Assembly: GCA_022819855.1 (NCBI GenBank)
Contig: JAJEGN010000016.1
Span: forward strand, 46,941 to 110,940
Source: Gammaproteobacteria bacterium
GTDB lineage: Bacteria > Pseudomonadota > Gammaproteobacteria > Steroidobacterales > Rariloculaceae
DNA: 64,000 nucleotides
Reading direction: 5' to 3'
How positions within the stretch are numbered: the stretch's first letter is position 1; each line of letters begins with the position of its first letter. The position numbers were made by a program, and so were the translations under genes. Positions 1-64,000 of this stretch are shown piece by piece. A model generated the notes under the pieces. The model saw nothing but the letters and a program-made list of their open reading frames with translations, did no database searches and was not told the DNA's origin.

Positions 1-1823
1 AGGTCCAGGCATCCGCCGATGCCGATGACTCCTGGCTCGGCGGGCACATCATGGCGATGGCAGGGAGCACGATGCACGTTGCCGGCATCGAGCTGACTCG
101 CATGGGTCAGCATCTGACGCTGGCCCGGTATCCGATCCACTGGCATCTGAACGGCGACGTGACGGGGCAGTACATCAGGAACTCCGCAATTCACGATACC
201 TACAGCCGCTGCGTGACGGTGCACGGCACGGACAATCTGCTGGTCGAAAACAATGTCACGTACAACACCGTGGGACACTGCTTCTTCATGGAAGACGGCA
301 TCGAGACCGGCAACCGGTTTGTCCGCAACCTCGGCATCCAGACCAAGTGTCATCCGACCATGGAATGCGTGCCGACAAACCTTTTTCTGCCTCATCAGTC
401 CACTGAGGGCCAGGATTCCCCGCATGTCCTGATCCCTTCGGACAATACGGCCTCCACTTTCTGGATCACGAACCCCGACAACGTCTACCGCGACAATGTG
501 GCCGCGGGTTCCGACCAGGTCGGGTACTGGATGGCCTTTCCCACGCATCCGACAGGGGCGTTCGAAGGCACGGAGATCAGCGCCAGTACCTGGCCCGGAC
601 GCATGAGGCTCAGGGAGTTCAGCGGCAACGTCGCGCACTCCAATTTCGATGGCCTGATGCTCGACCGCGGCCCCCGGCCCGATGGCAGATTCGGTATCGC
701 CGGCCCCAATCTTGTCAGCCGCGCCGATCCGGCCGATGCGGACAGCGAGATCATCGTGGCTCACTTCGACGATTTCACCGGCTACAAGAACCGCAACGGC
801 GCCGTATGGGGACGCGGTGAGATGCACCTGTACACCAATCTGAAACTGGCCGACAACGCGGTCGGCTTCACTCATGCGGCGGGTATTGTGGGCGCCGCGC
901 CCTACACCTCACGGGTCGTCGACTCGCTGTTCGTCGGGGAGAGCGACAATATCGGCAACCCCACAACGCCCGCGGAAATCGCTTACGGCCGCAGCCTGCC
1001 GTCGGCAGCGCCGGATTTCCCGATCCGCGGCTACGAGTTCTACGATTTCCACCACGAAGTGGAAAATGTCACGTTCGTCAACTACGAGCCCAACGAGCTT
1101 CGCGATGCGGGCGCACTCTCCTACCTGTTGTTCACGAGCTTCGGCATGAGCACGTCGAACTGGGTCAAGGGCCTGACATTCGACAATGCCAAGCCCGTCA
1201 GCTTCCCGCCGCTGCAACGGCGCTGGGCGTCTGACTGGGGGCGCAGCGCCGCCTACAAGAGTGCGGCGTTCCATGACGTGGACGGCTCGGTCAGCGGCAC
1301 TCCCGGCGCCTACGTCGTCATCGACAACGGCATCGCGTCCCACGAAGACGCCTGCGACATCAGGCAATCCTGGAACGCTGCGATCTGCGAGGGGGACATG
1401 GGCCGCATGAGCATTGCCGGCAATTTCAGCGGCTTCCAGACCGGCCCGATCACCAATCCGATCATCCTGCAACGCAATGGCAGGCGGTTCGAATACACCG
1501 GGGGCAACACGATCGGCAGTGGCGCCGAGCTCAGGGTCGAAACAGCCAGGGAGTCGCTGTCGATTTCCCTGCAGGAAATGGACCTGGGTTCGTTCGTGAT
1601 TTTCGAACTTCCCGAATTCAACACCGCCGCCGAGGGCGTGGAACTGGGCAACCTGGATGCGCTGCGCGACGCCAGTGAGACCTCGTACTACAAGGATGGC
1701 GACACACTGTGGGTCAAGCTTGTGGTCGCGGATGCCGGCAGTGCATCTCTGACCACCGGCGGCCCCGGCGGTCCGGCCGGGGGCGGTCCGGCCAGTGGAA
1801 CAAGGATCACCGTCAGCAGGTAA
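1..1823 (+). CDS. G8-domain / right-handed beta-helix protein (CEMIP/TMEM2-like), 5' end outside the window
   Basis: Frame is open to the window edge (VQASADADDSWLGGHIMAM...). Contains GQHLTLARYPIHWHLNGD, NSAIHDTYSRCVTVHGT and NVTYNTVGHCFFMEDG beta-helix motifs typical of CEMIP-like proteins. Confidence 0.75.
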   Translation, partial: VQASADADDSWLGGHIMAMAGSTMHVAGIELTRMGQHLTLARYPIHWHLNGDVTGQYIRNSAIHDTYSRCVTVHGTDNLLVENNVTYNTVGHCFFMEDGIETGNRFVRNLGIQTKCHPTMECVPTNLFLPHQSTEGQDSPHVLIPSDNTASTFWITNPDNVYRDNVAAGSDQVGYWMAFPTHPTGAFEGTEISASTWPGRMRLREFSGNVAHSNFDGLMLDRGPRPDGRFGIAGPNLVSRADPADADSEIIVAHFDDFTGYKNRNGAVWGRGEMHLYTNLKLADNAVGFTHAAGIVGAAPYTSRVVDSLFVGESDNIGNPTTPAEIAYGRSLPSAAPDFPIRGYEFYDFHHEVENVTFVNYEPNELRDAGALSYLLFTSFGMSTSNWVKGLTFDNAKPVSFPPLQRRWASDWGRSAAYKSAAFHDVDGSVSGTPGAYVVIDNGIASHEDACDIRQSWNAAICEGDMGRMSIAGNFSGFQTGPITNPIILQRNGRRFEYTGGNTIGSGAELRVETARESLSISLQEMDLGSFVIFELPEFNTAAEGVELGNLDALRDASETSYYKDGDTLWVKLVVADAGSASLTTGGPGGPAGGGPASGTRITVSR

Positions 1824-1845
1824 GTTCGGCGCCGCTGAATGACAT

Positions 1846-1871
1846 GAAGCCCCGGCGCAAGCCGGGGCTTC
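1846..1871. terminator. Perfect 11-bp hairpin with GCAA tetraloop after the G8 gene (terminator-like, no U-tract)
   Basis: GAAGCCCCGGC-GCAA-GCCGGGGCTTC, 23 bp after the stop codon; no T-run follows on either strand. Confidence 0.45.
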
Positions 1872-1986
1872 GCAAAGCTGGTCGGTCCGGCCGGTACGGC
1901 GGCACTCTGCAGATCCGGCGGGCAGCCGTGCTGGTGTGGGACGTGGTCGTGGCGGGCCGGACGGGACGAAGCCCCGAACACCCGGA

Positions 1987-2202
1987 TCAGTACAGCCGCC
2001 TTCGCCTCGCGAGGCTCCTGGCGTTGCGCTTCATATGCCGCTTGACGGCCGCCGCCTTCTTGCGCTTGCGTTCCTGGGTGGGCTTTTCGTAGTAGTCTCG
2101 CCGGCGCAACTCTGCGAGAATGCCGGCCTTCTCACAGGAACGCTTGAAGCGGCGCAGCGCCGCATCGAAATTCTCGCTTTCTCTTATTCGGACGCTCGGC
2201 AT
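1987..2202 (-). CDS. rpsU: 30S ribosomal protein S21
   Basis: 71 aa [59 protein letters not shown]..., divergent from tsaD as in many Gammaproteobacteria. Confidence 0.97.
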
Positions 2203-2227
2203 GGGTACTTCGAATCGGTCAAATCGC

Positions 2228-2251
2228 AAAAAACGCCGGCAAGGGCCGGCG
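2228..2251 (-). terminator. Intrinsic terminator/attenuator-like hairpin upstream of rpsU
   Basis: Minus strand reads CGCCGGC-CCTT-GCCGGCG followed by TTTTTT, about 25 bp before the rpsU start. Confidence 0.55.
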
Positions 2252-2308
2252 GGGAACCCACGATGGTAGTCGCAAACCCGCGCGGCTGTAAAGCACGATG
2301 AAGTTGCG

Positions 2309-3337
2309 ATGAAAGTTCTCGGTATCGAGACGAGCTGCGACGAGACCGGCGTCGCGCTGTACGAGCACGGCCGCGGCATCGTCGCCGAGGCGCTGGCGAG
2401 CCAGGCGGCCGTGCATGCGCAGTTCGGCGGCGTCGTTCCGGAACTCGCGTCGCGCGACCACATCTCCAAGCTCGCACCCATGGTATGCACGGTGCTCGAC
2501 GACGCGAACTCGAGCCTTGAGGAACTCGATGCGATCGCCTACACGGCCGGTCCCGGGCTCATCGGCGCGCTCATGGTCGGTGGCGCGCTGGCGGAATCCC
2601 TCGCACTCGGTCTCGGCATTCCGGCGATCCCGGTGCATCACATGGAGGCGCATCTGCTCGCCTGCCTGCTGGAACGCGATCCGCCGGAGTTTCCGTTTCT
2701 CGCGCTGCTGGTCTCGGGCGGTCACACGCAACTCGTCGAAGTTCGCGAACTCGGCCGCTACCGCATCGTCGGCGAGACGCTCGACGACGCCGCGGGCGAG
2801 GCTTTCGACAAGGTGGCGCGGCTGTTGTCGCTGCCGTATCCGGGCGGTCCCGCGCTCGCTGCTCTCGCCGAAGACGGCGATGCCGAGCGTTACGCGTTTC
2901 CCCGTCCGCTCAAGGGCCGGGGGCTCGATTTCAGTTTCAGCGGACTGAAAACGGCGGTGCGCCTGGCGGTGGAGGCCGAGAGCCGCGAGCATGGCGGCAG
3001 TCTTCCCGATGCGGTCCGCGCCGACCTCGCCGCATCGTTTCAGGCTGCGGTCGTCGATTCCCTCGTGTCGAAATGCGGCCGGGCGCTCGATGAAACCGGG
3101 CTCGGCCGGCTCGTGATCGCCGGCGGCGTGGGCGCGAACCGCAATCTGCGTGCGACGCTGGCCGAACTCGGCGAGCAGGGCGGCGCGCAGGTCCGCTATC
3201 CGCGCCCGGCGCTTTGCACGGACAACGGTGCGATGGTCGCGTACGCTGGTGCGTGCCGCTACTCGGGCGGCACGGCTGCCGGACACCGTATAATTGCGCG
3301 CCCGCGCTGGCCGCTCGACGAACTGTCGCCGCCGTGA
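2309..3337 (+). CDS. tsaD: tRNA N6-adenosine threonylcarbamoyltransferase TsaD
   Basis: [47 protein letters not shown] motifs. Confidence 0.97.
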
Positions 3338-3342
3338 GCGTG

Positions 3343-3732
3343 ATGCCGTTTTCGGGCCGGGACATCGACTTGGACAGAATCTTTTTCAGGGACATTCGGG
3401 TCGAGGCAGTCGTCGGCATCTGGGAGTGGGAGCGCCGAATCACGCAGACCGTGAGCATCGACCTGGAGTTTTCCACCGACGTTCGCAAGGCGGCCGAAAA
3501 CGACTCGATCGAGGACACGCTCGACTACAAGCGCGTGGCCAAACGGGTGATCGAGTACGTCGGCAACACCAGGTTTCGGCTCGTCGAATCGCTTGCCGAC
3601 TCGCTCGCCGCGCTCGTCATCCGGGAATTCGGCGTCTCCCGGGTGCAGGTGTCGGTCGCGAAACCGGGAGCCGTTGAAGGCTCGCGCGAGGTCGGCGTCA
3701 TCATCTCCCGGACTGCGGACGACTACGACTGA
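3343..3732 (+). CDS. folB: Dihydroneopterin aldolase FolB (start could also be GTG 3334 or downstream TTG)
   Basis: DRIFFRDIRVEAVVGIWEWERRITQTVSIDLEF...SREVGVIISR; immediately downstream of tsaD. Confidence 0.9.
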   Translation: MPFSGRDIDLDRIFFRDIRVEAVVGIWEWERRITQTVSIDLEFSTDVRKAAENDSIEDTLDYKRVAKRVIEYVGNTRFRLVESLADSLAALVIREFGVSRVQVSVAKPGAVEGSREVGVIISRTADDYD

Positions 3733-3812
3733 CGCCGTCCCGGCCGGCCGAGGCGGACCGACGTGTCGCCGGCCGGCAGCAACAGGGCTCTTGCCGCGGC
3801 CTACGAGAGCCC

Positions 3813-4574
3813 TTACCAGCCGACGCTGCGGCCGCCGTCCACGGCGATGATCTGACCCGTAACGTAGGGCGCGTCGCGGACGAGAAAGAGCACCGCGGAC
3901 GCGATATCTTCGGGTTCCCCCTGGCGGCGCATGGGGATCTGGCGAATGATGCTGTCGCGAACGCGCTCTTCGAGGCCGCCTTCCGGCCACAGAATCGCTC
4001 CAGGCGACACGCCGTTGACGCGGATGTCGGGGCCGAGATCCTTGGCCAGCGACCGCGTCAGCATCGCGAGGCCCGCTTTCGCCGCGCCGTAGATCGGGTG
4101 GTCCCTGAGCGGCCGTTGCGCATGCACATCGACGATGTTCACCACGACGCCGTTTGCGGCCTTCAGGTGCGGCAGCGCCGCCTGGCAGAGGAACAGCGGC
4201 GCCTTGAGGTTGCAGCCGATCAGGTCGTCCCACTGTTGTTCGCTGATCGATTCGAGCGGCGTCGCGTAGAAGCTCGACGCGTTGTTGACGAGCACATCGA
4301 GCCGGCCGGCGTGGGTGGTCACGGTTTCCACGAGCGCATCGCGCGCACTCGGGTCCAGGAGATCGGCGCCGACGGCGATGGCGGATCTCGGGCGCTTGCC
4401 GTTCAGCGTTGCAGCGAGCGCTTCGGCGGGTTCAGAGGAGCTGAAGTAATGGATCGCGACATTGGCCCCGGCGTCGTGCAACTGCTCGGCGATCGACGCG
4501 CCGATGCGTTTACCCGCTCCGGTCACGAGCGCCCATCGTCCTGCCAGGGACTTCGCTGTGTCCGCATCTGCCAA
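3813..4574 (-). CDS. SDR-family pteridine reductase (FolM-like)
   Basis: ALVTGAGKRIGASIAEQLHDAGANVAIHY, YGAAKAGLAMLTRSLAKDLGPDIRVNGVSPGAI; close to folB. Confidence 0.85.
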   Translation of the reverse strand: MADADTAKSLAGRWALVTGAGKRIGASIAEQLHDAGANVAIHYFSSSEPAEALAATLNGKRPRSAIAVGADLLDPSARDALVETVTTHAGRLDVLVNNASSFYATPLESISEQQWDDLIGCNLKAPLFLCQAALPHLKAANGVVVNIVDVHAQRPLRDHPIYGAAKAGLAMLTRSLAKDLGPDIRVNGVSPGAILWPEGGLEERVRDSIIRQIPMRRQGEPEDIASAVLFLVRDAPYVTGQIIAVDGGRSVGW

Positions 4575-4636
4575 GGAACGCTCCAGCCTGCTCGAATCGG
4601 CGCCAAGGGTACACTATCCGTTCCTCATGGCCGCGC

Positions 4637-5899
4637 GTGCGCGCTACCTTGACTGTCCAAGCCCCCTCCGAGCCGAGTCGCGAAGCGCTGGCGCTGAGCC
4701 AGGCGCTGACGCAGCGGATCCGCAAGCGGATCGCGCGGGCGGGCGGCTGGATACGATTCGACCGCTACATGCAGTACGTGCTCAACGAACCGGGACTCGG
4801 TTACTACAGCGCGGGCAGCGCCAAGTTCGGCGCCGCGGGCGACTTCGTTACGGCGCCGACGCTCGGTCCGTTCCTGGCGCGCTCGATCGCAACGCAATTC
4901 CACGGCATGCTCGGGTCGATTGACGCCCCCGTGATCCTCGAGATCGGCGCCGGAGACGGTACGCTCGCGGCGCAGTTGCTCGACGCGCTGGATGCGCTTG
5001 ACGCCGTTGATGCGGGTAACGCGGCCGACAGGGATGCCGCGTTCGTCGGGAGTGCTGCGCTTGACGCAGGCGCCGCAGGCGCCATGGGTCACAGCGGCAA
5101 GGAACGCCGCGGCGCGCCCGTGCAATATCTGATCCTGGAGCCGAGCGCGGATCTGCGTTCCCGCCAGCGCGCCCGGCTTGCGCGCTTCGCTGACCGCGTC
5201 AGATGGTTGGAACGGCTTCCCGACCGTCCCGTCGAAGGGCTGATCCTTGCCAATGAGGTCGTCGACGCCTTGCCGGTCGTGCGCTTCGTCAAGCGCGCCG
5301 ACAACGTTGCGCCGCTCGGCGTGCGCCACGGGGGCGAAGGCTTCGAATGGGCGGAGAGGGGCCCGGACGCGGAGCTGAGTGCGGCCGTCGCGGCGCTTGA
5401 AGCGGCTCTGGGCGAGCCCCTGCCCGAAGGCTATCGCTCGGAAATCTGCCTCCTGCTTGGCGGCTGGATCGAGAGCCTCGCCGCCACGCTCGCACGCGGG
5501 GCGGTGCTGCTCGTGGACTACGGCGGCGTACGGCGCGAGTACTACCACCCGGAGCGACGCGACGGAACGCTGATCTGTCATCACCGGCACCGGGCGCACG
5601 ACGACCCCTTCCACCTTCCGGGTCTGCAGGATGTCAGCACCTGGGTCGACTTCAGCGCCTGTGCCGACGCGGCAGGCGACGCGGGCCTCGATGTCGCCGG
5701 CTTCACGACGCAGGGCCTGTTCCTCGCAGAGAGCGTCGCACGCTTTCCCGATGCAGCATCGCTCGACGCGCAAGCCGCGAGCGCCCTCAAGACGCTCGTC
5801 CTGCCCGGCGAAATGGGCGAGCGGTTCAGGCTGCTTCTCCTGACCCGGGGCATCCCGCGGCCCGGTCTGCCGGGCCGGGATTTGCGCAGCCGGCTTTGA
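4637..5899 (+). CDS. SAM-dependent methyltransferase, MidA/NDUFAF7 (COG1565) family
   Basis: FDRYMQYVLNEPGLGYYSAGSAKFGAAGDFVTAPTLGPFL, ILEIGAGDGTLA, ILANEVVDALPV. Confidence 0.88.
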   Translation: MRATLTVQAPSEPSREALALSQALTQRIRKRIARAGGWIRFDRYMQYVLNEPGLGYYSAGSAKFGAAGDFVTAPTLGPFLARSIATQFHGMLGSIDAPVILEIGAGDGTLAAQLLDALDALDAVDAGNAADRDAAFVGSAALDAGAAGAMGHSGKERRGAPVQYLILEPSADLRSRQRARLARFADRVRWLERLPDRPVEGLILANEVVDALPVVRFVKRADNVAPLGVRHGGEGFEWAERGPDAELSAAVAALEAALGEPLPEGYRSEICLLLGGWIESLAATLARGAVLLVDYGGVRREYYHPERRDGTLICHHRHRAHDDPFHLPGLQDVSTWVDFSACADAAGDAGLDVAGFTTQGLFLAESVARFPDAASLDAQAASALKTLVLPGEMGERFRLLLLTRGIPRPGLPGRDLRSRL

Positions 5900-5931
5900 T
5901 GCGATACTCAGGCTAAATCCGGAGGGTTCGA

Positions 5932-6711
5932 GTGGATCTTGCGCAAGCCGTCGTCCTGGCCCTGATTCAGGGGATCACCGAGTTTCTGCCGATCTCGAGC
6001 TCCGGCCATCTGATCCTGGTACCGGAACTCGTCGGCTGGCCGGACCAGGGCCTCGGTTTCGACATCGCCGTGCATCTCGGCACGCTGGCGGCGGTCATCG
6101 TCTACTTCCGCCGCGACCTCCTGGCGATGGCGACGGCGCTGCTCGAGCCGCGGCGGCCGGAGTTCCGGCTCGCGGTCTGCATCGTCGTTGCATCGGTTCC
6201 GCTTGGCGTCGCGGGACTGTTGTTTTCCGATCAGGTCGAGGGCGCGCTGCGCTCGCCGGGCGTCATCGCCGCGAGCACCGCGGGATTCGGCGTCCTGCTC
6301 TGGCTTGGCGACCGGCTTGGCCGGGGCCGACGGTCGGAAACCGCGCTCGGCTGGCGCGATGTCGCCGCGATCGGGTTCGGCCAGGCGCTGGCGCTGATTC
6401 CCGGCACGTCGCGTTCCGGCATCACGATGACCGTCGCGCTCGCGATGGGATTGAGTCGGCAGGCCGCGGGGCGGTTTTCCTTCCTGCTCGCCATCCCGGC
6501 GATCGCGATGGCGGCGCTCTGGCAATTCATGCAGTTCATGTCGAGCCCCGAACCCGTCGCGTGGTCTGCGCTGGCGCTCGCGGCCGCGGTCGCCGCGGCA
6601 GTGGCCTTCGCCACGATCGCGGTGTTCCTGAGCCTGATCGAGCGGATCGGCATGGCGCCGTTCGCGATCTACCGGGTGCTGCTTGGCGGCGCGCTCGTCT
6701 ACCTATTGTAG
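5932..6711 (+). CDS. uppP: Undecaprenyl-diphosphatase
   Basis: GTG start; ALIQGITEFLPISSSGHLIL and PGTSRSGITMT motifs. Confidence 0.96.
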   Translation: MDLAQAVVLALIQGITEFLPISSSGHLILVPELVGWPDQGLGFDIAVHLGTLAAVIVYFRRDLLAMATALLEPRRPEFRLAVCIVVASVPLGVAGLLFSDQVEGALRSPGVIAASTAGFGVLLWLGDRLGRGRRSETALGWRDVAAIGFGQALALIPGTSRSGITMTVALAMGLSRQAAGRFSFLLAIPAIAMAALWQFMQFMSSPEPVAWSALALAAAVAAAVAFATIAVFLSLIERIGMAPFAIYRVLLGGALVYLL

Positions 6712-6717
6712 CGAACG

Positions 6718-7962
6718 CTATACCGTCCGCATTTCGCCCCGCTCCCCTCGCAACGCCTCCCGCACGGCATGTATGCGCCGGACGCGGATCGCCTCGCCCA
6801 GTTCTTCTCCGTCCAGGCCGTTGTCACGCAGCCCGTCCGCGCTGACCTCGCGGGCAGCGTCCAGTGCGCGCCGCAGCAGGTCGGCCTGAGGGTAGGGGCG
6901 CTCCTCCAGGCCGGCCCGGCCGCGCGCGTCGGCTTCGCAGGCGAGCAGGAACTTCTCGAAGCGGTCCGGACGGCGAAACGCGTCCACGTCGGTCAGGAGC
7001 CCGACGATCGTCCGGGGCCTGAGTTCGGCTGCCCTGTGGACGACGCCGTGGTGACGCGCCACGAGTTCGGCGAGCGCCTGGTAGCTGCGCGGGACGCGCA
7101 GGCGTGCGGCGAGGTCGCGGATGAGGCCGACCGAGCGTTCGCCATGGCCGCGATGCCCCGGCAGCATCCACTTCGGCGTCGTGGCCTTGCCGAGGTCGTG
7201 CGTGAGCACGGCGAAGCGGACCTCGCTGCTGTCGCTGAGCGATGCGCTGAGCGCCAGCGCCATCATGGTGTGAACGCCGGAATCGATCTCTGGGTGCCAG
7301 CGTTTCGGTTGCGGCACGCCGTACAGGTTCTCGATTTCCGGGAACACGCGTGCCAGCGCGCCGCACTCGCGCAGCACCTCGAAATAGACTTCCGGACGCC
7401 GTGTCTTGAGCGCCTTGAGCGTTTCCTGCCAGAGCCGTTCGGCCGGCAGCGTTTCGAGCTCGTCGGCCGCGACGATCTCGGTCATCGTCTGCATCGTTTC
7501 GGCAGCCACTTCGAACCCGAGGTCGTGAAAGCGCGCGGCGAAGCGCGCGGTGCGCAGCACCCGCAGCGGGTCTTCGCGAAAGGCGTCGGAGACGTGACGC
7601 AGTTGCCGGTCGGCGATGTCCTTGCGGCCGCCCCAGGGGTCGATGATGCGGCCGTCCGCATCCTTCGCCATCGCGTTGATGGTCAGGTCGCGCCGGGCGA
7701 GGTCCTGTTCGAGAGTCACGTCGGGCGACGCGTCGACCGCAAAGCCCGTATGCCCCGGCGCCACCTTGCGTTCGGTCCGGGCGAGCGCGTGCTCCTCGTT
7801 CGAGTCGGGATGCAGAAACACCGGAAAGTCGCGGCCAACCTGCCGAAAGCCCTGCTTGAGCAAGGCTTCGGCCGTGGCGCCGACGACGACCCAGTCGCAC
7901 TCGCCGGGCTCGATGTCGAGCAGTTCGTCGCGGACCGCGCCGCCGACCAGATAAACGTCCAT
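6718..7962 (-). CDS. cca: CCA tRNA nucleotidyltransferase with HD domain
   Basis: MDVYLVGGAVRDELL, RRDLTINAMA, FAVLTHDLGKATTP, GHRGHGERS. Confidence 0.96.
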   Translation of the reverse strand: MDVYLVGGAVRDELLDIEPGECDWVVVGATAEALLKQGFRQVGRDFPVFLHPDSNEEHALARTERKVAPGHTGFAVDASPDVTLEQDLARRDLTINAMAKDADGRIIDPWGGRKDIADRQLRHVSDAFREDPLRVLRTARFAARFHDLGFEVAAETMQTMTEIVAADELETLPAERLWQETLKALKTRRPEVYFEVLRECGALARVFPEIENLYGVPQPKRWHPEIDSGVHTMMALALSASLSDSSEVRFAVLTHDLGKATTPKWMLPGHRGHGERSVGLIRDLAARLRVPRSYQALAELVARHHGVVHRAAELRPRTIVGLLTDVDAFRRPDRFEKFLLACEADARGRAGLEERPYPQADLLRRALDAAREVSADGLRDNGLDGEELGEAIRVRRIHAVREALRGERGEMRTV

Positions 7963-8112
7963 ATCGTTACCTATACTAGGGCATCCCCGTAGCGCACAAG
8001 TCGCGTAGTCGGCCGCTCCGCACCAGCGCTGCTCTTCGACCTTGCGGAGTTCGCAAGAACACCGTCCCGGCCCGCAGGAAGGCCAGGCCTTCCACCGTGA
8101 TAAGGTTCGACG

Positions 8113-9180
8113 ATGTCATCCGCATTCCGTTCACTGGCGGTCGTCGCCTGCAGCGGCGCATTGACGGGGTGCGGTCTGCCGTACTACCTGCAGGCCATCG
8201 GCGGCCAGCTCGAACTGCTGCGCAAGCGCGAACCGATCGAAGCGGTCATCGCGGATCCGAATCGCGATGCCGCCGTCCGGGCGACGCTGAGCAGCATCGC
8301 CGGGATGCGCGAGTTCGCCGTCAACACGCTGGGGCTGCCCGACAACGACAGCTACACGACTTACGTCGATCTGGATCGGAGCTACGTCGTATGGAACGTC
8401 GTCGCCGCCCGCGAGTTCTCCGTCGAGCCCGAGCAGTGGTGTTTCCCGGTCGCGGGCTGCGTGACGTACCGTGGTTTCTTCGAGCGCGAAGCCGCCGATC
8501 GCTATCGGCAAGGTCTTGAAGCGGAGGGATTCGATACCTGGACCGGAGGGGTTCGCGCCTACTCGACGCTTGGCTGGTTCGAGGACCCCGTGCTCAACAC
8601 GATGCTCGATCGGGACGAGGAGTACATCGCGAGCATGCTGTTCCACGAGCTTGCGCATCAGAAGCTCTACGTCGCGGACGACAGCGAGCTCAGCGAGGCC
8701 TTCGCGACGGCCGTGGAGGAGTACGGTGTGGCGCTGTGGCTCGGCGAGCGCGGCGCTGCTGACGTGCTTGAGCGCTACCGGCAGCGCGCCGAGCGGCAGG
8801 ACGCGTTCGGTCAGCTCGTCGGCGCCCAGCGGGCGCGCCTCAGGGAAATCTACTCAAGCCCGCTCCCGGCTGACGCAAAGCGTGCGGCCAAGGCCGAATC
8901 GTTCGAAGTCATGCAGAACGAGTATCAATCGCTCAGGGCGCGCTGGGATGGCGCGGACGACTACGATGCCTGGTTCGCACAGCCGTTGAACAACGCCGCT
9001 CTGGCCTCAGTGACGACCTATCGGCGCTGGTTGCCGGCGCTGCGATCGCAACTGCAGCGTGTCGGGCTCGAGGCGTTTTACCGGGAAATGGAAGCGGTCG
9101 CCGAACTGCCGGCGGACGAGCGGGAGCCGCTGCTCGAGAGTTGGCTCGAGTCAGTCTCGGCGGCGGTTCGTTCGCCTTAG
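8113..9180 (+). CDS. Predicted Zn-dependent aminopeptidase lipoprotein (COG4324-like)
   Basis: Lipobox-like LTGCGLPYY; SMLFHELAHQKLYVADDSELSEAFATAVEEYG metal-binding motif. Confidence 0.85.
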   Translation: MSSAFRSLAVVACSGALTGCGLPYYLQAIGGQLELLRKREPIEAVIADPNRDAAVRATLSSIAGMREFAVNTLGLPDNDSYTTYVDLDRSYVVWNVVAAREFSVEPEQWCFPVAGCVTYRGFFEREAADRYRQGLEAEGFDTWTGGVRAYSTLGWFEDPVLNTMLDRDEEYIASMLFHELAHQKLYVADDSELSEAFATAVEEYGVALWLGERGAADVLERYRQRAERQDAFGQLVGAQRARLREIYSSPLPADAKRAAKAESFEVMQNEYQSLRARWDGADDYDAWFAQPLNNAALASVTTYRRWLPALRSQLQRVGLEAFYREMEAVAELPADEREPLLESWLESVSAAVRSP

Positions 9181-10125
9181 CAGCGACAGCCGGACGGGCT
9201 CCGGCTTGAGATAGTCGCGCACGATCTGCTGCATCGGTTGCGGAGTGATCCCGAGCTGCTTGAGCCCGTCGGTCGAGCACACATTCGCGACTGACATCGA
9301 GCGCAGGTTGTCCAGGGAAAACGGCTTGCCGGGAATGAGATAGTCGGCAACCGCGGCCTGCAGGCGGCCGAGTACGCCCGGCAGCGGCACGATCAGGCGC
9401 CTGATGCCCAGTTCCCTGCGCACGAAGTCGATGATCTCGCGCAGGGAGTAGATGTCCGGACCGCAAAGCTCGTAGGTCTTGCCGCAGGTATCGCTGTCGG
9501 CGAGCGCGGTTGCGAAGGCGAGCGCCACGTCGTCCACGTAGACCGGCGCAAACCGTGCTTCGAGCCGCGCGAGCGGCAGGACGGGCGTCAGGCGGAGGAG
9601 CCCGGCGAAACGGTTGATGAAGCTGTCCTCGCTGCCGAAGATCACGGAGGGCTGGAAGATCGTGTAGCGGATGTCGTCGCCGCAGAGCGTCTCGATGAGC
9701 TGTTCGGCCTGTCCCTTGGTTCTCAGGTAGTGGCTCGGCCCACGGTTGTGGTTCGCCTTGAGCGCGCTCATGTGGATCAGCCGGGTCACGCCGTTCTCCT
9801 GGCAGGCCCTGATGAGCTTCTCGACCAGGTCGACGTGCGCGGTCCTGAAGCCGCTGCCGTCGTGGCCGCGCTCGTTCAGTATGCCGACGAGGTTGATGGC
9901 GGCGTCACAGCCGTGCAGGAGCTCGTCGAGCGCCGACGGGTCGTGGATGTCGGCCTGGCGCAGATCGACGCCGGGCAGCACGAGCAGGCGGCGGCTGCGC
10001 GGCCGGTTCCGGGTGGGGATACGAACGGAATAGCCGCGCCGGACCAGAAGGCTGCTGAGCGACCGGCCGACGAAGCCGGTGCCGCCGAGGATGCAGACCA
10101 CAGGCGCTGTTCGCTTTGCTGCCAT
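9151..10125 (-). CDS. NAD(P)-binding protein, complex I NDUFA9-like/atypical SDR
   Basis: VVCILGGTGFVGRSLSSLLVRRGYSVRIPTRN; NLVGILNERGHDGSGFRTAHVDLVEKLIRA. Confidence 0.85.
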   Translation of the reverse strand: MAAKRTAPVVCILGGTGFVGRSLSSLLVRRGYSVRIPTRNRPRSRRLLVLPGVDLRQADIHDPSALDELLHGCDAAINLVGILNERGHDGSGFRTAHVDLVEKLIRACQENGVTRLIHMSALKANHNRGPSHYLRTKGQAEQLIETLCGDDIRYTIFQPSVIFGSEDSFINRFAGLLRLTPVLPLARLEARFAPVYVDDVALAFATALADSDTCGKTYELCGPDIYSLREIIDFVRRELGIRRLIVPLPGVLGRLQAAVADYLIPGKPFSLDNLRSMSVANVCSTDGLKQLGITPQPMQQIVRDYLKPEPVRLSLLRRTNRRRD

Positions 10126-10179
10126 CGAATCGTCGTTGCCGCGCCGCGCGGGCGCGCGGATTATACCGTCGCGATACCG

Positions 10180-11580
10180 TCAGCGGACCGGGATCAGCAT
10201 GTCGCGATCGTCACGCTCGATTTCCAGAACGAGCGATCGCGCATCGCCCGTGAGCTGCAGTGCCTCGTCGATGTCGCGCACGCGTTCACGGTTGATGTGC
10301 GTGATCACGTCACCGACTCTGAGGCCCGCCGCGAAAGCCGGCGAGCGGGGGTCGACCCCCGTCAGCAACAGGCCGTCCCCGCCGTCGGCCGCCTCTTCCA
10401 AAACCAGTTCGATGCCGTCGAGGACGGGCTCGCGTTCGAGCGGTGCGGGCGGCGAGCGCGTGAAGGCCGGCTCGACCGGCGTCAGTACCGCCGTGATCGT
10501 TTCCTCTCGTCCGTCGCGGACGAAGCCGACGCGGACCGTTTCGCCCGGCAGGACCAGGCCGATCATGTTGCGCAACGCGCGCGAGTCGCGGACGGACTCT
10601 CCGTTCACGCTGACGATGACATCGTGGATCTCGATGCCCGCTTCCTCCGCAGCGTAGCCCGGCGAGACGCCCGTGACGAGCGCGCCGGAGGTGTCCGGCA
10701 GTCCGTAGAATTCGGCAAGTTCGGCGGAGAGCGATGAGATGTTGACGCCGAGCAGGCCGCGGTTCACCTGCCCGTACGCGATGAGTTGCTCCATGACGCC
10801 GCGCGCCATGTTGGCCGGTATCGCGAAACCGATGCCGATGTTGCCTCCGGTGCGCGACACGATTGCGGAGTTGACGCCGACGAGTTCGCCGTTGAGGTTC
10901 ACGAGCGCGCCGCCGGAGTTGCCGGGGTTGATCGAGGCATCCGTCTGGATGAAGTCCTCATAGGAGTTGATGTCGGGGTTGACGCCGGAGCGGCCGAGGC
11001 CGCTGACGATCCCGGACGTCACGGTATGAGAGAAGCCGAACGGGTTGCCGATCGCGACGACGAAATCGCCGACGCTCAGATCGCTCGAGTCGGCGAACGG
11101 CATTTCAGCGAGCGAATCGGCTTCGACCTGGAGCACGGCGAGGTCCGAGAGGGCATCGGAGCCGATCACCAGCGCCTGCATGCCACGGCTGTCCAGGAGC
11201 GTGACCGTGATCTCCGCGGCATTCTCGATGACGTGGTGGTTCGTGAGGATATAGCCGCGCCCGGCGTCGACGATCACGCCTGAACCGGCGCTGCGGAAGT
11301 CTCGGCGGTTTTCGCGCGGGCCGCCGAAAAACCGCCTGAAGAGCGGATCGTCGGAGAGCGGGTTGTCGATCTCGACTCGTCCGCGAACGGAAATGTTGAC
11401 GACCGCAGGCGACGTGCGCTCGATCATCGGCGCGAGGCTGGGCAACGGCGTCGGTGCCGGCTGCTGGGCGAGAGAGGCCGGGATGGCCGTCAGGAGGACC
11501 AGTATCAGCGCCGGCCGTAGTGCGGCGACGGGTATCGCCCGGGCTTTTCCTGCCTGATCGATCATCTTCGTACCCTGCAT
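10180..11580 (-). CDS. Periplasmic serine endoprotease, DegP/DegQ/MucD family (alternative start 11565)
   Basis: Catalytic motifs TNHHVIENA, SDLAVLQVE, GNSGGALVNLNG; two C-terminal PDZ domains; signal peptide. Confidence 0.93.
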   Translation of the reverse strand: MQGTKMIDQAGKARAIPVAALRPALILVLLTAIPASLAQQPAPTPLPSLAPMIERTSPAVVNISVRGRVEIDNPLSDDPLFRRFFGGPRENRRDFRSAGSGVIVDAGRGYILTNHHVIENAAEITVTLLDSRGMQALVIGSDALSDLAVLQVEADSLAEMPFADSSDLSVGDFVVAIGNPFGFSHTVTSGIVSGLGRSGVNPDINSYEDFIQTDASINPGNSGGALVNLNGELVGVNSAIVSRTGGNIGIGFAIPANMARGVMEQLIAYGQVNRGLLGVNISSLSAELAEFYGLPDTSGALVTGVSPGYAAEEAGIEIHDVIVSVNGESVRDSRALRNMIGLVLPGETVRVGFVRDGREETITAVLTPVEPAFTRSPPAPLEREPVLDGIELVLEEAADGGDGLLLTGVDPRSPAFAAGLRVGDVITHINRERVRDIDEALQLTGDARSLVLEIERDDRDMLIPVR

Positions 11581-11803
11581 GGTGCGCCCACGAGTCCGTG
11601 GGCGTAGAGGCTTATTGTAGACGGTATGCGGCATTGCAAGGCGGCCGGGCAGCTCGCGCGCGGCGGAAACCGCCGGAGGGGCCGCAGGAATGCTCGGCGC
11701 CCAACCGTTTTCGGATCCCGCGAGCGCCTCGCGCAATGGGCAAAAAGCGCACGGGTCAGAGAACTTCCTGTGCGTTTCCTCGGGATAGTCTGGGGAAAAC
11801 GCG

Positions 11804-11819
11804 ATACTACATGTTGTGT
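11804..11819 (+). promoter_or_regulatory. Putative NrdR box 1 upstream of nrdJa
   Basis: ATACTACATGTTGTGT, 13/16 to the ACACWATATATWGTGT consensus by eye. Confidence 0.4.
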
Positions 11820-11923
11820 TTCCGCCGACACCTCAAGATATTCGCTACGCTCCGGAAATTTTTTCGAGACGCTTGGAGGAAAGCATTATAAACATCTGAT
11901 AAATATACAAATATGAATATCGT

Positions 11924-11952
11924 TTGACAGGATGCTCCGGGCGTCCTAACCT
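11924..11952 (+). promoter_or_regulatory. Putative sigma70 promoter of nrdJa with AT-rich UP-like element
   Basis: TTGACA (11924-11929), 17-bp spacer, TAACCT (11947-11952); AT-rich tract 11885-11922 just upstream. Confidence 0.5.
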
Positions 11953-11963
11953 ACAGTGCCAGG

Positions 11964-11979
11964 GCACAAGATGTTGTGT
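11964..11979 (+). promoter_or_regulatory. Putative NrdR box 2 upstream of nrdJa
   Basis: GCACAAGATGTTGTGT, 13/16 to NrdR consensus; contains CACAA-GATG-TTGTG inverted repeat just downstream of the predicted promoter. Confidence 0.5.
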
Positions 11980-12147
11980 CGGCAGCGTGTCGGCCCTGGA
12001 TGCAGATCGTGTGCCCGTGTCGCCAGTCCGACAGGGGGATTCTCACAAATACAGGCAGCCGCGCCGTTCGGAACCGTTGGTCAATCCGGAGTGGAAACAC
12101 ATCGCATCGTCAGCGTTTCGATTCGGCATTGAGGTTCGATTGAGGCC

Positions 12148-14295
12148 ATGAGCATAGCTTTGGAACTCGACGGCGCCAGGCTAGCGGACATACCGCTGCA
12201 GGCCGCGTCGCTCGACATCTGGGATACCAAATACCGACTCAAGACACGGAGCGGCGAGCCGGTGGACCAGTCGATGGATTCGACCTGGGAGCGCGTGGCG
12301 ACGGCGCTCGCCGAGGTCGAGGACGAGGACAGGAAAGCGCACTGGTACGAGCGTTTCCTATGGGCGTTGCGGCAGGGCGCGATCCCGGCCGGCCGGATCA
12401 TGTCGAACGCGGGCGCGGGCCTCCACAAACCCGCGACGTCGACGATCAACTGCACGGTCTCCGGCACCATCAACGACTCGATGCACGACATTCTCGACAA
12501 GGTCCACGAAGCCGGGCTCACGCTCAAGGCCGGCTGCGGCATCGGTTACGAATTCTCGACGCTGCGCCCGCGCGGGGCGTACGTCTCCGGCGCCGGGGCG
12601 CACACCTCAGGTCCCCTGTCGTTCATGGACATCTACGACAAGATGTGTTTCACCGTGTCGTCGGCCGGCGGGCGCCGGGGCGCGCAGATGGGAACGTTCG
12701 ATGTCGGCCATCCCGATGCCATGGACTTCATTCGCGCCAAGCGCGAGAACGGCCGCCTGAGGCAGTTCAACCTGTCATTGCTCATTACCGATGAGTTCAT
12801 GCAGGCCGTCAGGGAAGATCGACCCTGGCAACTCGCATTTCCCGTGACGCGCCGCGAAGTCGAGGAAGACGAGCTCGATCTCGACGATTCGGAGCAGATC
12901 GTCTGGCGCGAATGGCCGATCGATGCCGACTACGTCACGAACGGCCGCGGTCTCGTCGCCGCCAGGGTGTATCGCACGGTGCCGGCGCGGCGGATGTGGG
13001 ACGTCATCATGTCGTCGACCTACGATTTCGCCGAACCCGGCTTCGTGCTCATCGATCGCGTCAACGAGATGAACAACAACTGGTGGTGCGAGAACATTCG
13101 CGCGACCAATCCCTGCGGCGAACAGCCGCTGCCGGCTTACGGGGCCTGCCTGCTCGGTTCGATCAATCTCACCAAGTTCGTGCACGAGCCGTTTACGGAC
13201 CGGGCGCGTTTCGACTGGGATCTGTACCGCGAGGTCGTGAAGATCTTCACGCGGATGCTCGACAACGTCGTTGAGGTCAACGGCCTGCCCCTGGAAACGC
13301 AGCGCGAGGAGATTCTGCGCAAGCGGCGCCACGGCATGGGCTTCCTCGGCCTCGGTTCGACCGTGACGCTGCTCGGCATGCGTTACGGCTCCGCGGATTC
13401 GGTGGCGTTCACGGAGAAGGTGGCGCGCGAGCTGGCGCTGGCCGGCTGGGAGACGGGCCTCGAGCTTGCGAAAGAAAAGGGCGCCGCGCCGATTCTGCTC
13501 GAAGACTTCGAGGTCACCGAGGACATGTTGCGGCGCAGGCCGGAAATGGCCGCCGACGGCTGGAATGTCGGCGACCGCATACCGGGACGCGTCCTGCACG
13601 CGCGCTACAGCCGCTACATGCAGCGCGTGGCAGAGAGTGCTCCGGAACTCGTGGCGCAGCTCGAGAAGACGGGCGCGCGGTTCACGCATCACAGCTCGAT
13701 CGCCCCGACCGGCACGATATCCCTGTCGCTCGGCAACAATGCGAGCAACGGCATCGAGCCTTCGTTCGCGCACCACTATTTTCGCAACGTGATTCGCGAG
13801 GGCAGGAAGACCAAGGAGAAGATCGACGTCTTCTCGTTCGAGCTGCTTGCGTACCGGGATCTGGTCAATCCGAAGGCACTGCCGGGGTCGAGCGAGGCGG
13901 GCGAACGCCTGCCCGACTATTTCGTGAGTTCCGAGGATGTCCTGCCGAAGGAGCACGTGGACATCCAGGCGGCGGCCCAGAAGTGGATCGATTCGTCGAT
14001 ATCCAAGACCGCCAATGTGCCGACCGACTACGCCTACGACGAGTTCAAGGATATCTACCTGTACGCCCATGAACAGGGGCTCAAGGGTTGCACGACCTTC
14101 CGGTTCAACCCCGAAGCGTTCCAGGGCGTGCTGGTCAAGGAGAAGGATCTGAAGGCCACGACCTACCGGTTCACGCTGGAGGACGGTTCGGTCGTCGAGG
14201 CGAAAGGCGACGAGGAAGTCGAATACGACGGCGAGATCCACACGGCCGCGAATCTCTTCGATGCACTCAAGGAAGGCTACTACGGCAAGTTTTGA
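12148..14295 (+). CDS. nrdJa: Adenosylcobalamin-dependent ribonucleoside-diphosphate reductase, catalytic part (NrdJa)
   Basis: NAGAGLHKPATSTINCTVSGTI, NPCGEQPLPAYGACLLGSINL, SSIAPTGTISLSLGNNASNGIEPSF. Confidence 0.95.
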   Translation: MSIALELDGARLADIPLQAASLDIWDTKYRLKTRSGEPVDQSMDSTWERVATALAEVEDEDRKAHWYERFLWALRQGAIPAGRIMSNAGAGLHKPATSTINCTVSGTINDSMHDILDKVHEAGLTLKAGCGIGYEFSTLRPRGAYVSGAGAHTSGPLSFMDIYDKMCFTVSSAGGRRGAQMGTFDVGHPDAMDFIRAKRENGRLRQFNLSLLITDEFMQAVREDRPWQLAFPVTRREVEEDELDLDDSEQIVWREWPIDADYVTNGRGLVAARVYRTVPARRMWDVIMSSTYDFAEPGFVLIDRVNEMNNNWWCENIRATNPCGEQPLPAYGACLLGSINLTKFVHEPFTDRARFDWDLYREVVKIFTRMLDNVVEVNGLPLETQREEILRKRRHGMGFLGLGSTVTLLGMRYGSADSVAFTEKVARELALAGWETGLELAKEKGAAPILLEDFEVTEDMLRRRPEMAADGWNVGDRIPGRVLHARYSRYMQRVAESAPELVAQLEKTGARFTHHSSIAPTGTISLSLGNNASNGIEPSFAHHYFRNVIREGRKTKEKIDVFSFELLAYRDLVNPKALPGSSEAGERLPDYFVSSEDVLPKEHVDIQAAAQKWIDSSISKTANVPTDYAYDEFKDIYLYAHEQGLKGCTTFRFNPEAFQGVLVKEKDLKATTYRFTLEDGSVVEAKGDEEVEYDGEIHTAANLFDALKEGYYGKF

Positions 14296-14334
14296 GCAGG
14301 CAGCCGGGGTGGGCTGCCGATACGGGTACGGCAA

Positions 14335-15057
14335 ATGGGGAACATCAGGATAGACGGCAGGATCGTTGAGTACGCGGTCGCGCAGGACGACGCGGAGGCG
14401 AGCGCCGCCGCCGAGCCGCCGCCGAAGGAGGAGTCGAAAGCCGACTCGAAAGACAAGCCCAAGGTCATCCGGATGCACGAGAAGCTCGAGCGTCCGGAGA
14501 TGCTCATCGGGTCCACGTACAAGGTCAAGACACCGGTGTCCGATCACGCCATGTACGTCACGATCAACGACATCGTCCTGAACGAGGGGACCGAACACGA
14601 GAAACGCCGCCCGTTCGAGATCTTCATCAACTCGAAGAACCTCGATCATTACCAGTGGATCGTGGCGCTCACCCGCATCATGTCGGCCGTCTTCCGCAAG
14701 GGCGGTGACGTGGCCTTTCTCGTGGACGAGCTCAAGGCCGTGTTCGACCCGCGCGGCGGCTACTTCCAGCCGGGCGGCATGTACATGCCGTCGATCATCG
14801 CCGAGCTCGGCCACATCGTCGAGAGGCACCTGAGGAGCATCGGGCTGCTCAACCCGGTCGGGCCGAGCGAGGAACAGCAGAAGTTCATCGACGAAAAGCG
14901 TGCGGAGTTCGAGGCGCGCAACAGTCAGCGCGACGCTTTCGCGGAGAGCAGCTATCCCAATGGCGCGCAGTTGTGCGGAAAGTGCAGCGTCGTTGCCGCC
15001 GTCATGCTGGACGGCTGTCTGACTTGTCTGAATTGCGGTTATTCGAAGTGCGGTTGA
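14335..15057 (+). CDS. nrdJb: NrdJb, TSCPD/C-terminal part of split class II RNR
   Basis: IRMHEKLERPEMLIGSTYKVKTPVSDHAMYVTIND; C-terminal CGKCSVVAAVMLDGCLTCLNCGYSKCG Cys-rich tail. Confidence 0.92.
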   Translation: MGNIRIDGRIVEYAVAQDDAEASAAAEPPPKEESKADSKDKPKVIRMHEKLERPEMLIGSTYKVKTPVSDHAMYVTINDIVLNEGTEHEKRRPFEIFINSKNLDHYQWIVALTRIMSAVFRKGGDVAFLVDELKAVFDPRGGYFQPGGMYMPSIIAELGHIVERHLRSIGLLNPVGPSEEQQKFIDEKRAEFEARNSQRDAFAESSYPNGAQLCGKCSVVAAVMLDGCLTCLNCGYSKCG

Positions 15058-15108
15058 CTGCCCGCGGTGGGCGGGCAGCGCAGCGGAGCCTGATATCGAT
15101 CCGCAATT

Positions 15109-15148
15109 GGTCCGCTTCCCGTGCAGGCTCGGGAGGCGGGCCTTTTTT
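15109..15148 (+). terminator. Rho-independent terminator after nrdJb
   Basis: GGTCCGCTTCCC-gtgcaggctc-GGGAGGCGGGCC-TTTTTT, 12-bp stem with G:U pairs plus U-tract. Confidence 0.85.
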
Positions 15149-15195
15149 CGTAGCCTGAGTCCTCCGCCGCACCAAGCGGTAAACTGCGCAGCAAT

Positions 15196-16668
15196 GTGCA
15201 GGTCGACCGCCGAACCGAGCGTTTCGTGACACTGGCCATCCCCAATTTCAACGGTTTGCGCGTCCTGGTCGCGGGCGATGCGATGCTCGACGAGTACTGG
15301 TTCGGCGAAGCGAGCCGGATATCGCCCGAGGCTCCGGTGCCGGTCGTGCGGACGGGTTCGTCCGAGCACAGGCCGGGCGGCGCCGCGAACGTCGCGCTCA
15401 ACGCCGCGGCGCTCGGCGCTTCGGTCCGGCTCGTCGCGGCCGTCGGCCGTGACGAGCGCGGCGACGCCCTTGAGCGCGCACTCGAAACTGCCGGGGTCCT
15501 GTGCGACTTCGTGCATTCCCCGGGGCTGCCGACGATACACAAGCTGCGCGTGCTGGCGCGCAATCAGCAGCTCATGCGGCTCGATGCCGAGCAGCCGCTC
15601 GACGCCTGCGGCGACGAGATCGTCAAACGCGTCGCGGCCGCGCTCCCGACCACCGACATCGTGCTGCTGTCGGACTACGGCAAGGGCAGCCTGAGCCGTG
15701 TCGAAGCGCTGATCGAGGCCTGTCGAGCCGCGAACGTCCGTGTCCTCGTCGACCCGAAGGGCCGCGATTTCAGCCGCTACAGCCGCGCCAATGTGTTGAC
15801 GCCGAACGAGGCGGAGTTCGCGGCCGTCGCCGGCGCGTGGCAGCGGGAAGACGAGTTTCCGGGCAAGGCCGAACGCCTGCGCGCCGAACTTGGGCTCGAC
15901 CTGCTGCTCGTGACCCGCGGGCCGGCCGGCATGGCGCTGGTTTCAGGCGGTGCGCCGCCCGTCACGCTTGCTGCGCAAGCCCGCGAAGTGTTCGATGTCA
16001 CCGGCGCCGGCGACACCGTGCTCGCCCTGCTCGGCGCTTCGCTCGCTTCGGGCGTATCGCCGGCCGATGCGGCCGCGCTCGCCAATCTCGGCGCCGGGAT
16101 CGTGGTCGGCAAGATCGGCGTCGCGACGGTCAGCCGGGCCGAGCTCAGCCTCGCCCTGCACCGCCGCGGCAGCGGCGGGCGCGGGCTCGTCGAGCTCGAC
16201 GAACTCGCGGCGATCGTGGCTGACGCCAGGGCGCGCGGCGAGCGCATCGTAATGACCAACGGCTGTTTCGACATCCTCCATGCGGGCCATGTGAGTTACC
16301 TGGAGGAAGCGAAAACGCTCGGCGATCGGCTGATCGTCGCGGTCAATGACGATGAGTCGGTCACACGCCTCAAGGGCGCGCCCAGGCCCATCACGCCGCT
16401 TGCCGATCGCATGGCGGTCCTGGCCGGGCTTGCCGCCGTCGACTGGGTCGTGCCGTTCGCCGAAGACACGCCCGCCGGCGTCGTCGAGCGGCTCCTGCCG
16501 GACGTCCTCGTCAAGGGCGGCGACTGGCGGCCGGAGGACATCGTCGGCAGCGAGACCGTTCTCGCTCACGGCGGCGAAGTGCGTTCGCTCGGCTTCAGGC
16601 CGGGCCGCTCGACGAGCGAGTTGATCCGCGCGATACGCGAACTGCCGGATCGGGAGCCGGCGCCGTAG
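15196..16668 (+). CDS. hldE: Bifunctional D-glycero-beta-D-manno-heptose-7-phosphate kinase / heptose-1-phosphate adenylyltransferase
   Basis: RfkB kinase motifs (GGAANVALNAAALGA, VTGAGDTVLA) plus nucleotidyltransferase TNGCFDILHAGHVSYLEEAK. Start may be GTG about 10 codons downstream. Confidence 0.95.
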   Translation: MQVDRRTERFVTLAIPNFNGLRVLVAGDAMLDEYWFGEASRISPEAPVPVVRTGSSEHRPGGAANVALNAAALGASVRLVAAVGRDERGDALERALETAGVLCDFVHSPGLPTIHKLRVLARNQQLMRLDAEQPLDACGDEIVKRVAAALPTTDIVLLSDYGKGSLSRVEALIEACRAANVRVLVDPKGRDFSRYSRANVLTPNEAEFAAVAGAWQREDEFPGKAERLRAELGLDLLLVTRGPAGMALVSGGAPPVTLAAQAREVFDVTGAGDTVLALLGASLASGVSPADAAALANLGAGIVVGKIGVATVSRAELSLALHRRGSGGRGLVELDELAAIVADARARGERIVMTNGCFDILHAGHVSYLEEAKTLGDRLIVAVNDDESVTRLKGAPRPITPLADRMAVLAGLAAVDWVVPFAEDTPAGVVERLLPDVLVKGGDWRPEDIVGSETVLAHGGEVRSLGFRPGRSTSELIRAIRELPDREPAP

Positions 16669-16734
16669 AGTTTCAAGGCTGCAGGCGTGCTCCCATGTAC
16701 TCCACGCCGTTCTGTCGGGCTTCCGGGCGCCCGC

Positions 16735-18129
16735 CTACTCGAGCCAGCCGTCGATCTGTTCGATGTCCCTGATGCTAAGCGAGCCCGCGGCTTCCTTGAG
16801 CCGCAAGCCGTTGATCAGGTAGTTGTAGCGGCTCAGCGCATAGTTTGTCTGCGCCCGGCGCAGCACCTCCTGCTGCACGAGCACGTCGACGGTCGTTTGC
16901 GTGCCGACTTCGAATCCCGCCTCGGTCGCCTCAAGCGCCGTTCGCGACGATTCGACCGCCTGGCGCAGCGCCTGGACTCGCGCGATCTCGGACTCCACGC
17001 CCAGGTAGGCGTCGCGCGTCTGCCGCTCGGTCTGCCTCGCCGTCAGCTCGACGACTTCGAGCGCGGCACGGCGCTGGTAGACGGCCTGGCGGATGCGCGC
17101 CGAATTGATGCCGCCGCTGAAGAGCGGGAAGCTCACGTTCAGGGACCAGTTGTAGCCGGAACGGGCACTGGGATTCGCGTTCGGTACGGCGAACCGGTTA
17201 CCCGTCGTTGCGTCCTCGAAGAAAAGCGTAACGGTGCTGTCGGTCGAAGAGTCGCTGTAGCCCGCGGAGAGGCTTACCGTCGGCAAACGCGAGCCGCGCT
17301 GGACCGCGATGTTGTTTTCCGCGATATCCGCGTCGAGACGGCTGGAGATCAGTGTCAGGTTCTGCCTGAGCGCCATCCCTACCCATTCCTCGACGCTTGC
17401 GGGGTCGGGCGACAGCAGCGGCAACTCGGCGGTGGGACCGGCAAGGTTCGTGATGTATTCGCCGATGAGTTCGCGCAGCGCTTCGTAGGTGATCGACAAC
17501 ACGCGCTCGGCCTGGATCGTGTTGGCGACCGCGAGGTCGAAATTGGCCTGCGCCTGTTCGACTTCGGTGATCGCGATGAGGCCGACCTCGAAGCGCCGCT
17601 GGGCCTGCTCGAGCTGCCGGCCGATCGCTTCGCGGTTCAGGATCTCAGATGCGAGCGTCTCCTCGGCGGCGAGGACGCCGAAATAGGCGTCGGCGGTTCG
17701 CACGAGCAGATTCTGTCTGGCTGCCTCGAAGGTCGCTTCCGCACGAGCAATCTGCTGGTCGACCTGTTCGAGCTGCTTGATCAGGCCCCAGTCGAAGATC
17801 GTCTGCGACAGGTTCATGTTCCACGAGTCCGATTCGCTTTCGAACTCGCTGCCGATACCGAACACTCGACCGTCGCCGGTCGATGCGCCGAACGGATTCT
17901 CGCTGAAGGACCCGTTGGTGCCGGCGCCCAGGCGCAGGTTCGGAATGACGGCGGAACGCGCCATGGGCCTGAGTTCGAGCGTCGACAGATAGAGCGCTTC
18001 CTCGCGCCGGATCTGCGGATCGTTCTGCAGCGCCCGCTGGTAGACTTCGAGCAGGCCTTCCTGGGCGAGACTCGGTTGAGCGACGGCTGCCAGAGCGGCG
18101 AGGGTCAACATCCGGAGTGCGTTCGGCAT
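16735..18129 (-). CDS. tolC: TolC-family outer membrane efflux protein
   Basis: Signal peptide; VYQRALQNDPQIRREEA and duplicated OEP repeats. Confidence 0.93.
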   Translation of the reverse strand: MPNALRMLTLAALAAVAQPSLAQEGLLEVYQRALQNDPQIRREEALYLSTLELRPMARSAVIPNLRLGAGTNGSFSENPFGASTGDGRVFGIGSEFESESDSWNMNLSQTIFDWGLIKQLEQVDQQIARAEATFEAARQNLLVRTADAYFGVLAAEETLASEILNREAIGRQLEQAQRRFEVGLIAITEVEQAQANFDLAVANTIQAERVLSITYEALRELIGEYITNLAGPTAELPLLSPDPASVEEWVGMALRQNLTLISSRLDADIAENNIAVQRGSRLPTVSLSAGYSDSSTDSTVTLFFEDATTGNRFAVPNANPSARSGYNWSLNVSFPLFSGGINSARIRQAVYQRRAALEVVELTARQTERQTRDAYLGVESEIARVQALRQAVESSRTALEATEAGFEVGTQTTVDVLVQQEVLRRAQTNYALSRYNYLINGLRLKEAAGSLSIRDIEQIDGWLE

Positions 18130-18174
18130 GATGGTGGTCCTGTAGTTGGGTCTGGGCGCTTGAGTCCGTGCGGG

Positions 18175-18510
18175 TCAGTAACGCGGGATGGCCGGGTCGA
18201 TCTGCTGTGACCAGGCGTCGATGCCCCCGGTCAGGTTGAATACGTGCTTGTAGCCGTTCGCCGCCAGAAATTCCGCGACGCGCAGGCTGCGAACGCCGCC
18301 GTGGCACATGCATACGATCGTCCTGTCCCGGTCAAGTTCGGCAAGCCTTGCCGGAATCTCGCCCATCGGGATGTGAACGACGCCCGCTACGGCGGCGACG
18401 GCAAGCTCCTCCGGTTCGCGGACATCGAGAAGGATCGTTGCGCTGCCGGCATCGGGAGCGGGCCAGCGCGCGCGAAACTCAGCGGGGCTCAATTCGGGAA
18501 TGCCGGACAT
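18175..18510 (-). CDS. Rhodanese-like sulfurtransferase
   Basis: LLDVREPEELAVAAVAGVVHIPMGEIPARL, IVCMCHGGVRSLRVAEFL; between tolC and pcm. Confidence 0.92.
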   Translation of the reverse strand: MSGIPELSPAEFRARWPAPDAGSATILLDVREPEELAVAAVAGVVHIPMGEIPARLAELDRDRTIVCMCHGGVRSLRVAEFLAANGYKHVFNLTGGIDAWSQQIDPAIPRY

Positions 18511-18534
18511 CGTGTCATGTCTGTTCGGACCGGC

Positions 18535-19185
18535 TCACAGGACGAAGGGTTCCGCCTGTTCGGCGTTGATCATCGGGGTGAGAACCGTCTCGAAGAGGCT
18601 CTCCTCGGTCGTTTCCCCGCCGGGATGCATCGTGATCAGCCGGGCCTCCATGATCGGTGGGCGTCCGACGACGACGAACAGCCTGCCGTCCGGGCGCAAC
18701 AAGCGCACAAAGCGCTCGTCGTGTACGGGCAGCGATGCGGTCACCGCCACCACATCGAAGCTGGCCGTGTCCGTGAGCGTGAGTGCGTCGGCGATCTCAA
18801 GTTCAATGTTGTCAGCGCCGAGGTGGGCGACCCGCTCGCCGGCCGTTTCGATGAAGTCCGGGGAGATGTCGATACTGACTACACGCTGGGCCAGACGGGC
18901 AACGCAGGCGGTCAAAAAGCCGCTGCCCGTACCCACCACGAGCGCCTCGTCGATCGGTGCGATCCTGAGCGCCTGCAGCAGCCGGCCTTCGACCTTCGGC
19001 GCCAGCATCTGCTGACCGTGCCCGAGCGGAATCTCGATGTCGGCGAACGCCAGGTCCCTGAATTCCTCCGGAACGAACCGCTCGCGCGGGACGAGGTTCA
19101 GCGCATCGAGCACGCGCTGGTCGAGCACATCCCAGGCTCTGACCTGTTGCGCGAGCATCTGCGTACGGGCCGTCTCGAGATTCAT
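18535..19185 (-). CDS. Protein-L-isoaspartate O-methyltransferase family protein
   Basis: MLAQQVRAWDVLDQRVLDALNLVPRERFVPEEFRDLAFADIEIPLGHGQQMLAPKVEGRLLQAL. Confidence 0.9.
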   Translation of the reverse strand: MNLETARTQMLAQQVRAWDVLDQRVLDALNLVPRERFVPEEFRDLAFADIEIPLGHGQQMLAPKVEGRLLQALRIAPIDEALVVGTGSGFLTACVARLAQRVVSIDISPDFIETAGERVAHLGADNIELEIADALTLTDTASFDVVAVTASLPVHDERFVRLLRPDGRLFVVVGRPPIMEARLITMHPGGETTEESLFETVLTPMINAEQAEPFVL

Positions 19186-19505
19186 CGCGTTCTGAGTGGA
19201 GTGGATTACGCTGCCGGCGCAAGGCCATTCAGGTTGGAGAGTATAGCGAAGCGGGACAAGGCGCAGTCTAAAGAAATGTCGTCAATGCCGGACAAACGCC
19301 GATCGGCGAGTGCTGCGGCGAAAACCGGCCACCCGCGCGGCCGGCAGGCACGACCCTCCCTGGACGGGATTCGGGCCGCAAGCGGGTCGCGAGGTGGTGC
19401 ACGCGAAAGCCGTCAACACGCTTGCGGCGCTCCGGACAGCCTGTGACAGTACCCCGCGCGCTACAGCTCTGTGATCGAGTCCCGCCGGGCCTGCGCCGCG
19501 GCTCC

Positions 19506-21602
<2,097 letters not shown>

Positions 21603-21845
21603 TCATCCGGACATCGCTTGCGCGCGATGTTCCATGGCCAACCGGCCCGTTGACAACCCGGGGCAAATGCCCCGCTGCACCTGGCAGTCCAGCCTGTCGC
21701 GGTGCGACGCGGAGTTCTGCCGCTGACTGCTGGTATCTGTGAAACCGTTGCCCCGAACGCCGGGGCCGAGGCGAGGCTGCGGCCGGCAAGGCTGAGTCCG
21801 CGTTGTTATTGCAGTTTTCGACCCGTCCCGGCCGCGAAAAGCGCG

Positions 21846-23108
21846 TCAGTCTATCACAAACCCGGTGTTCAGCCGCCGGGCGACGGGCGCGTTGCGCAGC
21901 GTCGCGTAGCGCGGCAGTCCGTCCTCGTACGGTGGGTAGTCTTCGCCCCGAATCAGCGGTGCGAGATAGCGCCGGCAGCGGCCCGTGATCGAGAATCCAT
22001 CGGCGCTGATGTAGTGTCGCGGCAGCTTCTTTTCGCGGTTGGCGACGCGGCCGAGCGCGACCTTGCCGATGGTCCAGCGGTACGGGTCGTCGGACTCGCG
22101 CACGATCGTCGGCATGACCGCGTTCTCGCCTTCGAGCGCGAACTCGACGGCCTTGCGGCCGACCGCATAGGCCTGCTCGACATCGACGCCCGCGGCGATG
22201 TGTCGCGCGGAGCGCTGCAGGTAGTCGGCGATCGCGTAGTGGTACTTGTAGCCGAGTTCGCTCCTGACGAGATTCGCGATCACGGACGCCACGCCCCCGA
22301 GCTGCGCATGGCCAAAGGCGTCGCGTGTGCCGGTGTCGGCCAGGAAGGTCCCGTCGGCCAGGCGCGCGCCTTCGGACACGGCGATGACGCAGTACTCGTT
22401 GCGCGCCACGCAGTCGCCGACCCTGGCGAGGAAGGCGTCGCGGTCGAACGGAATCTCGGGAAAGAGAATGATGTGCGGGGCCTGTGACGGCCCGGATCCC
22501 GCCAGCCCCGCCGCGGCCGCGATCCAGCCCGCGTGCCGGCCCATGACCTCGAGAATGAAGACCTTGGTCGATGTTTTCGCCATCGATTCGACATCGAGAG
22601 CGGCTTCCATCGTCGAGACGGCGATGTACTTGGCCACCGAGCCGAAGCCCGGGCAGTTGTCGGTCGCGGGCAGGTCGTTGTCGACGGTCTTCGGGATCCC
22701 GATGCAGGTCACGGGATAACCTAGGCGGCGGCCGATCGACGACACCTTGTGTGCGGTGTCCATCGAGTCGCCGCCGCCGTTGTAGAAGAAATAGCCGATA
22801 TCGTGGGCCCGGAACACGTCGATGAGACGTTCGTATTCGGCCGTGCTTTCCTCGATCTTCTTCAGCTTGTAGCGCGCCGAGCCGAACGCGCCGCCGGGGG
22901 TGTGCCTGAGCGCCGCGACGGCGCTCGCCGGTTCCAGGCTCGTGTCGATAAGGTCTTCCGTCAGCGCGCCGATGATGCCGTTGCGCCCGGCGAGGACCTT
23001 GCCGATCCTGTCGCCGTGTTTTCGTGCGGTCTCGATGACGCCGCAGGCGGTCGCGTTGATGACCGAGGTTACGCCCCCCGACTGGGCGTAGAAGGCATTC
23101 CGTTTCAC
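21846..23108 (-). CDS. pfp: 6-phosphofructokinase, probably pyrophosphate-dependent
   Basis: NGGGDSMDTA (D at the position typical of PPi enzymes) and GIPKTVDNDL (K instead of G). Confidence 0.9.
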   Translation of the reverse strand: MKRNAFYAQSGGVTSVINATACGVIETARKHGDRIGKVLAGRNGIIGALTEDLIDTSLEPASAVAALRHTPGGAFGSARYKLKKIEESTAEYERLIDVFRAHDIGYFFYNGGGDSMDTAHKVSSIGRRLGYPVTCIGIPKTVDNDLPATDNCPGFGSVAKYIAVSTMEAALDVESMAKTSTKVFILEVMGRHAGWIAAAAGLAGSGPSQAPHIILFPEIPFDRDAFLARVGDCVARNEYCVIAVSEGARLADGTFLADTGTRDAFGHAQLGGVASVIANLVRSELGYKYHYAIADYLQRSARHIAAGVDVEQAYAVGRKAVEFALEGENAVMPTIVRESDDPYRWTIGKVALGRVANREKKLPRHYISADGFSITGRCRRYLAPLIRGEDYPPYEDGLPRYATLRNAPVARRLNTGFVID

Positions 23109-23244
23109 CGTTTCTCCCGAACAGCCCGGCCTGCCGCCGGTCGTGGTGGCGCAGGATAGCAGGGGACGGATGACAAGCGAACGCGGCAGATGCGCATCGC
23201 CCGGATCGATCGCGGCTACCGGGCGATAAAGCCGATTTTCAGGA

Positions 23245-23577
23245 CTAGCTGCGGGACCAGGTCTCCGCGAGCATGTATAGGGAACTCAGGATCACGATAA
23301 TCGACCCGCCCTGGATCCACAGATAACGGTAGAGCTCGCTTTTCAACTCGGCCAGGCGCTGGTCCATGTATGCGCGCTGTTCGCGAAACTCCGATCGAAA
23401 CTCCGCGCGCAGTCCCGTGCGCAGGTCCTCGATCGCGGTCTCGAATCGGCTTTCGGTGAGCAGCCCGCTCGTGGCCCTGGCGACGGTGGTCACGATCGCC
23501 TCGGCATGAGCAGGTGCCACTCCGGCAGCCTGCAGATCCCTGGCTGCGGCCAGCGTGTCGAAATCCCTCGATGGCAT
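23245..23577 (-). CDS. Small coiled-coil, single-TM protein (DUF1640/CCDC90-like)
   Basis: RDLQAAGVAPAHAEAIVTTVARATSG..., coiled coil, C-terminal TM helix IIVILSSLYMLAETW. Confidence 0.65.
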   Translation of the reverse strand: MPSRDFDTLAAARDLQAAGVAPAHAEAIVTTVARATSGLLTESRFETAIEDLRTGLRAEFRSEFREQRAYMDQRLAELKSELYRYLWIQGGSIIVILSSLYMLAETWSRS

Positions 23578-23903
23578 CGATCATCGTTCTCATAAGCGGA
23601 CGACGGCCATTCTCTCTTGTCAAAGGCCGTGGCGTAAGCGGAATTTCTCGCTGAATCGGACATTGTCGACCCTGATGATCGCTACGCGGGAGTGTAGCAG
23701 ACCGAAACCGGATTGCTGCGCCCGGGCCAGCCCGAAGAAGGCGTGGTTCGGCGGCAAAATCGGGACCGGCCCGAATCGTCGTTTGGCTTCATATCGGCGC
23801 CGCCTGGCACACTTGCTGCGCACCTGCCTTCCCGATTGACGCCGCAGCCCGCCGCCGCTAGCTTTACCGCCTCGCAAGGCCACAGCGCCAACGGGTTGAT
23901 CAG

Positions 23904-24551
23904 ATGCGCATTGTCATGCTCGGCGCCCCGGGTTCCGGAAAGGGCACGCAGGCGAAGTTGCTCGAGGCCGATCGCGATGTGCCGCAGATATCGACCGGCG
24001 ACCTGTTGCGCAGCGCGGTTGCCGAAGGCACCGAACTCGGGCTCATCGCCAGGGCCGTCATGGAGGCCGGGGAACTCGTTTCCGACGCGATCGTCTCGGC
24101 GATGATCAAGGAGCGCTTCGGCGCAGCCGACGCGGCTGGCGGTTTCATTCTCGACGGCTATCCGCGCACGCTGGCGCAGGCGGAGGATCTCAACGGCGTG
24201 CTCGGCGAACTCGGGCTCGAACTCGATGCGGTGATCCTCATGGACGTGAGCACGGGCGTGCTCATGAAACGGCTGACGGGCCGACGCACCTGCTCGAAGA
24301 CCGGCAAGCTCCTGAACATCTACTTCTCGCCGCCCGAGGAACTGGCCGCCTGCCGCGACGCAGGCGGCGAGCTGCTCCGGCGCGACGACGACAACGAGGA
24401 AGCGATCGCCAACCGGCTCGCGGTATATGAACGCCAGACGGCGCCGCTGATCGACTACTATCGCGGCCGCGGTCTGCTCAGGACCGTCGCAGCCGAGGGC
24501 GCCGTCGACGAGATTCAGGCGCGGTTGCGCGAGACGCTCGGTTTCGCATAG
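23904..24551 (+). CDS. adk: Adenylate kinase
   Basis: MRIVMLGAPGSGKGTQAKLLE, FILDGYPRTLAQAE, LTGRRTCSKTGK LID domain. Confidence 0.96.
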   Translation: MRIVMLGAPGSGKGTQAKLLEADRDVPQISTGDLLRSAVAEGTELGLIARAVMEAGELVSDAIVSAMIKERFGAADAAGGFILDGYPRTLAQAEDLNGVLGELGLELDAVILMDVSTGVLMKRLTGRRTCSKTGKLLNIYFSPPEELAACRDAGGELLRRDDDNEEAIANRLAVYERQTAPLIDYYRGRGLLRTVAAEGAVDEIQARLRETLGFA

Positions 24552-24646
24552 CGGCAGCGGCGCCGCGCGTCGAAGCGCCCGCCGTTCATTGGCGACTCGG
24601 CTCCGGCCGGGGCTCGCATGGGGGCGCTTGACCCCGCAGGCCCCGT

Positions 24647-25816
24647 TCAGTCCTCGTCCGCCTCGTGTCTCAGCACGGCGGCGCGCCAACCGTCGGCAAG
24701 AATCGCAGGTTCGATGCCCGCTGCCAGAGCGCTGAGCTCGCGCCGCGTGGCGAGCACTTCGGAGTGAATGCCGAGTTGCTCCGCGCGTTCCCTGACGAGT
24801 GCCTGCAGCGCCCTGAGGTCGTTCTTGTCGGGTCTGGCGCCGGGAAGCGCCTGGTCGGCTTCGCGGCGCAGCTTCGTGGATCGCGATGCCTCGAGCGCGG
24901 CGAGCATCGCGCTGCCCGATCGGGCCGCAAGTCGCGCAGGCAGTTCGGGCACGGCACGCAGTTGCGCCGGCGTTTGCGGCATGGCCCTGGCGATGCGGAT
25001 CACGAGTTCGTCGCTGAGGATCCAGCGCCGCGGACGATCGGCTTCCCTTGCCCGCTGTTCGCGCCAGCGGACGAGCGCCAGCGCCGCGGCACGCGTCTCC
25101 GCGGTCAGGGCTGCGGTGCCGCGCATGCGCTCGAGCAGGGTCCCGGCATCGGCGGTGGGCGGCGTTGCAAGCAGGCGCCGGCTGTCCTCCTCGAACCAGT
25201 CGAGACGGTCGAGGTCCGCGAGCCGTGCGCGCAGCCGCTCCCAGGCGGGCAACAGGTAACGGACATCGGCAAGCGCATAGTTCAATGCGGTATCCGCCAG
25301 TGGACGACGTCGCCAGTCCGTGCGCGTGTGGCTCTTGTCGAGTTGGATGGCGAGCGTTTCGGCGACGAGACCCCGCAGGCCGAGCTGCGGCGGATGACCG
25401 ACGAGCGCGGCGGCGATCTGCGTGTCGAGCAGCCGCGAGGGCTGGCGGCCGAACCGGCGCCAGAGCACCTCGAGATCCTGCCGGGCGCTGTGCAGCACCC
25501 AGCTACGTCCGGGCGCGAACAGCACCTCAAGCAGCGGATCGAGGTCGAGATCCGCCAGGCAGTCGACGCAGGCCGTGACCTTGTCGGTTGCGAGCTGGAC
25601 GAGGCAGAGCGTGGGGAAATAGGTACTCTCGCGGACGAATTCCGTATCGACGGCGACGATCGGAGCCTCCTCAACACGCTCGACGAGTTCGCCGAGCGTG
25701 CTCGTGTCATCTACCAGCAAGTGCTGCCTCCGCGCGTTACCGATGCCTGCAACATCGGATATTATGCCGAGGTGATCCCCGGAGCCCTGTTCACGTGTGG
25801 CGTCTAGCGTCCGCAT
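24647..25816 (-). CDS. rnd: Ribonuclease D (true start probably internal)
   Basis: VAVDTEFVRESTYFPTLCLVQLA, LHSARQDLEVL, ALADVRYLLPAWERL; HRDC-like C-terminus. Confidence 0.92.
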   Translation of the reverse strand: MRTLDATREQGSGDHLGIISDVAGIGNARRQHLLVDDTSTLGELVERVEEAPIVAVDTEFVRESTYFPTLCLVQLATDKVTACVDCLADLDLDPLLEVLFAPGRSWVLHSARQDLEVLWRRFGRQPSRLLDTQIAAALVGHPPQLGLRGLVAETLAIQLDKSHTRTDWRRRPLADTALNYALADVRYLLPAWERLRARLADLDRLDWFEEDSRRLLATPPTADAGTLLERMRGTAALTAETRAAALALVRWREQRAREADRPRRWILSDELVIRIARAMPQTPAQLRAVPELPARLAARSGSAMLAALEASRSTKLRREADQALPGARPDKNDLRALQALVRERAEQLGIHSEVLATRRELSALAAGIEPAILADGWRAAVLRHEADED

Positions 25817-26322
25817 TCGTCGAGATTGCGCTGCACCGCCGCGGTCCGGAGACGCTGCCGGCGTCGCCGCTCCTGTTCAGGATCGTGCTCGCCGCATACC
25901 TGCTCGTGGGCGCCGCGCTGCTGTCGAGCGGCGGCGCCCTCGACACCACGCGGGCGCTGCTGTTCGTGTTCAACTGCGCGCTCTATCTCGGCTACGTCTG
26001 GCTGATACTGGAGGTCGTCAAGTTTCGCAGCCGCTTTCTGCAGACCGCGACGGCGCTTCTCGGCGTTGACACCTTCTTCAACCTGGTCGGCATACCGATC
26101 GCGGCGTGGACTGCCGCGGCGCAGGCCGCGGAAAGCCTCGCGACCTTCCCGGCCCTGCTCACCGTGGCGCTCTTTCTGTGGTCGATCGATGTGGCCGCTT
26201 TCGTGCTGGCGCGCGCGCTCGATCGGCCGTACATGACGGGTCTCCTGATCGTGATACCGTACGTCATGGTCTCGATTTTCGTCCAAAGCGCGTTCTCGTC
26301 GGCCACGGCCGCGGCCGGCTGA
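25795..26322 (+). CDS. Predicted integral membrane protein of unknown function
   Basis: About 175 aa from GTG 25795, four hydrophobic segments; stop overlaps the mpl start. Confidence 0.65.
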   Translation: MWRLASAFVEIALHRRGPETLPASPLLFRIVLAAYLLVGAALLSSGGALDTTRALLFVFNCALYLGYVWLILEVVKFRSRFLQTATALLGVDTFFNLVGIPIAAWTAAAQAAESLATFPALLTVALFLWSIDVAAFVLARALDRPYMTGLLIVIPYVMVSIFVQSAFSSATAAAG

Positions 26323-27710
26323 TGCGGATCCACATACTCGGTATCTGCGGCACCTTCATGGGCGGCGTGGCGGCGCTCGCGAAGGCGGCAGGCCATCAGG
26401 TCTCCGGTTCCGACGAGAACGTCTACCCGCCGATGAGCACGCAGCTCAGAAAGCTCGGCATCCGCCTGCACGAGGGCTACGACGAGGCGCAGCTCACGAG
26501 CGATCTGGACTGCGTGCTCGTCGGCAACGTCATGAGCCGGGGCAATCCCGTGGTCGAGGCATTGCTCGAGTCGGGCCTGCCCTACTACTCGGGGCCGGAG
26601 TGGCTCGCCCAGAACGTCCTCAAGGACAAGTGGGTCTTCGCCGTGGCCGGCACGCACGGCAAGACCACGACGACGAGCATGCTGGCCTGGATACTCGACT
26701 ACGCCGGCCTCGATCCGGGCTTCCTGGTCGGCGGCGTGCCGAGGAACTTTTCGATGTCGGCGCACCTCGGCCGATCGAAATACTTCGTTGTCGAAGCGGA
26801 CGAATACGATACGGCGTTCTTCGACAAGCGCGCCAAGTTCGTGCACTACCGGCCGCGTACGCTCGCGATCACGAACATAGAGTTCGATCACGCGGACATC
26901 TATCCCGACCTCGACGCGATTCTCAGCCAGTTCCAGCTCCTGCTGAGAACGATACCCGGCCGTGGACTGATCGCCGTCAACGGCCAGGACCCCAACATCG
27001 CCGAGTTGCTCTCGGTGGGCGCCTGGACGCCCGTGGAGACCTTCAGCGCCCGCGATCCCGAGGCCACCTGGTCGGCGAACTACGATCTCGTCGGCGCGAA
27101 GTCGCGGTTCAGCGTGTATCGGCGCGGGGAGAAGGTCGGGCAGACGGGCTGGGCGCTGATCGGCCCGCACAACCTCGAGAATGCGCTCGCCGCGATCAGT
27201 GCGGCCGTGCATGCGGGCGTGAGCGTGGACCTGGCGCTCGAGGCGCTGTCGCAGTTCCAGGGGGTAAAACGCAGGCTCGAGAAGCGCGGCGTCTACCAGG
27301 CGGTTTCCGTATACGAGGACTTCGCCCATCACCCGACGGCGATCGCCACAACCCTGTCGGCGCTCCGGTCCCAGAACGCAAACCGCCGGATCGTAGCCGT
27401 CTTCGAGCCGCGTTCGAACTCGATGCGCATGGGCGTGCACGAGGCCGCGCTCAGAAACGCTTTCGACGATGCCGACCGCGTGTTCATGCTCGCGCCGGAG
27501 CAACTGGAGTGGGATCCGGAGTCGGCGTTCGCGACGCTCGGCGACAAGCTGGCCGTGGAACGGGACGTCGAGGCGCTGCTCGAGCGCCTGACCGGAAATC
27601 TCACCCGGGGCGACCAGGTCGTGCTGATGTCCAACGGCAGCTTCCAGGGATTGCCGCGCCTGCTGCAACAGGCGCTCAAAAGCGGCAACGTGCGCGTCGC
27701 GGCGGACTGA
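26322..27710 (+). CDS. mpl: UDP-N-acetylmuramate:L-alanyl-gamma-D-glutamyl-meso-diaminopimelate ligase
   Basis: MRIHILGICGTFMGGVAALAKAAGHQVSGSDENVYPPMS; VAGTHGKTTTTSMLAW; EDFAHHPTAI. Confidence 0.96.
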   Translation: MRIHILGICGTFMGGVAALAKAAGHQVSGSDENVYPPMSTQLRKLGIRLHEGYDEAQLTSDLDCVLVGNVMSRGNPVVEALLESGLPYYSGPEWLAQNVLKDKWVFAVAGTHGKTTTTSMLAWILDYAGLDPGFLVGGVPRNFSMSAHLGRSKYFVVEADEYDTAFFDKRAKFVHYRPRTLAITNIEFDHADIYPDLDAILSQFQLLLRTIPGRGLIAVNGQDPNIAELLSVGAWTPVETFSARDPEATWSANYDLVGAKSRFSVYRRGEKVGQTGWALIGPHNLENALAAISAAVHAGVSVDLALEALSQFQGVKRRLEKRGVYQAVSVYEDFAHHPTAIATTLSALRSQNANRRIVAVFEPRSNSMRMGVHEAALRNAFDDADRVFMLAPEQLEWDPESAFATLGDKLAVERDVEALLERLTGNLTRGDQVVLMSNGSFQGLPRLLQQALKSGNVRVAAD

Positions 27711-27795
27711 CGGCGGGCGGCGTGGCGACGGGACCCGAACGCAACCGACCGGCGCCGGGCATGGACCTCGAGGATCTCTGACCGGGCCAGGCAGC

Positions 27796-28119
27796 GTGAC
27801 GACCGAACTCGAAAGCCGCTTCTACATCGGTCAGATCGTCGAGCATCGGCTCTTCGGTTACCGCGGTGTCGTCTACGACGTCGATCCAAGGTTCATGCTG
27901 AGCGAGGAGTGGTATGAGCACGTCGCGCTGAGCCGTCCACCGAAGGACCGGCCCTGGTATCATCTGCTCGTCGACGGCGCCGAGCACACCACCTACGTTG
28001 CCGAGCGCAACCTCAGGGCCAGCGGGAGCGACTCCTCGCCGATACGCCATCCGCTGCTCGGCGACTACTTCGACCGGTTCGAGTGCGACCGCTACCTGAC
28101 TCAGGAGAGGCGAAATTAG
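27796..28119 (+). CDS. hspQ: Heat shock protein HspQ
   Basis: FYIGQIVEHRLFGYRGVVYDVDPRF...PWYHLLVDGAEHTTYVAERNL. Confidence 0.93.
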   Translation: MTTELESRFYIGQIVEHRLFGYRGVVYDVDPRFMLSEEWYEHVALSRPPKDRPWYHLLVDGAEHTTYVAERNLRASGSDSSPIRHPLLGDYFDRFECDRYLTQERRN

Positions 28120-28195
28120 CGGCCGGAAGGTTCGGCAGACCCGGCCCCGGTCGCGATCCGACACTGAAACGGTCGCGGATCGCGCACCGGGCACG

Positions 28196-28250
28196 CATCA
28201 TAATCCCGGAAAATCCGCAATTGAATAGCGGATTTTCAAGGATTATGATG
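28196..28250. repeat. Large imperfect palindrome abutting the start of the AAA+ ATPase gene
   Basis: CATCATAATCC (28196-28206) / GGATTATGATG (28240-28250) and AAAATCCGC (28210-28218) / GCGGATTTT (28228-28236), 9-nt loop. Confidence 0.85.
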
Positions 28251-29404
28251 TGCAAGTGATCGAGCGGCCAACAGCTATCGCGCGAATCGACGCCGCGCTC
28301 GGGGTTCATCCAGCCGTTGCCCTGGTGGGTCCCCGGCAATGCGGCAAGACGACCCTGTCGCGCATGTTCGCGGCAAATCGGGCGAAGGTTACTTTCTTCG
28401 ACCTGGAACGGGAGGTTGACCGGCGCCGGCTCGAATCTCCGGAACAAACACTGTCAGCCTTGCGCGGGCTGGTGGTCATCGACGAGATACAGAGAGACCC
28501 GCGGCTGTTCGAGGTGCTACGCGTACTACTGGACCGACCCGTATCCGACGCGAAGTACCTGTTGCTCGGCAGCGCTTCGCCCGACCTTCTCAAGAACACC
28601 TCGGAAACGCTGGCCGGACGGGTGGGCGTCGTTGATCTGGCCGGCTTCGACCTGAGCGAAGCGCATGGCGCGGACTGGCGCAAGCTATGGGAGCGCGGTA
28701 GCTTTCCGCGCAGTTTCCTTGCGAAGGATCCCGCCGCCTCGGCCCTTTGGCGAGAGAATTTCATTCGAACCTTTCTGGAGCGGGACGTTCCGCAGTTGGG
28801 CATCGGCATACCCGCGGAGTCGCTGCGGCGGTTCTGGACCATGGTCGCCCATTACCACGGACAGGTCTGGAATGCTGCGGAATTCGCCCGTGCCCTCGGC
28901 GCGGCGGAGGGCACCGCACGCAGGTATCTGGACATCCTGCAGGGCGCCTACATGGTGCGGGCGCTCACGCCCTGGCAAGAGAACATCCGCAAAAGGCAGG
29001 TCAAGTCACCCAAAATCTACGTGCGCGACAGCGGTCTGCTGCATGCGCTGCTGGAGCTGGACAGCTTTCACGCCATCGCGGGGCACCCCAAGTTGGGCGC
29101 TTCCTTCGAGGGCTTCGTGATCGAACAGCTTCTCGGACAACTCGATACCCGGTCCGGCAGCTTCTGGGCCACCCACGGGGGCGCCGAACTCGACCTGCTG
29201 GTGCACCGCTCCGGGAGACGATACGGCTTCGAATGCAAATACAGCGACGCACCGCGAACCACGCGCGCCATGCACATCGCCGTGGAGACTCTGGGTCTCG
29301 AACACTTGTGGGTGGTGTACCCCGGCTCGGAGTCCTACCGTCTGACCGAGCGCATATCGGTCGTTCCCGCCGGTCGACTGCCGGAACACGTGCTGAGTCG
29401 GTGA
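28250..29404 (+). CDS. ATP-binding protein, AAA+ / DUF4143 family
   Basis: GPRQCGKTTLSRMF Walker A, LVVIDEIQRDPRLFEVLRVLLDR, KIYVRDSGLLHALLEL, GFVIEQLL, GAELDLLVHRSGRRYGFECK. Confidence 0.9.
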   Translation: MQVIERPTAIARIDAALGVHPAVALVGPRQCGKTTLSRMFAANRAKVTFFDLEREVDRRRLESPEQTLSALRGLVVIDEIQRDPRLFEVLRVLLDRPVSDAKYLLLGSASPDLLKNTSETLAGRVGVVDLAGFDLSEAHGADWRKLWERGSFPRSFLAKDPAASALWRENFIRTFLERDVPQLGIGIPAESLRRFWTMVAHYHGQVWNAAEFARALGAAEGTARRYLDILQGAYMVRALTPWQENIRKRQVKSPKIYVRDSGLLHALLELDSFHAIAGHPKLGASFEGFVIEQLLGQLDTRSGSFWATHGGAELDLLVHRSGRRYGFECKYSDAPRTTRAMHIAVETLGLEHLWVVYPGSESYRLTERISVVPAGRLPEHVLSR

Positions 29405-29511
29405 CGATGTCGCCCGCCCTGGGATAGCCGAGTGCGGCGACGTGCCCCTTGTTGTTTCGCGGCCGATGTCTGGGTAGCCTGTCGCCGGGCGCTGGAGGCG
29501 ATCGACAGACG

Positions 29512-29676
29512 ATGAAGACTTACATGTGCTTGATTTGCGGTTACATCTACAGTGAAGCTGCGGGTATTCCCGACGAAGGCATTGCCCCGGGCACCAAGTG
29601 GGACGACATTCCGTTGTCGTGGCGCTGTCCGGACTGTGGATCAGGCAAGGAAGACTTCGAGATGATCGAGGTCTGA
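29512..29676 (+). CDS. Rubredoxin
   Basis: 54 aa [54 protein letters not shown] with two CxxC motifs. Confidence 0.95.
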
Positions 29677-29806
29677 GTCTGCAGCGTCCGGGTCGTCGCC
29701 CGACCGGTTGGCCGTTGGCGTTCGGGCCAGGGAGGCTTGGGGACGACCAACGAGGTGGCTACCCGGCGAGCGCGGCTCAGGAATCATCGCCGAGGCGGCC
29801 TCCGGG

Positions 29807-30583
29807 TCAGCTTCCGACCCACTCGACGGCAGTGTCGATCCCGCCATCCGGATCGAGCCTGAACCAGCGCATGCCGGGCGGCCGATCGTCGAGCGCAAAG
29901 AACGCCCTGTTTGGCCGAAACTGCATGCAGGTCGACGGCGTGCTCAGCAGGCGGATCTGGCCGCGCAGGCGGTCGGAAGCCTGATGCACGTGACCCCAGA
30001 CCACGCAGCGCACATTGGCGTGTGCGTCAACGACTTCGAAGAACTCGTCGCCGTCCTCGACGCGGCCGCCGTCGAGCCATGCACTTCCCATCGGGATCGG
30101 GTGATGGTGCATGCAGATCATGACGTGCCGGCCGGCCTCCTTACGTAACGTGGCGTCAAGTGAAAGCAAACGGCGTTCACCAAACCGGCCTCCTTCCTTG
30201 CCCGCTATGGTCGTATCGAGCAAAACGAACGACCAGCCGCCGATCCTGACGTCGCCACCTACAGTGAACGGTTCGGCGTCGAGCACTTCCACCGTCACCT
30301 CCGGATCGTCGTGATTGCCGGGAACGCAAAGCACAGGCACATCGAAACCCCCGAGCATCGATCTGAATTGCTCGTAAGCCGCACGACCGTCGTCATGGAC
30401 GATATCCCCGGTCGCGACTATCGCGTCGGGCGGCCAGTGCGGACCTCCCTGTGCGTGGTCCAGCACAGCGGCCAACGTGCGTGCGGTATCGATCCCGCGC
30501 AGCCGCGCTTCGGGATTGGCACTGAGGTGCGTGTCGGTGATTTGCAGCACCGTCAGCGGCCGGGATTGTCGACTATTCGCCAT
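29807..30583 (-). CDS. cpdA: 3',5'-cyclic-AMP phosphodiesterase (calcineurin-like)
   Basis: LQITDTHLSANPEARLRGIDTARTLAAVL, ATGDIVHDD, VPGNHDD, HHHPIPMGSAWLDG, WGHVHQ. Confidence 0.9.
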   Translation of the reverse strand: MANSRQSRPLTVLQITDTHLSANPEARLRGIDTARTLAAVLDHAQGGPHWPPDAIVATGDIVHDDGRAAYEQFRSMLGGFDVPVLCVPGNHDDPEVTVEVLDAEPFTVGGDVRIGGWSFVLLDTTIAGKEGGRFGERRLLSLDATLRKEAGRHVMICMHHHPIPMGSAWLDGGRVEDGDEFFEVVDAHANVRCVVWGHVHQASDRLRGQIRLLSTPSTCMQFRPNRAFFALDDRPPGMRWFRLDPDGGIDTAVEWVGS

Positions 30584-30822
30584 CGGACCTGCGGCGGTTC
30601 GAGTGTTCGTCGCGATGATACGCGACGCTCGCGTGCCAGCCTTCGACCGGAAGACGTGCGGTCAGTCTTTTCCAGACACCGGTAGCTTCCCCGTAGTGAA
30701 ACGCCGCTGGTCGTACGAGGGCAGCCCTCTTCCAGACGCTGACGCTTCCCCTCTCAGTTTCACATCGCGCGAACACTCAGTTTCGATCGCTGCTTGGGCC
30801 CAAGCCGCTCGTGAACACACCG

Positions 30823-30828
30823 TATAAT
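30823..30828 (+). promoter_or_regulatory. Putative -10 box of the HNH gene
   Basis: TATAAT followed by CG-rich discriminator, only 7 bp before the GTG start. Confidence 0.4.
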
Positions 30829-30835
30829 TCCGCGC

Positions 30836-31801
30836 GTGCCGCCATATGACACATCCTCAGGAAACCACGATCCCGATTGGGCAATCAGATCGGAAGCGTT
30901 CGCTGCGGTAGAGCGTCTGGTGTTGTCCTACGGCGGGCGAATTCCATGGGCTGCGATCAATCGCGGGTTTCAATTCCGCGGCGAACAGGTTCATTTGGCC
31001 GGCAGGGCTTCCGGGATATTCAGACCGCGGCAGATGTCCGCGGCGCTCAGCATCAAGACCACGAAGCCGCGCGACGGGCGCCGCACATGGTACCGGGATC
31101 AGAATGCGGGCATCGAGGTTGATGCCGCCACGGGCCTTTTGCCATACGATCTGGTTCGCGATCCCCGCCATCCCACTTACGACTCGTTGCGGCGCGCATA
31201 CGAGAGAAGGGCGCCTTTGATCTACTTCCGGGCCGTGGAGTCTGCCGTGTATGAAGCCATTTGGCCGGTTCGGGTCGCGGACTTCAGTGCGAACGAAGGG
31301 CGCGTGCTGCTCGCCGCGCCGGATCATCGTCGCAATGATGTGAGTTCGGCCGAAGCGACCGACGTTGCGGTGCACGCGAATGTCCGGGAGCGATCCTACT
31401 CGCTACGGCTCACGAGGCAACGCAATCACCAAGACTGGTTCAGCAGCCGCGTCAGGGCCGTCTACGGCTATCGCTGTGCGTTCAGCCGACTGCCGTTGGG
31501 GAGGTTGCTCGTCGGCGCGCATATCAAATCGGACGACGCCGGTGGTCCTGCATCGATCCCCAATGGAATCTGCATGTCGGCGCTCCACCATGCTGCATTC
31601 GACTCCTACCTGATCGGCGTGGATCCCGATCTGAAAGTCCACGTGTCGCCCAGCGTTTTCGACGCCGACGACGGACCGCTCTTGGCGAACCTGCAAGATC
31701 TCGACGGAACCCGTTTGCGCGTACCCGATGAACCGTTCGCGAGGCCAGACCGCGAATTTCTGGAATGGCGCTTTGCTCGGTTCGAGAAGTCTCGAACGTA
31801 A
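30836..31801 (+). CDS. Predicted HNH restriction-type endonuclease (COG3440-like) with unassigned N-terminal region
   Basis: C-terminal YGYRCAFSRLPLGRLLVGAHIKSDDAGGPASIPNGICMSALHHAAFDSYLIGV matches HNH_2-type pattern; 321 aa. Confidence 0.8.
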   Translation: MPPYDTSSGNHDPDWAIRSEAFAAVERLVLSYGGRIPWAAINRGFQFRGEQVHLAGRASGIFRPRQMSAALSIKTTKPRDGRRTWYRDQNAGIEVDAATGLLPYDLVRDPRHPTYDSLRRAYERRAPLIYFRAVESAVYEAIWPVRVADFSANEGRVLLAAPDHRRNDVSSAEATDVAVHANVRERSYSLRLTRQRNHQDWFSSRVRAVYGYRCAFSRLPLGRLLVGAHIKSDDAGGPASIPNGICMSALHHAAFDSYLIGVDPDLKVHVSPSVFDADDGPLLANLQDLDGTRLRVPDEPFARPDREFLEWRFARFEKSRT

Positions 31802-32079
31802 ACGCGTGTAGGGACCGGCCCGATTCATGAGACAAGGTGGCCCGATGGGCACCTCTCTGGCACTGAATCTGGCTGGCATTCCTCATGCCCATTACATGCC
31901 AACGGGCATGCAATTGAGCGTTCAATGAAAGCATTCTGGAAGCGCAGTACGGCAAATGCAGTCGTATCGCGGACGACTCATGGTGGGAGCGGAGGGGACA
32001 CGTCTCAATCGCCTACCCGACGAATTCGTCGCCCAACTGCACCGCTAGATCCGTCCGCCAACGCTTGCCTTGGTCATAG

Positions 32080-32622
32080 CTATTGCTCGACCCAGTCGGC
32101 AAGGAGGGGAAATTCAACCTCCGACCCGTTCTGATCAATCAGTGCTGATGGCCCACCAATCAATCCCCATTTGCACAAGTGCAGGCCTTCCGGAAGGGAA
32201 AATCGTGAGAGAAGGAACGGTACATCCTGAGTCCACATTCGGCGCTCGGACAAGCCCGGATCAACTACGATTAGGACATCCTGAAAACGTGTCGTTTGAG
32301 TCCAGCCGATCAGGCACTCGCTGAAACCTTGTTGGTTTGCCCACTTGAGCGCCGACTGTCCCAGCGTGCAGTCGCGTTGGCAACGGGCGAGCCTTGCAGT
32401 CAATTGAGCAATCACGCCAGAATTCTCGCGGCAGACCAGCGAAATGATTTCGCGCACATCGACGGGCATCGAGTCTACGACGTACGCCTCGATACAGGCT
32501 TGTTCAATCTGGACTTGATCGGACTCTGTTTGCGAGTACGAATCGGACACCGATAACAGAGCCCAGATTGGAAGGACTAGCCTGAGAACGACCAAGGTAT
32601 TGGTCCTAGCTGCCGATGTCAT
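32080..32622 (-). CDS. Hypothetical Cys-containing protein with possible signal peptide
   Basis: 180-aa ORF, hydrophobic N-terminus, GAGG upstream of ATG, no better overlapping ORF. Confidence 0.45.
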   Translation of the reverse strand: MTSAARTNTLVVLRLVLPIWALLSVSDSYSQTESDQVQIEQACIEAYVVDSMPVDVREIISLVCRENSGVIAQLTARLARCQRDCTLGQSALKWANQQGFSECLIGWTQTTRFQDVLIVVDPGLSERRMWTQDVPFLLSRFSLPEGLHLCKWGLIGGPSALIDQNGSEVEFPLLADWVEQ

Positions 32623-33117
32623 CGCAGTTTTGCCTCATTCTTAGATTAACGGAAGAACTCGATTTACAAGTCTTTGTGCCGAAATGGTCAGAGCATGTCA
32701 ATCGCCCAGTTCGCGAATCTCGATTCGCTGTAGTTTCGCGAAAAAAAGGCGGGCAGGATCGGGTTTGCGGAGGCTTCAAAGCCCGGTAGTGTCTACGGAA
32801 ACGGGGGACGATCATCCCCTCCGGTTCCATGCCGACCAAACTCGTATTGAATTCATCGAGTCCATAGGCACAGTGACGCGCGGGCCTCCCTGTTCGCCGT
32901 CCAGGTCATCGGCCGCTGGCTAATCGCGTCCGGGCGCGAGCAAGATGTCCGGGAAACCCGCGAATTCATCTCCATCGGCGTGCCCGACCCGGACGCTCAC
33001 ACTGCATAGCCAAGTTGCGATTGGCACAGTAACCGGCCCGCCGCCACGTCCTTCTTTACCTGCATCCTCCCGATTACCCGGTTACCATTCGCCGCGACTT
33101 CACCGGAGGAATTTCTT

Positions 33118-36100
33118 ATGATCGCAGGAGCGCGTCGCCTTCCAGTCCAGCACGTCTCGATCCGCGTGCCGTGGCACGATGCAGGATGGGCCGGAACCGT
33201 CTGTAACAGGCCCGCCGTCAATATGGCTTGTCGCGTGTTGCCCAGAATCTCAGAGAGCAAGGACGACGTGGCCGAGGAGTGCATTGCCGGACAATCCTTC
33301 TCGGATTTGTCACAGGCCCAGCTTCCTCCGTGCATCTCCGAGCGAGCCAATTTTATGGCGCCGTTCCCCGTCACGCTCAACAAGCGACACCCCTACGTCG
33401 AACGCAATTCGGAATCGCATGGCCACTTCCGTCCGACGCCGTTCACGATGCGTCCTTACAGTGCTGCCTGCGTGCCCTATCGCTGGATGCTGGTCGAAGA
33501 GAGTGCCGAGTTCATCGAACGCTACGATCTCGGGTTCCAGCCCGACCGCGAGCCTGACCTCGGATTCCCTACCGCCTGGATTCAGGACCGCTCGAACCAA
33601 CTCGTCATGCTTGACACATTCTTCGGTGCCATCCGGCCCGAGGAATCGCTTTGCTTCTTCTACGCGAAGGACACGCCCCTATCGGCATCCGCGAGACGCG
33701 TCATCGTCGGCGTGGGCCTGGTGAGAGAAGTCGACGAGCACGTCGAATACCAGTACGCGACTAAGAATCCTCCCCACCGCAGCGTTATCTGGGAACGCAA
33801 CGTCGAGCACTCCGTTCGACCGGGCTTTGCGGACGGGTTCCTCTTCCCCTATCGCGAGTTGTCCGACCTTGCTCTGGAGAAGGGAATGGACCCCGAACAT
33901 TTCCTCGCGGTCGCTCCGGACGACGCGTTCTGGAGCTTCTCCTATGGCTCGGAACACGTATCGCACGACGAAGCCATCGCATCGATCCTGAGCTGCCTGC
34001 GCGCTCTGAGGCGAATTCAGGCGGTGCTTCCTGGGCCGTGGGAGCAGGTTTCAGCATGGCTCGACCAGCAACTCAACCGTTTATGGCGCCTGCGCGGGCC
34101 CTTCCCCGGTTTCGGATCCGCGCTGACAGCGTTCCTCGGCGACCGTGGGAACCTCATCGCGTACGAAATCGCCGGGCAAGACGCGCAGGGAAGCGTTGAC
34201 GGCAACATCGATCCATGGCCGGCGTTCGAACGGATCATCCAAGCTCCCGGCACCGCATCCGGAATCATCAAGGATCACATTGGAGAAGGCTTCGCCCGGG
34301 CCTGGGAAGCCATGACCGAGGAACGAAAGGAATTACTGAAGCTGCTCAGCCGGTATTCCTTAAGCTCCGATCAGGTGAAACGGTTCTTCAATCCCGACTA
34401 CAGGCCAGAGAACCTAGACGATGCTTCACTAATCGAGAACCCGTACCTGCTCTATGAGCTCGACCGAGCATCGGTTGACGCCATCTCGGTGACCACCATC
34501 GACCGCGGAATGCTGCCCGGCAGCGCGGTGCTGAAGGAGCATCCTTTGCCCGACCGTACGCGTCTCACGGACAAGGTCGACCCACGTCGCGCACGCGCAC
34601 TTGTGGTCGCTGCGCTTGAGCAGGGCGCCGAGCAGGGGCACACGCTGCTGCCGCGCGCGTTGCTGTCAACGTTCATCGGCAACATGCCGCTCGAAACCGA
34701 TTGTCCGATGGGGCCGGAGGTTCTCGCCGGCATTGGCGACCTGCTGCAAGGCGTCGTTGAGCCGGTCGAGATTTCGGGTGAGCCACTTGCCTATCAGCTT
34801 CAGCGCTTCGTCGACACGGCCGACCTTGTCCGCCGCACCGTACGTAAGCGCCTAGGTCCGAGGAGCCAACGCCATCGCGGCGATCATGATTTTCCCGCCA
34901 TCGTGAACCGTTCTCTTGGCGACCTTCCCCAAGACAGCGACGATGCGGATATCGAGATTCAAGCCCGTCGCGAGAAGGCCGCTGCACTCGAAGAGGTGTT
35001 CGCCTCGCGGCTTTCGGTGCTCATCGGCGCCGCCGGTACGGGAAAGACGACGCTACTGAAGATGCTCTGCGATCTGGATGATGTCGCCGCCGGCGGTGTA
35101 TTGCTCCTGGCGCCCACCGGCAAGGCCCGCGTCCAGCTCGAAACCAGGACCGGGATGTCCGGCGGACTCACGATCGCACAGTTCCTGATGCGCCATGGCG
35201 ACCGCTACGATACGGAGACCGGTAGATACGTCGTCACGCGCAGTCCCGATCGCTGTCGCGACTACAGGACCGTGATCGTCGACGAATGTTCCATGCTTAC
35301 CGAAGAGCAGCTCGCTGCCCTGTTCGACGCTTTGAGCGGTGTCGATCGTTTGGTCCTCGTGGGCGATCCACGCCAGCTTCCTCCGATAGGGAGCGGCCGG
35401 CCGTTTGTCGATATCGTGCGTGAGCTTGAACCCGACGAAATCGAACACCGGTTTCCGCGGGTCGGCCGCGGCTACGCCGAGCTCACCGTGCCTCGTCGCC
35501 AGCGGGGCGCGACCCGCGCGGATCTGGTGCTCGCGAGCTGGTTCGGGGGCAACCCCGACCCCGCTGCGGATGAGATCTGGAATCGCCTCGACACGGAGGA
35601 GATGGACGAAATCCGCTTCGAGTCCTGGACCGACGACGAGAATCTGAAGGCAAAACTGCTGGACCTAATTGTGACGGAGCTCAACCTCGACGGTCCGGAT
35701 GACGAAGTCGGTTTCGAATGCAGTCTGGGCGCCACGACATACAACGGCGGAACCTTCTTCTGGCGCAGCCGCGATCCCAAAGCCCCACTCAAGGCGGAGA
35801 AGTGGCAAATTCTCTCGCCCGTACGCGGGGCGGAACATGGTGTCGCCGTGCTGAACCGGGTCGTCCAGCAGTCGTTCCGCAAGACGTGGCTATCGCGAGC
35901 GACTTCGCGTTACCGCAAAATCCATCGGCCGGTCGGCCCTCAGGGGATCATCTATGGCGACAAGGTCATCAACCTCAGGAACAGCAGCGTTCGCGACGTT
36001 TACCCCGAGCGGCCGTCCTATGTCGCCAACGGTGATGTCGGCATCGTCGTGGGCAACTACAAGAGGAGGAATCAAAAGAAGCTGTTTCCACTCGTGGAGG

Positions 36101-36855
36101 TCGAGTTCACGTCCCAACCCGGCCACGACTACGACTTCAAGCTTCGGGAGTTCGACGGGGAAGACGGATCTCCGCCGCTCGAGCTCGCGTACGCTCTGAC
36201 GGTCCACAAGTCGCAGGGCAGTGAGTTCGGGATCACCTTCGTGGTCCTGCCTGATCCGTGCTGGCCGCTCTCCCGCGAGCTTCTGTACACAGCCCTGACG
36301 CGGCAGCAGGAACGCGTCATCGTTCTCCATCAGGGCGACTTGCGAAACCTGCGCCGATACGCGAGCGACAAGCACTCGGACATTGCACGCAGGCTGACCA
36401 ATCTCTTCACACCTCCCAATCCGATCGCCTTCGACGTCGATGGCACCGAGACGTTTCTAGAGGAAGGACTCATCCATCGCACAAAGCGCGGCGATCTCGT
36501 CCGCTCCAAGTCGGAGGTCATCATCGCCAACGAACTCCTTGCCCAGGGTCTGGACCGCTATGAGTACGAGGCCCCGCTGGCCCTGCCCGACGGAAGGACG
36601 CGATACCCGGACTTCACAGTCGTCGATGACGACACCGGCGAGCGCTACTACTGGGAGCACCTCGGGTTGCTCCACAATCCCGACTACGCGGCCCGTTGGG
36701 CCCGAAAACTGCATGCCTATCGCGAAGCCGGCATCCTCCCGCATGACGAAGGTGGCGGCGAGGCGGGTACGCTGATCGTCACGCGCGACGACGAACATGG
36801 TGGGATCGATACCCAGGCGATTGCCGAGTTGATCCGCGATGTCTTAGCCGCGTAG
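33118..36855 (+). CDS. RecD-like SF1B helicase with C-terminal PD-(D/E)XK-type nuclease domain and uncharacterised N-terminus
   Basis: GGAGGAATTTCTT-ATG RBS; GAAGTGKTTLLKML, VDECSMLTEEQL, GDPRQLPPIGSGRPFVDI, LAYALTVHKSQGSEF, LLYTALTR; C-terminus RSKSEVIIANELL...YPDFTVVDDDTGERYYWEHLG. Confidence 0.85.
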   Translation: MIAGARRLPVQHVSIRVPWHDAGWAGTVCNRPAVNMACRVLPRISESKDDVAEECIAGQSFSDLSQAQLPPCISERANFMAPFPVTLNKRHPYVERNSESHGHFRPTPFTMRPYSAACVPYRWMLVEESAEFIERYDLGFQPDREPDLGFPTAWIQDRSNQLVMLDTFFGAIRPEESLCFFYAKDTPLSASARRVIVGVGLVREVDEHVEYQYATKNPPHRSVIWERNVEHSVRPGFADGFLFPYRELSDLALEKGMDPEHFLAVAPDDAFWSFSYGSEHVSHDEAIASILSCLRALRRIQAVLPGPWEQVSAWLDQQLNRLWRLRGPFPGFGSALTAFLGDRGNLIAYEIAGQDAQGSVDGNIDPWPAFERIIQAPGTASGIIKDHIGEGFARAWEAMTEERKELLKLLSRYSLSSDQVKRFFNPDYRPENLDDASLIENPYLLYELDRASVDAISVTTIDRGMLPGSAVLKEHPLPDRTRLTDKVDPRRARALVVAALEQGAEQGHTLLPRALLSTFIGNMPLETDCPMGPEVLAGIGDLLQGVVEPVEISGEPLAYQLQRFVDTADLVRRTVRKRLGPRSQRHRGDHDFPAIVNRSLGDLPQDSDDADIEIQARREKAAALEEVFASRLSVLIGAAGTGKTTLLKMLCDLDDVAAGGVLLLAPTGKARVQLETRTGMSGGLTIAQFLMRHGDRYDTETGRYVVTRSPDRCRDYRTVIVDECSMLTEEQLAALFDALSGVDRLVLVGDPRQLPPIGSGRPFVDIVRELEPDEIEHRFPRVGRGYAELTVPRRQRGATRADLVLASWFGGNPDPAADEIWNRLDTEEMDEIRFESWTDDENLKAKLLDLIVTELNLDGPDDEVGFECSLGATTYNGGTFFWRSRDPKAPLKAEKWQILSPVRGAEHGVAVLNRVVQQSFRKTWLSRATSRYRKIHRPVGPQGIIYGDKVINLRNSSVRDVYPERPSYVANGDVGIVVGNYKRRNQKKLFPLVEVEFTSQPGHDYDFKLREFDGEDGSPPLELAYALTVHKSQGSEFGITFVVLPDPCWPLSRELLYTALTRQQERVIVLHQGDLRNLRRYASDKHSDIARRLTNLFTPPNPIAFDVDGTETFLEEGLIHRTKRGDLVRSKSEVIIANELLAQGLDRYEYEAPLALPDGRTRYPDFTVVDDDTGERYYWEHLGLLHNPDYAARWARKLHAYREAGILPHDEGGGEAGTLIVTRDDEHGGIDTQAIAELIRDVLAA

Positions 36856-37243
36856 CCCGGGAAAGCGGGCGAACGTCCGCGACAGATATCGACTCCCAAG
36901 ATGACACCGCCCGCTACGGACGCTAGCCAGTTATCGACCGCCTTAACCATTTCCCGATATGTCTCCGGCGGATGTCAAACCCTCTCCACGTTGCGCCGTG
37001 GCCCCAGGTAATGATGCAGAGTTCTGCTGATCGACATCGAGGCCTTTGTCCGCCGCTCGACGGTGATCGCGCCACCCGGCTATTCTTGTGGTCGGCGGGG
37101 ATGGTCTGGACAGCTTCCCCGACCCGGGCGAGAAGCTTTCCTCCTTTCAACCCCGCCTTCCCGATCGAGCAACCGTGCATTCGCTCCAGATGCTATAGAC
37201 CATGCCGACAGGACTCGCCTATGGACCGCAAACGGAAACACCG

Positions 37244-37822
37244 ATGACGCAGGATCCGCTCCAGAAGGAGTTCATCAAGCTGCGCGATCAGGCGATCTGG
37301 CTGCGACAGACGGTCAACACGTTCAACCATCTGTTCGATTCCGGTCCCGAAACTGAACGGATTCTGAGGGAATCGGCCGACCTGTTCTTTACCGACCTCA
37401 ACACGATGATGCAGGAATACGCCGTTCTTCTGGTCTGCCGTTTGACCGGACCCGCCGAGTCGTTCGGCAAGGTCAACCTCTCGACCCAGCGCTTCACTAA
37501 ATTGATGCGGAAAAGCGGTTGCCTCACACCTGAAATCGAGCGTCTCGACGCAAGGCTCACGGCCTACGGAAAACTCCTGAAGCCAGCGCGGAACAAGATC
37601 ATCGCCCACAGCGACTTGGAGGTCCATGTCGATGACATCGCCCTTGGTGCCCACGGCGAAGAGGTTACGGTGGAGTTCTTGAAAGACCTGCAAGCGTATT
37701 TCGACGCTGCCGGCAACGCCGTCGGCGTCGGGTCATTGGATTTTCGGCACGCACCCGGGCCCGGCGACGTCATCGACTTGGTCAGGAAGCTGGAGAGGGC
37801 GAACGACTCGGCGCGAAAGTGA
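37244..37822 (+). CDS. HEPN/AbiU2-like protein (ORF open from 37202)
   Basis: Helical protein with LKPARNKIIAHSDLEV, an R-x5-H HEPN-type motif in AbiU2-like context. Confidence 0.6.
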   Translation: MTQDPLQKEFIKLRDQAIWLRQTVNTFNHLFDSGPETERILRESADLFFTDLNTMMQEYAVLLVCRLTGPAESFGKVNLSTQRFTKLMRKSGCLTPEIERLDARLTAYGKLLKPARNKIIAHSDLEVHVDDIALGAHGEEVTVEFLKDLQAYFDAAGNAVGVGSLDFRHAPGPGDVIDLVRKLERANDSARK

Positions 37823-38029
37823 TTTCGGCGCCACCCGCTACCGGACTTTTCCCGATTTGAATGCAGAAACGCGCGAGGTTGCGTCCACACACCGCTGTAC
37901 GATGGTGATCTCCACGGTGACATCGAACGAAGTGCGCTTGGCTTGCGACTGGTCCGCAGCAAATGCCTTGGCGTTCGTTGATGAGTCGGGTACTTGGCTA
38001 CGCTGTGATCGACAATTGGTAGCAGGCGG

Positions 38030-38311
38030 TCAGATCTGAACGTCGCGTCCCGGCAGGAGATCTCGAGTGTCGCCAAACAACGCATCGGGATCGAGCTTGA
38101 GATCCGACAGGTCGGTGACTTGCGCAAACTGGACATAGGCCTCCGCGAAGCTCCGCCGCCCCGCGGTAAACTGCTCGTACTGTCGCCTCCCTACGAGCAC
38201 GGCAACCGGTGTGCCTCGCCGGGTCAGCGTCACCGCCATGCCATTCTCCGCTTCCCGAACCAGCGTTGGCAGGTTCCGGCGCGCCTCGGCTATGGAAAGC
38301 GTATCGGTCAT
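38030..38311 (-). CDS. Phd/YefM-family antitoxin, no recognisable adjacent toxin
   Basis: MTDTLSIAEARRNLPTLVREAENGMAVTLTRRGTPVAVLVGRRQYEQF. Confidence 0.85.
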   Translation of the reverse strand: MTDTLSIAEARRNLPTLVREAENGMAVTLTRRGTPVAVLVGRRQYEQFTAGRRSFAEAYVQFAQVTDLSDLKLDPDALFGDTRDLLPGRDVQI

Positions 38312-38332
38312 GAATCGACTCTGAATTCTGAG

Positions 38333-38350
38333 TGTACAGACCAATGTACA
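38333..38350 (-). promoter_or_regulatory. Putative YefM-type operator (two TGTACA palindromes)
   Basis: TGTACA at 38333-38338 and 38345-38350, 12 bp centre-to-centre, just upstream of the antitoxin start. Confidence 0.6.
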
Positions 38351-38726
38351 TCGTAGTCAGTGTTCTGCGTCCTGTCGACGAGCCTTGCTCCGAGTGAGTC
38401 ATGCCGGAATTGCTTCCTGAAACGCGGGCGTGCGGCGGGCAGTGTGCTCGTATGACGCCGCTGATGTTGCGAAGGCGCAGCGCCTCGCCGCGCCGTCGAC
38501 TTCGGGGCCGCGGCAGCGGCAGCGGTAGTGTAGTGATTGCGCGGCCCGTCCTCGGTAAGCGAAAATTGCGGCGTCACTCCTTGGGCTCGCCGCGCGACGA
38601 TGCAGTGGTGCTGGCATTTCGGTAAGCGGTTGGGCTTCAGGAGTTCCGTTTCCTCCGTGGAAGTCGCCGGTGAGGCGGGCGGCATACAAGTACAGGCCCA
38701 GCCATTTCACTTGACGAGAAACCATA

Positions 38727-39131
38727 ATGCACAGACTCGCCGTCGCCCTGACCGGATGCTGCGTGGCTTTCGCGGTACTTGCTCAAACGGACCAGGCCCC
38801 AAGTGAGCTGAACGACAACCAGTTGGACGCCGCCGTGGTCTTCGCGGAAAGAGACCGGGACCGCGCCCTGGAACGCTACCGTGAGAAGCTGGCGAGCCCG
38901 ACGTTTTCCGCCGGGCTCGGCAGCGTCGTCGTTCAGAGTGTGCCGACGCCGCTGAATCGGGAACTCCTGGACGGCTTCAGTGACAGCGACAGGGAAGAGT
39001 TGGAGCAATTGTACGAAGCCTGGGAAGACGCGGCGAACAGGCTGCAGGCTCTGCGCGGCGAGATTCGAATGCGCTGTCAAGCCGAAAACGGTAATCCGCG
39101 CCTTGCCCGACTATGCGGCAGGCTGAATTGA
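38727..39131 (+). CDS. Hypothetical secreted protein
   Basis: Signal peptide MHRLAVALTGCCVAFAVLAQ; soluble charged helical remainder. Confidence 0.6.
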   Translation: MHRLAVALTGCCVAFAVLAQTDQAPSELNDNQLDAAVVFAERDRDRALERYREKLASPTFSAGLGSVVVQSVPTPLNRELLDGFSDSDREELEQLYEAWEDAANRLQALRGEIRMRCQAENGNPRLARLCGRLN

Positions 39132-39144
39132 CGGGAGTACAATA

Positions 39145-39210
39145 ATGAACAGAATTATCCTGTTTACGGCCTTGGCCTCGCTGTTTCACACCAAGAACAC
39201 TTCGTCCTGA
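39145..39210 (+). CDS. 21-aa leader-peptide-like ORF overlapping the tkt start
   Basis: [21 protein letters not shown], stop TGA overlaps the tkt ATG (TGATG). Confidence 0.35.
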
Positions 39211-41240
39211 TGTCATCGAATCCAGAGGCACGGCCGGCGCGCGCGGAACTGTCCAGACGCCGGCTGGCAGACGCCATTCGTGTGCTCTCCATGGACGCCG
39301 TACAGCGCGCCAATTCGGGCCATCCAGGCATGCCGATGGGGATGGCGGACATCGCCGAAGTGCTCTGGAACGACTATCTGCAGTTCAGCCCGACCGAGCC
39401 CACGTGGTGGGACCGCGACCGCTTCGTGCTCTCGAACGGCCACGGATCGATGCTGCTGTACTCGATCGCCTGGCTGACCGGGTACGCGATCGATATCGAG
39501 GAACTCAAGGCCTTTCGCCAATTGGGCTCGCGGACGGCCGGACATCCCGAGTACGAAACGGACATCGGCATCGAGACGACGACCGGCCCGCTCGGCCAGG
39601 GTGTCGCCAACGCCGTCGGGATGGCGCTTGCAGAGAAAATCCTGGCCGCGACGTTCAACCGTCCGGGCCACGAGATCGTCGACCATTACACCTATGTATT
39701 CGTCGGCGACGGCTGCCTCATGGAAGGGATTTCCCACGAGGTGTGTTCGCTGGCCGGCACGCTCGGTCTCGGCAAGCTCATCGCTTTCTACGACGACAAT
39801 GGCATTTCGATCGACGGGCAGGTTGAGGGCTGGTTTACCGACGACACGGCCGCGCGTTTTCGCGCTTACGGCTGGCACGTGATCGGCGATGTCGACGGCC
39901 ACGATCCCGCTGCGGTCGCTGCGGCCATCGATGAGGCGCGAGCCGACGCCGGGCGGCCGTCGCTGATCTGCTGCCGAACGATCATCGGCTGGGGCGCGCC
40001 AAACAAGCAGGGCACGGCATCGACGCACGGCGAAGCGCTCGGCGAGGACGAAGTCGCCGCGACTCGCGAGCAACTCGGTTGGGATTACCCGCCGTTCGTC
40101 GTGCCCGACGAGATCAGGTCCACTTGGGACGCACGCGAACGCGGACGGGCTCTCGTGGCCGACTGGCAGCGGCGAATGGCGGCCTATCGCGAGGCGCATC
40201 CGGAACTCGCGGCACAGTTCGAGCGCCGCATGAGTGCGCAGTTGCCGGATGATTGGCAGACGGCCGCGGACGAAATCGTGCGCACCGTAGCCGGCGAAGC
40301 CAGGGCTATGGCAACCCGCAAGGGCTCCCATCGCGCGCTCGAAGGCTACGCGCCGCTGTTGCCCGAACTCGTTGGCGGTTCGGCCGATCTCACGGGCTCC
40401 AACAACACCTGGCACTCGGGCTCGCGCCGTATCGACGGCGACGACTCGGGCAACTACGTCCACTTCGGCGTGCGCGAGTTCGGCATGGCGGCCGCCATGA
40501 ACGGGATGTCGCTGCATGGCGGCTTCGTCCCGTACCACGGGACCTTTCTCGTCTTTTCCGACTACGCCCGCAACGCGCTGCGCATGGCGGCCCTGATGGG
40601 CGTCCAGAGCATCGGCGTCTTTACGCACGACTCGATCGGGCTCGGCGAGGACGGGCCGACGCACCAGCCGGTCGAGCACATCGCGAGCTTGCGGGCGATG
40701 CCCAACATGCATGTCTGGCGACCCTGCGATGCGGTTGAAACCGCCGCGGCCTGGCGTGCGGCGATCGAGCGTCGCACGGGTCCGACGAGTCTCGTGCTGA
40801 CGCGCCAGGGCCTGCCGCATGTCGAGCGCAGCGACGAGCAGATCGGGCTCATGGCGCGCGGCGCCTACGTGCTTCGCGACTGCGAGGACGAGGCCGCGCT
40901 CGTTCTCATCGCCACGGGCTCGGAGGTCGCGCTCGCGCTCGGCGCAGCCGCAGAACTCGAGGCCGGCGGCGTGCCCGTACGAGTCGTGTCGATGCCCTGC
41001 ATGGAGGTCTTCGACGAGCAGCCGGAAGATTACCGACGCGAGGTGCTGCCGGCTTCCGGCGTGCGGCTTGCGGTCGAGGCGGGCGTCGCCGATAGCTGGT
41101 GGCGATACCTTGCCGGTCGGGGGGACGTGATCGCCATGAACCAGTTCGGACAATCGGCTCCGGCCGCGGACCTGTTCGCACATTACGGTTTTACCGTGGC
41201 AGCCGTCGTCGACTCCGCGAAACGCTTGATGTCGTCGTAG
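39210..41240 (+). CDS. tkt: Transketolase
   Basis: [69 protein letters not shown]. Confidence 0.97.
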
Positions 41241-41273
41241 TCAACGCGCCCGGGATTTATTGAGGAGACAGCC

Positions 41274-42281
41274 ATGGCGGTCAGGATCGCTATCAACGGA
41301 TACGGCCGGATCGGCCGCAACGTGCTGCGCGCACTGTACGAGGGCGGGCGGCGCGACGAACTGGAGATCGTGGCCGTCAACGATCTCGGCAACGCCGAGA
41401 CCAACGCCCATCTCACGAAGTACGACTCCGCACACGGGCCCTTTCCGTACGACATCCACGTTGACGGCGATGAACTCGTCGTCGACGGCGACCGGATCGC
41501 CGTTCACGCCGAGCGCGACCCGACCCGGCTTCCTTGGGGGGCGCTCGGCGTCAACGTCGTCCTCGAATGCACCGGCTTTTTCGCGTCGAAGGAAAAGGCG
41601 TCGGCGCATCTGACTGCGGGCGCGGACAAGGTCGTGATTTCGGCGCCCGCGGGCAAGGATCTGCCGACGATCGTCTACGGCGTCAATCACGGGTCGCTCA
41701 CGAGCGACGACCGGGTCATCTCGAACGCTTCGTGCACGACGAACTGCCTCGCGCCGCTTGCCAAGGTGCTCCATGAGACCGTCGGCATCGAGCACGGTCT
41801 CATGACGACCGTCCACGCCTACACGAACGACCAGGTGCTGACCGACGTCTACCACTCCGACCTCAGACGGGCGCGTTCGGCGACGCAGTCGATGATCCCG
41901 ACGAAGACCGGCGCCGCGGCTGCCGTCGGTCTCGTGTTGCCGGAGCTTGACGGCCGCCTCGACGGCTTCGCGATCCGGGTTCCGACGGTCAACGTCTCGG
42001 TCGTCGACCTCACGTTCAGCGCGAGCCGCGCGACCTCCGCCGAAGAAATCGACGCGGCCGTGCGCGCCGCGAGCGAGGGCGAGCTCAAGGGCGTGCTCGC
42101 GTACACCGATGAGCCGCTCGTCTCGATCGATTTCAACCACAACCCGGCGTCGTCCACCTACGACGCGGGCCTGACCAAGGTGCTCGGCGGCACGGTCGTC
42201 AAGGTCTGCGCCTGGTACGACAACGAGTGGGGCTTCTCGAACCGGATGCTCGATACGACGCTCGCGCTCGTAGCCGCCTAG
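41274..42281 (+). CDS. gap: Glyceraldehyde-3-phosphate dehydrogenase, type I
   Basis: [53 protein letters not shown]. Confidence 0.97.
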
Positions 42282-42366
42282 CGGCCCGTGGCGACAGTCC
42301 CGCGTGACGCCGAGACGGTGAGGCGCACGGTCGTCAGCGCACCGGGAGCGAGGATATTGAGTACCT

Positions 42367-42471
42367 TTTGGCGGAAGGCCGCCTCGGAAGACCTGATTGA
42401 GCGAGGGGCACCACCGGCGGTCGGGGTGCATCGCCGGTCGACAAGGCCTTGCGAGACTGACTTCCGCCAAA
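42367..42471 (+). ncRNA. Candidate structured RNA/attenuator in the gap-pgk intergenic region
   Basis: 11-bp closing arms TTTGGCGGAAG/CTTCCGCCAAA enclosing CCTCG/CGAGG and ACCGGCG/CGCCGGT helices. Confidence 0.4.
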
Positions 42472-42514
42472 TCGCAGAACCACCGTCGCCCGGGGTTGCC
42501 CGGACGCGTTCGAC

Positions 42515-43699
42515 ATGATGGACATGACGGCTCTCGACTTGCGTGATCGCCGCGTGCTGATCCGCGAGGATCTCAATGCGCCGATCAGGGACGGGCGGGT
42601 CGCCAGCGACAAGCGTCTGACCGCCGTCCTGCCGACGCTCGACGCCGCGCTCGAGCAGGGCGCGCGGGTCATGCTCATGTCGCATCTCGGCCGTCCGACC
42701 GAGGGCGAATACGAGGCCGAGCTGTCGCTGGCGCCGGTCGCAAAAAGACTCTCCGAACTCCTGCAACGCGATGTTCCGCTCGTTCGCCGTTGGCTCGACG
42801 GCATGGACGTGGCGCCCGGCGAAATCGCGTTCTGCGAGAACGTCCGCTTCGAAGTCGGGGAGAAGGCCAACGACGAACGGCTGGCGAAACGCATGGCGGC
42901 GCTCTGCGACGTGTTCGTCATGGATGCGTTCGCGACCGCGCACCGCGCGCATGCCAGTACGGCCGGCGTCGCCCGATTCGCCCCCGTGGCCTGTGCCGGC
43001 CCGCTGCTGGCCGCGGAACTGGACGCTCTCGGCGCGGCCTTGCGAGACCCGCGCCGGCCGCTCGTCGCGATCGTCGGCGGCGCAAAGGTGTCGACCAAGC
43101 TCGAAGTGCTGAAGTCGCTGTCCGGGCGGGTCGATGAGCTGATCCTCGGGGGCGGCATTGCCAACACCGTCATTGCCGCCGCCGGTACCGACATCGGCCG
43201 CTCGCTCGCCGAGCATGGGCTCATCGATTTCGCCGCGGGCCTGCTTCGCGGGGAATACGGCAACGCCTCGATCCCGCTGCCGTCGGACGTCGTCTGCGCC
43301 GAGAGTCTCGCGCCCGATGCGCGGGGCCGTCTGAAGGCGGTCGGCGACGTTGGCGCCGACGAAATGATCCTCGACATCGGGCCCGCGACCGCGGCGGACT
43401 TCGCCGGGCGTCTGCAAGACGCCGGGACGATCGTCTGGAACGGTCCGGTGGGCGTCTTCGAGCATCCGGAATTCGCAGCGGGCACCGGCACGATCGCCGA
43501 CGCCGTGGCCGCGAGCCCGGCCTACTCCATCGCCGGGGGCGGGGATACGCTCGCCGCGATCGAGCAGTTTGACGTCGGCGACCGCATCTCCTGTATTTCG
43601 ACCGGCGGCGGTGCGTTCCTGGAGTTCCTCGAAGGCAGGCGGCTGCCGGCCGTAGCGGCGCTCGAAGACCGCGCGAGCAGCGCGGCGCCCGGTGCCTGA
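42515..43699 (+). CDS. pgk: Phosphoglycerate kinase
   Basis: [61 protein letters not shown]. Confidence 0.97.
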
Positions 43700-43746
43700 A
43701 GATCCATGTCGAACGAGCGGGCAGCGGCGCGCGGGGGCCGACGTTC

Positions 43747-45069
43747 ATGCCGAACGGCCATGCGTCGGCGCGCGCGGACCGATGGTTCGTGAGTAAGGAA
43801 CGGACATCGGCGCCGGATGTATTGCGGCAGGCGTTCGACCGGGCGCTCGCCGCGGCGGCGCCGGAAGTGTGCCTCGGTGCGGAACTCGAGCGTTTCGAGC
43901 GGCGCGGACCCGCCGTCGTCATCGGCGCCGGCAAGGCGGCGGCGGCCATGTCGGCCACGTTTGTGGCGAACTGGCCGGCCCCGGTGCGCGGCATGGTCGT
44001 CACGCGCTATGGCCACGGACTGAAGCCCGGTGAGGATGCCGGGGGGATCGAGATCGTCGAAGCCGGCCACCCGTCTCCGGACGAAGCGAGTCTCGCGGCA
44101 GGCGTCCGGCTGCTCGAACTCGCATCGAGCTTGCGCGGCGGGGAATCGCTCTACTGCCTGGTATCGGGCGGCGGCTCGGCGCTGGCCTGTGCGCCGCTGA
44201 GTCCGCTGAAGTTCGAGCAGAAACGCGCCGCCGCGAACTACCTGATACGCCGCGGCGCCGACATCCGCGAGATCAACTGCGTGCGCAAGCACCTGTCGGG
44301 CATCAAGGGCGGAAGGCTCGCCGCGGCTGCCCGCCCGGCGGCCGTGACCACCTGGGCGATATCCGACGTGCCGGGCGACGACCCGGCCGACATTGCATCC
44401 GGGCCGACGATCGCGGATGCGAGCAGCCAGGCTGACGCGCGCGCCATCCTCGAGCGCTACGATTACCCGGACCGGGCGGCGCTCGACGTAGTGCTCCGGG
44501 TACCCGATCGCGAGACGCCGAAGCCTGACGATCCCGCATTTGCGTCGGATCATGTTGCGGTGATTGCATCCGCAGCAACGGCGCTCGACGCAGCCGCGCA
44601 GTTTCTGCGCGAGCAAGGGTTCGAGGTGCTGAACCTCGGCGACGATCTCGACCAGGAGGCCGAAACGCTCGGCCGAGAACACGCCCGGCTCGCCCGGGCG
44701 CATGCCGGATCCGGCGCCCGGGTCGCGCTCCTGTCCGGCGGCGAGACCCGCGTCGTGCTCGACAGGACCGGCGGCCGGGGCGGGCGCAACCTCGAATACC
44801 TCGCAGGACTTGCCCTCGAACTCGAGGGCTGTCCGGGCGTCTACGCGCTTGCCGCCGATACCGACGGCATCGACGGCCATGGCGATCACGCCGGCGCCTG
44901 GGTCGTGCCGTCGCTGCTCGAGCTTGGCGCCGGGCAGGGGCTGCGTCTGGACTCGGCGCTTGAAGCGCACGACACTTACAGTTTCTTCGATGCTTGCGGA
45001 CTGCTCTTGCGCACGGGCCCGACCCGGACCAACGTGAACGATTTCAGGCTCATACTGTGTCTGACCTGA
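43747..45069 (+). CDS. Glycerate 2-kinase, GckA/TtuD-like (MOFRL)
   Basis: VVIGAGKAAAAM, EAGHPSPDEASLAAG, LVSGGGSAL, LSGGETRVVL, GTDGIDG-like ADTDGIDGHGDHAGA. Confidence 0.92.
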   Translation: MPNGHASARADRWFVSKERTSAPDVLRQAFDRALAAAAPEVCLGAELERFERRGPAVVIGAGKAAAAMSATFVANWPAPVRGMVVTRYGHGLKPGEDAGGIEIVEAGHPSPDEASLAAGVRLLELASSLRGGESLYCLVSGGGSALACAPLSPLKFEQKRAAANYLIRRGADIREINCVRKHLSGIKGGRLAAAARPAAVTTWAISDVPGDDPADIASGPTIADASSQADARAILERYDYPDRAALDVVLRVPDRETPKPDDPAFASDHVAVIASAATALDAAAQFLREQGFEVLNLGDDLDQEAETLGREHARLARAHAGSGARVALLSGGETRVVLDRTGGRGGRNLEYLAGLALELEGCPGVYALAADTDGIDGHGDHAGAWVVPSLLELGAGQGLRLDSALEAHDTYSFFDACGLLLRTGPTRTNVNDFRLILCLT

Positions 45070-46583
45070 CGCTCGGCGATACGATGCCTTCGGCTGCCGC
45101 CCGCGACGCGGCCCCCGATGAGACCCGCGATGCCGCCGGCGATGCCGCGCGCCGCAGGCGCTCGAAGATCGTCGCAACGCTTGGACCTGCAACCGATCGC
45201 CCCGATGTGCTGGAGCGGCTCATTCGCGCGGGCGCCGACGTTGTGCGGATCAACTTTTCCCATGGCTCGGCCGAGGACTGGGCGCGCCGCGTGCGTGCGG
45301 TCCGCGAGACCGCAGCCCGGGTCGGCCGCTACGTCGGGATCGTCGGCGACCTGCAGGGTCCGAAGATCCGTATCGAGTCATTTCGCGACGGCGCCGTGAC
45401 GCTTGAACCCGGCGAAGCGTTCGTGCTCGACACGGCGAAGGACCCTTCGGCCGGTGACGAACGCTCCGTCGGTGTCGCCTACCGGCGCCTTCCCGAGGAA
45501 GTACGTGCCGGCGATGCGGTGTTGCTCGATGACGGGCGGATCGTCCTTGCCGTCGACGAGGTGCGCGGCACCGAAGTCCGTTGCCGGGTCACACGCGGCG
45601 GCCGCGTCTCGAACCGCAAGGGCCTGAACAAGCAGGGCGGAGGACTTTCGGCTCCGGCACTGTCCGACAAGGACCGCGCCGACATCGAAACCGCGGCATC
45701 GCTGGAGCTCGATTTCGTGGCGGTGTCGTTCGCGCGGGAGGCCGCCGACATCAACGAAACCCGCTCGCTGCTGCGCGCCGCGGGTGGCGAGGCCTACGTC
45801 ATCGCCAAGATCGAACGCGCCGAGGCGGTCGAGAACATCAGCTCCATCATCGATGCGAGCGACGCCATCATGGTCGCGCGCGGCGACCTGTCCGTCGAGG
45901 TCGGCTACGCGTCGATGACGAGCCTGCAGAAGGGCCTGATCAGGGAAGCGCGCGAGCGCGACAAGGTGTCGATCACCGCGACGCAGATGCTCGAGTCCAT
46001 GGTGGCCAGCGCATCGCCCACGAGAGCCGAGGTTTCCGATGTCGCCAACGCCGTCATGGACGGCACCGATGCCGTGATGCTGTCGGCCGAGACAGCAGTC
46101 GGACAACATCCCGTCGAAGCGGTCGAGACGATGGCGAGAATCTGTGTCGGCGCCGAGAAGCACGAGACCGCGGGCGGCCGACCGAGTCATCTCGGCGATG
46201 AGCTCTTTCGCTACGTCGACGAGGCGATCGCGATGGCCGCGATGTACACGGCGAATCATCTGAAGGTCAAGGCGATCGTCGCGCTCACGGAATCCGGATC
46301 GACGGCGCTGTGGATGTCCCGCGTGCGCTCGGACATCCCGATCTACGCGTTTACGCGGCATGAGGTCACGCGCCGCCGCGTGACGCTGTATCGCGGCGTG
46401 TATCCCGTGTCCTTCGACCTCGAGCATATGGATCCGGCCCACGTCCACTCCGCCGCCTTCGAGACCTTGTTGCGGGACGGCGCTGTCGCTTCCGGCGACC
46501 TCGTGCTGCTCACGCGCGGCGAAACCAAGGGCGTGGCCGGCGGGACGAACACGATGCAGATCGTCACGGTGCCGGGGGAGTAG
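45057..46583 (+). CDS. pyk: Pyruvate kinase (GTG 45057 or ATG 45084 start)
   Basis: RSKIVATLGPATDRPDVLERLIRAGADVVRINFSHG, VARGDLSVEVGYASM, MDGTDAVMLSAETAVG. Confidence 0.95.
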   Translation: MSDLTLGDTMPSAAARDAAPDETRDAAGDAARRRRSKIVATLGPATDRPDVLERLIRAGADVVRINFSHGSAEDWARRVRAVRETAARVGRYVGIVGDLQGPKIRIESFRDGAVTLEPGEAFVLDTAKDPSAGDERSVGVAYRRLPEEVRAGDAVLLDDGRIVLAVDEVRGTEVRCRVTRGGRVSNRKGLNKQGGGLSAPALSDKDRADIETAASLELDFVAVSFAREAADINETRSLLRAAGGEAYVIAKIERAEAVENISSIIDASDAIMVARGDLSVEVGYASMTSLQKGLIREARERDKVSITATQMLESMVASASPTRAEVSDVANAVMDGTDAVMLSAETAVGQHPVEAVETMARICVGAEKHETAGGRPSHLGDELFRYVDEAIAMAAMYTANHLKVKAIVALTESGSTALWMSRVRSDIPIYAFTRHEVTRRRVTLYRGVYPVSFDLEHMDPAHVHSAAFETLLRDGAVASGDLVLLTRGETKGVAGGTNTMQIVTVPGE

Positions 46584-46678
46584 CAGCGCGTGGCGGAAAC
46601 CGGCGTCGCACCGGGACCGGCGAGGCTGTCTTGTGCCAGAACGCAGCGGGTCGTTTGTCGCGGGCTGACGGGACCGTG

Positions 46679-47875
46679 GTGACTCCGGCCAGCCGCAAGG
46701 CCCTGATCCTGCCGGGCGCGGGCGCGCGCGGCGCCTACCAGGTCGGCGTGCTCAGGGCGATCGCCGAACTGCTGCCGCGCAACGCGGCCAATCCGTTTTC
46801 GGTGCTTTCCGGTTCCTCGGCCGGCGCGATCAATGCGGCGGTGCTCGCGAGCCGGGCAGTGAACTTTCGCCGCGCCGTCATGGCGCTCGACCGGGTCTGG
46901 GGGGCTTTCCGGACGAACCATGTGTTCCGTGCCGATAACTGGACGTTGTTCAAGTCGAGCCTGCACTGGTTCGGGGCGCTCGTCCTCGGCGGCCTCGGCC
47001 GCTACAACCCCCGGGGCCTGCTCGACAACTCGCCCTTGCGCGACCTTCTCGAGCGAAGCATCCCGTTCCCGCGGATCGCTCAAGCGATAGAAACGGGACG
47101 GCTCGACGCTCTCGCCGTTACGGCATCCGCCTACACTTCGGCACGCTCGGTGACCTTCGTTCAGGGGTCGCCGTCCACCAAGCCCTGGGCGCGTGTCAGA
47201 CGCATCGGCCGGCCCGCGACGATCGGCCTGGATCACCTCATGGCCAGTTCTTCGGTGCCGTTCGTGTTTCCCCCGGTACGCGTCGGCGGGGAGTTCTACG
47301 GCGACGGTTCGATACGGCACCTGGCGCCGTTGAGCCCGGCCATCCACCTCGGCGCGGACCGCCTGCTCGTCGTCGGTGTGCGCGACGAGCACGAGGAAAC
47401 GGAATCGCCGGCCGACTCGGCTCAGAGCACGCCGAGCCTGGCGCATCTTGCCGGGCACATGCTGGATACGCTCTTCATGGACGGGCTTTACGCGGATCTC
47501 GAGCGCGCAACGAGGCTCAATGCCATTCTCGAGCATGTCGATCTGTCCCACCTCGGGCCGCCGCTCGCAAATCTCCGTCCGCTCAAGACGCTGATCATCG
47601 TGCCGACGGAGGACCTTCGCGAAGTGGCCGCGCGCCACGTCGGCGAGTTGCCGTACGGCCTCAGGTTGCTGTTGCGCGGTCTCGGCGCCCTGAACCGGCA
47701 AGGGATGCAGTTCGTGAGCTATCTGCTGTTCGAGTCCGGCTTCACGCGGGAGCTCATCGCCATGGGCTATTCGGATGCGATGAACATGAGGCCGCAACTG
47801 GAGGCGTTCCTGTTCGACGAGCCGGGCGATGACGCGGGCTCGTCGGGGGCGCCGCAGTCGAACCGCGCGCCCTGA
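46679..47875 (+). CDS. Patatin-like phospholipase
   Basis: ALILPGAGARGAYQVGVLRAI, LSGSSAGAINAAVLAS (GxSxG), DGSIRHLAPLSPAI. Confidence 0.9.
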   Translation: MTPASRKALILPGAGARGAYQVGVLRAIAELLPRNAANPFSVLSGSSAGAINAAVLASRAVNFRRAVMALDRVWGAFRTNHVFRADNWTLFKSSLHWFGALVLGGLGRYNPRGLLDNSPLRDLLERSIPFPRIAQAIETGRLDALAVTASAYTSARSVTFVQGSPSTKPWARVRRIGRPATIGLDHLMASSSVPFVFPPVRVGGEFYGDGSIRHLAPLSPAIHLGADRLLVVGVRDEHEETESPADSAQSTPSLAHLAGHMLDTLFMDGLYADLERATRLNAILEHVDLSHLGPPLANLRPLKTLIIVPTEDLREVAARHVGELPYGLRLLLRGLGALNRQGMQFVSYLLFESGFTRELIAMGYSDAMNMRPQLEAFLFDEPGDDAGSSGAPQSNRAP

Positions 47876-47902
47876 GCGGCTCTGCGCAAGTCCGGCTGCG
47901 CG

Positions 47903-49261
47903 CTACAGCAGTATCCAGGTCCCGAAGCCGAAGAACGCGGCGAGCCCGACCACGTCGGTAATCGTCGTCAGCACGACGCCGCCGGCGAGCGCCGGATCGA
48001 TGCCGAGCCGCTTGAGCGCCAGCGGTACGCTGACGCCCGTCACCGCGGCACAGAGCAGGTTCACCGCGAGCGCGAGTGCGATGACGAGGCCGATCTTCCA
48101 GGTTTCGAACCACCACGACGTCAGCAATGCGACCACACAGGCCCAGCCCGCCGCGTTGAGGAGCGCCACCCCGAACTCCTTGCTCAACAGCCACCGCGCG
48201 TTCGACCGTTCGACCTGCCCGAGCGCGATGCCGCGCGTGATCAGGATCAGCGTCTGGCTGCCGGCGATGCCGCCCATGCTCGGCACGACGGGCATGAGGA
48301 TGGCGAGCATCACGACCTGGTCGAGCGTGGCCTCGAAGAGATTCGCGACGCCGGCAGCGAGGAACGCCGTGGCGAGGTTGACGCCGAGCCAGATGGACCT
48401 GCGCCGCGCACTGACCGCGACCGGCGCGAACATGTCGTCGTCTTCGTCGAGGCCGGCCATGCTGAGCACGGAACGGCTGGCTTCGTCGACCATGACATCG
48501 ACGACGTCGTCCACCGTGATCCTGCCGAGCAGCTTGCCCTTGTCGTCGATCACGGCCGCCGACACGAGATCGTGGTTGTCGAACAGCGTCACGACTTCGG
48601 TCGCGGTTGCGGTCGCCCCGATCGAGGGCACGCCGGTGTCCATGATCTCGCCCACGGTCTGTTCAGGTTCGGCCGTGATGAGGCGCGTGATGTAGAGGCA
48701 GCCGAGATAGCCGCCGTCCCGGTTCACGACGAAGAGGGCATCGGTGCCTTCGGGAATCTCGCGAAGCATCCGCAGGTAGCGGAGCACGACCCCCGCGTTC
48801 ACGTCGCTGCGCACCGTCAGTGTGTCGGGGTCCATGAGCCCGCCGGCGCTGTCCTCCTCGTACTCGAGGACTGCCTGGAGGCTCTGTCGGTCGCTGGCGT
48901 CCAGGGACCGCAGGACTTCCCTGGTGATGGCGTCGGGGAGTTCGGAGACCAGGTCCGCGAGGTCGTCGATATCCAGACCCGCCGCGGCGGCAACGAGCTC
49001 CGCGGAATCCATCTGCCTGATGAGGCTGTTGCGGACTTCGTCGTTGACTTCGACGAGCACGCCGCCCTCGTCCTCCAGGTCGACGAGTTCCCAGACGATC
49101 GCGCGCTGGGTGGGCGGCAGCGATTCGAGAAGATCCGCGATCTCGGCCGGGGTCAGGGCGTTGAGCAGACGCCCGATCTGGCGCATGGCCCCCTTGTCGA
49201 GCGCCTCGCGCAGCGTCTGCAGCCGCGTCGACTGGGCAAATTGCTCCGGCGCTGGGGTCAT
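47903..49261 (-). CDS. mgtE: Magnesium transporter MgtE
   Basis: MgtE_N repeats, paired CBS domains, VVPSMGGIAGSQTLILITRGIALGQ membrane domain. Confidence 0.95.
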   Translation of the reverse strand: MTPAPEQFAQSTRLQTLREALDKGAMRQIGRLLNALTPAEIADLLESLPPTQRAIVWELVDLEDEGGVLVEVNDEVRNSLIRQMDSAELVAAAAGLDIDDLADLVSELPDAITREVLRSLDASDRQSLQAVLEYEEDSAGGLMDPDTLTVRSDVNAGVVLRYLRMLREIPEGTDALFVVNRDGGYLGCLYITRLITAEPEQTVGEIMDTGVPSIGATATATEVVTLFDNHDLVSAAVIDDKGKLLGRITVDDVVDVMVDEASRSVLSMAGLDEDDDMFAPVAVSARRRSIWLGVNLATAFLAAGVANLFEATLDQVVMLAILMPVVPSMGGIAGSQTLILITRGIALGQVERSNARWLLSKEFGVALLNAAGWACVVALLTSWWFETWKIGLVIALALAVNLLCAAVTGVSVPLALKRLGIDPALAGGVVLTTITDVVGLAAFFGFGTWILL

Positions 49262-49401
49262 CGCGGTCTCGCGGGACGACGAGAGGAGGCGCGAGTGTAG
49301 CCGGGCCGGCAGTGGAGGTCTAACAGGGCGGCGCGTGTCGTATCAGGGGCGCTCCGGGCGTTGCCGGGTGCGGCACGCTCCCGGCCTGCGGCGCACATCG
49401 T

Positions 49402-49821
49402 TCATGACAGCTCGAGGTGCCGTGTCGAAATCGGCCCGTAATCCCCGGCAAGGCGTTCGGCGACGCATTCGGCGACGTAGACCGAGCGATGCTGACCGCC
49501 CGTGCAGCCGATGGCGAGCGTCAACGGCGAACGCTGCCGCCGCCTGTTCTCCCGCATTCGCTGTTCGACGAAGCGGGCGATCGTCCGCACCATGGCCTGC
49601 GCGCGCGGTTGCGCGTCGAGGAAAGCCCTGACGCGCTCGTCCTTTCCGCTGAGCGCGCGCAGCGAACGTTCCCAGTAGGGATTCGGCAGCTCCCGCACGT
49701 CGAACACGACATCGGCATCGGGCGGGCGCCGGTGCTTGTAGCCGAACGACTCGATGCGTATCGGCGTTGCGCTCGTGGCCGTGTCTACGCGAACGCTCCT
49801 AGCGGGCGACGCTCCTCGCAT
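49402..49821 (-). CDS. RapZ C-terminal-domain-only protein
   Basis: IESFGYKHRRPPDADVVFDVRELPNPYWERSLRALSGKDERV...LAIGCTGGQHRSVYVAE; no N-terminal P-loop domain; start lies inside hpf. Confidence 0.88.
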   Translation of the reverse strand: MRGASPARSVRVDTATSATPIRIESFGYKHRRPPDADVVFDVRELPNPYWERSLRALSGKDERVRAFLDAQPRAQAMVRTIARFVEQRMRENRRRQRSPLTLAIGCTGGQHRSVYVAECVAERLAGDYGPISTRHLELS

Positions 49822-50107
49822 GGTGATCCGTCAGTTTCTCCTTGTGCCGCCTGACCTGGCGGTCGAGCTTGTCGACCAGCCCGTCGATCGCGGCATACAT
49901 GTCGCCCGCCACGGAGTCCGCGTGGATCGTGACGCCCCGCAAATGAATCGTGGCTTCGGCCCTGTGAGCGAGCTTCTCGACCGTGAGGATGCAACGCATG
50001 TCGGTAAGGTGATCGAAATGCCGTTCGACCCTGGCCATTTTCTTGACCACGTAGCTGCGCATGGCGGGCGAAACGTCGATGTGATGACCGGTTACCGTTA
50101 ACTGCAT
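49799..50107 (-). CDS. hpf: Ribosome hibernation-promoting factor (short HPF)
   Basis: MQLTVTGHHIDVSPAMRSYVVKKMARVERHFDHLTDMRCILTVEKLAHRAEATIHLRG. Confidence 0.95.
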   Translation of the reverse strand: MQLTVTGHHIDVSPAMRSYVVKKMARVERHFDHLTDMRCILTVEKLAHRAEATIHLRGVTIHADSVAGDMYAAIDGLVDKLDRQVRRHKEKLTDHHARSVAR

Positions 50108-50141
50108 GTTGGCGCTCCTTGGGCCTCTCGTTCAGGGTAGT

Positions 50142-51647
50142 TCATCCGGCGAGCCTGCGTTGCCTGCGGTCGCTCGATGAGGGGATCTTCAGTGTTTCGC
50201 GGTACTTCGCCACCGTGCGGCGCGCGACGTGGACGCCGTCTTCGGCGAGCATTCGCGCGATCCGGCTGTCGCTGAGCGGCTTTTCCGGGTTTTCCGCGGC
50301 GACAAGCTTGCGGATCTTGGCGCGCACGGCCGTGGAAGAGCGGTCGCCCTCGCTGCCGCCGACGTGGCTCGAAAAGAAATACCTGAGTTCGAACATGCCG
50401 CGCGGCGTCAGCATGTACTTGTTGGCCGTGACGCGCGAGATCGTCGACTCGTGCATGCCGATCGCTTCGGCGACGTCGCGCAGGACCATGGGCTGCATGT
50501 GTTCGTCGCCATGCTCGAGGAACGCCGACTGGCGTTCCACGATCGTGAGCGCGACCCGCGCCAGGGTCTCGTTGCGTATTTCGAGGCTGCGGATGAGCCA
50601 GCGCGCCTCCTGAAGCTGGGTCCTGAGCACGTCGTAGTCGCTGCTGCGGCCAAGCGAGCCCGCGTATACGGGATTGACCCTGAGCCTCGGTGCGATCGAG
50701 TCGTTGAGCTCCACGACCCAACGGCCGTCGACGCGTCGGACGAATACATCGGGAACGACATAATCTGCCGCTGCTGCCTGGACCGCGGCGCCCGGGCGCG
50801 GGTGGCAGGCTCGAACGAGTAGCAGGGCATCCTTGAGTTCGCTGCCTGTCACGCGGAGTTGACGCTTGAGCGCGTCGTAGCGCTGCTCCGCCAGCAGTTC
50901 GAGATGCTCGCGTGCGATCGTGCGGGCGAGATCGAGACCCGGGACCTCCCGATCGAGTTGGTCGAGCTGCAGCAACATGCATTCGGCAACGGAGCGCGCC
51001 GCGACCCCGGCCGGGTCGAAGGTCTGCACGCGTTCGAGCATCGATTCGATCTCGGCAGGCGACGCGACGACGTCGGGCGCCAGCGTCGCGCGAATCGTCT
51101 CGAGGTCGTCGGTGACGTAGCCGTCATCGTTCACGGCATCGATGATCGCCTGCCCGATCGCCGTGCTGCGAGGGTCGAGGTTCTCGAGTTCCAGTTGCCA
51201 CAACAGGTGGTCGCTGAGCGTTTCGTCGGAGCGGTCAGCATGCTCGAAAGTGGGCAGGGAGTCGCCGTGCCTGACCGTCTCCGACGGTCCTGCTCTTTGT
51301 GCGTCGTCCCAGCCTCCGGCGGCAGGCGCGTCAAGATCGGCGCCTCCGTCCGCGCCGTCGGTAGCCCCGGAGGGCGCGTCGAAGTCAAGGCCGCCGTCCG
51401 CGCCGTCGGCGGCATCCGCCGTTGCGTCCCGCTCGAAGCTTGCATCGCTGCCGCCGCCCGCGTCGCCGGCGCCGGGCGCCTCCGCGTCCGGTTCGTCGAT
51501 CTCGAGCATCACGTTCTGCTCGAGCGCCTGCTGGATGCGGACCCTGAGGTCGATGATCGGCAACTGCAGCAGGTGGATCGCCTGCTGCAGTTGCGGCGTC
51601 ATCTTGAGCTGCTGCGAGAGCCGCAGTTGCAGGGCCGGCTTCAGCAT
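50142..51647 (-). CDS. rpoN: RNA polymerase sigma-54 factor
   Basis: MLKPALQLRLSQQLKMTPQLQQAIHLLQLP N-terminus; C-terminal RpoN box ARRTVAKYRETLKIPSSSDRR. Confidence 0.97.
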   Translation of the reverse strand: MLKPALQLRLSQQLKMTPQLQQAIHLLQLPIIDLRVRIQQALEQNVMLEIDEPDAEAPGAGDAGGGSDASFERDATADAADGADGGLDFDAPSGATDGADGGADLDAPAAGGWDDAQRAGPSETVRHGDSLPTFEHADRSDETLSDHLLWQLELENLDPRSTAIGQAIIDAVNDDGYVTDDLETIRATLAPDVVASPAEIESMLERVQTFDPAGVAARSVAECMLLQLDQLDREVPGLDLARTIAREHLELLAEQRYDALKRQLRVTGSELKDALLLVRACHPRPGAAVQAAAADYVVPDVFVRRVDGRWVVELNDSIAPRLRVNPVYAGSLGRSSDYDVLRTQLQEARWLIRSLEIRNETLARVALTIVERQSAFLEHGDEHMQPMVLRDVAEAIGMHESTISRVTANKYMLTPRGMFELRYFFSSHVGGSEGDRSSTAVRAKIRKLVAAENPEKPLSDSRIARMLAEDGVHVARRTVAKYRETLKIPSSSDRRQRRLAG

Positions 51648-51662
51648 TCGGTCGCCCGCATG

Positions 51663-52388
51663 TCAGAGTGAGAAGTCCTCGCCGAGGTAGACCTCTCGTA
51701 CGTTCCTGTTGGCCAGAATCTCATTCGGTGTGCCGGCGGCCATCAGTGCGCCTTCGTTCAGGATATAGGCATGCTGGCAAATTCCAAGCGTTTCGCGCAC
51801 GTTGTGGTCGGTGACCAGAACGCCGATTTCGCGTTGGCTCAGTTGTCCTATGATGCGCTGGATATCGACCACCGATATCGGATCGACGCCGGCGAAGGGC
51901 TCGTCAAGCAGAACGAACTTAGGGTTGGCCGCGAGGGCCCGGGCAATCTCGACCCTGCGGCGTTCCCCGCCCGAAAGGCTCACGCCGAGACTGTCCCTGA
52001 CGTGGCCGATGTGCAGTTCTTCGAGCAGTTCTTCGAGTTCGGCCTGCCGGGCGGCGCGGTTCAATCCCGAGCGGGTCTCGAGTATCGCGCGAATGTTGTC
52101 GGCAACGCTGAGCTTGCGAAACACCGATGCCTCCTGCGGCAGGTAGCCGAGGCCGAGTTGGGCGCGCCGGTGAACGGGCTGACGCGTGATGTCCTTGCCG
52201 TTGAGCAGGATGTTGCCGCGGTCGCAGCGCAGGAGTCCCACGATCATGTAGAAGGCCGTCGTCTTGCCGGCGCCGTTCGGGCCGAGCAGGCCGACAACCT
52301 CGCCGCTCTCGATCGTGAGCGTCAGTTCCTTGACGACTTCCCGCTGGCGATAGCGTTTGGCGATTCCGCGCGCCTCGAGCTTGCTCAT
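51663..52388 (-). CDS. lptB: LPS export ABC transporter ATP-binding protein
   Basis: [69 protein letters not shown]. Confidence 0.96.
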
Positions 52389-53128
52389 ATCGGCTCGGGC
52401 GAATCCGCTTCCGGCGTTTCCTCCTCCGCCGGCGGCACGATCAGGATCGTAAACGGTTCGCCGCAGTCGGACGTGCCTGATGCCACCTGTTCCTGGGTCA
52501 GGTCGTAGATCAGGTCGCAGCCGCGAATCTCGTTGGGACCGACGACGAGCGCCGCGTCGCCTTCCATGCGCACGGTGCCCGCGACGTTGTCGTAATGCAC
52601 GCGGCTGGAGGTGCCGCGCACGCGTTCCTCACGCTGCGGCTGCGTGTCCTCGAACGTCACGGGGTCGCCCAGCAGTTCGCCCATGACGAGCTGATGCGAG
52701 TCGAAGGAAAACACGGCGCGTTCTGCCGCGATGACGGCCGATTCGATCGCGATCGTGACGTTGCCGCTGAACTCCCATTCGCTGGCCGCGAAGTCGAGAC
52801 CGGAGGCCGTGGCAAGGTCGGCTTCGATGCTGAGCTCGCCCTGCGTTATGCGTACGCCCTCGATCGAGAACTCGTTCGACGCGCGGTCGATCGAGGTCGT
52901 CGTCGCTTCGAGCGAGATCGTCTGCGGAGTTTCGTCGGCCTGCCCGAGCGCCAGGCATGGCCAAAGGACACAAAGCGCCACGAGCTGGCGCCGTCGACGT
53001 GCTTCGGCAAATCGCTGCAAGCCGCGCCACGCTCCGCCGGAAACATCCGGAACTGCTCGAGACGCAATCGATATCCTTTCCATGAGCGATTGTCTTATGC
53101 GGCGAACAACTCTTCGGAGCAGTCTCAT
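52385..53128 (-). CDS. lptA: Lipopolysaccharide transport periplasmic protein LptA
   Basis: Between lptB and lptC; OstA-like repeats, [28 protein letters not shown]. Confidence 0.85.
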
Positions 53129-53727
53129 TCAGAGCGTTCCCGGGGATCGAACCGGCCATGTACGCTTGAAAGTTCGAGCCTGTCGTCCTTGAGGTCGGCG
53201 GACAGTCCGTTCGCTTCGAGCCGGTTGCCGTCGAACGACAGGATCACCGGTGAATCGGTAGTCGCCGTATATCGCTCCGGTTCCAGTAGCAGCCGGTCCG
53301 CTTCGATCACGACTTGCCTCGACGGTTCCTCGGCGGCGCTCGTCACGCGGATGTTCCCGCGCAGATTGAGCCAGGACCGGTCACTCGGAGCGGTGGCCCG
53401 CTCGGCCTCGACGAGCCACGCGACGGCTTCGCTGTCCCGGTATTGCACGCGGACATCGCTGAGTTCGAGCTCGCGCTCGCTGCCGGATTCCTCGACCCGG
53501 CCGGCAACGATGCGAAACATGACGGCGCCCGCGTCGTCCGTGCCGAGGAGCGTCACATCCTCGAGGTAGTAGCCCGGAGGCGCATCTGCGGGGGGCCCGG
53601 CGGGTCGTTGATCTGCGGCATCCGGGCGACTCGCGAGCCACGTCACGAGGGCTGCCGTGCACAGCACGACGTAGACGGCAGAGTTTCGGGCATTGAAGTG
53701 CATGTCGCGTGGGGCGTTACGCAGCAC
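53125..53727 (-). CDS. lptC: LPS export protein LptC (start may be 53703)
   Basis: Single N-terminal TM, YYLEDVTLLGTDDAGAVMFRIVAGRVEE; upstream of lptA. Confidence 0.82.
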   Translation of the reverse strand: MLRNAPRDMHFNARNSAVYVVLCTAALVTWLASRPDAADQRPAGPPADAPPGYYLEDVTLLGTDDAGAVMFRIVAGRVEESGSERELELSDVRVQYRDSEAVAWLVEAERATAPSDRSWLNLRGNIRVTSAAEEPSRQVVIEADRLLLEPERYTATTDSPVILSFDGNRLEANGLSADLKDDRLELSSVHGRFDPRERSE

Positions 53728-53954
53728 CGGCTTGCGATGTCAGCTTCGATTGTACGCCATGCCGCCCGGTGGACCGGAACGACTGAGCGCATGTGCCGGA
53801 AAGCGCCAGGCCGCTGAATTTGCGGTGCGCTGCGCTCGCGCCCGGTCAGCCGTCCTCGGCGAGGCGAACCGGCGCTCCACGCCGCGCGGCGCTCACGGCG
53901 TACTGATAGACTACACGCCGGTCGCCGGCAGGCGCGATCCGGGCGGAAGAGGCG

Positions 53955-55470
<1,516 letters not shown>

Positions 55471-55509
55471 CGGTCTGCGCTGACCCGTCCGGACGCGCAC
55501 GCTGCGGCT

Positions 55510-56880
55510 TCAGGCCATCCGCACCCAACGCAGCAGCGTCCTGAGGTTCGGCGGCTTGCCGTGCATGAGCAAGCCGATGCGGAACACCTTGGCGGCCACC
55601 CACACCGCGCCGACCACCGAGGCGGCGCCGATGCCGATCGAGAGCCAGACCTGCCACAATGGCGGCGGCTGGGTCGAGGCCATCCTGAGCAGCATGCCGA
55701 ACACGTTGATCAGCGGGAGGAAGCTCGCCACGATCGAGAGCGTCGAGTCGGGATCCCTCGAGATCACGGGCCAGAGCAGCCACGGAGTCATGAGGATCAA
55801 CATCAGCGGCATCTGCAGTTGCTGCGCTTCGCTCATCTCGTTGACCGCCGACCCGATCGCGAGCATCAGCGACCCGACCATGAAGAAGCCGATCAGGAAG
55901 AAGATCATGAGGTAGAAGATCAGCCAGGGATCCAGCAGGCCGAACAGGGAAAACGACGTCAGCACGACAAGACCCACCCCGATGTAAAGCGCCATCGTGA
56001 CCAGGCTGATCGCCACGCCGCCCAGCAGCTTCCCGGCCATGAGCTGCATCGGCGAGACCGCGGACAACAGGACTTCGACGACGCGGCTCGACTTCTCCTC
56101 GATCGTCGAGGTCAGCATCGTGCCGCTGCCGGTCATGATGCCCATGAACAGCAGCATCATGAATCCCATCGGCAACAGGAAGTTGAATCCGGGCAGGGTG
56201 CGCTGCTCGCCGTCCGGGCCGACCGTGATCGACGCCGGCGGGGACACCCGCAGAACGGCTTCGACAGCCTCCCTGTCGAGCGACTGCCGGGCGACGCGCG
56301 CGGCGACGATCGCTTCCTGAACGCTGCTGTGTATGAAGCCGAGATCGCGGTCGTCGAGGTTGGGCGCGACGTAGAGATCGTACGTTCCGAACTCCAGTTC
56401 GCCGCCCGGCGCCGCGACCGCGTCGTCGTGAATCACGATCAGGGCGGTGTGCCGCAGGCCGTCGGTTTCTCCGTTCAGCCAGGCCTTTTCGGCTTCGATG
56501 TCCGCATCGGGCGGCAGTTCGACCAGGCGGACGTCGGGGGCCGGTCCGAGTTGCTCGAACATCGACCGCGCCATGTCCACTTGCGCAACGTCCCGAACCG
56601 AGTCGGGTATCTGCTCCAGAGCGGCGCGGCGCTGCTCGAACCGCCGCTCGGCTATGGCCTCCGGGTCGAGCGCCAGGCGCAGTTCGGGCAATACGGCTCC
56701 GGTCGGATCGATGATTGCGTAGCCGCCTTCGATCTGGAAGTCGCTGCCGTCCAGGAGTCGCGGCAGCAGGGTGCCCGACAGGACCAGGATGAGCGGAAAG
56801 ATCAGAAGCCCGATGATGAAGCCCTTGGTCATCGCGACGGCCACGAAGTCGCGCAGCGCGATCTGCATGATGCGTTTCAT
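55510..56880 (-). CDS. ABC-2 type transporter permease (NatB-like)
   Basis: N-terminal TM, large extracytoplasmic loop, STIEEKSSRVVEVLLSAVSPMQLMAGKLLGG. Confidence 0.88.
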   Translation of the reverse strand: MKRIMQIALRDFVAVAMTKGFIIGLLIFPLILVLSGTLLPRLLDGSDFQIEGGYAIIDPTGAVLPELRLALDPEAIAERRFEQRRAALEQIPDSVRDVAQVDMARSMFEQLGPAPDVRLVELPPDADIEAEKAWLNGETDGLRHTALIVIHDDAVAAPGGELEFGTYDLYVAPNLDDRDLGFIHSSVQEAIVAARVARQSLDREAVEAVLRVSPPASITVGPDGEQRTLPGFNFLLPMGFMMLLFMGIMTGSGTMLTSTIEEKSSRVVEVLLSAVSPMQLMAGKLLGGVAISLVTMALYIGVGLVVLTSFSLFGLLDPWLIFYLMIFFLIGFFMVGSLMLAIGSAVNEMSEAQQLQMPLMLILMTPWLLWPVISRDPDSTLSIVASFLPLINVFGMLLRMASTQPPPLWQVWLSIGIGAASVVGAVWVAAKVFRIGLLMHGKPPNLRTLLRWVRMA

Positions 56881-57854
56881 GCCGTTGCTCCGGTCGTTGC
56901 AGCATCGCGCAGTTGCGCCCGCAGACTGTCCGTATCCGCGGCGGACGCGCTGTCGGTCACCAGCCCTATGAACACGTCCTCGAGCCGGGGACGGGACAAC
57001 TCGATGCGCGCCGCCGGCACCGCGGCCATGATCCGGCGCATGGCCAGGGCCGGGTCCGTGTCCGTCCGGAGCAGGATTTCAAGCCCGCGCTCACCCTGGG
57101 CTACGTCTTCGACTTCCTGCATCGCCGCGAGCATCCTGGTGTCGGCCGCGGGATCGAGCGGTTCGAACTGAACGCTGCGGGGGTCGAATCGACTGCGAAT
57201 GCCCGGCAGGGAATCGTCGAGAACCTTCCGACCCTTGTGCACCATGACGACATGCTCGCAGATCTCCTCGGCCTGCGGCATGACGTGAGTGGAAAACAGT
57301 ATCGTCGTGCCGCGTGCGTGCTCTTCGAGGATCAGGCTGCGAAGCATTCGCATGCTGACGGGATCGAGGCCGCTGAACGGCTCGTCGAGGATCAGCAGTT
57401 CGGGTTCGTGAAGCACGGCCGAGACGAACTGAACTTTCTGGGACATTCCCTTCGAAAGCTCGTCGCAGCGCTTCGATTCGATCCCGGGGAGCCCGACGCG
57501 CTCGAGCCAGCCGGAGATTCGCCGGTCGAGTCCCGGTCCGTCGATGCCCTTCAGGCGACCCACGTAGCGCAGGAAGGGGCGAACCTTCATTTTCCTGTAC
57601 AGGCCGCGTTCCTCGGGCAGGTAGCCGATCCGGTCCTTGGCCTGGAGTGCGGAGGCGCGGCCCAGCACCGCGACCTCTCCGGAATCCGGAAAGAGAATGG
57701 ACATGATCATGCGGATCGTGGTGGTCTTGCCCGCGCCGTTGGGTCCGATGAACCCGTAGAGACCGCCTGTCGGCACCGTCAGGTCCAGGCTGTCGACGGC
57801 CCGCATGTCGCCGAAGGTCTTGGTGACGCCTCTCAGGCGTATCGCGCTGTCCAT
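56877..57854 (-). CDS. ABC transporter ATP-binding protein (NatA-like)
   Basis: [57 protein letters not shown]. Confidence 0.93.
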   Translation of the reverse strand: MDSAIRLRGVTKTFGDMRAVDSLDLTVPTGGLYGFIGPNGAGKTTTIRMIMSILFPDSGEVAVLGRASALQAKDRIGYLPEERGLYRKMKVRPFLRYVGRLKGIDGPGLDRRISGWLERVGLPGIESKRCDELSKGMSQKVQFVSAVLHEPELLILDEPFSGLDPVSMRMLRSLILEEHARGTTILFSTHVMPQAEEICEHVVMVHKGRKVLDDSLPGIRSRFDPRSVQFEPLDPAADTRMLAAMQEVEDVAQGERGLEILLRTDTDPALAMRRIMAAVPAARIELSRPRLEDVFIGLVTDSASAADTDSLRAQLRDAATTGATA

Positions 57855-57902
57855 GGCTCTGTCACGTCCTTGTGTATTTCCTGCCGATACTGATCGGCCC
57901 GC

Positions 57903-58991
57903 TCAACTCCCGTCCTGCGCCGGGCGTTCCTCGAGCACGGCGACCGTGTCTATCACACGGCCGTCAAGCCGTCGCCCGCGCAGTTCGATGCGCTCGCCGG
58001 GCTGCGTGCCCGCGACGACGTTCATCGCCTGCTGTCCATTGAAGACGCGCTGCCCGGCGACATGGGTCAGGATGTCGCCGGGGCGCAGTCCCGCCAGCAG
58101 CGCCGGACCTGTCGCCGAACGTATCTGCACGGCGGACCCATCGATCCCGAGTATTGCCATATCGCGGCTCGAGAGATCGTCGACGTCGACGCCGAGATAG
58201 CCGCGAATGACCCGGCCATGTTCGATCAGTTGGGCCATGACCCCCCGGACGAGGTTGACGGGGATCGCGAAACCGATGCCTTCCGGCGGTGTCTGATCGC
58301 GCGCTGCGGTGCTCGTGACCGCCGTGTTGACGCCGACGAGCTCGCCCTGGCTGTTGACCAGGGCGCCGCCGGAGTTGCCGATGTTGATTGCCGCATCGGT
58401 CTGGATGAAATCCTCGAACTCGGCCACGTTGAGCTGGCTGCGGCCCGTCGCGCTCACAATGCCCATCGTGACCGTCTGGCTCAGGCCCAGCGAATTCCCG
58501 ATCGCGAGAACGACTTCTCCGACCTGAAGTTCATCCGACCGGCCGAGTGTGATGCTCGGCAGATCGGGGAGATCGATCCTGAGCAGCGCGAGCTCCGTCT
58601 CGGGGTCGGTCCCGACGATCTCCGGCGCCGCCACGCGGCCGTCGGCGAGCTGAACGCGAATCTCGTCAGCGCCCCGGATCACATGCCAGTTCGTGACCAG
58701 ATAGCCTTCCTGATCGATGACGACGGCCGAGCCGAGAAACCCGCCCCTGAGCGCTCGGCCGATACCGATGCCGGGTGCGGTCAGCGTGCGTTCCGTGTAG
58801 ATGTTCGCAACTGCGGGCGAGCTTGCCGCGACCGCGTCGGCGAAGCTCGCGACGGGCGTACCCGGGGATTCGGCCGGCGGAGCGACGAGATCCGGCTTGA
58901 CGAGCACGACCAGAAACGCGACGGCAAGTCCCACGGTAATTGACCGTGCGACGAAGCTCACAGCGCTCCAGCGGGTCGAAGTCTGGTTCAT
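57903..58991 (-). CDS. Periplasmic serine protease, DegS/AlgW type
   Basis: Single N-terminal TM, VTNWHVIRGADE, ELALLRID, GNSGGALVNSQG, one PDZ domain. Confidence 0.9.
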   Translation of the reverse strand: MNQTSTRWSAVSFVARSITVGLAVAFLVVLVKPDLVAPPAESPGTPVASFADAVAASSPAVANIYTERTLTAPGIGIGRALRGGFLGSAVVIDQEGYLVTNWHVIRGADEIRVQLADGRVAAPEIVGTDPETELALLRIDLPDLPSITLGRSDELQVGEVVLAIGNSLGLSQTVTMGIVSATGRSQLNVAEFEDFIQTDAAINIGNSGGALVNSQGELVGVNTAVTSTAARDQTPPEGIGFAIPVNLVRGVMAQLIEHGRVIRGYLGVDVDDLSSRDMAILGIDGSAVQIRSATGPALLAGLRPGDILTHVAGQRVFNGQQAMNVVAGTQPGERIELRGRRLDGRVIDTVAVLEERPAQDGS

Positions 58992-59157
58992 GATCATTCG
59001 GTTCGGCGGTCCCGAGCGCCCTCGGCACTTGTCGAGCCGCCTGCGATCCACAGGGTACAGACTCTATCGCAGATTGGCCCTTCCGGGGTGTTTCCAGGGC
59101 CGTTTTCCTGTCCTGAAACTCCCGGGGGCGCTGTGGTCAAGGTCTTCGGCCCGCGTG

Positions 59158-59163
59158 TATAAT
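59158..59163 (+). promoter_or_regulatory. Putative petABC -10 element
   Basis: GCGTGTATAATCCGCCGCCGCG; consensus TATAAT with preceding TG and GC-rich discriminator. Confidence 0.4.
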
Positions 59164-59292
59164 CCGCCGCCGCGACGAGTCGGACGACGTAGCGCTCGCG
59201 CCGGGCGCGGATTGCCATCACCACAATAGATCACGGAGTTACTTGACCCCGAGAGGCGGTCGCCGGCCGCCCTCTCCGTGCAGGAGTGGTCC

Positions 59293-59883
59293 ATGACCGA
59301 GAGCCAGAGACTCACGAGGCGACACTTTCTGACCGCCGCCACGGCCGTCACTGGCGGGGTGGGGGCCGTTGCCGCCGCCGTGCCCTTCGTTGCCTCGTTT
59401 CGCCCGAGTGCCCGGGCACAGGCGCTCGGCGCCCCGGTCGAGGTCGACGTCAGCAAGCTCGAGCCCGGTGCGCTGATGAAGGTCGAGTGGCGCGGTCGGC
59501 CGATCTATGTCGTGCACCGCACCGAGGCAATGCTCGGCGTGCTTGGCCGCGACGTCGAGCTCCTCGCAGACCCCGATTCGGCCGATTCCATTCAGCCCGG
59601 ATACGCGCGCAACGATCACAGGAGCGTCCGGCCCCGCATTCTCGTCGTCGAGGGCGTGTGCACGCATCTGGGGTGTGCGCCGTTGCCGCGGTTCGAGGTC
59701 GCTCCCGCGGATCTCGGCGCCGACTGGGGGGGTGGATTCTATTGTCCCTGCCACGGTTCGACGTTCGACCTCGCCGGGCGCGTATTCGCAGGCGTACCCG
59801 CGCCGACGAACCTGCCGGTACCGCCGTACCGCTACGTCGACGACGGCACGATACTCATCGGTGCGGACACCGGGAGCGTCTAG
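59293..59883 (+). CDS. petA: Ubiquinol-cytochrome c reductase iron-sulfur subunit (Rieske)
   Basis: Tat-like RRHFLTAATAV; CTHLGCAPL and CPCHGSTFDLAGRVF. Confidence 0.97.
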   Translation: MTESQRLTRRHFLTAATAVTGGVGAVAAAVPFVASFRPSARAQALGAPVEVDVSKLEPGALMKVEWRGRPIYVVHRTEAMLGVLGRDVELLADPDSADSIQPGYARNDHRSVRPRILVVEGVCTHLGCAPLPRFEVAPADLGADWGGGFYCPCHGSTFDLAGRVFAGVPAPTNLPVPPYRYVDDGTILIGADTGSV

Positions 59884-61140
59884 GTGGCGAGCGCGGCACC
59901 GGAGCTGAACCGCCGGCCTGGCAGACGATTCGACGCTTTGGTCGCGTGGGTCGATGCCCGTTTTCCGATGACGCGGCTCCTCAGGGAGCACGCCACGCAG
60001 TACTACGCGGCGAAGAATTTCAATTTCTGGTACGGCTTCGGCGTGCTTGCGACGGTCGTGCTGATCATGCAGTTCGTCACGGGCATTTTCCTGACGATGA
60101 ACTACAAGCCGTCCGCAGAGGAGGCGTTCGCCTCGGTCGAATACATCATGCGGGATGTCGACTGGGGCTGGCTCCTGCGCTACCTGCACTCGACGGGGGC
60201 TTCGGCCTTCTTCATCGTCGTCTACCTGCACATGTTCCGCGGGTTCATGTACGGGTCGTACAAGCGGCCGAGAGAACTCGTCTGGCTGATCGGCATGTTC
60301 ATCTACCTCTGCCTCATGGCGGAGGCCTTTTTCGGCTACCTGCTGCCCTGGGGCAACATGTCCTACTGGGGCGCGCAGGTCATCGTGTCGCTCTTCGGGG
60401 CTGTACCGGTCGTCGGCGAGGGCATCGCCGAATGGATCCGCGGCGACTTCTACATCTCGGACATCACGCTCAACCGGTTCTTCGCGTTCCACGTCATCGC
60501 GATGCCGCTGATCCTCCTGGTCCTCGTGGTCGTTCACATCATGGCCCTGCACGAGGTCGGCTCCGGCAATCCTGACGGCATCGAGATCAAGGAGCACAAG
60601 GACGCTGGCGGGAAGCCGCTCGACGGCGTCGCGTTTCATCCCTATCACACGAGCAAGGACCTCGTGATCATCATCGTGTTCTTCATCATCTTTTCGGCGG
60701 TGGTGTTCTTCGCGCCGGACATGGGCGGCTATTTTCTCGAACACGCGAACTTCGAGCCGGCGAATCCCTTGCAGACGCCCGAGCATATTGCTCCCGTGTG
60801 GTACTTCACGCCGTTTTACGCGATCCTGCGCGCCGTTCCCGACAAGCTGTTCGGTGTGGTCCTCATGGGCGGCGCCGTGCTCCTGCCGGTGTTCATGCCG
60901 TGGCTCGACCGCTGCCGCGTGAAGTCGGTTCGCTACCGAAGCTGGATCTACAAGACGGCGCTCGGCATCTTCGCCGTGAGCTTTCTGGCGCTGGGCTGGC
61001 TCGGCCTGCAGCCCGCCACCGGACTCTATACGACGTTCTCGAGAATCTTTTCGGTGCTCTACTTCGGCTTTTTCATCCTGATGCCGTTTTACACCAGCTA
61101 CGAGAAGACGAAGCCGGTGCCGATCCGGGTGACGAAATGA
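59884..61140 (+). CDS. petB: Cytochrome b
   Basis: NFWYGFGVLATVVLIMQFVTGIFLTMNYKPS, WGAQVI, PEHIAPVWYFTPFYAILRAVPDK. Confidence 0.97.
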   Translation: MASAAPELNRRPGRRFDALVAWVDARFPMTRLLREHATQYYAAKNFNFWYGFGVLATVVLIMQFVTGIFLTMNYKPSAEEAFASVEYIMRDVDWGWLLRYLHSTGASAFFIVVYLHMFRGFMYGSYKRPRELVWLIGMFIYLCLMAEAFFGYLLPWGNMSYWGAQVIVSLFGAVPVVGEGIAEWIRGDFYISDITLNRFFAFHVIAMPLILLVLVVVHIMALHEVGSGNPDGIEIKEHKDAGGKPLDGVAFHPYHTSKDLVIIIVFFIIFSAVVFFAPDMGGYFLEHANFEPANPLQTPEHIAPVWYFTPFYAILRAVPDKLFGVVLMGGAVLLPVFMPWLDRCRVKSVRYRSWIYKTALGIFAVSFLALGWLGLQPATGLYTTFSRIFSVLYFGFFILMPFYTSYEKTKPVPIRVTK

Positions 61141-61925
61141 GCGGCGGCAATCGGTGGCGGGAGTCCCGCGCCGCGGCGAGACCGGCGCGGCGCACGGCCG
61201 GACTCCTGGCCGTCATGGCTGTTTCGATGTTCGCCGCAACCGCGTCGGCACAGCACGAGGCAACACTCGAGCCTGCGGGCAACGATGTCGCCGACACGGC
61301 TTCGCTGCAACGCGGCGCAATGTACTTCGTCAACTACTGTCTGGGTTGCCACTCGGCCCAGTACGTGCGCTACAACCGCCTGGCCGAAGACCTGCAGCTC
61401 ACCGAAAACCTGGTCGTGCAGAACCTCATGTTCACCGGCGAGCAACCCTTCGACACGATGACCAATTCGATGCGCCCGGAAGATTCCGTCCGCTGGTTCG
61501 GTATCGCTCCGCCGGATCTGTCGCTGATCGCCCGCAGCCGCGGCACCGACTACGTCTATACTTTCCTGAGAAGCTTCTACGAGGCGCCTGCAAGCCCGAC
61601 GGGCGTCGACAACGTCGTGCTTCCGAATACCGCCATGCCCCACGTCCTGTGGGAATTGCAGGGAATCAACCGGGCAGTTTTCGAGGCCGACGAGGCGCAC
61701 GACGGCGAGGAGGTCTTTCGCCGTTTCGAGCAGGTCAGCGCCGGCCAGCTCGGTACCCAACAATACGACCAGGTCGTTCGGGATATCGTGAATTTTCTCG
61801 ATTACATCGGCGACCCGACGCAACTCGCCCGGGAAGCGCTGGGTGTTCGCGTCATCGCCTTTCTGCTGGTATTCCTCGTAATCGCCTGGCTGCTGAAAAG
61901 AGAAATCTGGAAGGACGTAACATAG
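61137..61925 (+). CDS. petC: Cytochrome c1
   Basis: ATGA overlap with petB; NYCLGCHSAQYVRYNRLAEDL haem site; C-terminal TM. Confidence 0.96.
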   Translation: MSGGNRWRESRAAARPARRTAGLLAVMAVSMFAATASAQHEATLEPAGNDVADTASLQRGAMYFVNYCLGCHSAQYVRYNRLAEDLQLTENLVVQNLMFTGEQPFDTMTNSMRPEDSVRWFGIAPPDLSLIARSRGTDYVYTFLRSFYEAPASPTGVDNVVLPNTAMPHVLWELQGINRAVFEADEAHDGEEVFRRFEQVSAGQLGTQQYDQVVRDIVNFLDYIGDPTQLAREALGVRVIAFLLVFLVIAWLLKREIWKDVT

Positions 61926-61961
61926 TCCCTGTCCGTTCCGGCAAATGAGGGGGAGACTTGT

Positions 61962-62591
61962 ATGGCGGTAATTTCCAACCGTCGCTCGGTAATGACGTTG
62001 TTCTCCAGTCCGACCGACGCGTGGAGCCATCGCACCCGTCTCGTGCTCGCCGAGAAGAACATCAGTATCGACATCGCGGACGTCGAGGGCGGCAACCTGC
62101 CCGAGGATTTGCTGGATCTGAATCCCTACAACAGCGTGCCGACCCTCGTCGACAGGGATCTGGTTCTCTACGATTCCCGCGTCATCATGGAATACCTCGA
62201 TGAGCGCTTCCCTCATCCGCCGCTCATGCCCGTCGATCCCGTGACCCGCGCACACTTTCGACTGGCGCTGTTCCGGATCGAGAAGGACTGGTACAGGCGC
62301 GCGGCGGGGATCGCAGCGGCCCGCGACCGAAAATCAGTGGCCGCAGACGTCAAGGCGCTCGAAGAGAGCATCCTGTCGAGCGCCGACATATTCCTGGCCA
62401 AGCGCTTCTTTCTGAGCGACGAATTCTCCCTCGTGGACTGCACGATCGCCCCCGTCCTCTGGCGCCTGCCGTTGTTCGATATCGCGCTGCCCAACCGGGC
62501 GCGGCCGATCCAGCGTTACATGGACGAAGTGTTTTCCAGGGCGTCGTTCCAGGCGAGCCTCACGGAGCTTGAGCTCGAGATGCGGCAGTAG
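61962..62591 (+). CDS. sspA: Stringent starvation protein A
   Basis: GST-like MTLFSSPTDAWSHRTRLVLAEKNISIDI; petABC-sspAB order. Confidence 0.93.
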   Translation: MAVISNRRSVMTLFSSPTDAWSHRTRLVLAEKNISIDIADVEGGNLPEDLLDLNPYNSVPTLVDRDLVLYDSRVIMEYLDERFPHPPLMPVDPVTRAHFRLALFRIEKDWYRRAAGIAAARDRKSVAADVKALEESILSSADIFLAKRFFLSDEFSLVDCTIAPVLWRLPLFDIALPNRARPIQRYMDEVFSRASFQASLTELELEMRQ

Positions 62592-62660
62592 TGGCCGCGA
62601 AGCCTGTGCCGCTGTACCTCGCGGCTGCAGATCCGCTTTGATCCGCCCTTGCAGCGATCG

Positions 62661-63044
62661 ATGAAAACCACGCAACGGCCCTACCTGATCCGCGCGATGC
62701 ACGACTGGATGGTCGACAATGGGTTCACGGCTCACCTCGTCGTGAGCGCAACGGCGGACGGGCTCGTCGTTCCCGAAGGACACGTCAGAGATGGCAAGAT
62801 CGTTTTGAACGTCAGTCAGGCGGCGACTCGCGACCTCGTTCTCGGCAACGAGGAGATCACGTTCGAAACCCGTTTCGACGGTGAACCCTGGCGTCTGAGC
62901 ATCCCGGTCGACGCGGTGCTCGGCATCTACGCACGCGAGACCGGGCAGGGAATGATTTTCCCGGATGAGAACACGCCGCCCGAAGACGATTCGCCGCAAC
63001 CGCCGCCCGGCGCGGGCCGGCCGCAGCTCAAGATCGTCAAGTAG
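62661..63044 (+). CDS. sspB: ClpXP protease specificity-enhancing factor SspB
   Basis: RPYLIRAMHDWMVDNGFTAHLVVSA, VLNVSQAATRDLVLGNEEITFETRF. Confidence 0.93.
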   Translation: MKTTQRPYLIRAMHDWMVDNGFTAHLVVSATADGLVVPEGHVRDGKIVLNVSQAATRDLVLGNEEITFETRFDGEPWRLSIPVDAVLGIYARETGQGMIFPDENTPPEDDSPQPPPGAGRPQLKIVK

Positions 63045-63112
63045 CGGCGCCGCAGGAGGATGCCTCCTCCCGCCCGCACAGTGCCTCTTGAAACCGTGCA
63101 GCTCGAGGTGGG

Positions 63113-63718
<606 letters not shown>

Positions 63719-63899
63719 CTACCCGCAAGCGAGGGTACGGACGCTTGGCACTTGTTCGACCTCAATCTCGGCGCGCCGTCTTGGCACGGCTCGAATCGGC
63801 GTTGAGCCGCTGTAGGGTATCCTTGGCTCACGCCGAAACGACGACGCTCCAACGGTTGGTACGCAACCGCCCCTCCGGCCTGCCGCGAACTCATGGGGT

Positions 63900-63999
63900 G
63901 GTGCGCTGGCGATCGCTTGAAACCCTCGCGCGCAGGTTTGCGCGCGCGGAGCCTACATGGATGTATTCACGGCGTGTTTCAAGCGACCGCCAGCGCACC
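63900..63999. repeat. 24-bp inverted repeat (1 mismatch) with internal GC-rich hairpin; intergenic repeat-like element at window edge
   Basis: GGTGCGCTGGCGATCGCTTGAAAC (63900-63923) vs reverse complement of 63976-63999 (GGTGCGCTGGCGGTCGCTTGAAAC). Confidence 0.85.
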
Positions 64000-64000
64000 T

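Follow-up and report, generated by a model that had tools for sequence, protein, structure and literature searches.

PDC-S68 is listed in PADLOC-DB 2.0 as a single-gene candidate defence family; it was defined computationally, with no validated mechanism in the papers searched, and a literature search by name returned no paper naming or testing it. Helicase-nuclease effectors have been described in the defence loci of the DISARM, ARMADA, and DUF499 'BR' systems, whose helicases are of the YprA or BrxHII type (PMC12458937, PMC12839542), and the term 'RecD' is absent from the text of PMC12458937 and PMC12839542. Among HEPN proteins, AbiU2 genes have been tabulated next to Sel1-repeat genes or genes of restriction-modification (R-M) operons, and the MTES_1575-type fusions combine HEPN, SF1 helicase, Vsr nuclease, and wHTH domains in one polypeptide (PMC3710099).

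The locus analysed here is quite probably composed of an autonomous anti-invader helicase-nuclease of the PDC-S68 family and an independent AbiU2-type HEPN cargo gene. Both lie in one accessory island of the window, that is, the whole stretch of 64,000 nucleotides that was analysed, and the genes of the island and its flanks are as follows.

29807–30583, minus strand: cpdA, flank of the island
30602–39182, no strand: accessory island of 8.6 kb between cpdA and the transketolase gene (tkt)
30836–31801, plus strand: HNH endonuclease (PF13391, 7.7e-8), with a homologue in genome G002
33118–36855, plus strand: PDC-S68 family helicase-nuclease, whole gene, 1245 aa (PADLOC PDLC05065)
37244–37822, plus strand: AbiU2-type HEPN protein, 192 aa (PF18734), with R116-x5-H122 at 37589–37609
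38030–38344, minus strand: orphan Phd/YefM antitoxin (PF02604, 1.2e-11)
39210–41240, plus strand: transketolase, flank of the island

The island has a GC content of 0.604, compared with 0.66–0.68 in its flanks, and is absent from a close genome of the same genus (G001), in which the positions corresponding to 30601 and 39183 of the window are about 190 bp apart. The helicase-nuclease and HEPN genes share one horizontally acquired island. The defence-type genes found near the helicase-nuclease in the window were limited to the HNH nuclease, the AbiU2 HEPN gene, and the Phd antitoxin. The C-terminus of the HNH endonuclease matched a model of phosphorothioated-DNA restriction endonucleases (NF045808) at 2.3e-17, below the cutoff. 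The Phd antitoxin lacks the PIN-toxin partner seen in G002, where the Phd gene lies within 12995–13627 and a PIN-like gene, called by sequence inspection, at 13631–14041 (locus L115); a pairing of the antitoxin with the HEPN protein was rejected, since in G002 the Phd gene adjoins this PIN-like toxin. A repeat near 38540 was found not to be dispersed.

The helicase-nuclease ORF starts with ATG preceded by GGAGGAA, a good ribosome-binding site. It matched the PADLOC profile of PDC-S68 with an E-value of 0 and 1524.5 bits, residues 9–1243 being aligned to positions 4–1219 of the 1221 in the profile. The ORF is a full-length member of a phage-defence candidate family already catalogued, and because of this match the gene is not undescribed, as the preliminary description had proposed. 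Since homologues of the same length occur in many bacterial phyla and in archaea, the 1245-aa ORF is not a chance one, and both it and the HEPN ORF are real. A scan of viral contigs with the single protein yielded no relative; in a search of a viral library, the best match was a megavirus RecD2-HHH protein, which echoes the HHH region only. The protein consists of four parts.

33118–34152, plus strand: N-terminal region, residues 1–345 (alignment of 66 sequences, AlphaFold)
34315–34647, plus strand: RecD2-like helix-hairpin-helix (HHH) region, about residues 400–510 (HHH_RecD2, Foldseek)
34957–36417, plus strand: SF1B RecD-type helicase core, about residues 614–1100 (AAA_30, UvrD_C_2, motifs)
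36460–36852, plus strand: C-terminal PD-(D/E)XK nuclease domain, with E1133, D1165 (PDF), E1180 (WEHLG), K1197, and Y1201

The helicase core was matched by AAA_30 (2.4e-27) and UvrD_C_2 (2.6e-13) in Pfam and contains Walker A (GAAGTGKT), DE, QLPPIG, VHKSQGSEF, and YTALTR. This set of SF1B motifs (Walker A, DE, and motifs III, V, and VI), given as complete in the preliminary description, is essentially invariant in 71 homologues: K643, D722-E723, and T1058 are kept in all 71, and R1062 in 70. The HHH_RecD2 model was matched by 27 of 66 homologues (best 8.1e-5), and Foldseek aligned the HHH region to RecD2 (3gpl) with a probability of 0.96, yet with a TM score of 0.17. The N-terminal region carries a conserved R16-x2-W19-H-D21...G26...N35 pattern and many other invariant columns in the alignment of 66 sequences, and AlphaFold modelled it with a pLDDT of 93. 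It had no Pfam match above the gathering score, no homologue in a PDB sequence search with its profile, and no confident fold match to its model in the PDB by Foldseek (best E-value, 0.25). An EVE/PUA-like N-terminus was considered on account of PDB 2hd9 and 2p5d, which we take to be EVE/PUA-like proteins, and was rejected because the Foldseek probabilities of 0.20 and 0.16, respectively, were too weak and Pfam EVE/PUA models matched none of the 66 homologues.

The fusion of the RecD-like helicase to a PD-(D/E)XK nuclease agreed with motif conservation, AlphaFold, and Foldseek. The segment R1129-SKSE...PDF...WEHLG is present and conserved, with the acidic residues E1133, D1165, and E1180 found in 70 of 70, 70 of 70, and 69 of 70 homologues, respectively. 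The C-terminal domain was modelled with a pLDDT of 91.2, and its top Foldseek matches were nearly all PD-(D/E)XK nucleases, with probabilities of up to 0.97 and E-values of only 5e-3 and up; the model indicates that the domain folds as PD-(D/E)XK. A PDB sequence search with the nuclease profile found no homologue, and a PD-DEXK model of PADLOC was matched by two homologues of the protein (L006 and L069) at roughly 1e-4 to 3e-4. The canonical ExK lysine is lacking: at position 1182, 47 of 70 homologues have Leu and 22 have Cys, and Lys does not occur there. Its probable substitute is K1197, which lies one helix further on and is conserved in 67 of 69 homologues. Because the ExK position is Leu or Cys in 69 of the 70, catalysis by the domain rests on this unproven substitution.

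The downstream HEPN protein was matched by Pfam HEPN_AbiU2 over most of its length (E = 2.9e-14, 53.4 bits against a gathering score of 26.8). R116 and H122 of its RNKIIAH motif, of the R-x4-6-H type, are invariant in six sequences, confirming the AbiU2/HEPN-like ORF noted earlier on the same strand. Since homology begins at residues 16–18 of the ORF 37202–37822, the likely start is the ATG at 37244, 14 codons downstream of the start at 37202 given earlier. The protein had no match on plasmids and no homologue in a PDB sequence search.

The two genes had been proposed to form a module, with the sensing or processing of invading DNA assigned to the helicase-nuclease and the part of RNase effector to the HEPN protein. 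They are on the same strand, 388 bp apart from the helicase stop to the ATG, with no terminator-like site found between them, and both lie within the segment that differs from G002. However, sequence comparison found an AbiU2 gene beside the PDC-S68 helicase in none of 90 homologous loci, and in a profile search of 49 whole genomes carrying PDC-S68, none had an AbiU2 family member at the locus of that gene; a search for HEPN-motif proteins near the homologues gave no convincing AbiU2-like case. An AbiU2 match (L118) was rejected as a neighbour of the PDC-S68 gene of L021 because it had no sequence in common with that locus. No AbiU2 gene accompanies the closest homologue (L055, 65% identical), and the AbiU2 relatives of the HEPN protein are solo genes amid housekeeping genes. 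Two distant homologues, from Chondrinema and Methanoflexus, have C-terminal extensions with HEPN-like RNKxAH motifs, a weak counter-hint, from sequence, that a HEPN effector may couple to the enzyme. The motif (RNKAAH or RNKKAH) occurred in 0.3% and 1.1% of shuffles and in 8 of 859 neighbouring ORFs; Pfam HEPN matched the L006 extension at only E = 0.014 and the L069 extension not at all, and no standalone relatives of either extension were found on plasmids. PDC-S68 enzymes might make use of HEPN RNases as a second, exchangeable effector, by C-terminal fusion in these two lineages and in trans from the adjacent gene here, with DNA degradation and HEPN RNA-based shutdown forming a two-stage defence, a scheme that we consider unlikely. 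Because no conserved co-occurrence was found, which the preliminary description had itself named as evidence against a module, the joint action of the two genes is unsupported and has about the same low probability. The best reading of the HEPN gene is a separate cargo in the same island.

The RecD2-like HHH region and helicase would also be consistent with a DNA repair or recombination helicase that carries a nuclease domain and has no role in defence, and of the 79 homologous loci with sufficient flanking sequence, 31 lack any restriction-type family among neighbours up to 9 kb away. On the other hand, the protein scored far below the RecD2 equivalog cutoff (TIGR01448, 4.7e-54, 183.7 bits against 500), and a separate RecD2-like ORF of 745 aa is present on C4 of the same genome. 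The gene was absent from all 58 relatives searched, and PDC-S68 homologues are patchy, interleaved across phyla in the tree, and also found on plasmids. Among the 79 loci whose flanks extend for at least 3 kb, 48 have a restriction or DISARM-type family within 9 kb, a raw count without a matched control set; the neighbour families include SNF2 helicase (24), HsdM-like (16), HsdS (11), HsdR (7), DrmA-like (5), and others, and at L048 and L086 the homologue lies inside a type I R-M operon. A repair function is accordingly improbable. That the locus is a degenerate, inactive remnant, as the antitoxin bereft of its PIN toxin and several broken homologues (L007, L012, L055, and L087) might suggest, is far less probable still, given the intact 1245-codon ORF, the presence of all catalytic residues, and the good ribosome-binding site. 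A probable defence role for both genes, as predicted earlier, was retained.

As an autonomous defence enzyme, the PDC-S68 protein would translocate on invading DNA by its SF1B helicase and cut it with its C-terminal PD-(D/E)XK domain; the large N-terminal region may recognise the DNA or provide a link to restriction-type systems. The enzyme may work by itself or alongside further restriction systems. We infer DNA as the target, the direction of movement, and the antiphage role. The AbiU2-type gene would be an independent defence or abortive-infection gene, probably of the RNase type. The locus provides an intact, well-delimited member of the candidate family, with E1133, D1165, E1180, and K1197 as a catalytic hypothesis and a predicted N-terminal structure without confident parallel in the PDB. 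The clear negative result on the HEPN partnership means that the pair need not be cloned as an assumed operon. If PDC-S68 is active, it would represent a single-gene defence by a RecD-type helicase-nuclease across bacteria and archaea.

Compared with known systems, the HEPN protein keeps the R-x5-H of the abortive infection family HEPN_AbiU2, whereas its gene lacks the tabulated neighbours, save for the HNH gene 5.4 kb away. The HEPN/SF1-helicase/Vsr fusions of the MTES_1575 type, which we take to be the Hhe defence system, show the same combination of HEPN, SF1 helicase, and PD-(D/E)XK-type nuclease as the two genes here, but in the window the two genes are unlinked and the helicase is of the RecD type; the large protein had no Vsr or HEPN family match among Pfam and PADLOC profiles and is not a one-polypeptide system of the Hhe type. 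PDC-S68 often adjoins DISARM-type genes, whereas, unlike in DISARM, ARMADA, and DUF499 systems, the helicase-nuclease in the window has no adjacent methyltransferase or DrmB-like partner. The nuclease domain shares the predicted fold and E...PD-x14-E with PD-(D/E)XK nucleases of the R2 retrotransposon/Bax1/Can2 type but lacks their ExK lysine, for which K1197 is proposed. The HHH-like region and the SF1B core are common to RecD2/SF1B helicases (TIGR01448), to which the protein adds about 345 aa at the N-terminus and a nuclease at the C-terminus. The closest likeness is to PDC-S68 itself: nothing found sets the copy in the window apart from that family, which it matches over its full length, with the same domain order and length.

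The window is part of a single contig (C15) of a 3.73-Mb genome and carries the following two genes.

33118-36855, + strand: helicase-nuclease ORF, 1245 aa, ATG start preceded by GGAGGAA
37202-37822, + strand: HEPN ORF, downstream of the helicase-nuclease ORF

Because the HEPN-protein relatives aligned only from residue 16-18, the ATG at 37244 is the better predicted start than that at 37202, leaving a 388-bp gap between the genes. A scan of 32600-38400 yielded a single promoter-like site on the minus strand (38378-38350) and two sites resembling terminators. None of the three exceeded shuffled expectation, and none lay between the helicase and HEPN genes; thus, co-transcription was neither shown nor excluded.

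The gene-level observation and the domain calls of the preliminary description (helicase, PD-(D/E)XK nuclease, and AbiU2/HEPN) were good. Its claim that the system is undescribed fails, since the family has already been catalogued: the 1245-aa protein matched the PADLOC phage-defence candidate PDC-S68 end to end (1524.5 bits). According to the authors of the archaeal-defence study, PDCs are candidates obtained via 'guilt-by-embedding', and most of those in that study's core set await validation (PMC12988326). No paper on PDC-S68 by name was found in the literature searched. The helicase core was SF1B/RecD-like and scored far below the RecD2 equivalog cutoff, and a separate 745-aa RecD2-like ORF on contig C4 suggests that the PDC-S68 copy is not the housekeeping RecD.

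The full-length homologues came from plasmids and 80 genome contigs, covering many bacterial phyla and archaea. Most phyla were split in the tree rather than forming single groups; this pattern is consistent with lateral spread but is not proof of it. Broken copies at three homologous loci (L012:7743-13690, L007:8321-11736, and L087:10405-13700) suggest that the gene has been turned over; the L012 copy, from Rhizobium leguminosarum, was broken by a large insertion, and the others by frame breaks.

The last 154 residues were modeled by AlphaFold with a mean pLDDT of 91, and almost every top Foldseek match in the PDB was a PD-(D/E)XK enzyme, including R2 endonuclease domains, Bax1, Can2, DrdV, BamHI, RecU, and bunyavirus endonucleases; with E-values of 5e-3 and up, the fold is supported by the consistency of this list, not by one strong match. 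E1133, D1165, and E1180 were kept in 69-70 of 70 sequences. Since the canonical ExK lysine position was L or C in 69/70, and K1197, in the next predicted helix, was kept in 67/69, we infer that K1197 is the putative catalytic lysine in its place.

The N-terminal 612 residues were modeled with a pLDDT of 93. Weak matches to the RecD2 HHH domain in 27 of 66 homologues place the HHH region at about residues 400-510. Residues 1-345 (window 33118-34152) contained strongly conserved residues and gave no confident Foldseek match in the PDB. Two weak matches to the N-terminal model, 2hd9 and 2p5d, which we take to be EVE/PUA-like proteins, might hint at a modified-base sensor.

Both genes lie in an island (30602-39182, between cpdA and tkt) with a GC content of 0.604, versus 0.658 and 0.679 in the flanks. 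The island was absent from a genome of the same genus that aligned at about 97% in the tkt flank and at 89-95% in the cpdA flank. The related genome G002 has the HNH gene, together with a Phd-PIN pair, with other DNA replacing 31805-38026, so the helicase and HEPN genes share a single differing segment, from which the PIN toxin is missing as well. An orphan Phd/YefM antitoxin gene (38030-38344, minus strand) lacks the PIN-like toxin gene that adjoins it in G002 (L115:13631-14041). Just beyond the island, an AAA_14/DUF4143 ATPase (28250-29404, plus strand) matched the PADLOC candidate PDC-S01 (2.6e-81). The helicase-nuclease was found in none of 58 relatives, whose matches were partial and to other RecD-type helicases.

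The 859 ORFs neighboring the homologues were clustered, and clusters were named from annotated members, PADLOC/Pfam scans of pooled neighbors, and inspection. SNF2-type helicases were present at 24 loci, HsdM-like proteins at 16, HsdS at 11, HsdR at 7, and DrmA-like proteins at 5; by raw count, 48 of the 79 loci with enough flank had at least one such family. No family occurred at every locus. In Pedobacter (L048:5879-20634) and a Chitinophagaceae MAG (L086:576-18155), whose copies are on distant tree branches, PDC-S68 occupied the same position in a type I R-M operon of overlapping or nearly touching genes (HsdM-like, HsdS, PDC-S68, a 2300-aa sacsin-like ATPase protein, and HsdR-like). Elsewhere, PDC-S68 was followed by a NUDIX-type hydrolase gene and then by a PLD-ResIII-DUF3427 helicase (L006:12560-15795) or an SRA-NOV_C protein (L037:13813-15458).

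The HEPN protein scored above the AbiU2 family cutoff, and the Arg and His of RNKIIAH were invariant across six relatives. Of 398 other genomes from the phylum, just 2 carried a close relative. Three relatives with enough flank had other genes as neighbors, and no helicase-nuclease lay near them. In a phmmer search against every ORF of 90 PDC-S68 loci, the HEPN protein matched only itself. The AbiU2 profile matched in three of 49 whole PDC-S68 genomes, never at the PDC-S68 locus: two matches were on contigs that differed in length from the PDC-S68 contigs, and the third shared no sequence with the locus. AbiU2 was also absent from the closest homologue locus (65% identity). The helicase-nuclease and AbiU2 genes therefore showed no conserved co-occurrence, the outcome that the preliminary description had named as refuting the pairing, and the proposed helicase-nuclease and HEPN module is not supported. 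The Chondrinema and Methanoflexus homologues, however, run about 240-280 aa beyond the nuclease.

L006:7980-12461: PDC-S68 homologue with C-terminal extension, Bacteroidota plasmid, RNKAAH
L069:1147-5835: PDC-S68 homologue with C-terminal extension, archaeon, RNKKAH

Such a motif appeared in 0.3% and 1.1% of shuffled extensions; in Pfam, the first extension matched HEPN_Swt1 at E=0.014 only, and the second had no match. The extensions may thus represent HEPN domains joined to the helicase-nuclease in one polypeptide, a weak sign against a clean refutation of the partnership. The remaining value of this locus is an intact member of a candidate family, with a predicted active site open to test. 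HEPN domains fused to SF1 helicases and to REase domains, as well as AbiU2 in R-M operons, have already been listed (PMC3710099), so the general idea of such an association is known.
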